Below are positions 1 to 64,000 of a DNA stretch of 64,000 nucleotides, in pieces (position 1 is the first letter of the stretch; each line of letters opens with the position of its first letter). Where the stretch lies: positions 62,001-126,000 of the forward strand of contig JACRNY010000001.1 of the NCBI GenBank assembly GCA_016214695.1, written 5' to 3'. This DNA is from Nitrosomonadales bacterium. GTDB lineage: Bacteria; Pseudomonadota; Gammaproteobacteria; Burkholderiales; Gallionellaceae. A program made the translations under genes and the position numbers. The notes under the pieces were generated by a model, which was given only the letters and a program-made list of their open reading frames with translations, searched no databases and had not been told where the DNA came from.

Positions 1-298
1 TGAGCTGCGCCGTTTCATGTGGGACTACGTCGGCATCGTGCGTACCACGAAACGCCTGCAACGCGCGCAGCACCGCATCAAATTGCTGCACGAAGAGATC
101 AACGAATATTACCGCAACTTCCATGTCAGTTCCGACCTGCTGGAACTGCGCAATCTGGTGCTGACCGCGGATCTCATCGTACAAAGTGCGCTATCCCGCC
201 ATGAAAGCCGCGGACTGCATTTCAGCAAAGACTACCCACAGTTGCTGGCAGAGGCGGTCCCGACTGTGCTGACACCCCCCGGTTACCTCGCCCGCTGA
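1..298 (+). CDS. nadB: L-aspartate oxidase, C-terminal fragment (cut by window start)
   Basis: Only the last ~99 codons are present, reading in frame from base 2 to a TGA at 296-298. The segment matches the C-terminal helical domain of L-aspartate oxidase: an [12 protein letters not shown] stretch, then LHEEINEYY and a terminal [15 protein letters not shown], the well-conserved substrate-capping tail of NadB. NadB is the FAD enzyme that oxidises L-aspartate to iminoaspartate for quinolinate and NAD synthesis in the cytoplasm. The catalytic FAD part lies outside the window. The gene converges on, and overlaps by 16 bases, the YgfX-like gene on the other strand. Family assignment is firm; nothing can be said about its start or promoter. 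Confidence 0.9.
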
Positions 299-738
299 TC
301 ATCCTTGCCGTCTGCACCCCACTTCAGTGCCACACGCAGGCGGCGGAACGCCTCCTTGCCCATGGCATCGGGGAATATGGGCAAGTTGCGGCCGGCACGC
401 TGCTCGCTCAAGTCTACATTCAGGATGACGAGGTAAGGAGTCACCAGACTGTCTGCAGCTATCTTCCCGAAGACGTGCCTGCCATTCCGCAAGACCAGCA
501 CCACCTCGCCCGCCTCTTCCAGCCGGAAGGCCACACACGCATGCTGCAAGCGCAACTTTGCATCGAGCGAAAAGTGGTAGAGCGTCCAGAACAGCACGAT
601 CACCGTCAGAGCCAGCAAGACCCACTGCCGGAACGGCAGCAACCATATGACGGAGATGGCCCCAAGGCCGAGCAGAGGCAGCGACACTGCCAGCAAACGG
701 GACGGGCGTAAGGTGTAGTGCCGTTGTTTTCCAGACAC
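283..738 (-). CDS. YgfX-like small inner-membrane protein
   Basis: This 151-residue protein has two closely spaced hydrophobic segments near residues 14-35 and 38-55 (a hairpin anchor), followed by a soluble C-terminal part rich in Arg. Layout and position next to nadB fit the YgfX (CptA-like) family, whose E. coli member sits next to sdhE and is proposed to affect cytoskeletal proteins. Whether this protein is a toxin cannot be judged here. The start is GTG with a weak ribosome site, 13 bases after the kinase stop, so it is probably the last gene of the cyclase-lipoprotein-kinase operon. Its end overlaps the nadB end by 16 bases on the opposite strand. Confidence 0.6.
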
Positions 739-751
739 GGCTACGGAAAGA

Positions 752-1969
752 CTAGAACAGGAGTGCTGATACCAGACCGATCAGTATCAAGGCGATAATG
801 GCCAGCAGCATGAGTCCGCCACCTTTGGCCGCTTGCGGTTCGGCGACTGAACGCACTGTATTGGCTTGCGACGGTTTCGCAAAGACCTGGGGTTGCGGCG
901 CCGCACGGTTGATCTCTTCCATGCTGGGGCGTGCCATCTTGAAGGTCTTGGACAATTCTTCCACTTCTTCCTGGCTGGCCGTCAATGCTGCCAAGCGCAT
1001 GGTCGCCCCGACAGAATCAAAAGACGGAGACAGCCTCATTGTCACAGCGTGATCGGGATCATCGCCTGCATCCACGACATTCTGGGAAGCATCCGGTAAC
1101 GTCGCGGCAGCGATCGGCCTGGCAAGTTCGGCTGGCGCCGCGCTACGCGGTATGGATTCCCTGCATGCTCGCAGATCGTTGGCAAACTCCAGGGCATTCT
1201 GATAGCGATGCTCCATATCTTTCGCAAGCGCTTTGGCCACGATGAAATTGAGCATGTCTGGCACGGATGCATTGAGTGTGCTCGGCGATGGCGGGATGGA
1301 ATTCAGTGTCTGATACATGATGGCATTGACGTTCTCGCCCACGAAAGGGGCTTGTCCGGTCAGCATCTCATAGAGCATCACCCCAAGCGAAAATATATCC
1401 GAACGCTGGTCGGCCAGCTTGCCCATCACTTGCTCGGGCGACATGTATTTCGGCGAACCGAGCACCATGCCTGTTTGGGTACGGACTGCCGCGGAAGCCA
1501 TGCGGGCGATGCCGAAGTCGGTGATCTTCACGTGCCCGTCGCGCCCAACCATGATGTTCGAAGGTTTGACATCGCGGTGGATGATCCCATGCTCATGCGC
1601 ATAAGACAGCCCCTGTGCCACTTGAGTCACGATATCGAGCACCTGTGCGACAGGAAGCAATTTGTCGTCGTTCAGGATGTCGCGCAGTTCCCGCCCTTGC
1701 AGGAACTCCATCGCGATGTAGGCGATATCACCACTCCTGCCGACATCGTAGATGGTGACGATGTTCGGATGACTCAGGCGGCCTGCGGCCTTGGCTTCCT
1801 GGTAGAAGCGCGCCTCATATTCATCGCGTTCCTCCTGTGCCAGGCTCAGTGTGATGGTCTTGATCGCGACGATGCGATCGATCAGCGGATCGGTGGCCTT
1901 GTATACGACCCCCATCGCCCCCTGACCGAGTTCGCCTACAATTTCATAACGCCCCAGATGCGTGATCAT
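752..1969 (-). CDS. Hanks-type serine/threonine protein kinase with C-terminal membrane anchor
   Basis: A eukaryotic-like Ser/Thr kinase of 405 residues. The full catalytic set is visible: glycine loop GQGAMG near residue 15, ATP-contacting Lys37 in AIK, catalytic HRDVKPSN, metal-binding DFG in TDFGIAR, and the SPKYMSPEQ activation-segment end. The kinase domain covers about residues 7-270. A low-complexity linker then leads to one hydrophobic C-terminal helix (~383-405), so the kinase faces the cytoplasm from a tail anchor. No PASTA or other extracellular sensor follows. It is downstream of a class III cyclase and a lipoprotein on the same strand, suggesting one signalling operon. Substrates are unknown. 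Kinase identity is certain; pathway is inference. Confidence 0.93.
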   Translation of the reverse strand: MITHLGRYEIVGELGQGAMGVVYKATDPLIDRIVAIKTITLSLAQEERDEYEARFYQEAKAAGRLSHPNIVTIYDVGRSGDIAYIAMEFLQGRELRDILNDDKLLPVAQVLDIVTQVAQGLSYAHEHGIIHRDVKPSNIMVGRDGHVKITDFGIARMASAAVRTQTGMVLGSPKYMSPEQVMGKLADQRSDIFSLGVMLYEMLTGQAPFVGENVNAIMYQTLNSIPPSPSTLNASVPDMLNFIVAKALAKDMEHRYQNALEFANDLRACRESIPRSAAPAELARPIAAATLPDASQNVVDAGDDPDHAVTMRLSPSFDSVGATMRLAALTASQEEVEELSKTFKMARPSMEEINRAAPQPQVFAKPSQANTVRSVAEPQAAKGGGLMLLAIIALILIGLVSALLF

Positions 1970-1987
1970 GATTCCGTCGAGGAAGGA

Positions 1988-2386
1988 TTATTTGCCGTAC
2001 TTCGCCTTGGCACTGCGGAACACAGGCCCCCAGACCGGATGCCCGGCTTCAGCCGGCGTCAACTCGAAACCCGGATTCAGAACCAGCGCTTTCCGGAAGG
2101 ACTCAAAGCACATCTTCTCTCTTCCCGAGACGCAATGTATGAACGCCAGATATTTGTATGCACTCACCTTGTCATCCTTGTCAGCCAGCTTAGCCAGCAG
2201 CACGTCATTCAACGCAGCCATTGATGCGATGTAGTTGCCCTCAGCGTAACTCTCGACCCCTTTGTCCAACTTGTGGCTCGGGGTCCTGTTGTACCACCAG
2301 CACTCATCGCAGGTATTCAAGGCATGGCAACCGCTCAGCAGCCATACCAGCATCACGCCCATCAATACATTACGGCGACCCAACAT
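1988..2386 (-). CDS. TssQ-like TPR lipoprotein
   Basis: A predicted 132-residue lipoprotein. The ATG at 2386 is chosen over an upstream TTG because TAGGAG lies about nine bases before it. The N-terminus is a signal sequence ending in the lipobox LLSGC, so the mature protein starts at Cys and is lipid-anchored. The remainder is helical with a tetratricopeptide-like pattern (YAEGNYIASMAALNDVLL, then CFESFRKALVLNPGF). It resembles the TssQ family of type VI secretion-associated lipoproteins in betaproteobacteria, but no secretion genes occur in the window. It lies between a cyclase and a kinase, and a role as an envelope sensor or scaffold for these is inference. Confidence 0.6.
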   Translation of the reverse strand: MLGRRNVLMGVMLVWLLSGCHALNTCDECWWYNRTPSHKLDKGVESYAEGNYIASMAALNDVLLAKLADKDDKVSAYKYLAFIHCVSGREKMCFESFRKALVLNPGFELTPAEAGHPVWGPVFRSAKAKYGK

Positions 2387-2423
2387 CGAAAAAACTCCTA
2401 TTCCTTGCAATCAACCAAGGTCG

Positions 2424-3611
2424 CTAATTGGCGAATGTATGCTTGATTTTTATTTTTTCGCCCGACTTCACATTGATGACCTGAGTGTAGGTCGGGAGCG
2501 TCGTATTACGGATCTTGATCTCATGTTTCCCTGCCACGACCTGCAGTTCCAACAAAGGCGGGCTGACTCCCTGCATTCTACCATCCAGGTAAACCTCACC
2601 CCAAGGCTGAACGACCAGGCTCACAACCGCCGGAGCCCCGGTGGTCTCCGCCAATGTCCGCACTCGCGAACTCTGCTTGACGCCCTGCACTTTTTTCTCG
2701 GCAGCAGCCGCCTTCTTGCGTTCTTCTGCCGCAGTCTCTTTCTGCTCTACCAGCGAAGCGGCCTGTACTTTCTCCGTTTTGACCTGCTCAGCGGATGCAA
2801 CCTGCGGAGCTTTGGTATCCGGACGGCTCGCAAGCATGGCTATGGCAACGATCATGGAAACCACCAACACCGATGCAATGCCGATGAATCCTGCCCGCTG
2901 TTTCGCCGAAGAGGTGCGGTAAATTTCGATGGCGCGGCGTTCCCATCGTGCAAGGGTATCGATGAACGCATCCCAGAAATTTTCCAGCTTGAACAGTACG
3001 ACGTCGAATCCCGTCGCCCCCGCCTGCCGGGACTGCTTGGCCAGACTCCTTTGCGTCGAAGTGAAGTCGCCGGGATAACCGATGGCATACACTTCGTGTT
3101 CGCGGACATGCTTGTCCGTACGCGAGCCCTGGTAATGGAACATGCCGGCATATTCCTGCGACAACCGCGAGACCGCGTCGTAATAGGAACGCGAGACCAG
3201 GATCTGCCCGGGATCGGAGAACCCCATCACTCGCTGCGCAACATTGATTCCATCGCCGACGATGTTCGGCTGGCCATTGATGTCTTTGACCAGTCTCACC
3301 GGCCCCAGATTCACGCCCATGCGCACCAGCAAGGGCGGCTCCATGCGCACCCCTTCGTTCAGCAGGCTGCTGCGCATGCTCAGGGCCGCATGCAATGCGT
3401 CGCTGATGTCGCCCAGGAAGCTGATGGCTGCGCCGTCTCCCGTATCGAGGATGATACGGTCGTTGACCGGCACATCGCGGATGGCGATGGACAGAAAGGC
3501 GTTGAAACGCTCTTTCAGCGATATCTGACCTGAAACGGACTTCTTTGAATATTCGACGATATCCAAAAAGAACACGCTGCAGATGATGGTCTTGTTGCCC
3601 CGTTCTTCCAT
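2424..3611 (-). CDS. Class III adenylate/guanylate cyclase with C-terminal PEGA domain
   Basis: A 395-residue protein whose N-terminal ~190 residues form a class III nucleotide cyclase catalytic domain. The first metal Asp is in VFFLDIVEYS, the second in DTGDGAAISF, and the transition-state Asn and Arg are in GDGINVAQRVM, so it should be active. One transmembrane helix near residues 240-262 follows, then a Lys/Glu/Ala-rich stretch, and a C-terminal PEGA-like domain (GEVYLDGRMQGVSPP). The PEGA part should lie outside the cytoplasmic membrane, possibly meeting peptidoglycan. Whether the product is cAMP or cGMP cannot be read. Lipoprotein and kinase genes follow it. A palindrome precedes the start. 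Confidence 0.88.
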   Translation of the reverse strand: MEERGNKTIICSVFFLDIVEYSKKSVSGQISLKERFNAFLSIAIRDVPVNDRIILDTGDGAAISFLGDISDALHAALSMRSSLLNEGVRMEPPLLVRMGVNLGPVRLVKDINGQPNIVGDGINVAQRVMGFSDPGQILVSRSYYDAVSRLSQEYAGMFHYQGSRTDKHVREHEVYAIGYPGDFTSTQRSLAKQSRQAGATGFDVVLFKLENFWDAFIDTLARWERRAIEIYRTSSAKQRAGFIGIASVLVVSMIVAIAMLASRPDTKAPQVASAEQVKTEKVQAASLVEQKETAAEERKKAAAAEKKVQGVKQSSRVRTLAETTGAPAVVSLVVQPWGEVYLDGRMQGVSPPLLELQVVAGKHEIKIRNTTLPTYTQVINVKSGEKIKIKHTFAN

Positions 3612-3624
3612 TTATTCCCGATCG

Positions 3625-3638
3625 CTATGCGCGCATAG
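3625..3638. promoter_or_regulatory. 14-bp perfect palindrome upstream of the cyclase
   Basis: CTATGCGCGCATAG is self-complementary and ends 14 bases before the cyclase start codon. It could be an operator or part of a leader hairpin. No factor can be named from the sequence. Confidence 0.35.
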
Positions 3639-3709
3639 GCTGCCATCGTAACTTAACAATGCACCTTAACCCCGCGGATTTTAACGACAGTCCACCAATC
3701 TCGCCAGTT

Positions 3710-4552
3710 TTAATTTTTCCGCACCGGAGCACGAGGCAATTTTGCTTTCCTCGCCTCTGGAGATATCTGCCGGGGAACGCCCGCAGGCAACCCGACCCAT
3801 TCCAGTATCGCCCTCACCTCGACTTCGCCCAACTCGACCATCATGCCGCGTTTGATGCGCGGTGGCAGGTTGATGATACCGAAACGCACCCGCATCAGAC
3901 GGCTCACCGGCAGCCCCAGCGTCTCGAAGGTGCGGCGCACCACACGGTTACGCCCCTCTTTCAGAACCAGGCGATACCAGTGGTTGAAACCCTCGCCCCC
4001 CTCATCGCTCAGCTTCTCGAAACGAACCACCCCGTCTTCCAGCTCGATGCCCTGTTTGGTCATCTGGCGCATCTGATCCGGCGTCATCTCACCCTGAACA
4101 CGCACGGCATATTCCCGCTCCACCTCGAAACGCGGATGCATCAGCCGGTTCGCCAACTCTCCCGAGGTGGTGAAGATGAGCAGCCCGCTGGTATTGAAAT
4201 CCAGACGCCCGATGGCGATCCACTTCTGACCGCGCAATTTGGGCAGCGCATCGAACACGCTGGCACGCTCATTCGGATCGTCGCGACTGACGATCTCGCC
4301 TTCCTGCTTGTGATACAGCAGCACTCGCGGCAACGCCGGTTCGGCCTCCAATTGCAGGCGCACATTGCGTCCGTCGATCTGCACCCTGTCGCCCTCGGAA
4401 ACGCGCACACCCAGCGTCGCCACTGTGCCGTTCACGGTGACGCGCCCGCTGCTGATCCATTCTTCCATCTCGCGACGCGAGCCGATACCGGCCTGCGCCA
4501 GCACCTTTTGCAAGCGCTCGCCCTGCTGCTTGATCCCGCTTTCTTCCGTCAT
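3710..4552 (-). CDS. rluB: 23S rRNA pseudouridine synthase RluB-type
   Basis: A 280-residue RsuA/RluB/RluE/RluF-family pseudouridine synthase. An N-terminal S4 RNA-binding domain ([19 protein letters not shown]) is followed by the catalytic [11 protein letters not shown] with the nucleophilic Asp. The extended basic C-terminus fits RluB, which makes pseudouridine 2605 in 23S rRNA, better than short RsuA. Its start codon overlaps the recR stop by four bases, giving translational coupling in the dnaX-ybaB-recR-rluB unit. The specific position modified is inferred from family resemblance; RluE or RluF activity is less likely. Confidence 0.88.
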
Positions 4553-5148
4553 TCCGTCACCGCTCTTCTTTCCCGCACCGCTTGCGCCAAGGTCCCGCTA
4601 TCCACATGTTCCAGTTCGCCGCCGACCGGCAGGCCGCGCGCGATGCGCGACACCTTGATGCCCTGCGATCGCAGCAGGGTAGCGATGTAATGCGCGGTCG
4701 CTTCGCCCTCGACCGTGAAATTGGTCGCCAGGATGACTTCGCATTCCAATTCCTGAGCGCGCTTGACCAGCCTTTCCAGCGGGAGTTCCCGCGCCCCCAG
4801 CCCGTCGAGCGGCGAGAGCCGCCCCATCAGCACAAAGTACATACCACGAAAACACTGCGCCTGCTCCATCATCAGCAGATCGGCAGGCATCTCCACCACA
4901 CAGAGCTGATCGGTTTCGCGCCGTGCAGAACTGCACAGCGGGCAGATTTCTTCTTCGGAGAAGTTATTGCACTTGCTGCAATGCTTGACGCTGGACACCG
5001 CATGATCGAGCGAACGCGCCAGATGCAGCGCTCCCTGGCGATCGCGTTGCAAAAGGTGATAGGCCATGCGTTGCGCAGATTTCGGGCCCACGCCCGGCAG
5101 ACAGCGCAAAGCGCCGATCAGCTCTTCCAGACTGGAAGGTGTATTCAT
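4549..5148 (-). CDS. recR: Recombination mediator protein RecR
   Basis: A 199-residue RecR, the usual length. The N-terminal helix-hairpin-helix ([20 protein letters not shown]) is followed by a four-Cys zinc finger (CSKC with CPLC) and a Toprim domain with the EMPADL and [12 protein letters not shown] segments. RecR works with RecO and RecF to load RecA on gapped DNA. Its ATG directly abuts the ybaB stop (TAGATG), and its end overlaps rluB. The order dnaX-ybaB-recR is widely conserved in bacteria and supports all three calls. Confidence 0.97.
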
Positions 5149-5466
5149 CTAGAAGGGCAGACTCATGCCCGGCGGCAATTGCGCAGTGAATCCGCTCATG
5201 CGCTTCTTCGATGTCTCATCGGCCTTCTTGTTGGCGTCGTTCAGTGCCGCCACGATCAGGTCTTCCAGCATCTCCCTGTCGTCCAGCACGCTCTGGTCCA
5301 GATGCACGCGACGCACCTCGTGCGCGCAGGTCATGGTCACCTTGACCATACCGGAACCGGACTGCCCTTCCACCTCGATGGTGGCCAGTTCATCCTGCGC
5401 CTTCTTCATGTTCGCCTGCATCTGTTGCGCCTGCTTCATCAGCCCGGCCAATCCACCCTTCATCAT
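5149..5466 (-). CDS. ybaB: YbaB/EbfC family nucleoid-associated protein
   Basis: A 105-residue YbaB/EbfC protein, a dimeric DNA-binding protein associated with the nucleoid and recombination genes. The family start [16 protein letters not shown] and the [16 protein letters not shown] strand are clear. ATG at 5466 is chosen because GGAGG lies about eight bases upstream, while the GTG two codons earlier has no room for one. It sits between dnaX and recR as in most bacteria. Confidence 0.95.
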
Positions 5467-5481
5467 CTTCACTTCCTCCGG

Positions 5482-7116
5482 TTAAACGGGTCTGATGGAC
5501 CCTTCTATCAATTGCGCCCCCAACTGCGCCTGCGCCTCGCGCACGAAAGCATCCTGCTTGATGGCCTCTTCCGCCTGCTGCTGGCGCGTCTGCTTCTCAT
5601 GCTGTTCCACAGCGGCGGGAGTCGCGACATCCCTGGTCGCGCCCAGCTCCACCGCCAGCCGGATCGGCTTGACGAAATACTCGCTCAACGCCCCCTGCAA
5701 CTTGTCCTGCGCGATCTTGTTGCTTTGCAGATGCTTGTGCTGTGGTGCCAGACTCAGCACCACACGCCCTTCGGCGAAACTCACCAGCACGCTGTTCTTC
5801 GCCAGTTCGCGCGCCATGCCCTGCAGATTGAGTTGCGACAACAGGGTATTCCAGTCCAGGTCGACGCCGCCTGCCGCAGGCTGCACCGGAGCCGCCCGCA
5901 TCGCGGGTGCCGGTTCGGCAGCCACATGTTGGGCCGCAGCAGGTGTTGCCCTGGCTGCTGCTGGCGACGCTTTGGGTACTGCTGCCGGTGCCGGTTTCGG
6001 CGCAAGCTGGCCGGCGCTCGTAGCGGCCCCTTGCGGTGCAAAGGCCAGCATGCGCAACAGCGTCATGGTGAACCCGGCGTACTCGTCCGGCGCCAGATCG
6101 ATCTCGTTGCGCCCGTGGATGACGATCTGGTAGTTGAGCTGTATCTCTTCCGGCGTGAACTGCTGCGCCAGTTCCAGCAAGCGTACGCGCTCGGGCTCGT
6201 CGTCGGCGATGGCCTGCGGGATGGTCTGCGCCAGCGCGATGCGGTGCAGCAGCGTCGCCAGATCCTGCAATGCCGCCTCGAACGCAATGCTGCGTATCGC
6301 CATGTCGTCCGCAATGCGCAACAGCCCCGCGCCGTCTCCCGCCTTCAGCGTTTGCAGCAAGTCGAACAGATAGCCCTGGTCAATGGCGCCCAGCATGGTG
6401 CGCACCAGCGCCTCGTCCACCTTGCCGGAAGAATAGGCGATCGCCTGATCCATCAGGCTCAGCGCGTCGCGCATGCTGCCCTGCGCCGCACGTGCCACCA
6501 GATTCAGCGCGCCGTTCTCGAACGGGATGTTCTCCTGTTCCAGCACATATTGCAGATGGGTATGGATCAGCGCGGGCGGCAACTGCTTGAGATTGAACTG
6601 CAGGCAACGCGACAGCACGGTGACCGGGATCTTCTGCGGGTCGGTGGTGGCGAGGATGAACTTCACATGCGACGGCGGCTCCTCCAGCGTCTTCAGCATG
6701 GCGTTGAAGGCCGATTTCGACAGCATGTGCACTTCGTCGATGATGTACACCTTGAATCGCCCCGAGGTCGGCGCATACAGCGCGCTCTCCAGCAGTTCGC
6801 GCATATTGTCGACCTGGGTGTTGGAGGCAGCGTCCAGCTCGATCAGGTCGACGAAACGCCCACTGTCGATCTCGGTGCACGCACCGCATGTACCGCACGG
6901 CGTGGCGGTGATGCCGGATTCACAATTTAGGGATTTGGCGAAGATGCGCGCGATGGTGGTCTTGCCCACACCGCGCGTGCCGGTGAAGAGATAGGCATGG
7001 TGCAGGCGGTTCTGCGTGAGCGCGTTGGTCAGCGCCTGCACGACATGTTCCTGCCCCGCCAGCTGGGCGAAGTTACGGGGCCGCCATTTGCGTGCTAATA
7101 CTGAAGTCGCTGACAT
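5482..7116 (-). CDS. dnaX: DNA polymerase III subunits tau/gamma
   Basis: The clamp-loader ATPase, 544 residues. The start is placed at ATG 7116, giving the conserved MSATSVLARKWRPRNF N-terminus after a GAGAGG ribosome site; longer versions run back toward the SRP RNA gene. Walker A (GTRGVGKTT), the four-Cys zinc module (CGTCGAC), DEVHMLSK and the sensor region are present. An Ala/Pro-rich linker around residues 370-415 precedes the tau-specific C-terminal domain. It loads the beta clamp and couples polymerases to the helicase. It heads the dnaX-ybaB-recR-rluB operon. No programmed frameshift signal was identified. Confidence 0.96.
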   Translation of the reverse strand: MSATSVLARKWRPRNFAQLAGQEHVVQALTNALTQNRLHHAYLFTGTRGVGKTTIARIFAKSLNCESGITATPCGTCGACTEIDSGRFVDLIELDAASNTQVDNMRELLESALYAPTSGRFKVYIIDEVHMLSKSAFNAMLKTLEEPPSHVKFILATTDPQKIPVTVLSRCLQFNLKQLPPALIHTHLQYVLEQENIPFENGALNLVARAAQGSMRDALSLMDQAIAYSSGKVDEALVRTMLGAIDQGYLFDLLQTLKAGDGAGLLRIADDMAIRSIAFEAALQDLATLLHRIALAQTIPQAIADDEPERVRLLELAQQFTPEEIQLNYQIVIHGRNEIDLAPDEYAGFTMTLLRMLAFAPQGAATSAGQLAPKPAPAAVPKASPAAARATPAAAQHVAAEPAPAMRAAPVQPAAGGVDLDWNTLLSQLNLQGMARELAKNSVLVSFAEGRVVLSLAPQHKHLQSNKIAQDKLQGALSEYFVKPIRLAVELGATRDVATPAAVEQHEKQTRQQQAEEAIKQDAFVREAQAQLGAQLIEGSIRPV

Positions 7117-7173
7117 ATCGCCTCTCGCCCAACTGTTTGACCCATCGAGTGTGACACCCTCGAACAATAAGGA

Positions 7174-7269
7174 GGCGAGCCTTACCCCCGGCACTTACAG
7201 ACATCAGCTGTGGCTGCTTCCTTCCGGACCTGACCAGGTTCACTGCGCTGCAATGCGGGGAGACCCGCC
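7174..7269 (-). ncRNA. ffs: Bacterial small SRP RNA (4.5S RNA)
   Basis: On the minus strand this region contains the universally conserved SRP core, including CAGGTCCGGAAGGAAGCAGC, the asymmetric loop and GGAA tetraloop that bind Ffh. The ends pair: GGCGGGTC near 7269 is complementary, with wobble pairs, to GGCTCGCC near 7174, giving a ~96-nt closed hairpin typical of Gram-negative 4.5S RNA. It lies just upstream of dnaX on the same strand, an arrangement common in betaproteobacteria. Exact ends are estimated from the pairing. Confidence 0.95.
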
Positions 7270-7320
7270 AAACTCTTGAAGCTTTGCCCAGTTTCTGCAA
7301 AGCCTCGAAAACCATACCAA

Positions 7321-8847
7321 CTATATCTGCCTGACCGGGATCATCCCGATCCGCTTCTTCCATTCCGCCGGACCGATCTCATGCACCGAGCGCCCTTGCG
7401 TGTCGACCGCCACGGTCACCGGCATGTCCAGCACCTCGAACTCGTAGATGGCCTCCATGCCGAGGTCGGCGAAGGCCACCACTTTCGCGCTCTTGATCGC
7501 CTGCGCCACCAGATAGGCTGCGCCGCCGACTGCCATCAGATAGACCGCTGCGTGTTTTTTGATCGCTTCCAGACCGACCTTGCCGCGCTCAGCCTTGCCG
7601 ATCATGCCGATCAACCCGGTCTGCGCCAGCATGGTCTCGGTGAACTTGTCCATGCGTGTCGCCGTTGTCGGTCCGGCGGGCCCGACCACCTCGTCGCGCA
7701 CCGGATCGACCGGGCCGACATAGTAAATGAATCGACCGTTAAAATCCACGCCGGGCGGCAGTTTTTCGCCCTTTGCCAGCATCTCCACGATGCGTTTGTG
7801 AGCCGCGTCGCGCCCGGTCAGAAGTTTGCCGGACAACAACAAGGTCTCTCCCGGCTGCCACTGCGCGATATCGTCGCGCGTCACGGTATCAAGATTCACC
7901 CGCCGTGCATCCTCGGCCGGGTGCCAATGCACGTCTGGATAGTCCTCTATCTTCGGAGGCGTGAAGGTCGCCACGCCGCTGCCATCCAGTGCGAAATGCA
8001 CATGCCGCGTCGCTGCACAGTTCGGGATGATGGCTATGGGTTTGGAAGCCGCATGCGTCGGATAATCGAGGATCTTCACATCCAGCACGGTAGTCAGCCC
8101 ACCCAGCCCCTGCGCGCCTATGCCCAGCGCGTTCACCTTGTCGTAGATCTCGATGCGCAATTCCTCGATGCGATTCTTCGCCCCGCGTGCCTTGAGCTCG
8201 GTCATATCGATGGGCTGCATCAAGGCCTCCTTGGCCAGCAGCAGGGCTTTCTCGGCCGTGCCGCCGATGCCGATGCCGAGCTGCCCCGGCGGACACCAGC
8301 CCGCCCCCATGCCCGGCAGCTGGCTGACGACCCACTCCACCACATCGTCACCGGGGTTCAGCATGGCGAAGCGCGACTTGTTCTCGGAACCGCCGCCTTT
8401 GGCCGCCACGTCGACTTCCACCCTGTCGCCGGGAACCACCTCGAAATGCACGACCGCCGGCGTGTTGTCACCCGTGTTCTTGCGTTTGCCCGCCGGCTCG
8501 CTCACGATGGAAGCGCGCAATACATTGTCCGGCAGCAGGTAAGCCTTGCGCACGCCGGCATTCACCATCTCGGTGATGCTCATGGTGGCCCCCTCCCAGC
8601 GCACATCCATGCCTACACGCACAAAAGCCACCACGATACCGGTGTCCTGGCAGACAGGACGCTTGCCCAAGGCACACATGCGCGAGTTGGTCAGTATCTG
8701 CGCCATTGCATCCTTGGCGGCCGGCGATTCTTCGCGCTGATAGGCAGCGGCGACGGCCTGCACATAGTCCTGGGGATGGTAGTAGGAGATGAACTGCAGC
8801 GCGTCTGCGATGCTGTCGATGAAATCCTGTTGGCGGATAGCGGTCAT
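7321..8847 (-). CDS. Class I iron-sulphur fumarate hydratase
   Basis: A 508-residue class I (4Fe-4S, oxygen-sensitive) fumarase that hydrates fumarate to malate in the citric acid cycle. The alpha-type region (SRMCALGKRPVCQDTG, with a cluster Cys) and the beta-type region (GPTTATRMDKF) are fused as in E. coli FumA/FumB. Further cluster ligands are visible in PPGQLGIGIGGTAE and IIPNCAATRH. The ATG is preceded by GGAGTTCCAAC. It is read toward the SRP RNA gene and is divergent from rbgA. Assignment is firm; whether a class II fumarase also exists elsewhere is unknown. Confidence 0.95.
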   Translation of the reverse strand: MTAIRQQDFIDSIADALQFISYYHPQDYVQAVAAAYQREESPAAKDAMAQILTNSRMCALGKRPVCQDTGIVVAFVRVGMDVRWEGATMSITEMVNAGVRKAYLLPDNVLRASIVSEPAGKRKNTGDNTPAVVHFEVVPGDRVEVDVAAKGGGSENKSRFAMLNPGDDVVEWVVSQLPGMGAGWCPPGQLGIGIGGTAEKALLLAKEALMQPIDMTELKARGAKNRIEELRIEIYDKVNALGIGAQGLGGLTTVLDVKILDYPTHAASKPIAIIPNCAATRHVHFALDGSGVATFTPPKIEDYPDVHWHPAEDARRVNLDTVTRDDIAQWQPGETLLLSGKLLTGRDAAHKRIVEMLAKGEKLPPGVDFNGRFIYYVGPVDPVRDEVVGPAGPTTATRMDKFTETMLAQTGLIGMIGKAERGKVGLEAIKKHAAVYLMAVGGAAYLVAQAIKSAKVVAFADLGMEAIYEFEVLDMPVTVAVDTQGRSVHEIGPAEWKKRIGMIPVRQI

Positions 8848-8956
8848 GTTGGAACTCCAGATGCGTACGCGAGGATTATGGGAGGACAGGCTACCCGCGT
8901 CAATTAACGGTTAGAATGCGCGCCTTCAATAGCTATCAGTATCGCCAGAAATCGTC

Positions 8957-9080
8957 ATGAGCGCCCCGAATGCAAGGAGCCGCGGAGTGAAGGACGAGAC
9001 ATACCGTGGGTGGTAGGCGAGGACTGAATGAGCACGCGACGCCGCAGTCGGCGCGCGCAATAGATTTATGGTGATACTGA
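8957..9080 (+). promoter_or_regulatory. rbgA leader with two mini-ORFs and a strong hairpin
   Basis: The 124 bases before rbgA hold two short open frames, both starting ATGAGC. One covers 8957-9016 (19 codons, ending DETYRGW). The other covers 9028-9063 (11 codons, beginning MSTRRRSRR). The second overlaps a GC hairpin: CGCG-A-CGCCG at 9035-9044 pairs with CGGCG-CGCG at 9049-9057 around a CAGT loop. The rbgA start then follows with GGTGAT as its likely ribosome site. This looks like a structured regulatory leader, but function is inference. Confidence 0.45.
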
Positions 9081-9989
9081 ATGGCGATTCAATGGTTCCC
9101 CGGACACATGACCTCGGCGAAGAAGAAAGCGACCGAGACCATGGAGCGCATCGATGTCGTCATCGAGGTGCTGGATGCGCGCGTGCCGGAAGCGGGCAGC
9201 AACCCGATGCTGCGCGAGATGCGCGAACATCGCCAGCGCCCCTGCCTCAAGGTACTGAACAAGGCCGACCTCGCCGACCCCGCCGCGACCAAGGCCTGGC
9301 TCGATCATTTCAACAGCCAGAAGAACGTGAAGGCTATCGCCATCTCGTGCAAGAAACCGGGCGAGGCCGCAAAGATCCCGAAACTGTGCCTGCCGCTGGC
9401 ACCGCATCGCGGCACGGTGCTCAAGCCCCTGCGCATGATGGTGATGGGCATCCCCAACGTGGGAAAATCCACCTTCATCAACTCGCTGCTCAAACGCCGT
9501 ACCGCCGCCGTCGGCGACGAACCGGCCATCACCAAGAACCTGCAACACTTCGAACTCAACGACCACATGCAGCTTATCGACACGCCGGGCATGATGTGGC
9601 CGAAGATCGCCTACGAGAGTGACGGTTACCTGCTCGCCGCCAGCAACCTGATCGGCCGCAACGCCTATCACGAAAGCGAAGTCGCCAGCTTCCTCGGCAA
9701 TCTGCTGATGACGCGCTATCCGGCGCTGGTCCGGCAGCGCTACAAGTCGGCAACCGCTGAAATGGACGGTTTCGCACTCATTGAAGCCATCGCCCAACAG
9801 CGCGGTTTCCGCATTCGCGGGAAGGAACTGGATCTGGAAAAGGCCGCGATGACCTTGCTGCAGGACTACCGCACCGGCACGCTGGGCCGCATCAGCCTGG
9901 AGACCCCGGCGACGCGTACCGAGATGATGCGCAACTCGACGCCGCAAGCGGACATAGCGCAGGACGAGGATCAGTCCGGCTCGGACTGA
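9081..9989 (+). CDS. rbgA: Ribosome biogenesis GTPase YlqF/RbgA
   Basis: A circularly permuted GTPase of 302 residues. Starting from the family signature MAIQWFPGHM, the G4 motif NKAD comes before the G1 P-loop GIPNVGKST and the G3 DTPGMMWP, which is the permuted order. RbgA/YlqF helps late maturation of the 50S subunit in Bacillus; the Gram-negative role is assumed similar. The start is supported by GGTGAT about eight bases upstream. A leader with two mini-ORFs precedes it. The last 19 bases overlap the convergent truncated-haemoglobin gene. Confidence 0.93.
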   Translation: MAIQWFPGHMTSAKKKATETMERIDVVIEVLDARVPEAGSNPMLREMREHRQRPCLKVLNKADLADPAATKAWLDHFNSQKNVKAIAISCKKPGEAAKIPKLCLPLAPHRGTVLKPLRMMVMGIPNVGKSTFINSLLKRRTAAVGDEPAITKNLQHFELNDHMQLIDTPGMMWPKIAYESDGYLLAASNLIGRNAYHESEVASFLGNLLMTRYPALVRQRYKSATAEMDGFALIEAIAQQRGFRIRGKELDLEKAAMTLLQDYRTGTLGRISLETPATRTEMMRNSTPQADIAQDEDQSGSD

Positions 9990-10375
9990 TTGCGCATGAA
10001 ATCGGCCACCTTGATGAAGGCCACCTTGAGTTCGTTGCGCAGCTGCTCTTCTTCAACCACCTCATCCACCGCCTGCCCCATGCACAGCAGCCACTGATCG
10101 CGCTCGGCCTTGCCGATGGCGAATGGCATATGGCGCTGGCGCAACATGGGATGGCCGAACTTCTCCATGAACAACTGCGGCCCACCCATCCAGCCCGAAA
10201 GGAACATGAACAGCTTGTCCTCGGAATTCTTCAGATCGGCAGCATGCATCTTGCGCACACCATGCACCTCGGGCAACTCGTCCATCAGATGATAGAAACG
10301 CTGCACCAGTTCGCGCACCTTCTTTTCCCCGCCGATGCGCTCGTAATGCGAGCGCTTGTCATTGCTGATCTGCAT
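9971..10375 (-). CDS. Group II truncated haemoglobin
   Basis: A 134-residue truncated globin. The group II pattern is clear: YERIGG near the start, FYHLMDELPE with the B10 Tyr, a haem-linked F8 His in FGHPMLRQRHMPF, and the G8 Trp in RDQWLLCM. Such proteins bind O2 or NO and are linked to nitrosative or oxidative stress and oxygen handling. Its start overlaps the end of the methyltransferase gene by 17 bases, so the two are probably cotranscribed; its 3' end overlaps rbgA on the other strand. The ligand used in vivo cannot be read from sequence. Confidence 0.92.
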   Translation of the reverse strand: MQISNDKRSHYERIGGEKKVRELVQRFYHLMDELPEVHGVRKMHAADLKNSEDKLFMFLSGWMGGPQLFMEKFGHPMLRQRHMPFAIGKAERDQWLLCMGQAVDEVVEEEQLRNELKVAFIKVADFMRNQSEPD

Positions 10376-11231
10376 CGTCTTGCTCCGTAAAGAATCTGTC
10401 TTTCATCTCTTCCAGCCCCACACTGTGGAGCACCTCATGCAACCGTTCCGCAGCGCGCTTGCGCGGCAGGTCCTTGTAACTGGCGATGATCAGCTCGTTC
10501 TTCATCGAGTGCTCCCAACCCACCAGTTCCGTAACCGTGACCTGGTAGCCGTGCGCCTCAAGTTGCAGGCAGCGCAGCACATTGGTGAGGTGGCTACCGA
10601 ATTCGCGGGTATGGATGGGATGCCGCCACAGTTCGACCAGCGCATCCCTGGCCAGTTGCTTGCCCTTGTTCTTGCGCAGCACCGCCGCCACCTCGGCCTG
10701 ACAGCAAGGCACCAGCACGATATGTTTCGCCTGCTTCGCCAGCGCGAAACGAATCGCATCGTCGGTCGCCGTGTTGCAGGCATGCAGCGCCGTCACCACG
10801 TCCACCTTCGCAGGCAGCTTGCCAGAGGCGATGGATTCTGCCACCGTCAGATTCAGGAACGACATACCGCTAAAACCCAACAGCTGCGCCAGCTCGCGCG
10901 AATGCGTCACCAGCTCCTCGCGCGTCTCGATGCCGTAGATGTGCGAAGCATCCTGCAATGTCTTGAAGAACAGATCGTACAGGATGAAACCCAGGTAGGA
11001 TTTGCCTGCACCGTGGTCCACCAGAGTGAGCGCGCCATGTTCGCTGCGCACATCTTCCAGCAGCGGCTCGATGAACTGGTACAAGTGGTACACCTGCTTC
11101 AGCTTGCGCCGCGAATCCTGGTTCATCTTGCCGTCGCGCGTCAGGATATGCAGTGCTTTCAGCAGCTCGATGGATTGACCTGTGCGGATCTCGGGATATT
11201 CTGGGGGGGGCGTCTTCTTCATGCCGTGCAT
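10359..11231 (-). CDS. SAM-dependent methyltransferase of unknown substrate
   Basis: A 290-residue class I methyltransferase. The SAM loop is visible as LVDHGAGKSYLGF with an acidic position after it (YGIETREE), then TALHACNTATDD and a conserved VPCCQ turn. This combination resembles the Methyltransf_32-type family, which includes RNA methyltransferase-like proteins, but the substrate is not known. ATG 11231 follows AAAGGAA closely; a second ATG three codons later is possible. Its start lies inside the tail of an old gene remnant, and it is followed by a truncated haemoglobin gene. Confidence 0.7.
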   Translation of the reverse strand: MHGMKKTPPPEYPEIRTGQSIELLKALHILTRDGKMNQDSRRKLKQVYHLYQFIEPLLEDVRSEHGALTLVDHGAGKSYLGFILYDLFFKTLQDASHIYGIETREELVTHSRELAQLLGFSGMSFLNLTVAESIASGKLPAKVDVVTALHACNTATDDAIRFALAKQAKHIVLVPCCQAEVAAVLRKNKGKQLARDALVELWRHPIHTREFGSHLTNVLRCLQLEAHGYQVTVTELVGWEHSMKNELIIASYKDLPRKRAAERLHEVLHSVGLEEMKDRFFTEQDDADQQ

Positions 11232-11428
11232 TTTCCTTTATTTCCGGCTCTTGGCAATGGCGCCAGCGCTGCAATGATGTCTGCCGGCAGCCGCGGCAGC
11301 TCTCCGCAAATCTGCGCGGCCTGCTCGAACAATTGGACATGACGTGCCTCCTCCTCTCCGGACTCGGTGGAGAAATACACGCCGCCGTAGCGATCAGAGA
11401 ATGGCTATCCGCCTTTCAAGTTCAGCAT
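11219..11428 (-). pseudogene. Remnant resembling the N-terminus of MnmC, with an in-frame TAG
   Basis: Read on the minus strand from ATG 11428, seven codons (MLNLKGG) are followed by TAG at 11405-11407 and then, in the same frame, an open stretch of about 60 codons to TGA at 11219. The post-stop part begins PFSDRYGGVYFSTESGEEE and continues ARHV, close to the beginning of the tRNA methyltransferase domain of MnmC (P-S-x-F/Y-x-x-VYFS-x-x-x-G-x-x-E-x-R-x-V). No SAM domain follows; the frame ends inside the next gene's start. It is best read as a decayed, truncated gene. Similarity is judged by eye. Confidence 0.4.
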
Positions 11429-11441
11429 GGTCCAAACGAAG

Positions 11442-11462
11442 CCGGCGGGACTCGCCCGCCGG
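11442..11462 (-). terminator. Hairpin terminator after the PsiF-repeat gene
   Basis: CCGGCGGG at 11442-11449 pairs perfectly with CCCGCCGG at 11455-11462 around five bases. On the minus strand it is followed by CTTCGTTTGG, a modest T-rich tail, 25 bases after the stop of the small secreted protein. Confidence 0.6.
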
Positions 11463-11486
11463 AATTCGTGCATCGGATGCTTCGAT

Positions 11487-11747
11487 TTACTTGGCTGCGG
11501 ATTCGCACTTCTTCATGGAAGCCGCTTTGGCGGCGCCGGCCAGCGGCTTGCCGTCCTTGCTCACTGCTTTGGCTTCACAGGCTGCGGACACCGCATCCTT
11601 CTCGCACTTTTTCATGAAGGCATTCTTGGCGGCACCGGCCAGGGGCTTGCCATCCTTGCTCACAGCTTTGGCCTCGCAACCTGAATCGGCGAAAGCGGTG
11701 TTAACGACGAAACAAAAAACCAGTGCGGCAAAAACGATCTTTTTCAT
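11487..11747 (-). CDS. Small secreted protein with two PsiF repeats
   Basis: An 86-residue protein with a signal peptide (MKKIVFAALVFCFVVNTAFA) and then two nearly identical units of about 29 residues, each CEAKAVSKDGKPLAGAAK followed by a MKKCE end. This is the PsiF repeat, named from a phosphate-starvation-induced E. coli protein of unknown function. Two Cys per repeat suggest disulfides in the periplasm. The near identity of the two DNA copies points to recent tandem duplication or conversion. It stands alone between terminators. Confidence 0.85.
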   Translation of the reverse strand: MKKIVFAALVFCFVVNTAFADSGCEAKAVSKDGKPLAGAAKNAFMKKCEKDAVSAACEAKAVSKDGKPLAGAAKAASMKKCESAAK

Positions 11748-11787
11748 ACTCGGCTCTCCTGAAATCCTTGAAATTTTATGGTTGCAT

Positions 11788-12672
11788 TCAACCGGCGCGG
11801 ATTATAGCCCACCAACGCGCGCCCCACTGATGCAGACAAAGACCGAAGATGATGCTCGCCGCCCCCAGCCACACCTGCGGCAGCACGGCCTCGTCGTTCA
11901 ACCCGTGCCCCAGCAGCAAGGCCAGCACTGGCGTAACCAGCGTGATCAGCGCAACACGCCCCGCCTCCATGTGCTTGATGAGGTAATAATACAGCGCGAA
12001 ACCGAGCACGGAGCCGAACACTCCCAGATACACCGTTGCCGCCATTGCGCGCTCCGGCACGGCCTCCGGCAAATGACCGTCCACCAGCCACCATGCGATG
12101 AAAAACAAGGGCAATGCCACCACCAGTGTCCCCAGCGTCATCGCCAGCGGGGGACTGTCATCACCGATGCGCTTGAGCCACACCAGCCCTAGCGACTGCG
12201 ATGCCACTGCCACGAACAAGGCAAGCAAGCCGATAGCGGCCCCCTCGCCCAGATCGATGCCGCCCTGGAACACCAGCAACAGGCCGAGCACTCCCAGCAG
12301 CATCCCCGCCAGCTTGCTGGGCGTCAGCATCTCCTCCTTCAGCCACAACATCGCCCCGAGACTGGTGATGAGGGGCGACAGGCCGAACAGCACCGAGATC
12401 ATGCCGGAGCTAACGAACTGCGACGACCAATAGGTGAGCGCCATCGCCGCGAACATGCTCAGGCCTCCCGCCAGATAAGTCAGCAATGCCTTGCGGTGCA
12501 GCGGCAGCGGGACGCGAAATACCGCCAGCAAAACCGCACACAGCAACACACCGACGGTCATGCGCGAGAACACCGCGAAGCTGAAACCGATGCCCAGCGC
12601 GCTCCATTTGATGGCGAGTGGCGTGGTTGACCAGATCAGGATGACCGAAACGAATGCTGCCGGAAGCGACAT
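11788..12672 (-). CDS. EamA/DMT-family exporter
   Basis: A 294-residue membrane protein of the drug/metabolite transporter superfamily with ten hydrophobic helices in two EamA repeats (residues ~1-140 and ~150-290). The start is set at ATG 12672, preceded by AAGGAG, giving the expected MSLPAAFVSVILIWSTTPLA. Relatives export amino acids, purines or toxic compounds; the substrate here is unknown. The 5' region holds a short peptide frame, a strong intrinsic terminator and a second hairpin, so expression is probably controlled by attenuation. Confidence 0.88.
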   Translation of the reverse strand: MSLPAAFVSVILIWSTTPLAIKWSALGIGFSFAVFSRMTVGVLLCAVLLAVFRVPLPLHRKALLTYLAGGLSMFAAMALTYWSSQFVSSGMISVLFGLSPLITSLGAMLWLKEEMLTPSKLAGMLLGVLGLLLVFQGGIDLGEGAAIGLLALFVAVASQSLGLVWLKRIGDDSPPLAMTLGTLVVALPLFFIAWWLVDGHLPEAVPERAMAATVYLGVFGSVLGFALYYYLIKHMEAGRVALITLVTPVLALLLGHGLNDEAVLPQVWLGAASIIFGLCLHQWGARWWAIIRAG

Positions 12673-12738
12673 GATTTTCTCCTTGGCTCGACCCACATGC
12701 CGTTCGCATGAGCCCTTGGGCGAACGGTGAAAAACAAA

Positions 12739-12765
12739 AAGGCCACAGATTCTGTCTGTGGCCTT
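12739..12765 (-). terminator. Intrinsic terminator in the leader of the EamA exporter
   Basis: An 11-bp perfect stem (AAGGCCACAGA / TCTGTGGCCTT) with a five-base loop is followed on the minus strand by TTTTTGTTTTT. It lies 28 bases after the leader peptide stop and 66 bases before the exporter start. The 5' arm can instead pair with a segment of the leader ORF (12810-12821), so it is likely a regulated terminator rather than a plain asparagine-synthase-like gene end. Confidence 0.8.
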
Positions 12766-12793
12766 GGGAAAATCGTTGCAACTGAATACTGAA

Positions 12794-12898
12794 TTAGTGC
12801 GAACTCTCCGGACCACCAGACGCTACGCGCCATACCGCGCGCAGATGTGCGAACGGCAGGACGTTGGTTTTGCGAATGATGGCGTGCATGGAATTCAT
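12794..12898 (-). CDS. 34-codon putative leader peptide of the EamA exporter
   Basis: A short open frame starts eight bases after the amidotransferase stop codon. It begins MNSMHAIIRKTN and ends RAVWRVASGGPESSH before TAA. It has no strong Shine-Dalgarno of its own, so translation may be coupled to the upstream gene. GTCTGGTGGTC in its SGGP codons (12811-12821) is complementary, with one bulged G, to the 5' arm of the terminator at 12739-12765. Ribosome stalling could therefore switch the RNA between terminator and antiterminator. Which amino acid or drug causes stalling is not evident. Confidence 0.5.
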   Translation of the reverse strand: MNSMHAIIRKTNVLPFAHLRAVWRVASGGPESSH

Positions 12899-12905
12899 GG
12901 CTGGA

Positions 12906-14696
12906 TTATGCGGGAGCAGAGGAAGCGCCGTCAACATTGATCTGCAACCACCACTCCAGCAGCGCCAGATGCCATAGCTTGCTGCCCTGGATGCGCGTGA
13001 GATGCGCCTCGGGATCGGCCAGCAGCTTCTCCACATAGTCGCGCCGGTACAGGCCGCGCTTGCGACAGGCATCCGAATCCAGCAAAGCGCGCATCTTCTC
13101 CAGGAACTCGCCGCGCACATATTTCAGCGCGGGCACCGGGAAATAACCCTTGGGTCGGTCGATCACCGCATCGGGGATGATGCCGCGCGCCACCGCCTTG
13201 AGCGGGAACTTGCCGCCTTCTTTCAGTTTGAGCGAAGGCGGCATGCGTGCTGCGAGTTCCACCAGTTCGTGATCAAGGAAAGGCACGCGCGCCTCCAGCC
13301 CCCAGGCCATGGTCATGTTGTCCACACGCTTCACCGGGTCGTCCACCATCAGCCCAGTCACATCGAGACGGAACACCTCGTCGAGGAACTCGTCTGCCTG
13401 AGGTTGTGCAAGTTCGCCACTCACCCATTCCGAGGTCACGTCCGGCACGGCATAGGCATCGCTCATCATCGCCAGATATTCGCTGTGGTCGCGATCGAAG
13501 TAGTGCTGTGAGAAACGCGTCAACGGTGAACCCTGTGCCGCGTCCATGCGCGGATACCAGAAATAGCCGCCGAACACCTCGTCCGCACCCTGCCCCGCCA
13601 GCACCACCTTCACTTCGTCCGCCACTTTCTCGCTCAGCAGATAAAAAGCAGTCACGTCGTAGCTGGGCATCGGCTCGCTCATCTGCGCGATGGCCTCGGG
13701 CAGCGTCTCCAGCACCGCGCTGTTGGGCAGTGCGAACTTGTGATGGTGGGTGTTGAAATGCTGCGCCACCAGGTCGGAATACTCGAACTCGTGTCCCGGT
13801 TCGCCCGCCACTTCCTCGAAGCCGATGGAGAAGGTGTTGAGGTTCTCCACATGGTCGGCCAGCAGCCCGACCAGCAGGCTGGAATCCAGCCCGCCGGAGA
13901 GCAGTATGCCCACCGGCACGTCGGAGGCGAGGCGATGCCGCTCCACCGCACGAAGCAACACGGCGCGCGTCGCGGCCAGCCATTCCTGCTCGGACAGTGG
14001 ATTGCCCGGGCGCGTCGCGTCCAGCGACCAGTAGCGTTGCAGCTTCACCTCGCCGGCAGCGGTGAAGGTCATGGTGTGCGCGGGCGGCAACTTCTTCACC
14101 CCGCGCAGGAGGGTGCGTGGCGCAGGCACGACGCTATGCAGGGTGAAGTGATGGTGCAGCGCCACCGGATCGAGACTGGTGTCCACCCCGCCCGCCGCGA
14201 GCAATGCCTGCAGCGTGGAAGCGAAACGCAGATGTGCACCATCCAGCGCGTAATACAGCGGCTTGATGCCAAGCCGGTCGCGCGCCAGGAACAGCGACTT
14301 GTCGCGCATGTCCCAGACAGCGAAAGCGAACATGCCGTAGAAACGCTGCACGCACTTTTCGCCCCAGGCGTGATATGCCTTGAGGATGACCTCGCTGTCG
14401 CCCTCGGAGAAGAAGTCGTAGCCCATCTCCAGCAGCTCGGCGCGCAGTTCCCTGTAGTTGTAGATGGTGCCGTTGAACACCAGTGCGAGCTGCAGATCCT
14501 TGTCCACCATGGGCTGGTCCGAGTGCGCACTCAGATCGATGATGGACAGACGGCGATGACCGAACGCCAGCACGTCGCCGCTGAAGAAGCCTTCGTGATC
14601 CGGCCCGCGCCGCGCCAGCTTCGCCGTCATGCGTTTGAGCGCGCCCATATCCGGCGCAGATTTGTCGAAACGCAATTCACCGCAGATGCCGCACAT
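12906..14696 (-). CDS. AsnB/AsnO-type glutamine-dependent amidotransferase (possibly N-acetylglutaminylglutamine amidotransferase)
   Basis: A 596-residue asparagine-synthetase-family enzyme. Met-Cys2 (MCGICGELRF) provides the class II glutaminase nucleophile, with RRGPDHEG and FNGTIYNYRELRAE in the glutaminase half. The ATP-pyrophosphatase loop SGGLDSS opens the synthetase half, followed by AGQGADEVFGGYFWYPR. The overall look (HRRLSIIDLS, HEFEYSDLVA) is closest to the AsnO-like group that amidates N-acetylglutaminylglutamine to an osmolyte, but the ATP-grasp synthetase normally beside it is absent. Ordinary asparagine synthesis remains an alternative. It is divergent from an MFS gene. Confidence 0.7.
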   Translation of the reverse strand: MCGICGELRFDKSAPDMGALKRMTAKLARRGPDHEGFFSGDVLAFGHRRLSIIDLSAHSDQPMVDKDLQLALVFNGTIYNYRELRAELLEMGYDFFSEGDSEVILKAYHAWGEKCVQRFYGMFAFAVWDMRDKSLFLARDRLGIKPLYYALDGAHLRFASTLQALLAAGGVDTSLDPVALHHHFTLHSVVPAPRTLLRGVKKLPPAHTMTFTAAGEVKLQRYWSLDATRPGNPLSEQEWLAATRAVLLRAVERHRLASDVPVGILLSGGLDSSLLVGLLADHVENLNTFSIGFEEVAGEPGHEFEYSDLVAQHFNTHHHKFALPNSAVLETLPEAIAQMSEPMPSYDVTAFYLLSEKVADEVKVVLAGQGADEVFGGYFWYPRMDAAQGSPLTRFSQHYFDRDHSEYLAMMSDAYAVPDVTSEWVSGELAQPQADEFLDEVFRLDVTGLMVDDPVKRVDNMTMAWGLEARVPFLDHELVELAARMPPSLKLKEGGKFPLKAVARGIIPDAVIDRPKGYFPVPALKYVRGEFLEKMRALLDSDACRKRGLYRRDYVEKLLADPEAHLTRIQGSKLWHLALLEWWLQINVDGASSAPA

Positions 14697-14770
14697 GCCG
14701 GACTCCAGAAGATTCAGTTGCGCGATTATCGCCTACTGTCGCGGCATTTGCCTGCCCCCAACCTGATAAA

Positions 14771-16033
14771 ATGTCGGCGATGCATACCACCCTCACCCCG
14801 CAGCGCGAAAAGTATTTCCTGCTCACCCTTGCGGGTATCCAGTTCAGCCACATCCTCGACTTCATGATCATGATGCCGCTGGGCCCGATCCTGATGGCCG
14901 AGTTCGGCATCGGCACGCACGAGTTCGGCCTGCTGGTGGCTTCCTACAGTTTCAGCGCGGCGCTTTGCGGCTTCCTCGCCGCCACCTTCATCGACCGCTT
15001 TGAGCGCAAGCGCCTGGTGCTGCTCATATTCGGCCTGTTCGGCATCGCCACACTGGCCTGCGGGCTTGCGCCCGGCTATGTCACGCTGCTGGTCGCACGC
15101 GGACTGGCCGGCGCCTTCGGCGGTGTACTCGGCGCGCTGGTGCAGACCATGGTCGGGGACGTCATCCCGTTCGCACGCCGCGCCCGCGCCAGCAGCACCG
15201 TCTCCACCGCCTTCTCAGTCTCAACGGTGGCGGGCGTACCACTCTCGCTGTGGATGGCGAACCACCTGCAATGGCGCGCACCGTTCGTCTTCATCGCCGT
15301 GCTGGTCGGGCTGTTCATCTTCGTGGGTTACCGTTTCCTGCCCGAACTGCGCCATCACATGCGCCCTTCGACAGGCTCAGGACAGGCGAAACGCGCCCAT
15401 CCGTTCTCAGCCATGTTCGAGGTGTTGCGCGATGCCAACCACCTGCGCGCGCTGCTCTACTCCTCGCTCATCATCTTTTCCGGCTTCACGGTGATCCCCT
15501 ATATCACGGTATATGCCGTCGGCAACGTCGGCATCGCGCAGGCCGATATCCCGTTGATCTATTTCGCCGGCGGTGCGGCGACCTTCTTCACCGCGCGCCT
15601 GATCGGCCACTGGGCCGACCAGCACGGCAAGGTGGAGGTGTATCGCATCATCGCCGTCGCCGCCATGCTGCCGCTGCTGGTCGTCACCCACATCGGCGCG
15701 GCACCACTATGGGCATGGCTGCTCTGCACCACAGCCTTCTTCGTACTGGTGTCGGGCCGCTTCATCCCGGCGATGGCCATCATCACCTCGGCGGCCCGCC
15801 CCCATCTGCGCGGTACCTTCATGTCATTGAATGGCACCATGCAATCGCTCGCCATGGGGCTGGCCACCACGCTGGCCGGCTTCATCATCACGCAGGACAG
15901 CGCGGGCAATATCGTGGGTTACCAGATGGTGGGCTATGTCGCGGTCGCGGCCAACCTGGTGGCGATCTGGTTCGTTTCGCGCATCGTGATGCACGACCAG
16001 CATCCCAACCTGCCGGACGTGGTACCCAAATGA
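14771..16033 (+). CDS. MFS transporter
   Basis: A 420-residue, 12-helix major facilitator superfamily carrier of the AraJ-like drug/sugar efflux type. The motif after helix 2 (DRFERKRLVLL) is the A-motif equivalent. The central cytoplasmic loop contains RPSTGSGQAKRAH, which is encoded by a dispersed GACAGGCTCAGG-type repeat (15363-15390) that has landed in frame. The stop overlaps the rsuA start (ATGA), so both are cotranscribed. An ATG three codons downstream is an alternative start. The substrate cannot be read. Confidence 0.85.
   Translation: MSAMHTTLTPQREKYFLLTLAGIQFSHILDFMIMMPLGPILMAEFGIGTHEFGLLVASYSFSAALCGFLAATFIDRFERKRLVLLIFGLFGIATLACGLAPGYVTLLVARGLAGAFGGVLGALVQTMVGDVIPFARRARASSTVSTAFSVSTVAGVPLSLWMANHLQWRAPFVFIAVLVGLFIFVGYRFLPELRHHMRPSTGSGQAKRAHPFSAMFEVLRDANHLRALLYSSLIIFSGFTVIPYITVYAVGNVGIAQADIPLIYFAGGAATFFTARLIGHWADQHGKVEVYRIIAVAAMLPLLVVTHIGAAPLWAWLLCTTAFFVLVSGRFIPAMAIITSAARPHLRGTFMSLNGTMQSLAMGLATTLAGFIITQDSAGNIVGYQMVGYVAVAANLVAIWFVSRIVMHDQHPNLPDVVPK
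15363..15390 (+). repeat. Dispersed CTTCGACAGGCTCAGG repeat inside the MFS gene
   Basis: CCTTCGACAGGCTCAGGACA within the coding frame matches the repeat also found at 52101-52194, 59751-59776 and 61721-61847. Here it encodes part of the central loop between helices 6 and 7. Confidence 0.75.
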
Positions 16034-16749
16034 GCAAGCTTCCCCTGGACCGCATCCTGCAATCGCAGGGCTTCGGCACGCGCAAGTGGTGCCAGCACCT
16101 GATCGAAGACGGCGAAGTCCGTATAGGCGGCGAAGTCGTCACAGACACGCGCAGCAGCTTAGAGACCAACGGCCTCGAATTCTCGGTGTATGACGAAGTC
16201 TGGAAATACCGCGAGCACATCTACATCGCGCTGAACAAACCCGCCGACTACGAATGCTCGCGCAAGCCCAGTCATCATCCGGGTGTACTGTCGTTGTTGC
16301 CGGAACAATTCGCCAACCGCGACGTGCAGCCAGTCGGCCGCCTCGACCACGACACCACCGGCCTGTTGCTGATGTCGGATGACGGCACCTTCATCCACGC
16401 CCAATCCTCGCCCAAACGCCATGTACCCAAGATCTACGTCGCCACCGCGCACGAGGCGGTGACGCCGGAACTGGTCAAACATCTGCTGGCAGGCGTGAAG
16501 CTGCACGACGAACCCGCCCCGCTCGCCGCCATCCTGTGCGAGAAGCTGGATGAGCACAGGCTCAAGATCGTGCTGGAGCAGGGAAAGTACCATCAGGTGA
16601 AACGCATGCTGGCCGCCGCAGGAAACCATTGCACGGCGCTATGCCGCACGGAGATCGGCGGGTTGAAGCTTGAAGCGCTGGGGCTGCAGGAGGGCGAGTG
16701 GTGCTACCTGGAAGACGAACAGCTCGCGCTGCTCAAACCAGCGGAGTAA
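16030..16749 (+). CDS. rsuA: RsuA-family 16S rRNA pseudouridine synthase
   Basis: A 239-residue RsuA-like enzyme: an N-terminal S4 domain (LDRILQSQGFGTRKWCQ), then the catalytic motif PVGRLDHDTTGLLLMSDDG with its Asp, and the HQVKRMLAAAG motif near the end. Length and motifs fit RsuA, which forms pseudouridine 516 in 16S rRNA, and separate it from the longer RluB at 3710-4552. ATG overlaps the MFS stop by four bases. The exact target residue is inferred from the family. Confidence 0.85.
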   Translation: MSKLPLDRILQSQGFGTRKWCQHLIEDGEVRIGGEVVTDTRSSLETNGLEFSVYDEVWKYREHIYIALNKPADYECSRKPSHHPGVLSLLPEQFANRDVQPVGRLDHDTTGLLLMSDDGTFIHAQSSPKRHVPKIYVATAHEAVTPELVKHLLAGVKLHDEPAPLAAILCEKLDEHRLKIVLEQGKYHQVKRMLAAAGNHCTALCRTEIGGLKLEALGLQEGEWCYLEDEQLALLKPAE

Positions 16750-16761
16750 AGCCCGCCATAT

Positions 16762-18057
16762 CTATCTCGCTTCTGCGTACCTGCAATAAGTCTCGCGCAC
16801 GAAGAATGTCGCGACCAGTCCCAGTAGCGAGAATCCAAGCATGATGCCTAGCCCGACCTGATAATCGCCGAGCGCCAGCGGGCTCCCGGGATGGTGCTCG
16901 TGGCTGCGGTCTATAGCCCAGCCGACCAGCGGCTGCATGATCGCGGTTCCAAGGAAAGCGCCGACATTCACCACGCTGGTAGCCATGCCGGACAGCGCGG
17001 GAGGGTTGACCTCCTTTGCGCATGCCCAGCTCAAGGTGAAACTTGGCGCCGCCAACCCCATCACCAGGAAGAGCAGATGGCTGAAAGTGCCGCCCATGCT
17101 CATGCCGGACAGCATCGGCAGCCAGCACAGACCATACAGCATAGCGCCAATGATCATCACCGGCTTGCGCCGGCCGATGCGATCCGACAACGTGCCGATG
17201 AAGAACGCGCCAATAGCGAAGCCGGCCAGCAGCAGGGTCGTATGGCTGGTGGCCGCCGCACGATCCATGCCGTACACATCATGCAGGAACGGCACTGCCC
17301 ACAAACCGCCAAAGGCAAAGAGCGAACCCGCGATACCCATGTTCACCCACAAGCCCGGCCAGCTGGCGCGATTCTTCAGCACGATCAGCAAGCCGTCGTA
17401 CCAGTGGCCTTGATGCGCCGGATGCGCCGTCTTGCCATCCAGTTCGCGCAGACTCGGCAACCCGGCTTCACCCGGATGGTTGCGCACCAGCCACCACGCC
17501 AATAACGCCAGCAGCAATGAGAAGGCTCCCACGGAAACGAACACGCTGCGCCAAGTGACCAAGCCCAGCACCCATGCCAATGGCGCTGCGGCCAGCAACG
17601 ATCCGGCATTCCCGAGCAGGATGGTGGCGCCGGTCACCGTGCCGAAATGACGGTCATGGAACCAGGTCGCATTGAGTTTGAGCATGGCGATGAACATGAC
17701 CGATACGCCCAGACCGACCAGCAGCCTGCCCACCGAGGCGATGGCGAGCGTATCCGCCATACCGAACAGCATCGAACCGATGCCGCCGATCACGCCGCCG
17801 ATGGCGACCACGCGGCGCGGCCCCATGGTATCGACGAGGATACCGGTCGGTATCTGCATCAGGGTATAGACATAGAAATAGGTCGCCGCCAGACCGCCCA
17901 GCGCTGCGCCACTGGTCTGGAAGGCCTGCTGCAGATCGCTGGCGATGGCTGCCGGAGCGAAGCGATGAAAGAAAGACAGCACGTAGGCAAGGCCGACGAT
18001 GGCGAAAGCCGTCCAGCGCAAACGCAAGAGTTGGCCGGCTTGATGATGGTTCAGCAT
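16762..18057 (-). CDS. MFS transporter (nitrate/hexose-phosphate-like topology)
   Basis: A 431-residue, 12-helix MFS permease. The start is placed at ATG 18057 (MLNHHQAGQLLRLRW) because it gives the usual short cytoplasmic N-terminus; ATG 18087 is an alternative. The A-motif between helices 2 and 3 appears as GILVDTMGPRRVVAIGG and repeats as GTLSDRIGRRKPVMIIG in the second half. An acidic or anionic substrate is suggested by resemblance to the anion:cation symporter branch, with low certainty. It converges with rsuA and follows grxD; GAGTGG and CCACTC form an inverted repeat just upstream. Confidence 0.82.
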   Translation of the reverse strand: MLNHHQAGQLLRLRWTAFAIVGLAYVLSFFHRFAPAAIASDLQQAFQTSGAALGGLAATYFYVYTLMQIPTGILVDTMGPRRVVAIGGVIGGIGSMLFGMADTLAIASVGRLLVGLGVSVMFIAMLKLNATWFHDRHFGTVTGATILLGNAGSLLAAAPLAWVLGLVTWRSVFVSVGAFSLLLALLAWWLVRNHPGEAGLPSLRELDGKTAHPAHQGHWYDGLLIVLKNRASWPGLWVNMGIAGSLFAFGGLWAVPFLHDVYGMDRAAATSHTTLLLAGFAIGAFFIGTLSDRIGRRKPVMIIGAMLYGLCWLPMLSGMSMGGTFSHLLFLVMGLAAPSFTLSWACAKEVNPPALSGMATSVVNVGAFLGTAIMQPLVGWAIDRSHEHHPGSPLALGDYQVGLGIMLGFSLLGLVATFFVRETYCRYAEAR

Positions 18058-18100
18058 GGGAATCGGAGTGGCTTGTGACCACTCCATTGTACCGAAGCTG

Positions 18101-18442
18101 TCAGACTGTTGCGCCCGCAATCAGCTTCTGCAATTCGCCCTGTTGATACAGATCCAGCATGATGTCGGAGCCGCCGACCAGCTCACCGTTGATGTAGCAC
18201 TGCGGAAAGGTGGGGAAATCGGCATAGAACTTCAGGTAGTCATACGCCCCCTTGTCTTCCAGCACATTCACGGCGACATACTTTTCGACGCCGCATGCCT
18301 TCAGCACCTGTGCCGCACGGCCGGAGAACCCGCATTGCGGGAACTGTGGCGTACCTTTCATGTAAAGCACGACGGGGTTGCCCGTCACGGTCTTTCTGAT
18401 CTCTTCCAGTGCAATCGTCTTTTCGTCCACGTTCTTCTCCAA
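18101..18442 (-). CDS. grxD: Grx4-type monothiol glutaredoxin
   Basis: A 113-residue monothiol glutaredoxin. The CGFS active site occurs in FPQCGFSGRA, with the glutathione-binding TFPQCYINGELVGGSD downstream. Such proteins bind a bridging 2Fe-2S cluster with glutathione and pair with BolA proteins in iron-sulphur trafficking. The gene follows a BolA-family gene by nine bases, matching this partnership. Start ATG is preceded by GGAGAA. Confidence 0.96.
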   Translation of the reverse strand: MEKNVDEKTIALEEIRKTVTGNPVVLYMKGTPQFPQCGFSGRAAQVLKACGVEKYVAVNVLEDKGAYDYLKFYADFPTFPQCYINGELVGGSDIMLDLYQQGELQKLIAGATV

Positions 18443-18451
18443 TCTAAAGTT

Positions 18452-18691
18452 CTAAGCTTGTTCTGCCCACTGTTGCGGCGTGAAGGTCTTCATCGACAAT
18501 GCGTGGATGATATCCATCTTGTCGCCAAGTATCTGGAAGACCAGCCGCTGCTGCTGCAACATCCCCTTGCCCTCGAATGCCTTGCTCACGATCACGGCAT
18601 CGAAATGGCGGCCATCACCCTCGACCTCGACATGTTCGCACTCCAGGCCTTGCAGGATGTATTCCTTCACGTTCTGCGGTGTCACTTTCAT
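18452..18691 (-). CDS. BolA-family protein (IbaG-like)
   Basis: A 79-residue BolA-fold protein with the conserved core DGRHFDAVIVSKAFEGK and the HALSMKTFTP segment carrying the conserved His. The short length fits the IbaG/YrbA type. BolA proteins form heterodimers with monothiol glutaredoxins, coordinating 2Fe-2S clusters; grxD is immediately downstream. ATG is preceded by GGAGAA. Confidence 0.93.
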   Translation of the reverse strand: MKVTPQNVKEYILQGLECEHVEVEGDGRHFDAVIVSKAFEGKGMLQQQRLVFQILGDKMDIIHALSMKTFTPQQWAEQA

Positions 18692-18718
18692 TCATTTCTC
18701 CAATACGGTACTTCAACT

Positions 18719-19477
18719 TCAATCCAGCGGCAGCGCAATGATCGATTTCAGCACCCAGTCATCCGCGGCATTCACGAAACCGCGACCGATACCGAAATTG
18801 ATATCCAGTCCATCCGTTTCGACATCGACCACCGCATATGCGGTATGCGCGCGCTGGTCAGCCGGCAACATATGATTCAACGGCCCGTACTCGCCGTAAT
18901 ACTCGATCCCGCCCCGCGCCGCATCAGTCAATCGGTGCGTCAGCTTCAACGACGGCTCGAACTGCGGCTGCCGGCTCACATTGGCTGAAAGCGCCATGTT
19001 GAGAATGGGATTGAAGCTTGCCAGCCACTTTGCATCGCGGTAACCGATGATCGGCCGCAGCTCCATGCCGGACAGACTCTCCGAAGTCCGGTATGCGTCA
19101 CGGCCGATCTCGACGTTCAATCCGTAAAAGACCGCTTCATCGATCTGTCGTGGTGCGACATATTTCAATCTCACCCGCAGGCCGTTAAGGAAGGCATCTC
19201 CCGCGGCCGTGATGGCCAGCGGCACATACAGCCCTGCCTCCAGCATGTCGCTCAAACCGTAGGAGAACTCCGGTGTGAGCTGCGTGACATGATGGGATGG
19301 CATCTGCCCGGGGTAGTCCGGCGTCTGCTGCCCCTTGACGGTGTAGTTGAGGTGTTGTTCCAGACCGTATTCACCCGGCTTGTTCAACTCCTCCGTGTAG
19401 ACCTGGATCTCGTCCGGCGCCGCCCATGCTGCGCCTATCGCGCACAGCGACAGCAGGCCGAAGATCAGGACTCGATG
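18719..19477 (-). CDS. Predicted outer-membrane beta-barrel protein
   Basis: About 252 residues from GTG 19477 (VHRVLIFGLLSLCAIGAAWA signal peptide, then APDEIQVY). GTG is preferred because GAGGCG precedes it and because upstream codons would overlap tusE. The mature part is built of alternating polar and hydrophobic beta-strand segments (FSYGLSDMLEAGLYVPLAI, NGLRVRLKYVAP, GGIEYYGEYG) and ends in alternating residues, as outer-membrane barrels do. No family could be named. It lies between tusE and bolA-grxD, so a link to sulphur or Fe-S metabolism is possible but inferred from context only. Confidence 0.6.
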   Translation of the reverse strand, partial: HRVLIFGLLSLCAIGAAWAAPDEIQVYTEELNKPGEYGLEQHLNYTVKGQQTPDYPGQMPSHHVTQLTPEFSYGLSDMLEAGLYVPLAITAAGDAFLNGLRVRLKYVAPRQIDEAVFYGLNVEIGRDAYRTSESLSGMELRPIIGYRDAKWLASFNPILNMALSANVSRQPQFEPSLKLTHRLTDAARGGIEYYGEYGPLNHMLPADQRAHTAYAVVDVETDGLDINFGIGRGFVNAADDWVLKSIIALPLD

Positions 19478-19487
19478 CACATCCGCC

Positions 19488-19781
19488 TCAGACGCAACCT
19501 GTCGGCTTGGGCATGCCACCGTATTTGGTGATAGGCTTCATCGGCCCGGTCATCCACAGGTCGAACACCTCTTTCTGGTCTTGTTCGATGTATTTTGCGA
19601 ACTTGCGGATCGGCGGCACCGAAGCGAACTCTTCGAAGTATTCGCGCGCCTTCATGATCTGTTCCCATTTCTTGTCGTTCAATTCGTAGCCGTCTTCTGC
19701 CGCCATCGCACGACCGACCTCTTCAGTCCAGTCGCTCATATCGACGAGGTAGCCATCACCATCACGTTTCGGGAGTTGCAT
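19488..19781 (-). CDS. tusE: DsrC/TusE-family sulphur relay protein
   Basis: A 97-residue DsrC/TusE protein. ATG 19781 is used since AAAGGTG lies eight bases upstream; the GTG three codons earlier does not allow a ribosome site. The C-terminal arm ends PKPTGCV with the conserved penultimate Cys that carries persulfide. The second Cys found eleven residues earlier in true dissimilatory DsrC is Thr here, so this is a TusE-type or related relay protein rather than the DsrAB partner. TusE passes sulphur to MnmA for tRNA thiolation. It has a strong promoter with an IscR-like overlap. Confidence 0.85.
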   Translation of the reverse strand: MQLPKRDGDGYLVDMSDWTEEVGRAMAAEDGYELNDKKWEQIMKAREYFEEFASVPPIRKFAKYIEQDQKEVFDLWMTGPMKPITKYGGMPKPTGCV

Positions 19782-19817
19782 GATTAACACCTTTCATTTC
19801 AGTGGAAAGAGGTGTGC

Positions 19818-19846
19818 ATTAAACATTACCCGAGTGTTATAGTCAA
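19818..19846 (-). promoter_or_regulatory. Sigma-70 promoter overlapped by an IscR type-1-like site
   Basis: On the minus strand, TTGACT (-35), 17 bases and TTTAAT (-10) form a near-consensus promoter 37 bases before tusE. The -35/spacer reads TTGACTATAACACTCGGGTA, which resembles the E. coli iscR promoter site (GAC-C/T-A-N3-N-ACTCGGG). It would place tusE and the downstream bolA-grxD under Fe-S-responsive Rrf2-type repression. The match was made by eye. Confidence 0.6.
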
Positions 19847-20069
19847 TTACTAAAAAGAGGGGTATTCCCAGAGTTAGCCAGCCAGCCTTCCAAGCCAAAA
19901 CAAGTTTATCTTGTTAAAAATCAAAATATTGATATTCATCAGCCGGCCAATGCGTGAGCCACGCCGATAGCACCCCACACCCACCATTCGCAGGTAAGCA
20001 GGTCATTGAGGTCGCCCACCGCCCGGTTGCAGCATAGGTACAATGCCGGACTTTTCAGCGGGAAGACCC

Positions 20070-20624
20070 ATGGCCATCAAAGCGACCATATTCAAAGCCA
20101 ATCTGCAGATCGCGGACATGGAGCGACACTACTACCAGGACCACGCCCTCACGCTGGCGCGCCATCCTTCGGAAACGGACGAGCGCATGATGGTGCGCCT
20201 GCTGGCATTCGCGCTGCACGCCCACGAGCATCTGGAGTTCGGTCAGGGCATGACGGACGACGACGAAGCCGACCTGTGGCGCAAGGATCTGACTGGCGCG
20301 ATCGAACTATGGATAGACGTGGGCATCCCGGACGAGAAGCTGATCCGCAAGGCGTGCGGGCGCGCCGGCCAAGTGGTGGTATACAGCTATGGAGGCAGAA
20401 TCGCCGAGATGTGGTTCGCGCAGAACTCTGCACAGTTCGAACGCCAGCAGAATCTCGCCATCATCAACCTGCCGCAGGAAAACACCCGGGAACTCGCCAA
20501 ACTGGCACAGCGCACGATGAACCTGCAATGCACCATCCAGGATGGGCAAGTATGGCTCAGTGATGGCAGCAGCAGCGTCGAGGTAGAGCGCACGCTATTG
20601 AAGGCCGCCGCAAGCCGGAAATGA
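20070..20624 (+). CDS. yaeQ: YaeQ family protein
   Basis: A 184-residue YaeQ protein. The start ATG 20070 follows GGGAAG and gives the family N-terminus MAIKATIFKANLQIADM. Conserved segments include HPSETDERMMVRLLAFAL and LWIDVGIPDEK. The fold is related to PD-(D/E)xK nucleases, with candidate acidic residues in ETDERMM and LWIDVG, but no activity is established for the family; an early claim linking it to RfaH-like control was not upheld. It is monocistronic, converging with the NifX-like gene. Confidence 0.93.
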   Translation: MAIKATIFKANLQIADMERHYYQDHALTLARHPSETDERMMVRLLAFALHAHEHLEFGQGMTDDDEADLWRKDLTGAIELWIDVGIPDEKLIRKACGRAGQVVVYSYGGRIAEMWFAQNSAQFERQQNLAIINLPQENTRELAKLAQRTMNLQCTIQDGQVWLSDGSSSVEVERTLLKAAASRK

Positions 20625-20636
20625 TGCCCGCAGTCG

Positions 20637-21002
20637 CTACGCGCGGGTATGGCGCTCAAGTTCCAGATGAGCGAACGGGTTGGCACGCTTGACCTCGCCC
20701 GTAAGGTAGTCACGCACCGCTTTGCGCGGCTCGCTTTCGCCGCAGGTGATCACCTGCACGCCGCGCTGGGCCATTTTCGCCACCATCCCTTCCCCGGCGC
20801 TAGCCGTCAGGATCACATCCACATCATCCAGCGGATGCGGGCCGCCCGCGAACTCATGGAAGGTCATCTCCACGGGAAGATCCAGCCACACCACTTTCGG
20901 CTCATCACAGGGCGTACCGACATCAAATATGATGAAGCGGCGACTTCTGCCGGCATGACCGGTCACTCTCTTGAAGTTCTGACTCGTCACGGCGATCTTC
21001 AT
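20637..21002 (-). CDS. NifX/NafY-like dinitrogenase cofactor-family protein
   Basis: A 121-residue protein of the dinitrogenase iron-molybdenum cofactor biosynthesis family (NifX, NafY, NifB C-terminus). The core reads MKIAVTSQNFKRVTGHAGRS, then VDVILTASAGEGMVAKMAQRGV and ITCGES, the usual GHxGRSRxF and GxGxxxxL-type loops. The start ATG 21002 has AAGGAG before it. Family members bind cofactor precursors or simple Fe-S/Mo clusters; no nitrogenase genes are in view, so a general Fe-S carrier role is as likely. It follows the YfhL ferredoxin and both lie beside a sigma-54 activator, a typical nif-style setting. Confidence 0.82.
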   Translation of the reverse strand: MKIAVTSQNFKRVTGHAGRSRRFIIFDVGTPCDEPKVVWLDLPVEMTFHEFAGGPHPLDDVDVILTASAGEGMVAKMAQRGVQVITCGESEPRKAVRDYLTGEVKRANPFAHLELERHTRA

Positions 21003-21028
21003 GTCCCGCTCCTTGCAGTTGGTTAAGC

Positions 21029-21280
<252 letters not shown>

Positions 21281-21342
21281 TTATTCTCCTGTTCATCCAT
21301 TCATTCGATCCTGCGCAGCTGCAGCTCGCATTCGGACATTGC

Positions 21343-21447
21343 AAAAAAAAAACCTGTGGCGCTATGCGCCACAGGGCTAGGCTGAAAGGAGGGAGTATCC
21401 AATCAGAGAGGAGCCCAACCGGCACTGCAGCAACCGGCTGTTAGGCT
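21343..21447 (-). ncRNA. Putative sigma-54-dependent small regulatory RNA
   Basis: Between the ferredoxin gene and the divergent activator, the minus strand shows a complete sRNA plan. A perfect sigma-54 promoter (21458-21474) predicts a start near 21447. From there AGCCTAAC (21440-21447) pairs fully with GTTGGGCT (21412-21419). A pyrimidine-rich single-stranded part follows, with CTCCTCTCTG and ACTCCCTCCTTTC, the latter complementary to Shine-Dalgarno sequences. The end is a 10-bp perfect hairpin (21353-21375) and ten T residues. No open frame of note lies inside. The transcript itself is inferred. Confidence 0.65.
21353..21375 (-). terminator. Intrinsic terminator of the sRNA candidate
   Basis: CCTGTGGCGC pairs perfectly with GCGCCACAGG around a three-base loop, followed on the minus strand by ten T residues (21343-21352). 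This is among the strongest terminators in the window and ends no protein gene. Confidence 0.88.
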
Positions 21448-21457
21448 ACATCTATAC

Positions 21458-21474
21458 AGCAATCACCGTGCCAA
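21458..21474 (-). promoter_or_regulatory. Perfect -24/-12 sigma-54 promoter
   Basis: TTGGCACGGTGATTGCT on the minus strand matches the consensus TGGCACG-N4-TTGC exactly, with GG and GC ten bases apart. It points at the sRNA candidate and is divergent from a sigma-54 activator gene, its probable regulator. Confidence 0.85.
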
Positions 21475-21616
21475 TCGACCCGAACTATAAATTATCCATT
21501 TCTTTCATAATGATATGAATCTGCACTCAGTCAAGAAAAGTAATGCGAATTGATTTGTCCGCCATTTTTGGCATATCATCACTGCCATTACCGCCACAAT
21601 TAACATATCACCTATC

Positions 21617-22930
21617 ATGCCCACCAAAGTGCCGGCCGACCTGCTCAACCTGCTGGACAGCTTCCCCGACCCCAGGATCCTGCTCGACGCACAATACCGC
21701 ATCATCGCTGCCAACGCCGCTTACCGCCGTGAGTTCTCCCACAAAGGCAAGATCGAAGGAGAGTATTGCTACGTCCTTTCCCATCACTACGACAAACCCT
21801 GCGACCAGGCCGGCGAGAATTGTCCTCTGCGCGCCTCGATGGAAAGCGGCGAACCCAGCCGCGTGCTGCATGTGCATCACACCTCGGCCGGGCGCGAACA
21901 TGTGGAAGTGGAAATGGTCCCGGTCAGGAACGAAGCCGGCAACACGGCCTACTACATGGAGACCATGCACACGCTGCACCACGCAAGCGATGGCATGCGC
22001 GAACGGAAGATGGTCGGTTACTCGCGCCCGTTCAACCGCATGCTGGAACTGGCCAAGCGTGTCGCCTCGCATGAGAGCTCGGTACTGCTGCTGGGCGAGT
22101 CGGGCACCGGCAAGGAACTGGTCGCACACGCCATCCACGACATGAGCCCGCGCGCTTCCGCCCCTTTTGTGGCGCTGGAATGTTCCGGCCTGACCGAGAC
22201 CCTGTTCGAGAGCGAGATGTTCGGCCACGAGAAAGGCGCATTCACCGGCGCGGTCGGCAGCAAGATCGGACTGGTGGAAGCGGTGCGCGGCGGCACGCTC
22301 TTTCTGGACGAAGTAGGCGACATCCCGCTGTCCCTGCAAGTGAAGCTGCTGCGCCTGATGGAAGCCGGAACCTACCGCCGCATCGGCGGCGTGGAACCGT
22401 TGCGCGCCGATTTCCGGCTGGTTGCCGCCACGCACCGCGATCTGGCCGAGATGGTGAAAGAAGGGACCTTCCGGCAGGACCTGTATTTCCGCATCAACGT
22501 CTTCCCCATCCAGCTGCCTCCGCTCAGGGAGCGCATGGAAGACCTGCCGATGCTGGTCAAGAGCCTGCTGACACTGCTCGAGCCGGTGCGCAAGATCAAG
22601 CTCAGCGAAGAAGCCTTGTCCATACTGATGCAGCATGATTTTCCCGGCAATGTGCGCGAACTGCGCAACGTGCTGGAACGCGCACTCATCATGGTCGACG
22701 GCAACACCATCCAGCCCCAGCACCTCTATCTGGACTCCATGCGGAGCGGACAGCAAAACAACCCCACAGCGAATCCCGCGGAGGAGATCGCGCCACTGTC
22801 CACGCTGGAAAAACGTTACCTCGAGTGGGCCGTCTCAAACTTCCGCGGAGACCGCAAGACACTGGCAGAACGGCTCGGCGTCAGCGAGCGCACCCTGTAT
22901 CGAAAACTTCGGGACGCTGCCTCGACCTGA
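21617..22930 (+). CDS. Sigma-54-dependent activator with a Cys-containing PAS domain
   Basis: A 437-residue enhancer-binding protein. The N-terminal PAS-like domain (~5-125) carries three Cys (51, 62, 69) in the pattern C-x10-C-x6-CPL, suited to redox or metal/haem sensing. The AAA+ domain (~135-365) has Walker A GESGTGKE, the sigma-54-contacting GAFTGA loop and Walker [13 protein letters not shown] Fis-type HTH (~395-435) ends the protein. It lacks a receiver domain, so the PAS probably gives the signal. It is divergent from a perfect sigma-54 promoter about 145 bases away. Three CATATCA half-sites (near 21511 reversed, 21572, 21604) are possible binding sites. Confidence 0.92.
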
Positions 22931-22934
22931 ATGA

Positions 22935-24620
22935 CTACGCCTCCTCCAAGCTGTTCACCTTCTTGTACAACCAGCCCCCCAGATACAGGCTGGCGCCCAC
23001 CACCACCAGACTGGCGATGCGGATGAGCGGCGCAGCGGAAGCGATGTCGTACAGGAACACCTTGAACACCGAGGCGGCGAAGACCAGCAGCGAGGACTGC
23101 CCCAGCAACTTGTCGCGCCGTTGCAGCGACAACAACAGGCAACCCAGCGCCAGCGCCCCCCACACCAGCGAGACCAGCAGGCGGCTGTCGAACATCTGTA
23201 TCGCCCAGACCATCAGTGCGATATGTCCGGCATACAGAGCGAGCATGCCCGCATCGCGCAACACCGATGCCCTGCGCAGGAAGTAATACGCCAGGTACAG
23301 TTCGACTGCATAGCAGATGCCCAGCAGGTCATGCAGCGGCACCGTACTAGAATCGGACATCAGCGTGTGCCCGGCGAACAGGCGCAGATAGTTGGCGAAG
23401 AAGATCAGGCCGACCGCTCCCCACAGCGGCATACCGGGCGCCTTCATGTCACCGCGCCCGAGGGCATACCCGGCAATGAGCGGCACCAGCAGCAACCCCA
23501 CCCAGGGCGCCCATTGCGCGGGCACCGACTCGATATAGCCCGCATGCACCAGCACCAGCGCCACATAGGCGCTCAGCAGCATCCTGCCGCCTTCCAGCGC
23601 GGCGGCACGTACGCGCGCCACCACGAAGTAGCTCGCCAACAACACCGCTGCGCTGGCGATGGCCACCCAGGGCGCCAGCTCCGGGACATGCTTGTGCAGG
23701 ATGTGGTACTGCACGAAATAGAACAGCACCAGCGCCGGGATATGCCTGATCGCGGTCTCTTGCGACATCGGCGCTATACGCGCGCTGAACACCGAGGCCG
23801 CGACCACGAAGATCAGGAAATGCACGGTCTGGAACACCAGCGCCTCCAGCCACGCATCCGGCATCGCATCGTGCCATTTCACATCGAAGATCACCAGCGC
23901 CAGATACATCGCCAGGATGTAGACGTTGCGTTGCGCCACCCGGATCGAGAACACCGAGAACACCACGCTCCAGCAGGCGAAATAGACGATGAGATCGACG
24001 ATGGAGTAACCGGCATCGCCGAGGAACAGCGGCGCGGTGTAGGAGCCCGCCACCGCGAACAGCGCATACAACCCGCTCAGAAACATGCGATTCAGCCACA
24101 GCGAGACCAAGCAGACCGCGATGATGCCGCTGGTGGCGAAGGTAGTGTCGATCAGGTGATAGTGGTTGTGCGCTCCGTACATGGACAGGAACAGGATCGC
24201 CACACCGGCCGCGGGCAACAGGCTGGCGTAGTGCATGTCGCGGCTGCGCAACATCAAGCCGATACCGATCAAAGTGGAACCGCCCAGCATGGCCAGCAAC
24301 ACCTGGCGCACCGGCGTCAGCCAGCCGGCATCGACGGCCAGCACCACCAGATAGATCGAGGCCATTACCAGTGCCGAGGCTCCGGCCCAGCCGAGTATGT
24401 TGGTGATGGGAACGGAAGCATCGGCACGCCGGACCGCAGCGGCGGCAAGCGGTTTGGAGAAAGCTGCAGGCGGAACCGGCTCGACTCCGGATGTTGGCGC
24501 AGCGGATGCCGGCTTCTGCACCGGGGAGGGAGAGGATGGCTGCGGCGCAGTCAGCTTGATGAAGCGTTCAAGCGCCGTCAAGCGCGCCTCGATCAGGGCC
24601 AGGCGGTCTTCCGGGTTCAT
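22935..24620 (-). CDS. DUF2339-type polytopic membrane protein
   Basis: A 561-residue membrane protein. A short N-terminal coiled coil (MNPEDRLALIEARLTALERF) and a Pro/Ser-rich linker lead into about 16 hydrophobic helices from residue 75 on. The repeating pattern and the ALFAVAGSYTAPLFLGD segment fit the DUF2339 family, whose function is unknown. It converges with the sigma-54 activator, leaving four bases between stops. It follows the 390-residue unknown protein and may be the last gene of the cytochrome-CNB-unknown cluster. Confidence 0.75.
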   Translation of the reverse strand: MNPEDRLALIEARLTALERFIKLTAPQPSSPSPVQKPASAAPTSGVEPVPPAAFSKPLAAAAVRRADASVPITNILGWAGASALVMASIYLVVLAVDAGWLTPVRQVLLAMLGGSTLIGIGLMLRSRDMHYASLLPAAGVAILFLSMYGAHNHYHLIDTTFATSGIIAVCLVSLWLNRMFLSGLYALFAVAGSYTAPLFLGDAGYSIVDLIVYFACWSVVFSVFSIRVAQRNVYILAMYLALVIFDVKWHDAMPDAWLEALVFQTVHFLIFVVAASVFSARIAPMSQETAIRHIPALVLFYFVQYHILHKHVPELAPWVAIASAAVLLASYFVVARVRAAALEGGRMLLSAYVALVLVHAGYIESVPAQWAPWVGLLLVPLIAGYALGRGDMKAPGMPLWGAVGLIFFANYLRLFAGHTLMSDSSTVPLHDLLGICYAVELYLAYYFLRRASVLRDAGMLALYAGHIALMVWAIQMFDSRLLVSLVWGALALGCLLLSLQRRDKLLGQSSLLVFAASVFKVFLYDIASAAPLIRIASLVVVGASLYLGGWLYKKVNSLEEA

Positions 24621-24676
24621 CTGCAGCCTCCTCCATATCGAACCCCGCCAGCGGCAGGGAAAAGTGTCGGCCGCAA

Positions 24677-25849
24677 CTACTCTTTTGGCCAGTACGCCGT
24701 GGCGATACCCTCGCCCAGGTCCGCCTCGATCAGGCGGCGGCGCACTTCCAGCAGACGCGCGATCAACGCGGGTTCGGCTGCACCGTATGCATCGGCATCC
24801 GGCGTGCGGTTCACCACCACGCCGAGCAGTTCGGTGATCGCATTGCCGATCGAGTTCTGGCTGATGGTCACGATCAGTTTCCCTGCATCGTTGCGATAGA
24901 TGAGTTGCTTGAATGCCGGCTGCCAGCGGATGGCGTTGGCATATTTCGCATCCACGATGCAGTGGTCGCGCACCTTCTTCGCTGTCTTCATGAAATCATT
25001 GTCGAACAGCAGCACGCTCTCGACCTGCTCGGGGAAATACACATCCGGCAAGATGGGCGCGTTGCGCGTGGATACCTGCGAGAAGAAGGTACGGTAGAAA
25101 TCGATGAAGCCCTTCAGCACCTCGTCGTATTCCTTCCAGAAACCCACCTCCCTGAGCGCCGCTGCCCCGCCCTGGATCTCCCAGCTCGGCAGGCCTTGCG
25201 GATAGCCGGTCAGAGCGATGCGTGCATCGTGCTCGCTCGCCGGCTTGAGTATCTTCAGGTCCAGCGCCTTGTCGAAGAACTCGCGGTACACATCGCGCAT
25301 ATAGGCCTGGAACAGGCTGTGCTGGCCGCCGTCGGTAAGGTTGGGATTGTCGGTATCGGCCAGTTTGGCCTCGCGCAGCTTCGCCATGGGAAACACGATG
25401 AAGTGGTTGTGCAGCATGCGGATACTGGGGACGCCGGGAGAGGTCAGCGGCCAGGTCGCATCCAGGCTCGCTTCGCCCGCCAGGATCAGCGCTTCTGCCG
25501 GATCGGGATACTGCTCCAGCATGTAATCGATGATGATCTGGTTCATGCGGTTCCACACATGTTTCACATCCTCCGCCACCTGCGTGCGCCGCACCGGCCG
25601 GCCGAGCGGATTGAGGATGGACTTGGAGGTGTTATAGATGATGGAACAGTCGAACTCGGTGCTGTGACCCAACGCCTTGCGGTACAACAACAGGTCTTCC
25701 GCATTCATCAGCAGACCGTTGTTATTGACCAGGTCGTTGAGATTCTCGGTACTGTTGAAGAACTCGTTGTGCTTCATCCCCTCGGGGACGGTCAACGGGA
25801 TGGCCCGGAACGGCGTCACGATCTCGCGCGGACCGGACTGCGCGGACAT
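24677..25849 (-). CDS. Conserved protein of unknown function, linked to a cyclic-nucleotide-binding protein
   Basis: A 390-residue soluble protein that I do not recognise. ATG 25849 is chosen because it lies two bases after the stop of the CNB gene; longer versions overlap that gene. There is no signal peptide or membrane helix. Notable segments are NTSKSILNPLGRPVRRTQ, LAGEASLDATWPLTSPGVP and RMLHNHFIVFPM with two His, and a charged C-terminus. Tight coupling to a cyclic-nucleotide-binding domain suggests that the CNB protein senses the signal for it, but this is only context. Confidence 0.6.
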   Translation of the reverse strand: MSAQSGPREIVTPFRAIPLTVPEGMKHNEFFNSTENLNDLVNNNGLLMNAEDLLLYRKALGHSTEFDCSIIYNTSKSILNPLGRPVRRTQVAEDVKHVWNRMNQIIIDYMLEQYPDPAEALILAGEASLDATWPLTSPGVPSIRMLHNHFIVFPMAKLREAKLADTDNPNLTDGGQHSLFQAYMRDVYREFFDKALDLKILKPASEHDARIALTGYPQGLPSWEIQGGAAALREVGFWKEYDEVLKGFIDFYRTFFSQVSTRNAPILPDVYFPEQVESVLLFDNDFMKTAKKVRDHCIVDAKYANAIRWQPAFKQLIYRNDAGKLIVTISQNSIGNAITELLGVVVNRTPDADAYGAAEPALIARLLEVRRRLIEADLGEGIATAYWPKE

Positions 25850-25851
25850 TG

Positions 25852-26208
25852 TCACAGGATCGCGTCCGTTCTGCGCAGACGATCGGCGATCACCCGCATC
25901 ATATGCAAGGCGAAATTCGGCGTCTGCTGAAGGAGGAAATTGAAACGCTTGCGCCCGATGGGCAGGAACTTGCACTCTGTCTTTGCCACGACCGTGGCCG
26001 AGCGCGCACCGTCGTCTATCATCGCCATCTCGCCCACGATAGCCCCGGCCTCGGGCAACTCCACCACCCTGCCTTTGACGATGATCTCGGCCACGCCCGA
26101 CATCAGCACATACATCAGGTCGCCCTGCTCGCCTTCCTTGAACAAGGTCTGCCCGGCGGAAAGTGTGAGCAGATCGGTTTCGTGACGAAACAACTCGGCC
26201 AGATTCAT
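25852..26208 (-). CDS. Stand-alone cyclic-nucleotide-binding domain protein
   Basis: A 118-residue Crp-type cyclic-nucleotide-binding domain with no DNA-binding helix-turn-helix. The beta-roll motifs FKEGEQGDLMYVLMSG and the phosphate-binding cassette GAIVGEMAMIDDGARSATV are present, with the Glu and Arg that contact cyclic nucleotides in Crp. It probably acts as a small sensor subunit for the protein encoded two bases downstream. The window also encodes a class III cyclase and two further HTH-less relatives (54879 and 57267). Confidence 0.88.
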   Translation of the reverse strand: MNLAELFRHETDLLTLSAGQTLFKEGEQGDLMYVLMSGVAEIIVKGRVVELPEAGAIVGEMAMIDDGARSATVVAKTECKFLPIGRKRFNFLLQQTPNFALHMMRVIADRLRRTDAIL

Positions 26209-26280
26209 GCGAACATCCTTATGATTCTCGTTCAGGTGATCTTGTCCAGGATCCAGGCAGCCCTTTCCCGCTTACAACAT

Positions 26281-26306
26281 CGGCGGCGAGCTATCGCTCA
26301 CCGCCG
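26281..26306 (-). terminator. Strong hairpin after the cytochrome gene
   Basis: CGGCGG-c-GAGC pairs with GCTC-a-CCGCCG around TATC, eight bases past the cytochrome stop. A T-run is lacking, so it may be a weak terminator or RNA-stabilising hairpin. Confidence 0.45.
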
Positions 26307-26314
26307 ACTCGGGA

Positions 26315-26734
26315 TCAATTGTTCTTGGCGCCTTGCTTGACCCAGTTACGCATCAGCAGGATGTATTGGTTATCCAGCGTGCCGGAGGCGTTCAGGCCCA
26401 TCGGCATCTTCAAACCCTTGTTGGTACCGGTAAGCAGCTTGGTGAAAGTGCTGGTATCGCTATTGCCCGGAACGACGACGGGGCCGTACACGGTCCCGCG
26501 CATCAATCCCTCATAAGTGGTCAGATCCAGACCGCTCTTCGCCACACCGCTCCCGCCCTGCGAATGGCAGCTGACACAATGGTCGCGCAGTATCGGCTGG
26601 ATATCGTTCTTGAAGCTCACTTCGCTGTTCTTGGATGCCTTCATCGCATTTTGCGCGGCCGAGATCGTTTCCGCCGAAGCATTGAAGGAAATTGCAGCCA
26701 GAATGACACAACACGACATTACTTTACTTTTCAT
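26315..26734 (-). CDS. Periplasmic c-type cytochrome, single haem
   Basis: A 139-residue protein with a signal peptide (MKSKVMSCCVILAAISFNASA). ATG 26734 has AGGGGG before it. One haem-attachment motif CVSCH lies at residues 53-57, after VSFKNDIQPILRDH, a start typical of planctomycete-type/PSCyt1 cytochrome domains. Met110 or Met112 in KMPMG could be the distal ligand. It should shuttle electrons in the periplasm. Which pathway it serves is not evident; no oxidoreductase partner is adjacent. Confidence 0.85.
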   Translation of the reverse strand: MKSKVMSCCVILAAISFNASAETISAAQNAMKASKNSEVSFKNDIQPILRDHCVSCHSQGGSGVAKSGLDLTTYEGLMRGTVYGPVVVPGNSDTSTFTKLLTGTNKGLKMPMGLNASGTLDNQYILLMRNWVKQGAKNN

Positions 26735-26911
26735 ACAGCCCCCTGAAAGATATCCCGTCGGGCGGCAAATGCCGCCCCTCCCAAATACAAAAAACACACC
26801 ACCAAGTCGCTTTGCAACCCTGCTTTCATCTTACGCAAGGCAATCTATTTAAACAAGTGACACCCACGCGAAAAACAAGGAGAAACCCGCCCCGAACGCG
26901 CGCGCGGACGG

Positions 26912-27880
26912 TCACTGGCGCTTGAAAACGATCCGCTCCACCCGATAGCCGCGTTTCGCCATCAGCGCGGGAATGGCGAACTGACCGAACATGTGCAGAC
27001 TGCCGACAGCGGCAAACACCCGCTTCCCCTCCCTGTGCAGGGCGTCGATGCGCTCCGCCATATGCGGATTGCGCTCATCGAGGAGCCTGCGCATCATTCC
27101 CCGTTCCATCTCGGTTTCGAGACAGTCGCACCACTCGCCGTAACGCTCCAGTTCGGCGTAGTCGGAATCAGCCCAGACCCTGGCGATGCGTTTGAGCAAG
27201 GCGCTCGCGCGCCCCGCCTCCAATTCGTCCAGACTTTCCTGCACGAATGCGATCGTATCCCTCTCATCCTTCATGAGCAGCATCTGCGCCTGCGCTTCCG
27301 GCGTCTCCAGCGAGACCACGTTCTTGTTCGCCCCATGCCCTATCCCGGCAAGGACGGCATCGACGGCATAGGCGGCTTCCAGGCCATCCAGGCGGCCAGC
27401 CATCACGGTCAGCATGGTGATCTGCATCTCCGGGGAAAGATGGGCGATCGATTCATACGGCACGCAAGTAGCGGCAGCCTGCGAACGCATGCGTTTCACC
27501 AGCGCCGCGGGCAACGATGTCGCCGATGGCGACGCCATCCCTTCCATCATGCGGCTGCGGATATCCGCATCCATCAAGTCCAGCTCGAGCGCCACCGTAT
27601 CGGCCTCCTTCAAGGCCTGCATCACGCCCGGTCCGGGAAACATCCACTCGAACCGGGCGATGTGGATCGTGCCGTACAGATAGGATGCACGCCCGTCCTT
27701 GCTGATGCGCCACAGGAATCCATGGTCGCGCGCATTATCCATCGCCTGCCGCGCCACCTCCGGAGAAGGGGGCGATACGGGCGGAGGACAGACGGACCGG
27801 CTTTCGGCAGCCTGTATCGTCTGGGAGGCAACCAGCAGCAGGATGACGAGCCAGGCGCGAAGATCGAACATGGCCATCAT
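26912..27880 (-). CDS. TraB/GumN family protein
   Basis: A 322-residue exported or membrane-tethered protein with an N-terminal signal (LRAWLVILLLVASQTIQA). The family GxxH motifs are clear: YLYGTIHIARFEW near residue 70 and AVGSLHMFG near 292, with conserved Glu residues between. TraB/GumN proteins resemble TIKI-type metalloproteases, but bacterial substrates are unknown. It begins right after the stop of the GGDEF/EAL gene upstream (TGAATG), so both are cotranscribed. Confidence 0.88.
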   Translation of the reverse strand: MMAMFDLRAWLVILLLVASQTIQAAESRSVCPPPVSPPSPEVARQAMDNARDHGFLWRISKDGRASYLYGTIHIARFEWMFPGPGVMQALKEADTVALELDLMDADIRSRMMEGMASPSATSLPAALVKRMRSQAAATCVPYESIAHLSPEMQITMLTVMAGRLDGLEAAYAVDAVLAGIGHGANKNVVSLETPEAQAQMLLMKDERDTIAFVQESLDELEAGRASALLKRIARVWADSDYAELERYGEWCDCLETEMERGMMRRLLDERNPHMAERIDALHREGKRVFAAVGSLHMFGQFAIPALMAKRGYRVERIVFKRQ

Positions 27881-30169
27881 TCAGACGCTCGCAGGGACAA
27901 CACCGTTTCTCCCGCTGCCCAGCAGCCAGCGATCGAAGACCTCGACCGGCTCGGGACGGGAGAACAGATATCCCTGGAAACCGGGACAACCGAAAGAGCG
28001 CAGGATCTCGAACTGCCCCTGCGTCTCCACCCCCTCGGCGATCACGCGCAGACCGAGGTTCTGCGCCATGCCGATGATCGTGCGGACGATGACGAGCTCG
28101 TTCGACTCGCCGCCGATGTGGCGCACGAATTCCCTGTCGATCTTGAGCTGATCGATGGGCAGACGGCGCAGATAGGAAAGCGAGGAATATCCGGTGCCGA
28201 AATCATCCAGTGCGAAGCTGATCCCGGCTGCTATCAGCTGCTTCATCTTGGCGATCGTGTCATCGAGCCCCCGCAGCAGCGATGTCTCGGTCAGTTCGAT
28301 CTTGAGCAGGCCCGGATCTATCCCCGCAGCGTTGACGATGGCAAGCACATCGCCGACGAAACCAGAACGCATGAAGGTGGGCGCGGAGATATTGACGGCA
28401 AGCACCAAGCCGTCGTTGACCTTGCGCGAGCTCCACTCGGCAAGTTGTATGCAGGCTTTTTCCAGCACCCACAGGTCGATCTCGACGATCATGCCCAACT
28501 CTTCGGCGAACGGGATGAACTCGGCGGGCGGGACCAGACCGCGCTGCGGATGACGCCAGCGCAGCAGCACCTCGGCCCCCATGCCATGCCCGTCCGCGTC
28601 GACCTGGGCCTGGAAATACAGGCAGAACTGGTCCTGTGCCAGCGCCCTGCGCAGGTCATCTTTCATCCGCGACCGCTCTTCGAGCGCCAGTTGCATGGAA
28701 GGGTCGAACAGACGCAGCGTCGCGCGGCCGCTGTTCTTGGCCTGGTAGAGCGCGACATCGGAATGCTTGAGCAGGTCTTCGACACTGGTCGACTGCCCCG
28801 TGAACAGGGTAACGCCGATACTCGCGGTACCCTGATACTCATAGCTGCCGATCTGATAAGGCTGGTTCAGCATGGTCAGCACCTTGGTCGCCACGGATTC
28901 GGCACGCTTGAGCACAAAGGTCTCGTCCTCGCCAAGGTTCGCCAGCATGACGACGAACTCGTCCCCGCCCAGCCTGGCTACCGTGTCCTCCCCGCGCACG
29001 CATGTCACCAGGCGCCCGGCCACCTCGATCAGCAGACTGTCGCCCATGTCATGCCCGCGGGTGTCGTTCAGGTCCTTGAAATTATCCATGTCGATGAACA
29101 GCACCGCCCCGTAGCTGCCGTTGCGTTCGCTTGCCGCCATGGCCTGGTGCAGCCTGTCCATCAGCAGGCGGCGGTTGGGCAGCTGCGTGAGCGGATCATA
29201 GTAGGCAAGGCGGTTGATCTCGTCCTCTGCCTGTTTGCGGGCAGTGATGTCGCTGAATATCCCGACGTAGTTGACCACCTTGCCGGCATGATCCCTGACC
29301 GCAGTGATGGTGAGGTTCTTGGGATACATCTCGCCGTTCTTGCGCCTGTCCCACAGCTCCCCGTTCCAGTGGCCTTTCGCAAGCAGGGTGTCCCACATTT
29401 CTTCATAGAACGCTGCGTCGTGCCGCCCCGACTTCAGCATGGAGGGGGTCTTGCCGATCACCTCGTCCGACGCGTAGCCGGTGATCTCGCAGAACGCCCT
29501 GTTGACGCGAAGGATATGCGCGTTTGCGTCGGTGATGATGATGCCGTCATGTGTCTCGAATGCGCTGGCGGCGATCCAGAGCTCCTGCTCCTTGCGGATG
29601 CGTTCCGTCACATCCATGTTGATCGAACGCACTCCGAGGATCTTGCCCTTCTCGTCCCTCACATCGCCGCACAGGTGCTCGATCCAGCGCACTTCCCCGT
29701 CACGCGTATTGATGCGTATCAGCAAGGTCTCGGGCTGGCCATGCTCATGCATCTGGTGCACATGCTTGCTCCAGGTCTGCCGGTCATCGATGTGGATCAG
29801 CTCGGTCATGAAATTGGGCTTCGCATAGAAGTCTTCCTGCTGAAAACCCGTGACCTTCAGGCAGGAGGGTGAGACATACTCGTAGGTGCCGTCCACCCGC
29901 CGCAGATAGATGAACTCCTGCGCCAGGTCTGCGACAGCATGAATGACCTGCTGCTTGGTGTTGATCTCCTGGCGCATGGCGACCAGCGTCGCGAGCATCA
30001 GGCCGATGAACAGTCCCAGCAGGGAAGGAACGACAAAGTATTTCGGCGATGCCTGATGAAGGACAAAGGACATCTGCACCGCGGCAAAGGCCAGCACCAC
30101 CAGCAGACCAAATATGGTGAGTTTCACATACGTACTGCGATGCTTGGACAGGAACGGCAAAAGCTCCAT
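27881..30169 (-). CDS. Membrane PAS-PAS-GGDEF-EAL protein
   Basis: About 762 residues from ATG 30169, chosen because GGGGAG lies seven bases upstream. Two N-terminal membrane helices (~15-60) precede two PAS domains with PAC ends (ETLLIRINTRDGEVRW; GELWDRRKNGEMYPKN), a GGDEF domain with intact RLGGDEFV, and an EAL domain. The EAL signature is GAEVLLRW and the later DDFGTGYSSLSYLRRLPID is conserved. Both diguanylate cyclase and phosphodiesterase activities are possible. The PAS ligands are unknown. Confidence 0.93.
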   Translation of the reverse strand: MELLPFLSKHRSTYVKLTIFGLLVVLAFAAVQMSFVLHQASPKYFVVPSLLGLFIGLMLATLVAMRQEINTKQQVIHAVADLAQEFIYLRRVDGTYEYVSPSCLKVTGFQQEDFYAKPNFMTELIHIDDRQTWSKHVHQMHEHGQPETLLIRINTRDGEVRWIEHLCGDVRDEKGKILGVRSINMDVTERIRKEQELWIAASAFETHDGIIITDANAHILRVNRAFCEITGYASDEVIGKTPSMLKSGRHDAAFYEEMWDTLLAKGHWNGELWDRRKNGEMYPKNLTITAVRDHAGKVVNYVGIFSDITARKQAEDEINRLAYYDPLTQLPNRRLLMDRLHQAMAASERNGSYGAVLFIDMDNFKDLNDTRGHDMGDSLLIEVAGRLVTCVRGEDTVARLGGDEFVVMLANLGEDETFVLKRAESVATKVLTMLNQPYQIGSYEYQGTASIGVTLFTGQSTSVEDLLKHSDVALYQAKNSGRATLRLFDPSMQLALEERSRMKDDLRRALAQDQFCLYFQAQVDADGHGMGAEVLLRWRHPQRGLVPPAEFIPFAEELGMIVEIDLWVLEKACIQLAEWSSRKVNDGLVLAVNISAPTFMRSGFVGDVLAIVNAAGIDPGLLKIELTETSLLRGLDDTIAKMKQLIAAGISFALDDFGTGYSSLSYLRRLPIDQLKIDREFVRHIGGESNELVIVRTIIGMAQNLGLRVIAEGVETQGQFEILRSFGCPGFQGYLFSRPEPVEVFDRWLLGSGRNGVVPASV

Positions 30170-30345
30170 ACGAGTACTCCCCATGCTGATGCGACCGAAA
30201 CCAGGTCAGAACCGCACTCACCTCTCTCCCGCGCAACCGTTTTATTCTTATCTTCCGGCTATCGTACCCCGACATCGGCTTTCTGTGCGGGCCGGATCAC
30301 TGACTGTGGCAAATCCGTTGACACAAGTTCCGACCGGAGCTGGAA

Positions 30346-30687
30346 TCAGGGCAACAAGCGGATCTCGGCGACCGCGGTCGCCTTGTCGATATCGAGCTGC
30401 ACCTGGCAATACTCGGCGGCCCTGTCGGCGGTGCCGGGGTCGTCTGCGCAGCTGCATCCGCCGGTCTCTCCCTGATACAGGATGCCCGCCCGGACACGGA
30501 CGATATCCCCATTGTCGGTGATGCTGTCGATCATCACCGTGAACGGTTCATCGGCCACGGAACTGCTCGCAGACAACCCCTGCTGCAACGGCAACAGGTC
30601 CGGGTTCAGCCCTTCGATACCGTGTTTGAGCACGGCCCCGAATTGGGGGCTACCCCAGACACGCATGGCTTCTTCGAACTTGATCAC
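30346..30687 (-). CDS. Small conserved protein of unknown function between two c-di-GMP genes
   Basis: A 113-residue cytoplasmic protein without recognisable domain. It has a C-terminal Cys cluster, GGCSCADDPG and then EYCQVQLDID, that could bind metal, and acidic flanks. It starts three bases after the stop of the upstream diguanylate cyclase gene, suggesting that the two are one operon. I cannot name a family. A metal-binding or regulatory subunit role for the cyclase is only a guess from context. Confidence 0.6.
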   Translation of the reverse strand: MIKFEEAMRVWGSPQFGAVLKHGIEGLNPDLLPLQQGLSASSSVADEPFTVMIDSITDNGDIVRVRAGILYQGETGGCSCADDPGTADRAAEYCQVQLDIDKATAVAEIRLLP

Positions 30688-30690
30688 GAT

Positions 30691-31884
30691 TCAGGAAACC
30701 GCATCGACACCCGGATTCTGCCACTCGAACTTGCGTTCCTCATGGAAGCAGATCGCATTGCGGCCGCTCTCCTTCGCCCGGTACATGGCTGCATCGGCGC
30801 GCTTGAGGATATCCGCTTCCCGCATCGCCCCGCCGGCGAACATCTCGACGCCGATGCTCGCGGTACAGCGATGTTCCACGTTCCGGCACACCTCATGTCC
30901 GGCACGAACGGCGAGATGGTATGGCCCGGCCAGCGCGAAGCGGATCTTCTCCGCCACCAGCGCGGCCCTGTCCCTGGCCGCCGCCGGATCCTGTCCCAGT
31001 TCGCAGAGCAGGATCACGAACTCATCCCCGCCGAAACGGGCAGCCGTATCCATCTCGCGGATACAGCCTGAGATGCGCCGCGCCACCTCCTGCAACAGCG
31101 TATCCCCCGCAGCGTGACCGTATTCATCGTTGAGCGGCTTGAAGTTGTCGAGATCGAGGAACATCACCGCGCCGTGCTGGCCGGTGCGTTTGCTGGCCGC
31201 GATGACCTCGGCGAGTCGCTGCTCGAGACGGCGCCGGTTGGGCAAATGGGTCAATATGTCCAGGCCCGAGATCTCTTCCAGTTCGTGTTCGTTCCTGCTC
31301 GCCACATGCTCGCCCAGCCAGGTGATGAACAGCACCGTGAACAGGCTGGTGACCACCGCAAAAGTGCGGAACGCCATGGTCGTGCCTTCGTCGAGCATCA
31401 GCAGCAGCGGATCCGGCTCGACGCCGACATATTCGCAATACACGAACAGCGCCGCATTCAGCACGAAGATGAAGGAGATGCTCAGCCACTGCCGCAGCGG
31501 GAAGAACACCACCGATGCCACGGCAAAGAGGATGAAATAGAAATGCAGCTCCAGCCAGGAACCGTTGACCAGCCAGACATTGAGCGCCACCGCCGCCGTG
31601 ATCGACAGCGAGATCACCCAGCGTGCCGTCCCCCAGTGTCCGTAACGGTTGAACCACGGCACCACGGCAAAGACGAAGTAGAAAGGGAGCTGCAGCAGGA
31701 TGGCCAGATGAAGCGCCGGATTGCCCGCCCACAGATCCAGCAGGGCGAAAAGCAGCATCGACAGGAGCGCGATGAGTGCTGCGACATTGACGTGGAATAT
31801 CTTGCGCTGCAGCGTGTGCGACTCCACCCCCTCGCAGCCCCAGCGCAGCCAGCGCATCACATCAGAGAACAACCGCTTCAACAT
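30691..31884 (-). CDS. Membrane diguanylate cyclase (GGDEF)
   Basis: A 397-residue protein with six hydrophobic N-terminal helices (~30-200, MASE-like) and a C-terminal GGDEF domain (~215-385) with intact RFGGDEFVILL active loop. An RxxD inhibitory site is not evident five residues before GGDEF. It should make c-di-GMP in response to a membrane signal. The gene is followed by a small unknown protein at a three-base distance. Confidence 0.93.
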   Translation of the reverse strand: MLKRLFSDVMRWLRWGCEGVESHTLQRKIFHVNVAALIALLSMLLFALLDLWAGNPALHLAILLQLPFYFVFAVVPWFNRYGHWGTARWVISLSITAAVALNVWLVNGSWLELHFYFILFAVASVVFFPLRQWLSISFIFVLNAALFVYCEYVGVEPDPLLLMLDEGTTMAFRTFAVVTSLFTVLFITWLGEHVASRNEHELEEISGLDILTHLPNRRRLEQRLAEVIAASKRTGQHGAVMFLDLDNFKPLNDEYGHAAGDTLLQEVARRISGCIREMDTAARFGGDEFVILLCELGQDPAAARDRAALVAEKIRFALAGPYHLAVRAGHEVCRNVEHRCTASIGVEMFAGGAMREADILKRADAAMYRAKESGRNAICFHEERKFEWQNPGVDAVS

Positions 31885-31977
31885 AGAGCCGCCCCGTATC
31901 GTCTATCTGGTTTGGCACAGTTGCGTGCCCCTGGCCGGCGACTCCCTCGTCCGCACAGCGCGTGGTCTGTTCACCGC

Positions 31978-33459
31978 TCATTCCTGCCTGACTGCCAGCG
32001 CCTGCAATACCGCCTTCAGCAATTGCCAGCAGCGCGCTACCGATTCTATCTCAACCCGCTCGCCGGGGGCGTGCGCGCCGCGAATGTCCGGACCGAATGA
32101 GATCATGTCCAGATGCGGATGACTCGCGGCCAGCAGACCGCATTCCAGTCCGGCGTGGATCACCTGCAGGCTGGCCGGCCGGCCGAACTGCCCGGTGTAG
32201 ACGCGCTGGCACAACGCGAGCAGCCTGGATGAGGGGTCCGGCGTCCAGCCCGGATACATACCGTCCTTCCAGGCGCGCAGACCGTAGCCGGCAGCATGCG
32301 CGATCAGTTTGTCGGCCAGCGCATCTGCGCGGCCGTCATGCAGCGAGCGCACCTTGAAGGTCGCCTTGAACACGCCGTGCGCCAGGCTTGCCACCCCGAG
32401 ATTGTCCGAAGTGTCCACCACGCCCGGAAAGTCATCGCTCATGCGCGCGACGCCGTTCGCGGCGACATCGAGGAAAGCCAGCATGCGGTCGCGCTCCGCA
32501 TGATGGATGGCCCTGCCCACCGGCAACTCATCCAGCTCGTACCTGAACGCCACGTTCGCATCCGCCCCGGCGATGCGCTGTCGCCAGGCCGCCAGCCTGT
32601 GTTCCACCCACTCGTCCATCCCGGCAACTGCCGCGCTCGGCAGCGCGCACACCGCGAACGCTTCTCGCGGGATCGCATTGCGCGCCGTGCCGCCCTGCAA
32701 TTCGATCAGCCTCAGGTCGGTATGCGCGCAAAGGTCGCGCAGCGCCTCCGCCAGCAGCCTGATGGCATTGCCGCGTCCGATGTGGATGTCGATACCGGAG
32801 TGCCCGCCGCGCAGCCCGCAGACATCGAAACGCAGGATGGCATAGTCAGGCGGCACACTCTCCAGTTCGCAATCGTGGCGCAACTCCACATCGACGCCTC
32901 CGGCACAGCCCAGATAGAAATGCCCCCACTCCTCGGTATCCAGATTGATCAGCGTCTTGCCCTGCAGGGTGCCGGCTGCCAGACCGCGCGCGCCGTCCAT
33001 GCCCGACTCCTCGTTGACGGTGAGCAGCACTTCCAGCGCCGGATGCTGCAAGCCCGGCTCTTCCAGCGCCGCCAGCGCGAGTGCCACGCCGATGCCGTTG
33101 TCCGCACCCAGCGTGGTCTGCTCTGCCACCACCCAGCCGTCGCGCACCTGCGCGGCGATGGCATCGCGTTCGAAGTCGTGCACCGTGCCGGTATTGGCCT
33201 GGCACACCATGTCGAGATGCCCCTGCAGGATCACGCCGGGCATGGACTCGCAGCCGGGGCTGGCCGGTTTCTTCAGGATCAGGTTACCCGCCGCATCGAC
33301 GGCGGCAGTGATGCGGCGCGCCTGCGCCCAATCGGTCAGGTGCCGGCGCAGCGCCGCCTCGCGCAGCGAAGCACGCGGGATCGCACACAGCGTGGCGAAG
33401 TGCGCCCACACCGTGCGGGGTTGCAGATTCCCCAGCGGAGATGAAGGTTCAAAGGACAT
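31978..33459 (-). CDS. pepD: Aminoacyl-histidine dipeptidase (PepD/cytosol nonspecific dipeptidase)
   Basis: A 493-residue M20-family metallopeptidase of the PepD type. Zinc-binding and catalytic residues are seen in LQGHLDMVCQ (His, Asp), LGADNGIGVA (Asp), NEESGMDGA (catalytic Glu-Glu), and INLDTEEWG. It hydrolyses dipeptides including Xaa-His in the cytoplasm. It is followed six bases later by the TIGR03545-type gene, an unrelated function. Confidence 0.95.
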   Translation of the reverse strand: MSFEPSSPLGNLQPRTVWAHFATLCAIPRASLREAALRRHLTDWAQARRITAAVDAAGNLILKKPASPGCESMPGVILQGHLDMVCQANTGTVHDFERDAIAAQVRDGWVVAEQTTLGADNGIGVALALAALEEPGLQHPALEVLLTVNEESGMDGARGLAAGTLQGKTLINLDTEEWGHFYLGCAGGVDVELRHDCELESVPPDYAILRFDVCGLRGGHSGIDIHIGRGNAIRLLAEALRDLCAHTDLRLIELQGGTARNAIPREAFAVCALPSAAVAGMDEWVEHRLAAWRQRIAGADANVAFRYELDELPVGRAIHHAERDRMLAFLDVAANGVARMSDDFPGVVDTSDNLGVASLAHGVFKATFKVRSLHDGRADALADKLIAHAAGYGLRAWKDGMYPGWTPDPSSRLLALCQRVYTGQFGRPASLQVIHAGLECGLLAASHPHLDMISFGPDIRGAHAPGERVEIESVARCWQLLKAVLQALAVRQE

Positions 33460-33465
33460 GCTTGC

Positions 33466-35373
33466 TCAACGACGCCATTTATCCAGCAGCTTGCCGGCGT
33501 CCTGTTTCAGCTTCTGCTTCTCGGCATCCACCACGGCGCTCTTGCGCTTGTCCAGTTCCTTGCGCGCAGCATCCAGTTCGCCGCGCAATTTATCCACCTG
33601 AGCCTTGCGCTCGGCCAGCGCCGACTGGTAACGCGCCTCGAATTCGCCCCGGCGCGCGAGCAGGCGTTGCTTCTGCTCGCCGATCTTGTCATTGACCAGG
33701 TTCTCGATGCGCTTGCGTGCCTCGTCCATCTTGGCTTGCAGGTAACGCCCCATGCCCTTGGCCAGCGCATCGGCCAGATTGGTGGAGAGCTTCCAGTCCA
33801 GGTCGCTCCAGCTGCCGCTCACGCGCGCATCCAGGCTCACCGTGTTCAATCCGGCGACCGAGGCCGCCATCATCTCGCGCACCACGGCGGACTTGGCCGA
33901 AGTCTCGAACACCGCATCATTGAAGCGGTTGGACAGGCGCATGTCGACCTTCTCGCCGCGCAACTCCGCGACGAAACCGCTCGCTGCCGCCGCTTTGGCG
34001 AAGCCCAGCGTCACGCTCTCGCTGTTCACCAGCGAGCGTCCGGCCACCGCATAGCGCCCCACCTCCAGATCCAGGCGCTCCACGGGTTCGGCGGTGCGGT
34101 GGTCGATGACCAGCTCCGCCTTCACTCCGGCGACGCCCTGTTGCGGGAAATCGCCTTTGAGTGTCGCGACCAGCGGACGCCCGACCAGCTGTTGGTCGGT
34201 CGCCACATCCAGTATCTCGCCGGAAAGTCCGCGCCCGCCGGACAAGGTCGAGGTGACCAGCGCGCGGCGCAGCCAGAAGGCCGGATAACCCCTGGGCTTG
34301 CCGAACGCATAATCGCGCCCCTTGCGGCTCTTGCTCGCTGCCGGCTTGGCCTTCTTCTCCGCGCTGCCGGCGGGAATGTATTGCCGCGCCTGGTTCATGT
34401 GACCCCGCGCCTGCTGCAACTGGCCCAGCACATCCATGCCGAACAGCGCGCGCGACAGCGTGGCAGTATCCAGCGACGGCAGGTGCATGCGCGCCTGCAA
34501 TCCGCGCACATCGTCGCGCACGACCTTGTCCAGAGCGGAGAACGAACCGCGCAGCGAACCCATGTCCCCGCTCAGCTTGCTACCTGCCTCGCCGACCGGT
34601 TTGGATTTGGCATCGAGATCGTCGCGGATGGATTGCAGTTCTTTCACGGAGGCCTGCAGCTGCGCCGCATCCTTGAAGTCCTTGAGCTGCACCTTGCCGA
34701 GGCGGTCGCGCAGCACATTGAAGTCCTCACCCCTGGGCAAGGCATCCATGCGTTCACGCCACTGTTGCTCGGTCTCGTCCAGCGACTTCTCTATCCCGTC
34801 GAGATGGGCACTGCTCTTCAGCTCCCCGCCTGCCAGCTTGATCTGTTCCGATGCGCTCGTCCCGGCGGCGATGGCGGCCAGATCGCCCACCACGTTTCCG
34901 GAGAACTCCTCCTTCATCTGCGCCAGCATCCTGTCGCTCGCGCTCGGGCCGTCATCCTCCTTCTCCGGCTCCACCGGCAGCACATATCCGGCACGCTGGC
35001 GCGGCGTGTCGATCTGCACGTCCTCGACGGCCGCCTCGTCTATCATCACCTTGCCGCGCAGCAGCGCATCCCACAACATGCGGAAGCGGATCTCGCCGAC
35101 CTGCAAACGGTTGCGCTCGGGCTGTACAGGGTCTGTCATCTGCACATCGGCGATGAGCACCGACGCGCCGAACACGCTGGTCCTGAGGCGGCCGATGTTC
35201 ACCTCGGCGCCGTTGGCCTGTGCGGCGGCATATTCGATGCCGCGGCGAAGGTGGGTATCGAAGAACAGCGAGAAATACAGCACGATGACGCCGACCACGA
35301 TCAACATCGGGATGACGGCCTCGAAGCGTATCGGCCCCTGCTTCTTCGCCGGCTTATCCATGGAGCTTGTCAT
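33466..35373 (-). CDS. TIGR03545-type protein with AsmA-like region
   Basis: A 635-residue protein with one N-terminal membrane helix (~18-40) and a large periplasmic part. The segment after the helix (LRRGIEYAAAQANGAEVNIGRL) and later beta-rich blocks resemble AsmA-like bridge proteins. The C-terminal ~90 residues are a highly charged coiled coil (Lys/Glu/Arg). It matches the TIGR03545 family, of unknown function. Its start overlaps the TIGR03546-type gene by up to 20 bases; ATG 35361 is an alternative. AsmA relatives are implicated in lipid transfer to the outer membrane. Confidence 0.75.
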   Translation of the reverse strand: MTSSMDKPAKKQGPIRFEAVIPMLIVVGVIVLYFSLFFDTHLRRGIEYAAAQANGAEVNIGRLRTSVFGASVLIADVQMTDPVQPERNRLQVGEIRFRMLWDALLRGKVMIDEAAVEDVQIDTPRQRAGYVLPVEPEKEDDGPSASDRMLAQMKEEFSGNVVGDLAAIAAGTSASEQIKLAGGELKSSAHLDGIEKSLDETEQQWRERMDALPRGEDFNVLRDRLGKVQLKDFKDAAQLQASVKELQSIRDDLDAKSKPVGEAGSKLSGDMGSLRGSFSALDKVVRDDVRGLQARMHLPSLDTATLSRALFGMDVLGQLQQARGHMNQARQYIPAGSAEKKAKPAASKSRKGRDYAFGKPRGYPAFWLRRALVTSTLSGGRGLSGEILDVATDQQLVGRPLVATLKGDFPQQGVAGVKAELVIDHRTAEPVERLDLEVGRYAVAGRSLVNSESVTLGFAKAAAASGFVAELRGEKVDMRLSNRFNDAVFETSAKSAVVREMMAASVAGLNTVSLDARVSGSWSDLDWKLSTNLADALAKGMGRYLQAKMDEARKRIENLVNDKIGEQKQRLLARRGEFEARYQSALAERKAQVDKLRGELDAARKELDKRKSAVVDAEKQKLKQDAGKLLDKWRR

Positions 35374-35878
35374 AGGTCGCGTACCATTTGAAGAACACCG
35401 TACCGCTCCACAACTTCCAGAACGGACTGCTCCTGAAGCGCGCCACCACCTTCTCGCGATAGGCCGCGATCAGGCGACGGCTGGCAAGGAACACCAGCGG
35501 CGCCAGCAGGATGCTGACCACGCCCGCCCCCATCACCACGCTGTTGTAGAAGCGGGTGAACGGAACCAGCGGCATGTTGTACATCGTGGTGAACAACGCT
35601 TGCAGCGAGTCGGCCTCGAGGATGGCGGAACCGATCAGATGCGCGAGCGGATCGAACAGCCAGGCCACCATCGCGAAGAAGAACGCCGACGCCAGCGCGG
35701 CGCCGATCTGGATGCGGAACAGGAACATGCACACGAACACCAGCAATGCCTGCAGGGACAACATCGGCGCAAAACCGAGGATCAGCCCGCAGGCGACGCC
35801 CGCGGCGATCTGGTTGGTGCCCGTGTCGGAATTGAGCAGGCGCACCAGCGCGAACAACTGCTTCAGCAAAATTGCCAT
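35354..35878 (-). CDS. TIGR03546/DUF2062-type membrane protein
   Basis: A 174-residue protein with about four hydrophobic helices; the segment GVACGLILGFAPMLSLQALLVF is the conserved DUF2062-type core. It matches TIGR03546, which is found next to TIGR03545 in many Gammaproteobacteria and Betaproteobacteria, as here. The overlap of the two reading frames implies coupled translation and a joint envelope function, which is unknown. Confidence 0.78.
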   Translation of the reverse strand: MAILLKQLFALVRLLNSDTGTNQIAAGVACGLILGFAPMLSLQALLVFVCMFLFRIQIGAALASAFFFAMVAWLFDPLAHLIGSAILEADSLQALFTTMYNMPLVPFTRFYNSVVMGAGVVSILLAPLVFLASRRLIAAYREKVVARFRSSPFWKLWSGTVFFKWYATYDKLHG

Positions 35879-36062
35879 GGAACGGAACTCCGGAAAGGGG
35901 ATGGCGCGATTCTAAACGCAAAGTCCGCCGACAGGAAAACGAGCGCGCGGCCAGGTCGGCTGCGGCACACCAACATCCTCCCTCTCCCCGCCCATCCTGT
36001 TGAATTGCTTGATCATTGACATCCGCGAACCAACTGACCTAGAGTGCGGGCGGGAGAAACGG

Positions 36063-37940
36063 GTGAAGCACAAGTACAAGACCATAGCGGCGTTCTATGG
36101 CTCGGCTTTCAACCTCAGCGAGCTTTCTTTGCCCAGTTGCAGGCAGCGGCCTGAACTGGGCCTGTCTGCGCTTCTCCTGCTCTTTGCACTGCTGTTCACC
36201 CCATGCGATGCGAACCCAGCTCCCCTGCAACTGTCCGCACAGGACACTCAGGTAGAGATCGTTCCCTACCTGCAGCTCCACGAAGACCCGGATGGAACCC
36301 AACAGTTCGGCGACATCGCAAGACAGCGCGATTGGCTCTCTCCCGCCGGGATGCAGGGAGCCATCAACATCGGTTATTCACGCTCTGTCTGGTGGTTGAG
36401 GCTGGACATCGAGTCGGACACCCCTCTATCGCGATATCTGGAGATCGGCTACCCATCGCTCGATTCGGTGGAAGTGTTTGTCCCCCATGCGGGCGGCGAA
36501 CACCTGCACTTGCAGGCGGGAGACCTGCAGCCGTTCTCGCAGCGCTTGCTACCCCACCGCAATCTGGTGTTCCCCGTCGAGTTTCCGGCGGGCAAGTCCA
36601 GCCTGTATATGCGCATATCATCCGCCGGCAGCCTTACTATTCCCGCTTCGATATGGGAGCCGCGAACCTTCCACTTGCACAATCAGACCAGCTATGCGGC
36701 ACTGGCCATCTATTTCGGCATGCTGATCGCGCTCGGCAGCTACAACCTGCTGCTCTATTTCAGTCTGCGCGACCGGACCTATCTGTACTACGTGTTGTTC
36801 CTCGCCAGCATGGCGATCGGGACCGCCTCTCTGGACGGCCTTGCCGGGCAGTTCATCTGGCCCGACTGGCCCACTTGGACCCATCTGGCCCTGCCTATCG
36901 GCATGGCCATGTCCGGCCTGCTGGCAGCGTGCTTCGTCCGCTCCTTCCTCGATTCCCGGCAAAACAGCCCCCGCACCGATGTGATATTAAAATCGTTCAT
37001 CGCATGGTTCGCCGTCTCGATATTGCTCAACCTGGCCTCTTACCAGTGGGCCGAAATCATGACCTCGCTGGGAGGCATGGGCTTTTCAACGATCGCGCTA
37101 ACGATCGGCGTGATCAGCTATCGCAGGGGTTATCCCGGAGCGCGTTATTTCCTGCTTGCCTGGACTTCCATGCTGACCGGATCCATCCTGCTGGCTGCGC
37201 GCAATTTCGGCTGGGTGCCAACCAACTTCATCACCATCCACGGACTGCAGATTGGTTCGGCACTCGAGATGCTGCTGCTGTCCTATGCCCTCGCCGACCG
37301 CATCAACGCACTCCGGCGCGCAAAGGAACTGGCTGACGCAAGGCTTTTGCAGATGCAGCAAGAAAACGTGGCAGCCCTGCTCCGATCGGAGCAGGAACTG
37401 GAGAAGCGGGTCGCCGAGCGTACGCAGGAATTGGCCGAAGCCAATGCCCGGCTGGAAGGCCTGTCGCGCCAGGACCCGCTGACCGGATTGGGCAACCGCA
37501 ACGAACTGGAGGAAGCCTGGGAAAAGATGGAGGGCCATGCCAGAAGACATGACAGGAACATCGTGATACTGCTGATGGATCTGAACAATTTCAAACCCAT
37601 CAACGACACCCATGGCCATCATGTCGGCGACCATGTGCTCATCGAAGTCGCGGCCCGTCTGCACAAGAACATGCGTGTGACCGACACAGTAGTGCGCTTG
37701 GGAGGCGACGAATTCGTCATACTGGCGAATGACATCGCGACAAACGAAGGGATCGGGGCCCTCGAGGACAAGATCAGGGAAGTGATCAGCGAACCGATAC
37801 GGATCGATGACTCCGTCTTGCAGGTTGGCGTCAGCATAGGATTCGCACGCTATCCGTCCGACGGCACGACATTATCCGATCTAATGCAGCACGCCGACTC
37901 GGCGATGTACCAGGACAAACGGCAGTGCATTCCCAGATAG
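36063..37940 (+). CDS. 7TMR-DISM diguanylate cyclase (GGDEF)
   Basis: About 625 residues from GTG 36063, chosen since GGGAGAAACGG precedes it and a signal-like segment (LSALLLLFALLFTPCDA) follows. A periplasmic 7TMR-DISMED2-like domain (~60-195) has the typical WLRLDIES and YLEIGYP strands. Seven membrane helices (~205-400), a short coiled coil and a GGDEF domain with RLGGDEFVILA follow. It should make c-di-GMP upon binding a periplasmic ligand, possibly a carbohydrate. The exact start is uncertain. Confidence 0.88.
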   Translation: MKHKYKTIAAFYGSAFNLSELSLPSCRQRPELGLSALLLLFALLFTPCDANPAPLQLSAQDTQVEIVPYLQLHEDPDGTQQFGDIARQRDWLSPAGMQGAINIGYSRSVWWLRLDIESDTPLSRYLEIGYPSLDSVEVFVPHAGGEHLHLQAGDLQPFSQRLLPHRNLVFPVEFPAGKSSLYMRISSAGSLTIPASIWEPRTFHLHNQTSYAALAIYFGMLIALGSYNLLLYFSLRDRTYLYYVLFLASMAIGTASLDGLAGQFIWPDWPTWTHLALPIGMAMSGLLAACFVRSFLDSRQNSPRTDVILKSFIAWFAVSILLNLASYQWAEIMTSLGGMGFSTIALTIGVISYRRGYPGARYFLLAWTSMLTGSILLAARNFGWVPTNFITIHGLQIGSALEMLLLSYALADRINALRRAKELADARLLQMQQENVAALLRSEQELEKRVAERTQELAEANARLEGLSRQDPLTGLGNRNELEEAWEKMEGHARRHDRNIVILLMDLNNFKPINDTHGHHVGDHVLIEVAARLHKNMRVTDTVVRLGGDEFVILANDIATNEGIGALEDKIREVISEPIRIDDSVLQVGVSIGFARYPSDGTTLSDLMQHADSAMYQDKRQCIPR

Positions 37941-38021
37941 TCTTCCGGCAAAACAAAAGGTCCGGTGCGATGCCAGCAGCCGAATTCGACGCCACCCCAC
38001 AGATGCCCCGACGATAAGCCT

Positions 38022-39566
38022 TCAGCGCGCCAGCGAAGCCAGTTTCGCGTCCTCGACACGGATATGGTGGATCAGCCAGCCGCGCAGATAGGAGAGCACA
38101 TCGAACTGCGCCACCAGCGGATTGGCGTGCAGTTCCTCGTAGAACTCCTTGATCTTCTCCTCGAACACATGATGCTGCTGCAGCTGCTGGTCGATCCCGG
38201 CATAGCCGTAGTGGTCCATCATCTGCTCTTCCGCGCGGAAATGGATCTTCGCATACGCATCCAGAGACTTGATCAGCCTCGCCACCTCGCGTGCACCGCG
38301 TTTGTTGATGACCACGACATACAGGTCGTTGATCAGATCGAACAGGTAGCGGTGATGCTCGTCGATGACATCGATGCCCACGCTCAGGTTCTCGTCCCAG
38401 GGCACCCAGGCGTTGTCGCGATGCTTGACCGGCGGCAGGGTCAGCACCTGCTTGGGGTCGATGATGTCGTCGCGATAGAGCTCGCGGATGCGCAATATCT
38501 CCGGCATCGCCTCGTCGAACGCCCGCACCACCGCCGGGTCGAAATGCTTGCCCGCCTCCGACATCACCCATTCATGCGCGGTGGCGACCGACCACGGCTC
38601 CTTGTAGGGGCGCGTCGAAGTCAGCGCATCAAAAACGTCCGCCACCGAGCAGATGCGCGCCAGCAGGGGTATCGTCTCCCCCTTCAGACCTTGCGGGTAG
38701 CCGTTGCCGTCCCAGCGCTCATGGTGCGAACCGGCGATGTCGCGCGCCGCAGCGATCAGCGCATCGTTGCCGTTCAGGATGGTGACGCCGATGTCGGTGT
38801 GCGTCTTCATGACTTCGAACTCTTCCGCGGTCAGTTTGCCCGGCTTGAGCAACACCGCATCGGCGATACCGATCTTGCCCACGTCGTGCATGGGTGCCGC
38901 CACATAAAGCAGATCGCGCTGCTCTTCCGGCAGTCCCATGCATTTGGCGATGGCCTGCGCGAAATTGGTCATGCGCATGATGTGCCAACCGGTCTCGTTG
39001 TCGCGATACTCCGACGCGACCCCCAGACTGCGGATGGCATCCGCGCGTGCTTCCTCCAGCTCCAGTTCGCGGATGCGCAGGGTCTCGTAGGACAGCGTGC
39101 GCTGCACCAGACCGGACAGGGCCCGCGCCAGATCGTTGAAGAAATCCAGGTTGACCGGACTCAAACCGTAATCGGGCGGGACGAATATCACCACATAACC
39201 GACCCCCTCCGTTTCGATGTGCAGCGGCAGCAACAGCATGCGCGCAGGCTCATCGACGGACTTCGCCAGCACGATGTCCTGCAGCAGGCAATGCTGGGCG
39301 ACCACGGGGGATGAGAAGGCGGCGGTATCGAAACTCAGCAGGGTGTTCCAGGCTGGTTCGATGCCGAATTGTGCGACCTGGAAATAACGTCCGCGCGGAT
39401 TGAGCAGGAGGACCGCGCCGCGTGGCTCGATCTGCAGATCCGGATAGTCCTTCAGTTTCTCGAACAGCCGCTCCAGTAAAGAATCCAGGTCTGAAGTCGT
39501 ACTGCTGGTGACGGTCAACTCAAATACCAGCCTGCTGATGGCCAGCATCTCTTCCTCTTTATCCAA
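38022..39566 (-). CDS. GAF-HD-GYP phosphodiesterase fused to a bacteriohaemerythrin
   Basis: A 514-residue soluble protein. A GAF-like domain (~15-160) leads to a HD-GYP domain (~180-345) with HDVGKIG and HHERWDGNGYP, all expected metal and catalytic residues. The C-terminal ~130 residues are a haemerythrin domain (LSVGIDVIDEHHRYLF, HFRAEEQMM, QQLQQHHVFEEK, HHIRVED), with the di-iron ligands in place. It should degrade c-di-GMP under control of an O2- or redox-binding di-iron site. The start is TTG (GGAGGAG upstream); ATG 39548 is possible. Confidence 0.93.
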   Translation of the reverse strand: MDKEEEMLAISRLVFELTVTSSTTSDLDSLLERLFEKLKDYPDLQIEPRGAVLLLNPRGRYFQVAQFGIEPAWNTLLSFDTAAFSSPVVAQHCLLQDIVLAKSVDEPARMLLLPLHIETEGVGYVVIFVPPDYGLSPVNLDFFNDLARALSGLVQRTLSYETLRIRELELEEARADAIRSLGVASEYRDNETGWHIMRMTNFAQAIAKCMGLPEEQRDLLYVAAPMHDVGKIGIADAVLLKPGKLTAEEFEVMKTHTDIGVTILNGNDALIAAARDIAGSHHERWDGNGYPQGLKGETIPLLARICSVADVFDALTSTRPYKEPWSVATAHEWVMSEAGKHFDPAVVRAFDEAMPEILRIRELYRDDIIDPKQVLTLPPVKHRDNAWVPWDENLSVGIDVIDEHHRYLFDLINDLYVVVINKRGAREVARLIKSLDAYAKIHFRAEEQMMDHYGYAGIDQQLQQHHVFEEKIKEFYEELHANPLVAQFDVLSYLRGWLIHHIRVEDAKLASLAR

Positions 39567-39737
39567 CTCACTCCTCCCGCTCCCGGTTCATGCCGGAATG
39601 CCTGTGTGCGCATGTGGGTTTTGACCCATCTATTAGCGATTTCTCGCCGCCCAGTATCGGGCGTTGAACTGAATTAATCAACTATTATTGGAGAGGGTTT
39701 CCGCCGGGTATTGTCACGCTCCGAGCGCGGGCCGCGA

Positions 39738-40250
39738 CTACTCGAGCACTGGCCGTTCAAGCTCTGCGGCGACTTTCAACGCCTGCTCCGCGCCGGTCGA
39801 GTCGCCCTGCGCGATACGGGCATCGGCGATCACCTTCCAGTTCAGCGCTTGCACACGGCGTTCACGGCCCGCGAAACTGTTCGATTTGCGCGCAAGCGTG
39901 ATCGCCTGCGCATACTGCCCCTGGGTCAGGCGCAATCGCGCCAGCTCGTGCCACAGCCAGGCGTTGCGCGGCTCTATGCGCAGCGCGCGTTCCAGCGCAG
40001 CACCCGCCGCCTCGCGCTTGCCGGCCGCCTCGTCGCGCCGGGCACGCTCCAGCAAGGCGATGACGGCCTTGTTGGCGGATATCATCGGCCCCGGCTCCAC
40101 GACCTCCCCGCCGGGCAGCACAACGGTCTCGGCCGGCACAGGCTCACCGGGCATGGGCAGCGCAGCCGTCGGCTGTTTGGGTGCACCGGCGCATCCGGCC
40201 AAAGCCAGCAGCAATACCGCGACAAAGAACGAACTGATACGCTCCATCAA
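39738..40250 (-). CDS. LpoP-like TPR lipoprotein, partner of PBP1B
   Basis: A 170-residue lipoprotein with lipobox LALAGC at residue ~20 and tetratricopeptide helices in the second half (AGAALERALRIEPRNAWLW; RLTQGQYAQAITLA). Its ATG overlaps the mrcB stop by four bases. This matches the Pseudomonas arrangement in which a TPR lipoprotein, LpoP, activates PBP1B from the outer membrane. Function by analogy is likely but not shown. Confidence 0.72.
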   Translation of the reverse strand: MMERISSFFVAVLLLALAGCAGAPKQPTAALPMPGEPVPAETVVLPGGEVVEPGPMISANKAVIALLERARRDEAAGKREAAGAALERALRIEPRNAWLWHELARLRLTQGQYAQAITLARKSNSFAGRERRVQALNWKVIADARIAQGDSTGAEQALKVAAELERPVLE

Positions 40251-42631
40251 TCGAATATCCTCTGCAACCAGCTCTTCTGCGGCTCCTGTTTCACCGCGGG
40301 CTTCACCTCGACATTCACTGCTGCAGCATCCCCGACTGCCGGCTCACCCGCAGCAGCAAAAGCACATCCCGACACTTCGGTCGGCGCCGATCCCTTGATG
40401 AACGGCATCTGTACCCCGCTCGCGCAATCCTCGATATAGCGCACCCCTGTCACCGGATCGACATTCACCAGCTCGATGTCCTCGGGCAGCGCCGGCTCCA
40501 GCGGCTCGGGCCGGATGTTCCTCATCATCTCGCCCCAGATGGTCATCGCCCCCGATGCGCCGGTCAACCCGGTCGGCTTGTTGTCGTCGCGCCCCACCCA
40601 CACCACCGCCACATGGTCTCCGCTGTAACCGGCGAACCAGCTGTCGCGCAGGTCGTCGGTGGTGCCGGTCTTGCCTGCCACCTTCACCTCGGCCGGCACC
40701 CAGTTGTTGAGCGACTTGGCCGTGCCCTCGCTGACCACTCCCTGCAAGGCCGTGGTCAGCAGATACACCGGCGCGGCCGGCGCCACCGGCTCGACGTTGA
40801 GCGGATAGCGCTGCAGCGGCTTGCCGTCGGCAGCGAGGATCTCGCGGATGGCGCGCAACGGCGTGCGGAAGCCGCTGTCGGCAAAGGTCTGGTAGAGCTG
40901 CGCCACCTCGATGGGCGAAAGCTCGAATGCACCAAGCAGCGACGAAGCGAACGGCGGCGGCTGCCGCTCGATGCCGTACAGCGGCAGTTTGTCGAGGATG
41001 CTCTCTACCCCCAGTTCGATACCGAGACGCGCCGTCGACACGTTGTAGGAATTCGCCAAGGCGGTGCGCAAGGGCACCTGGCCGTGGAATTCGTGATCGT
41101 AGTTCTGCGGCTTCCAGTCGCTGGTGCCGGCCTGACGCAAAACCAGCGCGCTGTCGTCCAGCGGTGTGAACAGGGTATAACGGCCCGGCTCCTCCAGTGC
41201 GGTCAGATAGACGATGGGCTTGGCCAGCGAACCGATCGGGCGTTGCGCATCGATGGCGCGGTTGTAGCCGGCGAAACGCGCCTCGCGTCCGCCCACCAGC
41301 GCCTGTATCTCGCCGGTCTGGGTGCTGCTCACCACGACCGCACCTTCCAGTGTGCCGCTGGTGATGCGTCGCGCCCGTTCGATATCCGCGAGACGGGACT
41401 TCAATGCCTCCTCCGCCTGCCGCTGGATATGGGGATCCAGCGTGGTGAAGATGCGCAGCCCCTCGCTGCGCAGGTCCTCCTCGCGATAGTCGCGCTGCAG
41501 CTGGCGGTGCACGAACTGCAGGAAAGCCGGATACGGCGAGGTGCCGGTGGGCGCACGGCGTATCACCCCCAGCGGTTTCTGCCTTGCCTCGACGAACTGC
41601 GCCTGCGTGATGGCCTCCAGCTTCACCATCTCCTGCAGCACGATGTTGCGCCGTTGCAGCGTGAAGTCAGGGTTCTTGCGCGGATCGTACACGGCCGGCC
41701 CCTTGACCATGCCCACCAGCGTGGCGAGCTCCTGCAGCTCCAGGCGGTCGAGCGGGCGATCGAAATAGAAATGGCTGGCCAGACCGAAACCGTGGATGGC
41801 GCGCGTGGCGTCCTGCCCCAGGAATATCTCGTTGAGATAGGTCTCGAGGATCTCGTCCTTGCTGTAGTGCAGCTCCAGCAGCATGGCCATCAGCACCTCG
41901 GTGCCCTTGCGCGTCAGCGTGCGTTCGGAGGTCAGGAAGAAATTCTTCACCAGCTGCTGGGTGATGGTGCTGCCGCCCTCGATGCGCTGCCCGGTGAGGG
42001 TCTTGTACAGCGCGCGCGCGATGCCGCGCGGGTCTATGCCCCAGTGCGTGTAGAACTTGCGGTCCTCGATCGAGATCAGCGCATCGATCAGCGGCTTGGG
42101 CACCTGGTCGAGCCGCAACAGTGCGCGATCCTCGTTATGGCCGGGATAGATGCCGCCGATCAGCGGCGGCTCGATGCGCACCAGCGGCAGGTCGGCAGCG
42201 GTGCTGCCGCGCTCCTGCAGCAGCGACACCATGTCGCCGGTGAATTCGATGCGCAGATGCTGCGAGATCTGCGGCCCGTCGCCGAACACGAACTCGCGCG
42301 TGGTGAATTCAAGGCCGTTCAGGGTGTGCTTGTAGGTCCCCGCCTCGTCCGGCACCGGATGCTCGTGGTAACCGATGTTGCGCAGCTCCTCCACCAACTG
42401 CACCGGCGTCAGTTTCGCCCCCGGATACACCTCCAGCGCGCGGCCATAGACCCGCGCCGGCAGGGCGAACTTGCGTCCCTCGAAAGCCTCGCGGATGACG
42501 ACGTCGAGATAGAAGATGTAACCGGACAGCGCCAGCAACAGCAGCAGCACGGTGACGCGCAGCGCCTTGCCGTGGGATCGCAGAAAATCGAAAGGAAATC
42601 TGCCCCAGGGAAAAACGGAAAACTTCATCAA
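40247..42631 (-). CDS. mrcB: Penicillin-binding protein 1B (bifunctional glycosyltransferase/transpeptidase)
   Basis: A 794-residue class A PBP. One N-terminal helix (~22-44), a UB2H-like domain, a GT51 domain with EDRKFYTHWGI and GGSTITQQ, and a transpeptidase domain with SLAK, SYN and KTGTT motifs are in order. It polymerises glycan strands and cross-links peptides in the periplasm. A Pro/Ala-rich tail of about 60 residues ends the protein. The lipoprotein gene just downstream is its probable activator. Confidence 0.96.
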   Translation of the reverse strand: MMKFSVFPWGRFPFDFLRSHGKALRVTVLLLLLALSGYIFYLDVVIREAFEGRKFALPARVYGRALEVYPGAKLTPVQLVEELRNIGYHEHPVPDEAGTYKHTLNGLEFTTREFVFGDGPQISQHLRIEFTGDMVSLLQERGSTAADLPLVRIEPPLIGGIYPGHNEDRALLRLDQVPKPLIDALISIEDRKFYTHWGIDPRGIARALYKTLTGQRIEGGSTITQQLVKNFFLTSERTLTRKGTEVLMAMLLELHYSKDEILETYLNEIFLGQDATRAIHGFGLASHFYFDRPLDRLELQELATLVGMVKGPAVYDPRKNPDFTLQRRNIVLQEMVKLEAITQAQFVEARQKPLGVIRRAPTGTSPYPAFLQFVHRQLQRDYREEDLRSEGLRIFTTLDPHIQRQAEEALKSRLADIERARRITSGTLEGAVVVSSTQTGEIQALVGGREARFAGYNRAIDAQRPIGSLAKPIVYLTALEEPGRYTLFTPLDDSALVLRQAGTSDWKPQNYDHEFHGQVPLRTALANSYNVSTARLGIELGVESILDKLPLYGIERQPPPFASSLLGAFELSPIEVAQLYQTFADSGFRTPLRAIREILAADGKPLQRYPLNVEPVAPAAPVYLLTTALQGVVSEGTAKSLNNWVPAEVKVAGKTGTTDDLRDSWFAGYSGDHVAVVWVGRDDNKPTGLTGASGAMTIWGEMMRNIRPEPLEPALPEDIELVNVDPVTGVRYIEDCASGVQMPFIKGSAPTEVSGCAFAAAGEPAVGDAAAVNVEVKPAVKQEPQKSWLQRIFD

Positions 42632-42792
42632 ATTCGTACCTGCAAAATGCGCTTATTGGTTCATTGTATATGGACGAGCGGCGGAGCGTCGAGGAACACA
42701 TACGGGCAGATCCGGTTCAGGCTGAAACCCGTATATTTTCGCCCCGCATCATGTGAGAATCGCGGAAAGCGAATTGCGCGAGGAATCGAATT

Positions 42793-43590
42793 GTGGACAA
42801 TCTCATCGAGGTCAACGACCTGCATTTCTCCTACGGCCCGCTCAAGGTGCTGAAGGGCATCAACCTCACCATCCCGCGCGGCAAGGTCGTCGGCATCATG
42901 GGCCCCAGCGGCTGCGGCAAATCCACGCTGCTGCGCCACTTCGGCGGGCAGTTGCACCCCTTGCGGGGCAGCGTGAAGTTCATGGGACAGGTCGTGCACG
43001 AACTCAGCAACGACGAACTGTACAAGATGCGCCTGAAGATGGGCATGATGTTCCAGGTCAGCGGCCTGTTCACCGACCTGTCGGTCTACGACAACCTGGC
43101 CTTTCCCTTGCGCGAGAACACCGACCTGCCGGAAGAGGTCATCCGCGACCTGGTGTTGATGAAGTTGAATGCGGTCGGATTGCGCAATGCCAGAGACCTG
43201 ATGCCGAGCGAGCTGTCGGGCGGCATGGAGAGGCGCGTGGCACTGGCACGGGCGATCGCCACCGATCCACCGCTCATCATCTATGACGAACCCTTCGCCG
43301 GACTCGATCCCATCTCGCTCAAGACCATCGCCAACCTGATACGCACGCTCAACGGCGCGCTGGGCACCACCTCCATCGTGGTGACCTACGACCTGATGGC
43401 CTCGCTCGAAGTGGTCGATTATCTGTATTTCATCCATAACGGCGTGATCGCCGCACAGGGCAGCGTGGAAGAGATGCGCAACTCGCAAAACCCCTTCGTC
43501 CACCAGTTCCTGCATGCCGAGCCGGATGGCCCGATCTCCTTCCAGTTCCCCAGCAAACCCTACGGGGAAGATCTCGACCTCAGGACCTGA
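42793..43590 (+). CDS. Orphan MlaF/Ttg2A-like ABC ATPase with Tyr in the H-loop
   Basis: A 265-residue ABC ATPase closest to MlaF, the ATPase for phospholipid transport. The GTG start has GAGGAA seven bases upstream. Walker A GPSGCGKST, Q-loop MMFQVSG, signature LSGGMERR and Walker B LIIYDEPFAGLDP are intact. The switch His is replaced: VVTYDLMA instead of VVTHD. No mlaE, mlaD, mlaC or mlaB follows; the next genes are unrelated. It may serve a permease encoded elsewhere or be impaired in hydrolysis. Confidence 0.85.
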   Translation: MDNLIEVNDLHFSYGPLKVLKGINLTIPRGKVVGIMGPSGCGKSTLLRHFGGQLHPLRGSVKFMGQVVHELSNDELYKMRLKMGMMFQVSGLFTDLSVYDNLAFPLRENTDLPEEVIRDLVLMKLNAVGLRNARDLMPSELSGGMERRVALARAIATDPPLIIYDEPFAGLDPISLKTIANLIRTLNGALGTTSIVVTYDLMASLEVVDYLYFIHNGVIAAQGSVEEMRNSQNPFVHQFLHAEPDGPISFQFPSKPYGEDLDLRT

Positions 43591-43699
43591 CGAGCCGCCG
43601 ACGCCCCCCAGTACCTGGAACAGCAAAGTGGGTAAGCGCAACATCTCGCCGCCCCCTTTTCAGGCTCGCCCCGGCATGATCGGGCTGCCGCCCTCACAA

Positions 43700-43717
43700 A
43701 AAGTATCTAGATACTTT
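43700..43717. promoter_or_regulatory. 18-bp perfect palindrome upstream of a small gene
   Basis: AAAGTATCTAGATACTTT is fully self-complementary and stands about 90 bases before the 77-residue gene, in an AT-rich island within GC-rich DNA. It may be an operator; a -35/-10 pair just after it (TTTACA, 17 bases, TAGCTT) is weak. Confidence 0.5.
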
Positions 43718-43807
43718 GGCATATTTACAGGGGCTGAATAGGCGTGTAGCTTTGCTGTCGTAACAAGTGTGAGAAGCAAGCACACCAACCACATACAGGA
43801 CCATGCC

Positions 43808-44041
43808 ATGAACCATCCTTTCGCCAGGATCCCTGCACATTTCTACCGTGTCAGCCTGCATTCGGAAAACGACAACATGACAATGGCCTTGGTGCCGGAT
43901 CAGAACCATGCGCAACTGATCGCAAAACTCCTGACCGAGCATTACGGCCTGCGCAAAGACGAACGGATCGTCGTCTCGACCACGGTGATCCGCCCGTCGG
44001 CGGGTGCAGAATCCACACATATCGAACTCACACTGGTCTGA
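43808..44041 (+). CDS. Small protein of unknown function (77 aa)
   Basis: Starts at ATG 43808 with AGGA eight bases upstream. The protein begins MNHPFARIPAHFYRVSLHSE and ends in alternating hydrophobic residues (HIELTLV). It has no Cys, signal peptide or membrane helix; the layout (VVSTTVIRPS) suggests a small alpha-beta fold. I do not recognise a family. A palindrome and AT-rich spacer lie upstream, so it probably has its own regulated promoter. Confidence 0.55.
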   Translation: MNHPFARIPAHFYRVSLHSENDNMTMALVPDQNHAQLIAKLLTEHYGLRKDERIVVSTTVIRPSAGAESTHIELTLV

Positions 44042-44247
44042 CATCCTGCCCGACCGGACCTGCGGACTCTCTGCTGGTGTGCGCCGTTCTGCATATCCTT
44101 GTCCGCCCGCTGCCTCTCCGCAACATCCCGCTTAGACTGACTCAGACCTTCCTCGCGCTGGAATCTTCAATCCCCTATCCATTCGGAGTAGTATGGTTCC
44201 AGCAGGCAGGGTAATCGCCAGCCTGTTGCCGTGATGAGGAGATGACC

Positions 44248-45048
44248 ATGGATCCTTTGGTGGGAATCAATTCCAATCTGTCTCTTGCCAGCATACTTTC
44301 GAGCGGGGCGATCACTCCCTCATACGATCTGCTGGCTGCCGAGTTGAGCCTTTCGACGCCGGGGCTGTTCAGTTATTCGTCCACGTTCGTCGGGATCTCG
44401 GCACAGGGGCGGTTGTTGTCGGCCGCTGTCACCTTCCAGGACGAGCTCCAGTCCCTGCAACCGGGCACCGCCACGAACTACGCCAGCCTGGCTGCGAAGA
44501 CGGAAAGTTTTGTCGATATCTTCAATACCCTGCAGAGCACCGTCGCCAGCATCAACAACACCGGCAACCTGCCGCTGGGCGGCGTCAACGGCGCATCCGA
44601 TCTGGTTCGATCCATCGATACGCAGGTTCAGGCCAGCTATGCCAACGGCGATTCGACACTGACCGATTTGTCGCAGCTGGGCATCGGGTTGCAGCCAGCC
44701 TTGCTGCCCGGCGGAAGCAGCAGACTGAGCGTCGATCTGGACACGCTGCGCGCAGCCTTCGATGCCGATGCGGCAGGCGCCTCCGCCCTGCTCGCGAAAG
44801 CCACCGATGCTTTGGGCGACGTGGCGAGGAGTTTCATCAGCAGCTCGGGCAGCCAGTATTCCTCCATCGATGCCCTGCAGTCTGCGCTCGGCTACTCGCC
44901 GTACGGCAGCGACCTGTTCGCACAGACGCCGGGCGGCAACAGCCTCTATGAACTGATCTCCAGCAACCCGTTCCCGCAAGGCACCAACCTGCAGCAGGTG
45001 TTCAGCGCGATCAACGAATACACGCTGGTCTCCAGATTGTTCGGATAG
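44248..45048 (+). CDS. Ser/Leu-rich protein with FliD-like C-terminal pattern
   Basis: A 266-residue protein from ATG 44248, six bases after GAGGAG (the ATG at 44242 is too close). It is rich in Ser, Leu, Ala and Asn, with almost no Cys or Trp. The stretch TDLSQLGIGLQ through LSVDLDTLRAAFDADAAGASALLAKA follows the pattern of the FliD filament-cap C-terminus (LxxxGI-x-L...L-x-x-D...L...F). No flagellar genes are near and the D0-D1 coiled ends of FliD are missing. It may be a secreted or surface protein; function unknown. Confidence 0.5.
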   Translation: MDPLVGINSNLSLASILSSGAITPSYDLLAAELSLSTPGLFSYSSTFVGISAQGRLLSAAVTFQDELQSLQPGTATNYASLAAKTESFVDIFNTLQSTVASINNTGNLPLGGVNGASDLVRSIDTQVQASYANGDSTLTDLSQLGIGLQPALLPGGSSRLSVDLDTLRAAFDADAAGASALLAKATDALGDVARSFISSSGSQYSSIDALQSALGYSPYGSDLFAQTPGGNSLYELISSNPFPQGTNLQQVFSAINEYTLVSRLFG

Positions 45049-45136
45049 TACTTTCAGAGCCGGACGCTTCCCTGTCCTGGTGCCATGTAGTAGAAGTAGA
45101 ATCCGGAGCCAAGCGATCACCTTGCGACAGGAACCC

Positions 45137-46090
45137 ATGGGACTGCACAGCAATCTTTTCGGCAAACGGGATACACAGGACACCAGCGCGCTCGACGCTG
45201 CCGTCGCGTACGCCGTGACCGCAGTCGAGCCGCTGCTCATTCACATGAGCGGCTATCCGGATCGTTACCGCCATCCCGTCGGAGTCGCGATGGAGTACGC
45301 CAGACAACTTGCCGGCAGCCTGCCCGGGCCGGTAAGCATCGACCGCGAGGCCTACAGCAGGGACTCGCTCGTCCATGTGCTGTTTCCGGACAGCAATGCC
45401 ATGGCAGAAGCCATCACCTCCAGCATATCCATGCAGGAATACCTGCGCGCCCCGCCCTCCGGGAACGAGTTCTATGCATTGATGGGGATGCGGCGTATCG
45501 ACAGGAATCTCATAGGCATGGAACTGGTCGGATCGACCATGCAGCGCGAAGTCCTGCAACAGGCGACCTATTTCACCTGCCACACGATAGAGAACCCATC
45601 GCCGGACGAGATGCTCGCGCGCGACAGGGTCGCGATGCGATTCTTCCACCGCCTCGTCGCCGATGTGAAGGCACGCATCGAACAACGCCGGCAAAGCAAA
45701 GAGGCGCTGCTGACGAAAAGGAAGGAACTGACACCTCGCCGGCTCTCCGCCACCGACCCGGAAAGCGCCGCCAGCGCGGAACGCACGAACAGACTGGAGG
45801 ACGGGCTGCATTCCATCATCGAATCGCTCGGACCGGAGCGTTACTTCGAGGATTTCGAAGCCGTGCTGCTCCATCCCGAAGAATACCTGTACCTCAAGCA
45901 GACCTCGATCACGCTGGACAACATGGGCATACGGCGCAGCGACAGCGGCGGCGGCCAGGAATTCACGTTCAGCGAATTGGTCGGTTGCGACCGGAGCGAC
46001 TGGACCGTGACCATCGTGCGCGGGACCAACCTGAAATACGAGAGTTTCGCGGACAGGCTGGACAAGGCCTATCGCTACCTGACGCTTTGA
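45137..46090 (+). CDS. Conserved protein of unknown function (317 aa)
   Basis: Start ATG 45137 (MGLHSNLFGKRD) follows CAGGA. No membrane segment or signal peptide. A helical, Arg/Glu-rich middle part (residues ~190-235) with RIEQRRQSKEALLTKRKEL looks like a coiled coil; the C-terminal part is beta-rich (DWTVTIVRGTNLKYESF). I do not recognise a family. It follows the FliD-like gene by 88 bases on the same strand and may be its partner. Confidence 0.55.
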   Translation: MGLHSNLFGKRDTQDTSALDAAVAYAVTAVEPLLIHMSGYPDRYRHPVGVAMEYARQLAGSLPGPVSIDREAYSRDSLVHVLFPDSNAMAEAITSSISMQEYLRAPPSGNEFYALMGMRRIDRNLIGMELVGSTMQREVLQQATYFTCHTIENPSPDEMLARDRVAMRFFHRLVADVKARIEQRRQSKEALLTKRKELTPRRLSATDPESAASAERTNRLEDGLHSIIESLGPERYFEDFEAVLLHPEEYLYLKQTSITLDNMGIRRSDSGGGQEFTFSELVGCDRSDWTVTIVRGTNLKYESFADRLDKAYRYLTL

Positions 46091-46114
46091 GCCGCCCCCG
46101 GCAATCCCCGACCA

Positions 46115-46870
46115 TCAGAGACAGAATCGCCCGCCCGCGCATTCCGGCGCGTCGTCCAGTTTGCAGATGACCGGCAGCAATGCCAGGCCGGTGCGCCCCT
46201 CCAGCGCCCGCGCCCGCTCCTGCAACTCAGCCAGCGCAAGGTCCACCTTGTCCCCGCTCGCCGCAAAAGCGATGCTGTTGCCGCTCTTGCAGCGCGGGAA
46301 CAGCACGGCGCGATGATCGAAAGCCTCCTCGATATGCGCGAAACCGCCTTTCACGCCATGGCTCAAGCCGATGAGGTTCACCGCCAGCAATCCCTGCCCG
46401 CCCAGCCGCGCCCGGCATGCCTGATAGAAAGGCAGCGTGTTCAGATCGCCGGGATGCGCGCGTTCATTGAAGCCGTCCACCATGATCAGGTCATAGGTCT
46501 GGTCGGTGCTGCGGATATGTTCGGCACCGTCACCGATCACCACCTGCAGGCGTTGCGCATCATCCGGCAATTCGAAATGCCGCCGTGCCGCCTCCGCCAC
46601 ACGCGCATCGATCTCCACCGCCGTGATGCAGGCCGACGGGCAGTGGCGGTAGAGGAATTTGGCCAGTGAGCCGGCGCCGAGGCCGATCAACAGGACATTG
46701 CGCGGAAAGCGGCTTTCCTCCCGCAGGAGTAAAACGGCCATCATCACCCGGGTGTATTCCAGTGCCAGCGCCCAGGGCTGCCCGATGTGCATCGCGCCCT
46801 GCATCCACCCCGAGTCGAAGTGCAATGTGCGCAGGCCGTGCTTCTCCCGGATATCGATCGTGAATGTCAT
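46115..46870 (-). CDS. Spermidine-synthase-like protein
   Basis: A 251-residue Rossmann methyltransferase-fold protein of the polyamine aminopropyltransferase family. The cofactor motif reads LLIGLGAGSLAKFLYR, then AVEIDARVAEAARRHF and VIGDGAEHIR. The catalytic Asp region YDLIMVDGFN is present, but the typical N-terminal beta-hairpin and YQ of true SpeE are reduced. Many such proteins have unproven function. It converges with the gene before it and lies near a Sel1-repeat gene. Confidence 0.75.
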   Translation of the reverse strand: MTFTIDIREKHGLRTLHFDSGWMQGAMHIGQPWALALEYTRVMMAVLLLREESRFPRNVLLIGLGAGSLAKFLYRHCPSACITAVEIDARVAEAARRHFELPDDAQRLQVVIGDGAEHIRSTDQTYDLIMVDGFNERAHPGDLNTLPFYQACRARLGGQGLLAVNLIGLSHGVKGGFAHIEEAFDHRAVLFPRCKSGNSIAFAASGDKVDLALAELQERARALEGRTGLALLPVICKLDDAPECAGGRFCL

Positions 46871-46908
46871 ACAGCGATGATGCCTCAGAACAGGGGCTCA
46901 TGCCCCTC

Positions 46909-48618
46909 TCATCGCCCGCTCCGCATGCGCTCCAGGATCATCGCAGCCCGGTCCTCACCCTTGCCGGCAGCGCGTTCCAGCCAGTACATCGCCTTCTGGC
47001 GATCGCGGCCCACCCCCAGCCCGTCCTTGTACATGATGCCGAGGCGGAGCTCGGCGAAGGGCGCATCCAGGTCCGCCGCCTTCTCGTACAGCTTCCGCGC
47101 CGCGTCATAATCCTGTTGCACCTCCCAGCCGTTCTCGTGCATGAAACCCATGAAGGCAAAAGCCGCCGGCAGGTTGTAGCGCAGCGATTCGCGGATCAGT
47201 GCGACGGCCCTGGCATGATCCACCGGCACACCGCCCTGCCCGAGGTTGTACATCTGTCCCAGCCGCGTCATGGCGAGCGGCTGACCATGTTCCACCGCCT
47301 GTTTGTAGAGTTCCACCGCCTTGTATTCGTCCCTGGGCACGCCGCGCCCCGACTGGTACAGGAATCCCAGCCGCGTCATCGCCAGATAGTTGCCCTTCTC
47401 CATGCCGAGCCGGAACAACTCCGCCGCCCGCTCGCGGTCGCGCGGCACACCCTTGCCGGTCTCATAGAGATAGCCCATGTGCGCATAGCCCCAGCCGCTC
47501 CCTGCGCGCAAGGCGCGCTGGTAGTACTCCGCCGCCTTGTCGTAGCTCTTCTCCACGCCCAGCCCGAGTTCGTACAGCACGCCCATCCGCGCGATGGCAT
47601 CGACGTTGCCGTTCGCCATCGCCTTGACATACCACTCGCGCGCCTGAGCATAGTCCTGCACCACGCCCACACCGCGCTCATACAGCCAGCCCATGCGGAA
47701 CTGCGCCTGGGCATAACCCTTCTCCGCCAGCGCGCTCATCTCGCGCGACAGTGCTGCGAAATCTCCGCTGAGTCGTGCCGCCATCGCGCGCTGGAACGCA
47801 GCACCCACCTCGACATCCTGAACCGCCTTCACATACTGCGCGGCCAGTACATCGACGCCGGGCGCACTCGCCACCACCGGCGCCGCGGCAGGCGGCAGCG
47901 GCGCGGGCGGCTGCACAACGGGTGCTTGCTGCAGCGGCTTTTCCGGCGGGACAACGGCGACCGGCTCAGGAGCCACCACCGGCGCGACTGCGGGTACGGC
48001 CGGTGCCGCCGGCTCGGGCCTGGCTAGCGGAGCCACCACCGGTTCCGGCTTGGCTGCCGGTGCAGCAGCCTTGGCGGAGGCCCGGCTGTCGCGCTCGCGC
48101 ATGACTTGCGCGAGCTGCTCCTTCAACCTCGCCACTTCATTTCGCGAGCTCTGCAACTCCTCGTACGATTCGCGCAGCGCCTTCTCCATCTCCAGATCGG
48201 CACGCAGCGCCTTCAGCTTGGCCAGCACATCGTCCGGGTCGGCTTTCATCCCCGCCTTGACGAAATAGTCCGGCTGCAGCCATCGCTCATCCAGCACCTT
48301 CATCGCCACGATGCCCGCGGTGATGTTCACCACATCGTGACTCATATGGGAATTGCCCAGCGAATCCTGGTGCAGCTTCACCACCGAACCCACATAGGTG
48401 CCGATCTCTTCCAGCAGCTCGCGCTTCACTCCGTCTATCGCATTGACCCGGCAGGTCTGCTCCGTGTCGAACTCGCTGCCGCGATAGTTGTAGTCGCGGA
48501 TGTATTCCTGCACTGCCGCCTGCGCGGGCAGCGCGGCGCAGCAGGCCGCCACCAGCAATGCGCGAATGGTATGCCTGACAGGCATGGATGACCGGGCTTG
48601 CTCATCGAACAGAATCAT
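46909..48618 (-). CDS. Sel1-repeat (TPR-like) exported protein
   Basis: A 569-residue protein from ATG 48618, preceded by AAGGAGGAG. A signal peptide follows (RHTIRALLVAACCAALPAQA). A conserved N-terminal domain, a coiled coil (~130-170), and a long Ala/Pro/Val linker (~180-245) lead to about eight Sel1 repeats of 36 residues (A-x-x-x-LG-x-x-Y-x-x-G-x-G-V-x-x-D). Such solenoids bind partner proteins in the periplasm. The N-terminal part resembles no domain I can name. Confidence 0.85.
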   Translation of the reverse strand: MILFDEQARSSMPVRHTIRALLVAACCAALPAQAAVQEYIRDYNYRGSEFDTEQTCRVNAIDGVKRELLEEIGTYVGSVVKLHQDSLGNSHMSHDVVNITAGIVAMKVLDERWLQPDYFVKAGMKADPDDVLAKLKALRADLEMEKALRESYEELQSSRNEVARLKEQLAQVMRERDSRASAKAAAPAAKPEPVVAPLARPEPAAPAVPAVAPVVAPEPVAVVPPEKPLQQAPVVQPPAPLPPAAAPVVASAPGVDVLAAQYVKAVQDVEVGAAFQRAMAARLSGDFAALSREMSALAEKGYAQAQFRMGWLYERGVGVVQDYAQAREWYVKAMANGNVDAIARMGVLYELGLGVEKSYDKAAEYYQRALRAGSGWGYAHMGYLYETGKGVPRDRERAAELFRLGMEKGNYLAMTRLGFLYQSGRGVPRDEYKAVELYKQAVEHGQPLAMTRLGQMYNLGQGGVPVDHARAVALIRESLRYNLPAAFAFMGFMHENGWEVQQDYDAARKLYEKAADLDAPFAELRLGIMYKDGLGVGRDRQKAMYWLERAAGKGEDRAAMILERMRSGR

Positions 48619-48721
48619 CTCTCCTCCTTGGAAAGTTCTCGACTCATCTTTACCCTTTGGGGTTATGCAATAATTCCACAACCAGATCAAACTTGCGACA
48701 ACAACGATCCGAGAGAACGAG

Positions 48722-49702
48722 ATGAATAATGCAGCCAGGCCGGACACCGGCATCCCCAATCCGAAAGAGCAGGTCATCCCGTCCGCCTCAAACCTGTTCA
48801 AATCGTGCTTCCTGATACTCATGCTGCTGGGCTCCTTCTACGCGACCCAGCAGATCACCGGGCAGATGGAGAGCTCCTGGCTCAAGTGGGCGATCATCGC
48901 GCTGGCGGCGGTCTGGAACGCCATGCTGCTGATCGGCATGGGCGTGCTGTCGCACGAGGCCATACACGGGGTGCTGTTCCGCTCCCGCATCTGGAACGAG
49001 CTCTGGGGCGGTCTGCTGGCCGGCCTGGTGCTCATCCCGCTGGAAGCGAACCGCCAGTTCCATATCGAACACCACCGCTATTCGCACCAGCCCGGCCTCG
49101 ACCCGGAGAACCCCATGCACCAGAACTCCTTCCTGTTCGCCACCACCGCGGGCCCCTTCGTCGCGCTGCTCGCCCAATATCAGGTGCTGGTGAAGATCGC
49201 CATGAGCGGCGATCTGCAACGTGTGCTGCGGGATATCTGCTACCTCGGCCTTGCGCTCTCTTTCTACCTTCTGCTGCTGCCCGCGCTCGGCATATCGCTG
49301 GCGCTCACCTGGGGTGCCACCATGCTGGCGCTGCCCCTGGTGTTCAGCGTGCGCGCGCTGGCCGACCACTACGGCGTGCCACCCGTGCCGCGTCCCGATG
49401 AAAAGAACGCGGAATCCGAGGAGATGAGAAGCGGAGCATGGATGCGTCGCCAGGTGAGTGGCTGGGTCGTGCTGACCCCGCAGTGGCTGCAGTGGCTGTG
49501 GAGCCACGTCAACTACCACGAGGTGCACCACAAGTACCCGTACCTGTCGCACGCCTACCTGCCGCAGGCCTTCGCCGCTTCGCGCAAGCAGTACCCCTAC
49601 CTCGTGGTGGATGGCTACTGGAAGTCGCTGTTCAATGTGATGAAGCTGGATTACTACGGCACACCGGAAGCGGTGCGGCCGTTCATGACGATGCAGAAGT
49701 GA
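48722..49702 (+). CDS. Membrane fatty-acid desaturase
   Basis: A 326-residue integral membrane di-iron desaturase/hydroxylase. Four hydrophobic helices frame the three His boxes: HEAIH near residue 80, HIEHHRYSH near 116, and HEVHH near 263. It probably introduces double bonds into membrane lipid acyl chains, or acts on carotenoid-like substrates. It is divergent from the Sel1 gene and overlaps the flavin reductase gene by 20 bases at the 3' end. Substrate is unknown. Confidence 0.9.
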   Translation: MNNAARPDTGIPNPKEQVIPSASNLFKSCFLILMLLGSFYATQQITGQMESSWLKWAIIALAAVWNAMLLIGMGVLSHEAIHGVLFRSRIWNELWGGLLAGLVLIPLEANRQFHIEHHRYSHQPGLDPENPMHQNSFLFATTAGPFVALLAQYQVLVKIAMSGDLQRVLRDICYLGLALSFYLLLLPALGISLALTWGATMLALPLVFSVRALADHYGVPPVPRPDEKNAESEEMRSGAWMRRQVSGWVVLTPQWLQWLWSHVNYHEVHHKYPYLSHAYLPQAFAASRKQYPYLVVDGYWKSLFNVMKLDYYGTPEAVRPFMTMQK

Positions 49703-50282
49703 CGACCTGTTCCTGCGCCGTCAGCGGCTCGCCGATGGCGTAAAAGTGCCCGCCCGCCACATGGTGCAGGCTGCGCCATGCCGGATCGGCATCCTCGAAA
49801 TGCCAGCGTCCGTCGCGGAACACCCGCGCATCCGCCCACGCCCCGACCACCTCAGCTATGAACAGATCGTAAGCCTGCTGATTGTGCGGCTCGGGGATGA
49901 GCTTGCAGGCGAGCCACGCCGAGCAGCCCGCGACGAATGGCAGCTCATGCCCCTCCAAGCCGAACAACTCCACGCTGCATTTTTCCAGCTTGTCCGGCAC
50001 ATCCTGCAGGCTGAGCGTGCCGACCGCATTGGTGAGTTGCAACTGCGCCACGGTCGGCACCTGGATGACGAAAGCGCCGCTCCGTTCGATCAGCTCGCGC
50101 GTCTTCGAACTCTTGTCCAGCACCACCGTCAGCTTGGGCGGCGCAAAATCCAGCGCGCACGCCCATGCCGCCGCCATCACGTTGTCCACACCCGCATGCC
50201 GCGCCGACACCAGCACCGTCGGCCCGTGGTTGATGAGGCGGTAAGCTTTCTGCAGTTCAACAGGGGAGATATGTTCATCCAT
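49683..50282 (-). CDS. Flavin reductase family protein
   Basis: A 199-residue FMN-binding split-barrel protein. The N-terminal segment (INHGPTVLVSARHAGVDNVMAAAW) and KLTVVLDKSSKTRELIERSG are characteristic of the flavin reductase-like family, with FVIQVPT following. Such proteins bind FMN and reduce flavin or act in small-molecule metabolism. It starts three bases after the stop of the 158-residue protein gene and overlaps the desaturase 3' end. Confidence 0.9.
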   Translation of the reverse strand: MDEHISPVELQKAYRLINHGPTVLVSARHAGVDNVMAAAWACALDFAPPKLTVVLDKSSKTRELIERSGAFVIQVPTVAQLQLTNAVGTLSLQDVPDKLEKCSVELFGLEGHELPFVAGCSAWLACKLIPEPHNQQAYDLFIAEVVGAWADARVFRDGRWHFEDADPAWRSLHHVAGGHFYAIGEPLTAQEQVVTSASS

Positions 50283-50285
50283 GTT

Positions 50286-50762
50286 TCAATCGACCTTCGC
50301 CAGCAGCACGACATAGTTCTTGCCGTACTTCTTCGCGCACTTGGGACAGGTGGTGTAGTAGAAGTACAGCTTGCTGAAGCGCTTGCCCTCGCTGTCCATC
50401 CACGCCTTCATCTCTTTCACCCACTGTCCGATCTGGCTGAACGGGCCTTCGAACACCCTGCACATGAACGTCCCGGAGATGGTAGCCATGGTGGCGCCGG
50501 GCACATCCTTGCCTGCTTCGACAAACACATCCGCGCCCCACAGCGAATACTCGTCGCTCAGCATCACCGGTGCTGCCAGCTTGGCACCGGCGGCACGCAG
50601 CGTCGCCTCCATGCGCGTCATCACGGCGCCGTAGTTGAGAGGGATGTGGAACAGACAGGTCACGCGGTCTTGCATGAAAAGCTTGCCTTGCCAGGTGATG
50701 GTCTTGCCATCCCAGGGTTCGGGATCGAAACGGGGACAACAGATTTCGTCATTGGTATTCAT
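50286..50762 (-). CDS. Conserved protein with CxxC motif (158 aa)
   Basis: A 158-residue soluble protein, MNTNDEICCPRFDPEPW at its start and TTCPKCAKKYGKNYV near the end. The CC and CPKC could bind metal. The middle (WGADVFVEAGKDVPGATMATISGTFMCRVFEGPF) looks like a GyrI/SOUL-type beta-barrel effector fold, but this is a guess. Relatives are often annotated as hydrolases without evidence. It is three bases upstream of the flavin reductase gene, forming a two-gene operon. Confidence 0.55.
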   Translation of the reverse strand: MNTNDEICCPRFDPEPWDGKTITWQGKLFMQDRVTCLFHIPLNYGAVMTRMEATLRAAGAKLAAPVMLSDEYSLWGADVFVEAGKDVPGATMATISGTFMCRVFEGPFSQIGQWVKEMKAWMDSEGKRFSKLYFYYTTCPKCAKKYGKNYVVLLAKVD

Positions 50763-50805
50763 GAGACGCTCCTTTCACTCTCAAAAGATGCCATGGATTA
50801 TCCCA

Positions 50806-51861
50806 CTAGCGCTTGCCCTTCAGCGCCGACTTCACCATCTTGCCGAACGCCTTGTCCTTCTTGCGCTTGTCCACATACGACATCTCGTTGAAATCGGACT
50901 CGGCCTTGAGCTTCAGGTAACTCTGGAAGTGCGCCGGGTTGAGCGTGCCCTCATCGATCGCCTTGCGTATCGCGCAGCCCGGCTCGTTGTTGTGGCTGCA
51001 ATCGGCGAAGCGGCAGCGCGCGGCAAGCCCGGCGATATCGGCGAAGCTGTCGTCCAGCCCCTCGCCCGTGCTCAACAGCCCCAGCTCGCGCATCCCCGGC
51101 ATGTCGATCATCAGCCCGCCGTTGTCGAGCATGAACAGGTGGCGGCGTGTGGTGGTGTGCCGGCCCTCGCCCGTGGCGCTGACTGTCCGGGTCTCCAGCT
51201 CGCCCTTGCCCAGCAGCAGATTGATCAGGGTCGTCTTGCCGACACCCGACGAGCCGAGCAGGCAATAGGTCTTGCCCGGCGCGACCAGGCTCTTCACCTC
51301 ATCGACGCCTTCACCCGTCTGGTTGCTGAGCGTGACGATCCTGGCCGTGATGCCGGCCGCGCGGATATTGGCAATCATGCGCGCCAGTTCCTCCGCACTC
51401 ACCAGATCCGTCTTGGTCAGCAGCAGCACCGGCTCGATGTGCCCCTCGTTCACCATCACCAGGTAGCGCTCCAGCCTGCGCACGTTGAAGTCGAAATGGC
51501 AGGCCTGCACGAGGAAGGCCACATCGATGTTAGCCGCGATCATCTGGAAATCGATGTTCTTGCCGGGAGACTTGCGCCGCAGGAAGGATCGGCGCGGCAC
51601 CACCTCATGGATGATCGCGAACGTATCCGCATCGTGATACTGCACGCACACCCAATCGCCCACACAAGGCATATCCACCGATGACTCGGCGTGATAAAGA
51701 AACTTGCCGGTCGTCTCGGCAGGCACCTCACCCAGCTCATCGCGCACGACATAGCGCCCGCGGTCGACCGCAGTCACCCGTGCCAGACGCTGGCTATGTC
51801 CGCACAGCTGGTTGGCCTGCTCTGCAAGCTCGCTATCCAGACCGGGTTCGGTCAGTTCCAT
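50806..51861 (-). CDS. rsgA: Ribosome small-subunit GTPase RsgA
   Basis: A 351-residue circularly permuted GTPase. An OB-fold N-terminus (~25-105) is followed by G4 TKTD, then the P-loop GSSGVGKTT and G3 DMPGMRE. The C-terminal zinc knuckle is CRFADCSHNNEPGC. RsgA promotes late maturation of the 30S subunit. The C-terminus is Lys-rich (KRKKDKAFGKMVK). It is not next to other ribosome genes here. A small terminator separates it from an upstream mini-gene. Confidence 0.95.
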   Translation of the reverse strand: MELTEPGLDSELAEQANQLCGHSQRLARVTAVDRGRYVVRDELGEVPAETTGKFLYHAESSVDMPCVGDWVCVQYHDADTFAIIHEVVPRRSFLRRKSPGKNIDFQMIAANIDVAFLVQACHFDFNVRRLERYLVMVNEGHIEPVLLLTKTDLVSAEELARMIANIRAAGITARIVTLSNQTGEGVDEVKSLVAPGKTYCLLGSSGVGKTTLINLLLGKGELETRTVSATGEGRHTTTRRHLFMLDNGGLMIDMPGMRELGLLSTGEGLDDSFADIAGLAARCRFADCSHNNEPGCAIRKAIDEGTLNPAHFQSYLKLKAESDFNEMSYVDKRKKDKAFGKMVKSALKGKR

Positions 51862-51882
51862 GGTGAGTCTGTTCCTTATTCA

Positions 51883-51911
51883 GAAAAGAACATCGCCCTT
51901 GCGGGCGATGT
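51883..51911 (-). terminator. Intrinsic terminator of the 24-residue gene
   Basis: ACATCGCCC (51890-51898) pairs fully with GGGCGATGT (51903-51911) around TTGC, followed on the minus strand by TCTTTTC. It lies 24 bases after the mini-gene stop. Confidence 0.85.
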
Positions 51912-51934
51912 GTCGACACATAATGCAATGAGTC

Positions 51935-52009
51935 TTATTTCCCCGCCGGTACCGGCTTGGGTTGCGGCTTCTTGCCTTTGGATTCTTTCTTCTTGTCTTT
52001 GCTGCCCAT
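51935..52009 (-). CDS. 24-residue Lys-rich mini-protein
   Basis: A short frame (MGSKDKKKESKGKKPQP then KPVPAGK) of 24 codons ends in TAA. AAGGAG lies eight bases before the ATG and a strong intrinsic terminator follows 24 bases after the stop, so this is a self-contained gene rather than chance. More than a third of the residues are Lys; there is no hydrophobic part. It could be an RNA- or ribosome-associated peptide, but function is unknown. A possible -10 TAGAAT lies about 50 bases upstream. Confidence 0.65.
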   Translation of the reverse strand: MGSKDKKKESKGKKPQPKPVPAGK

Positions 52010-52100
52010 GACGGTCTCTCCTTGGTTGTTGAACGACTGTGATCCACTGAGAGCGATTCTACTCCGGCAACTATCTTTATGGAGGCGTTGATTAATTCAC

Positions 52101-52194
52101 CCGTTCGCCCTGAGCTTGTCGAAGGGCCTTGGATTTAACCCACTAAATCGACTTATTCCTTCATTCATGGTTCGACAGGCTCACCACGAACGGA
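52101..52194. repeat. Inverted pair of GTTCGCCCTGAGC..GTCGAAGGG repeats
   Basis: CCGTTCGCCCTGAGCTTGTC (52101-) and, reversed, GGTTCGACAGGCTCACCACG (52169-) form an inverted pair 42 bases apart. The same unit occurs at 61721-61746, 61822-61847, 59751-59776 and, in frame, at 15363-15390. The paired copies could fold into a long hairpin, as REPIN-type elements do. Confidence 0.75.
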
Positions 52195-52219
52195 GGAATA
52201 AATCAGCGCCGACTTAGCT

Positions 52220-52666
52220 TCAGTCCGGTATCTCCGGCTCGACGAGTGTCGCCAGTTGCGCAAGCGATTCCTGCCAGCCGAGATAGCACATCTCGGTCGG
52301 GATCACCTCGGGTATCCCTTCCTGCACGATGTTGACCTCTGTGCCGCACGACACCGGCGTCAGCGTCACCGTCGTCTTCATCGCCCCGGGCAGGTTCGGG
52401 TCGTCGAACTTGTCCGTATAGCTGAGCTTCTGGGAGGGCACGAGCTCAAGATACTCGCCACCGAAGGAATGGCCGTTACCGGTCGTGAAATTGGTGAACG
52501 ACATCCTGAAAGTGCCGCCCACCCTGGCGTCGAGGTGGTGGACCTGGCAGGTGAAACCGTAGGGCGGAAGCCACTTGGCCATGGCTTCCGCGTTGAGGAA
52601 GGCCTTGTAGATGCGCTCCGGCTTGGCCCGGAGTACGCGATGCAAACGGACAGTACCTGTAGTCAT
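52220..52666 (-). CDS. SRPBCC (AHSA1-like) family protein
   Basis: A 148-residue START-like protein of the activator-of-Hsp90/AHSA1 group: VRLHRVLRAKPERIYKAFLNAEAMAKWLPPYGF at the start, GGTFRMSF, GGEYLELVPSQKLSYTD and a C-terminal helix (GWQESLAQLATLVE). These proteins bind hydrophobic ligands in a helix-grip pocket. It stands alone between repeat-rich spacers, with no contextual hint of a ligand. Confidence 0.9.
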   Translation of the reverse strand: MTTGTVRLHRVLRAKPERIYKAFLNAEAMAKWLPPYGFTCQVHHLDARVGGTFRMSFTNFTTGNGHSFGGEYLELVPSQKLSYTDKFDDPNLPGAMKTTVTLTPVSCGTEVNIVQEGIPEVIPTEMCYLGWQESLAQLATLVEPEIPD

Positions 52667-52755
52667 GATCTCTGCTCCTTTCGGTTTGCCGCACGATGTG
52701 GCGGGCTGTCACACTTGAGAACTTCGACCCCGACACGAGTAGTTTGCTCCTGCAG

Positions 52756-52794
52756 CCCCCCTTTGCAAAAGGGGGGTGTGGGGGGATTTTAAAA
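52756..52794. repeat. C-rich repeat, left copy
   Basis: CCCCCCTTTGCAAAAGGGGG is followed by GTGTGGGGGGATTTTAAAA. Its reverse complement matches the sequence flanking the 62-nt hairpin element at 52826-52887 (AAAATCCCCC before and CCCCCCTTTTGCAAAGAGGG after). The two copies are inverted. Confidence 0.7.
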
Positions 52795-52825
52795 TGGTGA
52801 ACTTGCGCCAATCCTAAAATCCCCC

Positions 52826-52887
52826 TGATGGAACTACTAGCCATTCGACTAGGCTGTCAAAAGACGACAGCCAAGTCGCTGGTTATC
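52826..52887. repeat. 62-nt hairpin repeat, copy A (inside a C-rich repeat)
   Basis: A 62-base unit begins TGATGGAACTACTAGCCATT and ends AAGTCGCTGGTTATC. It folds as nested stems: TAGCCA with TGGTTA, CGACT with AGTCG, and a central GGCTGTC with GACAGCC around a seven-base loop. Copy B at 59816-59877 shares the ends but has a different central stem that still pairs. Copy A splits a C-rich repeat whose uninterrupted copy lies at 52756-52794, implying insertion. Confidence 0.75.
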
Positions 52888-52931
52888 CCACCCCCCTTTT
52901 GCAAAGAGGGAAGCTGATGATGCGCTCTCCC

Positions 52932-54119
52932 TCAGATCCGCCGCTTCACCCGCAACGCGATCGTCCCCACCGCCAGGAAGGCCACGCCCATCAGCACCAG
53001 CGTGATCGGCCAGCCCAGCGAATTGGCGAAATGCTTGGCGGTGTAATAGCCGATGAAGCCCAGCATGGCGACGACAGTGGTGAACAGTAGCGCGCGGCTT
53101 TGCAGCACCACGCAGGCATACAGCATGGAAGCGGCCACGGCTAGGTAAGCCAGCTCGAAAGCGGTGTTGCCCACCAGATCGAACAGCCCGCTATAGGCCA
53201 TTACCGAGCCGACGAAATAGCCCAGCCCCGCCAAGCGCGGATAGCGTTCCGACTTGTGCATGCCATAAGCCGCGAACATCACGCACACGCCGGTGACCAG
53301 CCCCGCCCAACTGGCGGTGGTAGCGACCGCGATGCGGTCGAACAGACCGCTGTTGAGCCAGATGGTGGCGATCAACAGTGCGGGCTCGGCCAGTACATGG
53401 AACGGCGTCTTTTCCAGCGCAGTGCCCACCACGAACAGCGAAGCGCCGAGGATGATGGCGATCCATGCGAACGGCAGGTCGAGCATGTCCAGCCCCACCT
53501 GCATGAAGCCGTACACAAAGAACAGCGCCGTGAACGCCAACACCGTGAGGCGGAGTTTGGCCAGCAGCGCGCCCTGATGCAGCGCCATCACGCCGAACAC
53601 CGCCAGCACCGCGAGACGCCAGTTGTCGCCGCGCGGGAATACCTCGTGGATCAGCACGAACCAGCCGCCGGTCATCATCAGCACTGAGGCTAAAACCAGC
53701 GGCAGGATCAGCTTCGGATACTTGTCCTCGCGCAACGCCGAAACCATCACGACGAGCAAGATGTAGCCCACGCCCAGCGTCATGAACACCCGCATCACTC
53801 CGCCCATGCTCTCCCAGAAGGTGCCGATATAAGTGCCGATGCCCGCGAGGATGAAGATCGCGCCGAGATAGGTGAACAGCGTCCTGGCGACATCGCCCCG
53901 GCTGCGCGGCGCAGGCACGGCAGCAGCGGGCGCACGCAAGGCGGCTTCCACCTCGGCGGGCGTGATGTCGTATTTGCGCATCAGCTGCACGATGCTGTTG
54001 AGCGCGCCGGGCTTGTCCGTCACGCTGGATGCGCCGAGGATGCCGGCCAGCAAGGGCCAGCCCCACATGCTGCCGCCCACCAGCACCACGACCACCAACA
54101 GCAGCAACAGCCACATCAT
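52932..54119 (-). CDS. DUF2157-like multi-helix membrane protein
   Basis: A 395-residue protein with one N-terminal helix, a short soluble part (residues ~25-78, with KYDITPAEVEAALR), and about eleven further hydrophobic helices. The alternating aromatic and Gly pattern fits the DUF2157-type family, function unknown. It overlaps the next upstream gene by four bases (ATGA), and the two genes form a pair seen together in other Proteobacteria. Confidence 0.65.
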   Translation of the reverse strand: MMWLLLLLVVVVLVGGSMWGWPLLAGILGASSVTDKPGALNSIVQLMRKYDITPAEVEAALRAPAAAVPAPRSRGDVARTLFTYLGAIFILAGIGTYIGTFWESMGGVMRVFMTLGVGYILLVVMVSALREDKYPKLILPLVLASVLMMTGGWFVLIHEVFPRGDNWRLAVLAVFGVMALHQGALLAKLRLTVLAFTALFFVYGFMQVGLDMLDLPFAWIAIILGASLFVVGTALEKTPFHVLAEPALLIATIWLNSGLFDRIAVATTASWAGLVTGVCVMFAAYGMHKSERYPRLAGLGYFVGSVMAYSGLFDLVGNTAFELAYLAVAASMLYACVVLQSRALLFTTVVAMLGFIGYYTAKHFANSLGWPITLVLMGVAFLAVGTIALRVKRRI

Positions 54120-54721
54120 GGCGCCACCACCCAGCCGATGAAGTGCGTGTTGTTGCTGTAATACACATTGCCCGCATTCGGCAGGCGGATGCTGCGCCCC
54201 TGCTTCGTCAGCACCGCCTCGTTGCGGTAGCGCGAAGAATAGAACAGCCCGGTGAACACATCGCCCGAATAGCCATGCGCGCCCGCGCTGAACTCATAGC
54301 CGTCCGGTGCCACGCTGGAAGAATCCACCGTCAGCCCGGCCAGATCGGGCACATCTATCGGCGTGACCACCGCCGCCTCTGCAGGCGTGACCGGTCTTGG
54401 TGAGGGAGGCACCAGCCCCGCCGGCAACAGCACGGGAATCTCCTTCACCCCGCCGTTCACCGGGCTGTAGCGCCACACGCGCGGCTTCTGGTAACCCTGC
54501 GAGTTTCCCTGATAGACCACCCGCACCTTGCCCTCCACCACCGAGATCTGCATACCGTTGCCGGGGTAGTTGTAGTACTCCGTCGCATACAGCACATCGT
54601 AGCGCGGCGGATCAACCAGCAGCGCGGGAATGCCCGACACCAGCAAAAACACGACAACCAGCAGCAACGGCAAACCCAGGCCAAAAGCGATGGTGGGGTT
54701 CTCGCGTAGGAATGATTTCAT
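54116..54721 (-). CDS. Membrane-anchored protein of unknown function (partner of the DUF2157-like gene)
   Basis: A 201-residue protein with an N-terminal helix (TIAFGLGLPLLLVVVFLLVSG), after which the rest lies in the periplasm. It is rich in Tyr, Pro and Val (RYDVLYATEYYNYPGNG; VYYSNNTHFIGWVVAP), suggesting a compact beta fold. It overlaps the membrane protein gene by four bases, which implies co-translation. No family is recognised with confidence. Confidence 0.55.
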   Translation of the reverse strand: MKSFLRENPTIAFGLGLPLLLVVVFLLVSGIPALLVDPPRYDVLYATEYYNYPGNGMQISVVEGKVRVVYQGNSQGYQKPRVWRYSPVNGGVKEIPVLLPAGLVPPSPRPVTPAEAAVVTPIDVPDLAGLTVDSSSVAPDGYEFSAGAHGYSGDVFTGLFYSSRYRNEAVLTKQGRSIRLPNAGNVYYSNNTHFIGWVVAP

Positions 54722-54878
54722 GCGGAGCTCTCCTTGATGAAGGGGATGGGTTAGGCGGGGAAAGGGTTACCCCGGAATGTTGTTGGAACAAATGGGTTCA
54801 GCATCGGTTTTTCCTGAATGCCAACCCATCGAAAACTATTTCGATGCCGATCCCATTAGCTTTGGCCGCATCATTCCA

Positions 54879-55412
54879 TCAACCCCAGACGTCGATGTAA
54901 TCCACCAGCCGGCCACTGACGGAACGCAACCGTGCGCAAAGTATGCGCGCCACAAGGTTCAGCAGTTGCACGCCGAAGGTCGGGTTCTCGTTCACGCACT
55001 GCTGGAAACTGTCGCGGCTCATGTCCACGATGACCACATCGGTCTCGGCAACCAGGCTCGCCGAGGTGGGGCGGTTATCGATGGCGGAGATCTCCCCGAA
55101 GATGCTTCCCGGCGGGATGGTGTTGAGAAATTTGACCTGGCTGTCGCTGTCTTCCTTGTAGACAGAGATGCGCCCTTCTATCAGCACGCTGAAATAGCCG
55201 CCCTTGTCGCCTTCGTGGTAGATCGTGCTGCCCGCAGGCACCTGGTAGGCGCGCATATGCTTGGCAAGGTAGCCGCACTCAGGCTTCTTGAAATCCTCGA
55301 ACACCTTGGCGGTCTGCAGCATGCTGCATATCGCCTCGTGGAAGTTCGGGCCTTCGCCCAGCACTTCCTTCTTGCCCTGCATCGGTACAGAAAAAGCCAC
55401 TTTGTTTCCCAT
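54879..55412 (-). CDS. Cyclic-nucleotide-binding domain protein, no HTH
   Basis: A 177-residue protein from ATG 55412, six bases after GAGGGA. After an N-terminal helical part (~15-50), a Crp-type beta roll (STIYHEGDKGGYFSVLIEGRISV) and phosphate cassette (GSIFGEISAIDNRPTSASL) follow, with a C-terminal helix (VQLLNLVARILCARL). There is no DNA-binding domain. It should bind cAMP or cGMP. The partner is unknown; two similar proteins lie at 25852 and 57267. Confidence 0.85.
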   Translation of the reverse strand: MGNKVAFSVPMQGKKEVLGEGPNFHEAICSMLQTAKVFEDFKKPECGYLAKHMRAYQVPAGSTIYHEGDKGGYFSVLIEGRISVYKEDSDSQVKFLNTIPPGSIFGEISAIDNRPTSASLVAETDVVIVDMSRDSFQQCVNENPTFGVQLLNLVARILCARLRSVSGRLVDYIDVWG

Positions 55413-55625
55413 ATTCATTCCCTCGCTCAAATGAGTGCGAATCAATTACAAGAACAGCAAAGTGGCAGCTTCGCAGCGCTTCGGAAGCACAAGGCGAAAC
55501 TGCCCTTCGCTACGTAGACTTCATCCTCCGGTACGGCATTTCTTATTATTCAAGCAGTGCGTGACGCTGATTCTAGCTCACATCGACCCGGTTCTTGCAC
55601 CCGAACCATGGCGGCAGCGCCCCCC

Positions 55626-56435
55626 TCAGCCGTGGATACGGATCCACTCCGGCCAGGTGGCGGCCAGTGATGGGCAGGCGCCCACGGCAGATCGTGCCGC
55701 CAAAGTGAGCGGCGTGCCGAGTATGTGCGCATCCTGCATGGTCGATGTCAGGCAGCCCGCCTCTTGTGCGACCAGCGCGCCCGCAGCAAAGTCCCACAGC
55801 TTCTGTTTGCCGTGCAGGTAAGTCTGGATCCTTCCCGATGCGAGCCAGCACCAGTCCAGCGCCACCGAGCCAAAACTGCGTTGGGAGTGATAGGGATGCT
55901 GCGTGGCGATGGCGATCGCCAGATCGTTCGGCAGGCGCTTGGTGTCTATCATCGCCATGGCGTGTCTTAGCTCGCATGGCTCGTCATGGCGACGGTCGAG
56001 TGCCTGCTGGTCGAGATAGGCCCCCTGCCCCTTCAGTGCATGGAAGCATTCGTCCCGGTTCGGGTCGTACACCATGCCGGCCACCACCTCGCCCTGCTGC
56101 ATCAAGGCGAGGCTGACCGTATAGACCGGGATGCCGTGGCTGAAATTGCTGGTGCCGTCCAGAGGGTCCAGCAACCAGCAATCGCCCGTTGCCAGAATGG
56201 CGGCCTGCACTTCTTCGGCCATCTCTTCGCCCAGCACGAGGATTTCGGGAAAGTGGTTCGACAGGATCCTGGCTATGCTTTCCTGAAGCGCGATGTCGGT
56301 CGCCGTCAGCAGGCTGCCATCGGACTTGCGCTCTGTGAGCTGGCGGCCAGACTGGGCACGCTGAAAGATATCGCGTGCCGCCTCACGCACGCTATCGAGT
56401 AACAGAGGCCATTGCTGCTGGATATATTGATCCAT
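55626..56435 (-). CDS. Inositol-monophosphatase family protein
   Basis: A 269-residue Mg-dependent phosphatase of the inositol monophosphatase/FBPase/CysQ superfamily. Metal ligands are visible in VLGEEMAE (Glu-Glu), LDPLDGTSNF (Asp-Pro-Leu-Asp-Gly) and KLWDFAAGALVA (Trp-Asp). SuhB-like, CysQ-like or HisN-like activities cannot be separated by eye; the sequence lacks clear CysQ hallmarks. Transcribed alone, between two cyclic-nucleotide-binding genes. Confidence 0.88.
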   Translation of the reverse strand: MDQYIQQQWPLLLDSVREAARDIFQRAQSGRQLTERKSDGSLLTATDIALQESIARILSNHFPEILVLGEEMAEEVQAAILATGDCWLLDPLDGTSNFSHGIPVYTVSLALMQQGEVVAGMVYDPNRDECFHALKGQGAYLDQQALDRRHDEPCELRHAMAMIDTKRLPNDLAIAIATQHPYHSQRSFGSVALDWCWLASGRIQTYLHGKQKLWDFAAGALVAQEAGCLTSTMQDAHILGTPLTLAARSAVGACPSLAATWPEWIRIHG

Positions 56436-56552
56436 GCGAAAACCATCTCACGGCCAAAGATGCCCGATGATACCGGAGTCGCCTCCATTTTGATTCACGC
56501 CAGACACAGGCGGAACGAATCGACTCCGGCACCTTTCGTATTTCGAGCGTGC

Positions 56553-56939
56553 CTATTCCAGCGCCCCCTGCCAGAGCATGTCGTAACCCAATTCCTTGGT
56601 CTCGACACACAGCCTGGCAAGGGCCGCGAATTTTTCCTTGAATGCCTTGTCGGCGTGCGAGCGCTCATGCTCCTCGAAAGACTTCCAGTAGGTCACGATC
56701 GCAATATGCTTCTCCGCCGCTCTCGATTCGCCCAACGAGCCTTCGTCCGAAACGAAACCGGAGAATGAATACACCTGGCCGGCGATGAAACCGCCCTTCT
56801 CGCCGCCGTAAGTGTCTTTCACCACATTGCACATCTCGGCCAGCGCCAGCTCGACATCTTCGAAAGGCACACCGGGTTTGATCGTGGCCGTATTGAAAAG
56901 CATCTTCGCCCCGAAAGGGATAGTGACAGGTGAGAACAT
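56553..56939 (-). CDS. Antibiotic-biosynthesis-monooxygenase-like (ABM) small protein
   Basis: A 128-residue protein from ATG 56939, preceded by GGAGG. The ferredoxin-like dimeric alpha-beta barrel pattern is suggested by MLFNTATIKPGVPFEDVELAL and the hallmark IAIVTYWKSFEEHERSHADKAF. ABM/Dabb-type proteins degrade haem, quinones or aldehydes, or simply bind ligands; no catalytic residue is obvious. Confidence in the fold is moderate and function is unknown. Confidence 0.55.
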   Translation of the reverse strand: MFSPVTIPFGAKMLFNTATIKPGVPFEDVELALAEMCNVVKDTYGGEKGGFIAGQVYSFSGFVSDEGSLGESRAAEKHIAIVTYWKSFEEHERSHADKAFKEKFAALARLCVETKELGYDMLWQGALE

Positions 56940-57266
56940 GATGAACCTCCAGTTGAAGTGAATCCGGTTAAAGGGAACCACTCGAACCAACATCAGGCAT
57001 TGCACTTTGTACCTTTGCAGCGATTCATTCAACCCTGTTGCGATCAGTGCGAATGCCACCACAAACACATGCGGACAGGTGTTTCATCAGGACAGACCGT
57101 ACTCCCGCGCGGATGTTCCGGCGGACCGATAGTTGGGGAAGGGATGCGTACCGCCCGGCCTGAGGAAAGGGCTTGCAGGCAGCGTTGAAACAGGGCCTCC
57201 GTGGTCCGGAATGCCTCCCCGCAAAGGCGAGCGACACCCCGGATCAGGGACACCCGTGGTGGCGGC
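56940..57266. other. 327-bp spacer without gene
   Basis: This gap separates the ABM-like gene start from the end of the next CNB gene. I see no open frame with a ribosome site, no long inverted repeat and no repeat copy in it. The first 100 bases upstream of the ABM-like gene may hold its promoter (TTGAAT and TACAAA at short spacing), which is weak. Confidence 0.4.
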
Positions 57267-57752
57267 TCAGAAACGCCCTTGGGTCTTGTGGATGTATTTC
57301 GCCATCTCTTCAGTCTCGCGATTCTTGCGCGAAAGGTTGGCGTGGGTTTCACGGAACAGCGCACGCATCACCATGAAAGCGATACGCGGATGATTATCAA
57401 GCACCGTTTCAAAATCAGCCGGCGTCAGGGTATAGACCGTGGCTTCACCCACCGCGCGCAACGTCCCCCTGCGCGGCTTCTGTTCCACGAACGCACGGGT
57501 ACCGGCGCACTCACCTTCCCGCATCATCGAAGCTGGCTGCTCGGCCCCACTCTCATCCTTGCAGAAGAAATCGACCCTGCCTTTGGCCAGGATGAACAGG
57601 GTCTGGTCGGAGGCGCCCTCCTTGACCAGGATATCGCCATCGCGCAGATAGCGCACGCCCATCTTCTCGGCGAGGATCCTGGCATTCTCCTCGGTCAGGT
57701 CCGCACCCAACGTCGAATTGCGAACGATCTTGTAATCTGCCACTTCACTCAT
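57267..57752 (-). CDS. Cyclic-nucleotide-binding domain protein, no HTH
   Basis: A 161-residue protein from ATG 57752, eight bases after AAGGAG. A beta-roll core (LVKEGASDQTLFILAKGRVDFF) is followed by GECAGTRAFVEQKPRRGTL, where the usual Gly-Glu of the phosphate cassette is GECAGT, so cyclic-nucleotide binding is less certain than in the other two. A charged C-terminal tail (HANLSRKNRETEEMAKYIHK) suggests coiled-coil contacts. There is no DNA-binding domain. Confidence 0.75.
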   Translation of the reverse strand: MSEVADYKIVRNSTLGADLTEENARILAEKMGVRYLRDGDILVKEGASDQTLFILAKGRVDFFCKDESGAEQPASMMREGECAGTRAFVEQKPRRGTLRAVGEATVYTLTPADFETVLDNHPRIAFMVMRALFRETHANLSRKNRETEEMAKYIHKTQGRF

Positions 57753-57897
57753 CACTAAACTCCTTGGCTTCACATCTATGGAAATCTGAATCGCTTGTAT
57801 TGTTGTCTGAGATTCTGACACGGTCAAATCAAAAGTAACTGACCCCGTCGGCCGAGATTAGTTCACTTGACCGCCTGTCTTCGCCCATCAGCCCCCG

Positions 57898-58851
57898 CTA
57901 GGTAGCGGCCCCCGTCAGGAAGTCCTGCTTCCTGTCCAGAAACTCCCGCCATGGCAGGTAGTGGGAGCCATCGCAAGAAAAGGTCAGGCCGACCATGCCG
58001 TTGAAGATGTTGAGCAGGCCGGAGCGCAGATAGATCGTCTCATCCATAAAGCGCAGCGCACGGAAAACTTCCAGAATGCTGCGCACCGCATCCGCGGGTA
58101 TCAGCGCATCGGCGGGGTAAGCCACGCGCGGATATGCCAGACAGAGATCGGGCTTGCTGAGTTCGTCGATACCGTGCAGACGGAAGCGGTAGGGATCGTT
58201 CATTGCGATGATCGTGGCGCGCGAGCTGGAGAAATGCAGCTTGGCGTGGAACACGCCGTGCACGGTGATCAGCTCGTTGATGACATGCAGCACAGTATCG
58301 ATCTGCTGATCCATCGGACTCACCGCCCGCACCTGGTGGAACAACCCGCCCCGGATCGCCGGATCGCCCTTGAGCTGCATCCACTGCCCCGGCTGCGCGT
58401 ACATGGCCTGCGTGGCAGGCAGTTCGCGCAAGTCGAAGTCCGCCCCCAGAAAACCCAGCACCTCCCCCTGCGCCCCGTGCACCGCCTGCACCGCAGTGAG
58501 CGAGGGCCGCTTCGCGTTCTGGCTGATATAGGCATCCGAGAGCGAAAAGTCACTGCCGGCAAGCGCCGCTGCAATGTAGGGGCGATGACTGCGGTCGCGT
58601 CCGTATTGCTTCTCCATCAACCCCTCGCGGGATGCGTTGGAGGTGATCTGGTGCGCCCTGGCATCCAACAGATAGAGGTATTTGCAGTATGGTAGCTCGG
58701 CGATGCCTTCCATCAACCGCGCCTCCAACGCCTCCCGCTGCGGCCACACCTGCGCGCAATCTTCCGCCAGTATCGAGAGCGAAGAAGCGAGCCAGCCCTT
58801 GAGTATCTTGCGCTGCCGCTCTATGGATTCTTGCAGGTTTGTGTTCATCAT
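57898..58851 (-). CDS. Cytoplasmic PDC/Cache-like sensor protein
   Basis: A 317-residue protein with a PDC (Cache-type) domain at ~20-150: GRDRSHRPYI, FSLSDAYISQNAKRPSLTAV and GEVLGFLGADFDLREL, the ligand-binding pattern found in sensor proteins. It lacks a signal peptide and membrane helix and has no output domain I know. The C-terminal half (~170-317) is of unknown type. A stand-alone PDC protein in the cytoplasm is unusual. Confidence 0.7.
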   Translation of the reverse strand: MMNTNLQESIERQRKILKGWLASSLSILAEDCAQVWPQREALEARLMEGIAELPYCKYLYLLDARAHQITSNASREGLMEKQYGRDRSHRPYIAAALAGSDFSLSDAYISQNAKRPSLTAVQAVHGAQGEVLGFLGADFDLRELPATQAMYAQPGQWMQLKGDPAIRGGLFHQVRAVSPMDQQIDTVLHVINELITVHGVFHAKLHFSSSRATIIAMNDPYRFRLHGIDELSKPDLCLAYPRVAYPADALIPADAVRSILEVFRALRFMDETIYLRSGLLNIFNGMVGLTFSCDGSHYLPWREFLDRKQDFLTGAAT

Positions 58852-59043
58852 ATGTTTCCGGCAACTTGGGAGCTACTCGATGACCGCCACGGAATGATGC
58901 GAGGCTGACCGCTTTGATTCTTATTTCCCGCTACACTTGCCTCCTGATACCTTCCTCGCCCATGTTCTTGGGGATTTTATTTTTGCCAAAGAATAACCGC
59001 AAAAATAACCGAATAACCGGGGACAGACCACGGTTTCCTTCGC

Positions 59044-59451
59044 TCATTTTTCCACTTCCCAATCTTCCAACTTCAACCCCTCAATCCGCGAAAACTCACC
59101 CGTGTTATGCGTCACCAACACACAGTCGTTCACCAATGCGATGGCGGCGATCTGCACATCGTAAGGACCGATTGGAGTGCCTTTGCGTGCGAGGTCGGCA
59201 CGGATTTCACCGGATAGGCGCGCGGCCTCGCCATCGAGTGGGTAGCTATTGAAACTGGCGAACAGCGTAGCGAGAACTGCAAGATTGGCTTCGCTTCGAG
59301 CACTCTTGTATGCGCCGTAATAGAGCTCTGCCTTGACCACATCGCACAGTATGACTTGCGAAGGTGAATGCGCTTGGAGTTTTGTTTTAACGATGGAGGG
59401 AGCCGGATTGAGATGGTGGATCCAGACGTTGGTATCCGGCAGGTACAGCAT
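59044..59451 (-). CDS. vapC: VapC-type PIN-domain toxin
   Basis: A 135-residue PIN-domain ribonuclease. The acidic site residues are Asp6 in LPDTNVWIHH, Glu in VVKAELYYGA, and Asp in IGPYDVQIAAIA, with a final conserved position in THNTGEFSRI. VapC toxins cleave tRNA or rRNA. ATG shares one base with the antitoxin stop (TAATG), so expression is coupled. The spacing and DNA order match vapBC modules. Confidence 0.92.
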   Translation of the reverse strand: MLYLPDTNVWIHHLNPAPSIVKTKLQAHSPSQVILCDVVKAELYYGAYKSARSEANLAVLATLFASFNSYPLDGEAARLSGEIRADLARKGTPIGPYDVQIAAIALVNDCVLVTHNTGEFSRIEGLKLEDWEVEK

Positions 59452-59690
59452 TACTTCAGTTCCGACCGATGCTCGTACTCGCCTTGCGGTTCTCGTACCA
59501 ACTGCTCCCCTTGCCATGCGCCGGAAGTTTTTGCCCACACATTCGCCACTGCAGCCTGGTCAGCAGCCTTCGTCCCGGAAGATGCTTCCAGCAGGATGAC
59601 GCGCACAGGCTTGCCGTTCCAGTCCTGGAACTCGCGCGGCAAGTCCACTACGCCATCGTGTGCCTTGCTGATGAATTCGGCTGCTTGCAT
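59451..59690 (-). CDS. vapB: VapB/Phd-type antitoxin
   Basis: A 79-residue protein, starting MQAAEFISKAHDGVVDLPRE, with an N-terminal AbrB-like or Phd-like DNA-binding segment and a C-terminal acidic, flexible part (EPQGEYEHRSELK) that would wrap the toxin. Its gene precedes and overlaps vapC. Such antitoxins repress their own promoter with the toxin. Family choice between VapB and Phd types is open. Confidence 0.82.
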   Translation of the reverse strand: MQAAEFISKAHDGVVDLPREFQDWNGKPVRVILLEASSGTKAADQAAVANVWAKTSGAWQGEQLVREPQGEYEHRSELK

Positions 59691-59750
59691 GGTTCACCTC
59701 AGTTCTTGCTACGGTGCATTCTAGTCCGGGAAATGCATGTTAGCCAGAGA

Positions 59751-59776
59751 CCTTTCGACAGGTTTAGGGCGAACGG
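59751..59776 (-). repeat. Dispersed GTTCGCC-type repeat, single copy
   Basis: CCTTTCGACAGGTTTAGGGC followed by GAACGG is a diverged copy of the repeat at 61822-61847. It lies upstream of vapB. Confidence 0.65.
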
Positions 59777-59815
59777 CTTGCCCTCACCCCAACAGCCCCT
59801 CACCCCCAGCCCCTC

Positions 59816-59877
59816 TGATAAAACTACTAGCCATTCGACTAAGCGAGCATACGACGCTCTCCAAGTCGCTGGTTATC
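59816..59877. repeat. 62-nt hairpin repeat, copy B
   Basis: This copy starts TGATAAAACTACTAGCCATT and ends AAGTCGCTGGTTATC. Relative to copy A (52826-52887), the 5' and 3' arms are nearly identical and both are 62 bases. The central stem is GAGC with GCTC instead of TGTC with GACA, three of four pairs being changed on both sides. Its ends TGATAA and TTATCA are inverted repeats. It lies between vapB and ettA in a C-rich spacer. Confidence 0.75.
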
Positions 59878-59903
59878 ACCCAACCGTTCCTCTTGATCAT
59901 TAT

Positions 59904-61574
<1,671 letters not shown>

Positions 61575-61975
61575 TTTTATTGCGCTTTCATAGAGGTGGG
61601 ACTGAAGGGGCGTAGCTTACCGGAAAGCGGGGTAAGTAAAAACCGCTATAGAGGGCTGTTTGCCCTGAGCCTTATGGGAAAAATACTACCGTTCGCCCTG
61701 CCCCTGACAAAACTCCAACCCCGTTCGCCCTGAGCCTGTCGAAGGGTTGAACGGCGCTCCAAACCTAAGGACGAGCAACTTACGACTTGCCTTATGTTTT
61801 CAGCTCGGCGCGCCGTCCGTTCCTTCGACAGGCTCAGGACGAACGGGATAGAGGTAAGGCTCCGGGCGAACGGAATGTGGAGTCGGTAGGCACAGGACTA
61901 AAGTTTTGGGGTTATCATTCGCCGCAACCTTGGGGGAGGAGATGCGCGGTCCGTTCTGGCCCGCACAAGACACGC
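61575..61975. repeat. Repeat-rich spacer before the response regulator
   Basis: This 401-bp gap contains two full, inverted copies of the GTTCGCCCTGAGCCTGTCGAAGGG-type repeat (61721-61746 and 61822-61847) and partial ones near 61689-61704 and 61863-61873. No gene with a ribosome site was found, although GGGGAGGAG at 61933 precedes an ATG that is out of frame with the regulator. Promoters for ettA and the regulator should lie here but are not clear. Confidence 0.7.
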
Positions 61976-63655
61976 ATGGAAAAGAAACCGGATGCAAAGA
62001 GCATGGCGGACGTCATCGGGGGCAAGAAAGAGTCCTTCGAGAGCGAATACATCCGCTTCGACGCGCTGTCGGCGCTGGTGATCGACGATATCGGCGCGAT
62101 GCGCCATGCCTTGCGCTCGCAGTTGCAATGGATGGGGATGAACCGGATCAAGTGCGTGGCCGATGCCGAAGAGGCGCTGGATCAGATCGAGAACAATACC
62201 TACGACCTCATCCTCTGCGACTACAACCTCAACAAGGCCACCTCCGGCCAGCATTTCCTGGAGCATCTGCGCCACGAGCATCTGCTCAGCGCCAAGACCA
62301 TCTTTGTGATGGTGACGGCCGAGGCCGAGTATGCCTTTGTCGCCAATGCGGTGGAGTTCGCACCGGACGATTACATCCTCAAGCCCTGCCCCGAGAAGAA
62401 GCTGCGCGCGCGGCTGGAACGCCAGTTCGACCGCCGCAATTTCCTGCTGCCCGCGCTCACGGCGATGGACGAGAAGAACTACCTGCAGGTGGTGAGCGAG
62501 TGCGACCGGCTGATGGCGATGGTGGACAACGAACGCTGGCTGCTGGCCGCGCTCAGGCTGAAGGCGGAAGCACTGCTGGCGTTGAACGACACCACCGATC
62601 TGCTCAAGACCTATGAACAGGCACTGGCCATCCGCGACAACGTGCCCTGGGTGAAGATGGGCATCGCACGTGCGCGCATGCTGCTGAACGAGCCCGAGGA
62701 AGCCGAAAAGATGACGCGCGAGATCATCGCCGACAACCCGAACTACGTCGCGGCATACGAGCTGCTGGCAGAGATCAGGAAGTCGCAGAACGACGAGGAA
62801 GCCGCCCACGAGCTGATGGCGCAGTCGGCGAAGATACTGCCCACCGCCAAGCGCTTCCGTTCCACCGCGGAGTCGGCCTTCCTGCTGGGCAAGCTGGACG
62901 AGGCGAAGACCCTGTCCGAGTCGGCGATCAGGATGTCGAGCGGCTCGATGACCGAACGGCCCGACGACTATCTGTCGCTGGCGCAGATCCAGACCGACTT
63001 GGGCGACCACCAGGCCGCCATCCAGACGCTGGAAAAGAGCGCGCGCAAATTCGAGGAGAAAGGCAGCTTCGGCATCGCCAAGAACGCCATCCTGGCACAG
63101 GCCTATGCCGATGCGGGCGACACCGCAGCGGCGAAGAAACTGCTGGAGCGTTCGCAACGGCTGATGACATCCGAGAGCGGCAGCACCGCCCTGAACGCGC
63201 TGGGCAAGGCGGCTTTCAAGGTGGGCGACCCCATCCTCGGCCTCAAGATGCTGACCCAGGCGGTGCAGTCCAGCGGCGAAGAACGCGAGCGCATCGCGCG
63301 CCACGTCACCAAGTCGATGCAGGACACCGGACAGCAGGACAAGATCGACGAGGTCATCGACGCGGGACAGAAACGCATATTGGTGCTGGTGGAAGGGGCG
63401 AAGAAATCGATGCATGTTGCGCAGTTCGAGGAAGCCTACAGCAAGGTGCTCGAAGCGCTGGAGATACAGCAGGACAACATCGAGGCCTTGCTGGCGGCGG
63501 CGCAGCTGCACCTGCTGTGGCTCAAACAGGAAGGCATGAACGAGGATGTGAAGGAACGCGCCAAGGCCTATCTGGCGACACTGGACAAACTGGTGCCGCA
63601 CAACGAGAAGGTGATGGGCTTTTATCGCTTTTACAATCAGCTGACGGGGGAGTAA
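61976..63655 (+). CDS. Response regulator with TPR output region
   Basis: A 559-residue protein from ATG 61976. The N-terminal receiver domain (~30-150) has the acidic pocket VIDD, phosphorylation Asp in LILCDYN, the Thr-equivalent in VMVTAEAEY, and Lys in ILKPC. A long helical TPR array (~160-550) follows (AAALRLKAEALLALNDTTDLL; AAIQTLEKSARKF). It probably relays its signal by protein-protein contact rather than DNA binding. Its stop overlaps the histidine kinase start (TAATG). An SD for this start is weak. Confidence 0.85.
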   Translation: MEKKPDAKSMADVIGGKKESFESEYIRFDALSALVIDDIGAMRHALRSQLQWMGMNRIKCVADAEEALDQIENNTYDLILCDYNLNKATSGQHFLEHLRHEHLLSAKTIFVMVTAEAEYAFVANAVEFAPDDYILKPCPEKKLRARLERQFDRRNFLLPALTAMDEKNYLQVVSECDRLMAMVDNERWLLAALRLKAEALLALNDTTDLLKTYEQALAIRDNVPWVKMGIARARMLLNEPEEAEKMTREIIADNPNYVAAYELLAEIRKSQNDEEAAHELMAQSAKILPTAKRFRSTAESAFLLGKLDEAKTLSESAIRMSSGSMTERPDDYLSLAQIQTDLGDHQAAIQTLEKSARKFEEKGSFGIAKNAILAQAYADAGDTAAAKKLLERSQRLMTSESGSTALNALGKAAFKVGDPILGLKMLTQAVQSSGEERERIARHVTKSMQDTGQQDKIDEVIDAGQKRILVLVEGAKKSMHVAQFEEAYSKVLEALEIQQDNIEALLAAAQLHLLWLKQEGMNEDVKERAKAYLATLDKLVPHNEKVMGFYRFYNQLTGE

Positions 63656-64000
63656 TGGAAAAAGAACTATCCGTGCTGGTGATCCACGACATCAAAAACT
63701 CCCTGGCCCTGCTCGAGGCCGACCTGGAACAACTCAACCACAGGCCCGACATGCCCGAAGAGGCGCACAAGGCCTACCAGCGCTGCATCGAACTGAAGAA
63801 CCGCCTGATCAGTTTCCTCACGCTCTACAAGCACGAGCAAGGTCGGCTCAAACCCAACCTCGCCGAGATCGAACTGAGCGAGTTCCTCGAAGACATGATC
63901 GCCGGCAGCCAGTCGGTGACCATGGCCGGCAAACACGGCCACGCCATCGAAGTGACCGTGGACGAAGGCCGCATCCGCATCGCCCCCGGCGTAAAGCACA
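63655..64000 (+). CDS. Sensor histidine kinase, N-terminal fragment (cut by window end)
   Basis: The first ~115 codons are in the window. The phosphoacceptor motif VIHDIKNSLALLE (His then Asp-x-Lys-Asn) appears at residues 8-20, unusually near the N-terminus, so the sensor part is short or absent. The frame runs open to the end, reaching the start of the ATPase region. It shares one base with the response regulator stop and is its probable partner; the TPR regulator may deliver the input. Confidence 0.8.
   Translation, partial: MEKELSVLVIHDIKNSLALLEADLEQLNHRPDMPEEAHKAYQRCIELKNRLISFLTLYKHEQGRLKPNLAEIELSEFLEDMIAGSQSVTMAGKHGHAIEVTVDEGRIRIAPGVKH

Follow-up and report, generated by a model that had tools for sequence, protein, structure and literature searches.

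The closest described counterparts of the locus analysed here are two RpoN-driven RNAs of Pseudomonas. NrsZ (~226 nt, under NtrC/RpoN) and CrcZ (~407 nt, under CbrB/RpoN) are encoded in the ntrC-PA5126 and cbrB-pcnB intergenic regions, respectively. In the available portion of the source, both answer to two-component activators and CrcZ is described as an Hfq decoy (PMC8395346). Another point of comparison is NfeR1/alpha-r14 (cuckoo RNA) of alphaproteobacteria, which has three hairpins that each carry CCUCCUCCC, with LsrB as its activator and NtrC as its repressor (PMC10746234). On the protein side, FisR, which activates genes of sulfide oxidation in Cupriavidus and Acinetobacter, is presented in the accessible text as a one-component sigma-54 activator that is divergent from its target and senses sulfur via cysteines (PMC7315123, PMC12170894, PMC8469610). 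Cupriavidus FisR relies on regulatory cysteines and the FisR of A. baumannii is without them, and CydAB is described as refractory to sulfide (excerpts of PMC7315123).

The present locus lies in a 64,000-nucleotide stretch of a Gallionellaceae genome, referred to here as the window (Table 1). The initial annotation had likened its logic to that of CrcZ and NrsZ. What is shared is a sigma-54-type promoter on an RNA gene that adjoins an activator gene, here known from sequence alone. The likeness does not extend to the two-component activators or to the decoy role of CrcZ, and the RNA of the window is shorter (~105 nt) and paired with a divergent one-component Cys-PAS activator. Like NfeR1/alpha-r14 (as given in the accessible part of PMC10746234), it is a short RNA with an exposed CU-rich motif, here a candidate anti-Shine-Dalgarno sequence, but it carries a single linker motif and a single variable loop, and its promoter is of the sigma-54 type. 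It was not assigned to the alpha-r14/cuckoo RNAs, since it has no three CCUCCUCCC hairpins. The activator resembles FisR in having a sensor domain, a sigma-54 AAA+ domain and a Fis-type HTH in a one-component, divergently encoded protein; however, FisR drives sqr/pdo, whereas the activator of the window faces the RNA, followed by a ferredoxin and a NifX-like gene.

The analysis supports the prediction of an uncatalogued RNA gene that carries a sigma-54 promoter and a terminator of its own and forms a pair with the divergent activator. The sequence marks of sigma-54/EBP-dependent small RNAs of the CrcZ, NrsZ and Qrr kind (promoter, upstream palindromes and linked activator) are present. At the RNA locus, no Rfam family reaches its threshold. 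The best match was suhB/mmgR (RF00519), rejected at 22.1 bits (E 0.019) against a gathering score of 41, and in 20 homologous loci no family attained the gathering score at the RNA position. Literature searches returned nothing on this RNA and, in weak searches, no small RNAs described in Gallionellaceae. The proposal of an undescribed EBP-sRNA module agrees with the lack of an Rfam match and with the conserved layout of RNA and activator. The analysis points to a putative stress-response RNA in Gallionellaceae and one related group, and offers a concrete candidate regulatory RNA for these iron-oxidising bacteria. Activator-plus-RNA pairs are an established type; a one-component Cys-PAS version with this RNA would be new.

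Table 1 Coordinates of the predicted RNA, its putative control elements and the flanking genes within the window
Feature	Position	Strand	Evidence
Sigma-54 promoter TGGCACGGTGATTGCT, perfect TGGCAC-N5-TTGCT	21458..21473	-	Pattern match and homologous copies
Predicted small RNA, ~105 nt, non-coding	21343..21447	-	Fold z -3.7; covariance-model matches
5' hairpin, sequence differs among members	21412..21447	-	Fold
CU-rich linker CUCCUCUCUGA; core CUCNCUG, candidate anti-Shine-Dalgarno seed	21403..21413	-	Core in 25/25 copies
Second hairpin, CUCCC loop at 21391-21395	21382..21406	-	Compensated pair changes
Intrinsic terminator, 10-bp stem and T10	21343..21375	-	Terminator scan; pair changes
YfhL-type 4Fe-4S ferredoxin, downstream of RNA	21029..21277	-	NF033683, 135 bits
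NifX-like Nitro_FeMo-Co domain protein, frequent neighbour	20637..21020	-	PF02579
One-component sigma-54 activator: PAS_4, AAA+, Fis-type HTH; Cys51, Cys62, Cys69	21617..22930	+	Domain search, alignment
Palindrome CGCCATTTTTGGCA, likely activator site	21560..21573	.	One mismatch to TGYCAN4TGRCA
Weaker second palindrome TGCCATTACCGCCA	21583..21596	.	Palindrome scan; two mismatches

Distribution and conservation

A DNA search recovered relatives in 17 of 61 genomes (the window's own included), all of the same genus, with three of the 17 showing the terminator only in this first search. A first covariance model was built from seven members and comprised the linker, hairpin 2 and the terminator, leaving the promoter out. 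At a score of at least 55.9 bits, 19 of the 158 genomes searched in the window's family had a match, with 21 copies in all; 17 of these carriers belong to the window's genus and two to another, and two genomes (G010 and G025) hold two copies each. A second model, built from 23 copies, matched 4 of 22 genomes of a second family. Two further diverged copies, in G412 and G335, were recognised by eye. Conservation of the layout in relatives had been set beforehand as the test that could refute the proposal, and the whole array is kept in 25 model-found copies from two families. Promoter, palindromes, RNA layout, their conservation, the co-inheritance of the activator and the changing downstream genes can all be read directly from these genomes.

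Weaker matches were set aside. These include matches at 21-30 bits in 8 of 27 family genomes (seven only re-scored) and 10 of the 18 genomes that matched in an order-level scan of 399, the other eight being known members. The ten scored 26-33 bits and are mostly terminator-like hairpins; one genome, G123, appears in both weak sets. On inspection, two of the ten had a near match to a sigma-54 promoter, but 170-250 bp away. A DNA pattern scan of genome contigs returned 24 stretches, 12 of which are members, from genomes labelled Sideroxyarcus, Sideroxydans, Gallionellaceae, Nitrosomonadales or Gammaproteobacteria bacterium. The remaining 12, at no more than 17.3 bits or unlisted, were taken as chance.

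Promoter and RNA structure

The perfect -24/-12 promoter reported at the outset is borne out. In the 2.66-Mb genome, the strict pattern TGGCACN5TTGCW has seven matches against two for a reversed control. A promoter with at most one mismatch precedes every one of the 25 model-found copies (16 perfect), compared with a mean of 0.05 in 25 for shuffled upstream sequence, at 41-62 bp from the modelled part. Its recurrence is separate evidence, since the covariance model was built without it. The predicted start at 21447 also fits the spacing usual for sigma-54 promoters.

For the predicted 105-nt RNA, the folding energy is -43.3 kcal/mol (z -3.7), and none of 200 shuffles was as good. However, much of this score is the terminator's, as the body without it reaches z -1.3 in the window copy, so the fold by itself proves little. 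Across copies, the body ranges from z -0.14 to -4.76, and several are only modestly better than shuffles. The terminator, found just as first annotated with its ten T residues, is likewise unremarkable alone, since 1.1 such sites were expected in the 1401 bp scanned and two were found. It is strong in every model-found copy, with T-runs mostly of 7-10. No start codon position is common to all members (possible starts were listed per copy), in agreement with the claim that no protein is encoded.

Other parts of the original description needed adjustment. A 5' hairpin is present, but its stem is 8+4 bp rather than 8 bp. The CU-rich single-stranded segment exists as CU-rich motifs, but divided, with CCUCU in a short linker and CUCCC in the loop of hairpin 2. 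The suggested CU seed has also shifted: the CUCCC loop occurs in 16 of the 25 model-found copies and is missing in 9, whereas the linker core CUCNCUG is present in all 25 (next base A in 23), which makes the linker the better candidate for function. The 3' CUGA of the linker is also the start of hairpin 2, and the mean unpaired probability of the linker is 0.39-0.95 in 24 copies (0.75 in the window copy). In the two diverged copies recognised by eye, the linker reads CACCCUG.

The stem of hairpin 2 is kept while its letters change; for instance, one pair occurs as CG, UG, AU and UA, and is unpaired in 6 of 25 copies. Among 19 pairs, two-sided changes were counted in 12 cells, where shuffles gave 4.0 and none of 500 reached that value. 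However, the pairs with such changes numbered only four, where shuffles gave 2.5 and 48 of 500 were as high, in an alignment that leans to its own covariance model.

The divergent activator and its likely binding sites

The Cys-bearing PAS activator is encoded in the opposite direction, as originally noted. Cys51, Cys62, Cys69 and His56 are invariant in all 55 aligned activators. Orthologs at 77% identity or higher occur in 16 of the 158 family genomes, all with the RNA; three genomes (G012, G023 and G029) have the RNA without an ortholog, and 139 have neither. In the second family, orthologs at 75-82% occur in 6 of 22 genomes, again all with the RNA (four by model, two by eye). In each of the 22 genomes examined that have a close ortholog, the RNA adjoins it (20 by model, two by eye). 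The activator flanks 15 of the 20 first-family regions, with G012, G023 and G029 lacking it next to the RNA. In G012 and G023, a threshold of E 1e-100 was reached by a single activator, encoded ~1 kb from cydA, which may control the RNA in these genomes. The 19 activators that flank the RNA (one with an RNA identified by eye) group in a single clade of a 55-member activator tree, with support of 98/92, sister to two activators of another family, which face cydA. From this joint occurrence, RNA and activator are inherited together.

The palindromes between the two genes are likely the activator site. Within 170 bp upstream, 25 of the 26 RNA loci have a TGYCA-N4-TGRCA motif with at most one mismatch, whereas mononucleotide shuffles gave a mean of 0.32 and a maximum of 2. 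Its centre is mostly 93-96 bp from the promoter, and a second palindrome is often found near 116-128. The strict palindrome has 12 sites in the window's own genome against 5 in a control, a count from which the site in the window is excluded by its one mismatch.

Related activators extend beyond the RNA-bearing clade. Sister activators at ~52-69% identity belong to the protein family of the window's activator and mostly have its palindrome, along with a sigma-54-type site in divergent orientation; they differ in that their promoters face oxidase or other genes. Many face cydP-cydAB, and others face octaheme-cytochrome-like, NifX-like or transporter genes (names partly by eye). The most distant (41%) faces an SQR-like gene. 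Of 36 sister activators, 33 have a palindrome upstream, where shuffles gave 0.78; two of these 33 have no site other than one that overlaps the promoter. The RNA model had no match at the 36 sister-activator loci. An annotated example of the family adjoins CydP/CydB in Pseudoalteromonas. No literature on a link between Cys-PAS activators and cydP-cydAB was found in our searches. A Cupriavidus relative yielded no annotation, and none of seven marker proteins lies beside it. Cys-PAS activators that face cydP-cydAB-like genes and share palindromes recur in many families of the order (L095-L102, L107, L136-L143, L150 and L155-L157).

Proposed mode of action and competing explanations

We consider it probable that the locus encodes a sigma-54-dependent, terminated small RNA that is switched on by the divergent one-component activator and acts in trans. 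Its transcription, the binding of the activator, the signal, the trans action and the targets are all predicted. The activator would sense a redox or sulfur signal via its Cys-bearing PAS domain and bind TGYCA-N4-TGRCA ~95 bp (often also ~116-128 bp) upstream of the -24 element, driving the RNA from the sigma-54 promoter. The exposed linker CUCNCUG, joined in most members by the CUCCC loop, would then most likely pair with Shine-Dalgarno regions in trans, so that targets are translated less. Some co-regulation may come from transcripts that continue into the next gene. If this is true, a widespread and little-studied family of Cys-PAS sigma-54 activators would have a small-RNA arm, and one activator lineage would have exchanged enzyme genes for an RNA as its output.

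The RNA could also be the 5' leader of the next operon, with a conditionally read-through terminator (attenuation) and no role in trans. A same-strand gene usually does come next, which makes read-through into it possible. In the first family, this gene is a ferredoxin in 18 of 20 regions; in the second, where no ferredoxin was found, 4 of 5 regions have an alpha/beta hydrolase. Sister activators also appear to drive mRNAs directly from the same type of promoter. However, the next gene differs between the families, with a NifX-like gene in G335 and unrelated genes in G412 (aat-like, by eye) and at an orphan second copy in G025 (L066, about 7700-7840), which has no activator or ferredoxin and lies between rplQ-like and D-Ala-D-Ala carboxypeptidase-like genes (by eye). 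Downstream of the other first-family copy without a ferredoxin are genes for an unnamed small protein, a NifX-like protein and an octaheme cytochrome. As the next gene changes while promoter and terminator stay, the RNA looks like an independent unit. The uniformly strong terminator also counts against a leader, and folds and pair counts gave no sign of a conserved antiterminator, without a dedicated search for one. A leader is therefore considered unlikely, and a plain ferredoxin leader is not favoured as the main reading given the change of next gene between families. The ferredoxin and NifX-like setting emphasised by the initial annotation holds for frequent neighbours, but these are not constant partners.

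It seems distinctly improbable that the RNA works not as an antisense RNA but as a decoy, titrating either another RNA or, in the manner of CrcZ with Hfq/Crc, a protein. Hfq is encoded in all eight genomes checked, and the long T-runs would suit this role, as would the lack of specific pairing with the start regions of the ferredoxin, activator and NifX-like mRNAs. Against it, the RNA has just one or two short CU-rich motifs and by eye no repeated A-rich Hfq/Crc motifs, and the strict retention of the CUCNCUG core fits base pairing. A functionless chance run of promoter-like and terminator-like sequence has very little to recommend it: terminator-like sites are common here and the locus was chosen for its striking look, but the array recurs in two families and the RNA accompanies every close ortholog of the activator.

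Pairing predictions bear on the targets of the proposed trans-acting RNA. With start regions of the ferredoxin (n=18, median z 0.34), the activator (n=15, median z -0.14) and the NifX-like gene (n=2, median z 1.01), pairing was no better than with shuffles. The median pairing energy for 35 other start regions of the window was -13.6, compared with -12.1 for the ferredoxin. A genome-wide pattern of the linker complement followed by ATG matched 20 times, with two of the matches at a single place, and its reversed control once; the control is an unfair one because the pattern contains a Shine-Dalgarno sequence. By eye, two of the 20 precede long ORFs, which resemble genes for pyruvate phosphate dikinase and for a lipid A acyltransferase. 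The pattern yielded no clear target, and its matches were judged by eye to be near chance.

Proposed signal and origin, and genomic neighbourhood

The invariant Cys triad and the gene neighbours, including cydP-cydAB at sister activators, suggest redox or sulfane sulfur rather than nitrogen as the signal. The spacing of Cys51/62/69 may resemble that of C53/C64/C71 in FisR. A nitrogen signal is not favoured: with the nifX model, whose cut-off is 112, the NifX-like protein reached only 20.7. PDB sequence searches with the sensor domain gave no useful match. More tentatively, a sulfane-sulfur/redox activator descended from cytochrome bd regulators may have been rewired once to an anti-Shine-Dalgarno RNA, giving a sulfur-stress circuit in iron-oxidising bacteria, several of which are without the oxidase. 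We regard this fuller scenario as possible, with the balance somewhat against it. Of 14 genomes checked for CydA, 7 are without it, including that of the window.

Other genes recur around the RNA. Of 20 RNA regions, 11 contain an octaheme cytochrome of the tetrathionate-reductase family and 3 have an SQR-like gene nearby, with an SQR-type match below cut-off. In L075, L078 and L061, the RNA has genes for a [NiFe]-hydrogenase large subunit and an octaheme cytochrome as neighbours, no more than a few kb away. A small conserved protein is encoded near the RNA in both families (L165 7085-7537 and L059 8193-8597); a scan of the L165 protein found no Pfam or NCBIfam match. In the window, a DsrC/TusE-family protein (19488-19790, minus strand) and a monothiol-glutaredoxin-like ORF (18101-18442, minus strand, by eye) are located near the module. 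The window also contains a bacterial small SRP RNA (RF00169, 76.2 bits) at 7171-7269 on the minus strand.
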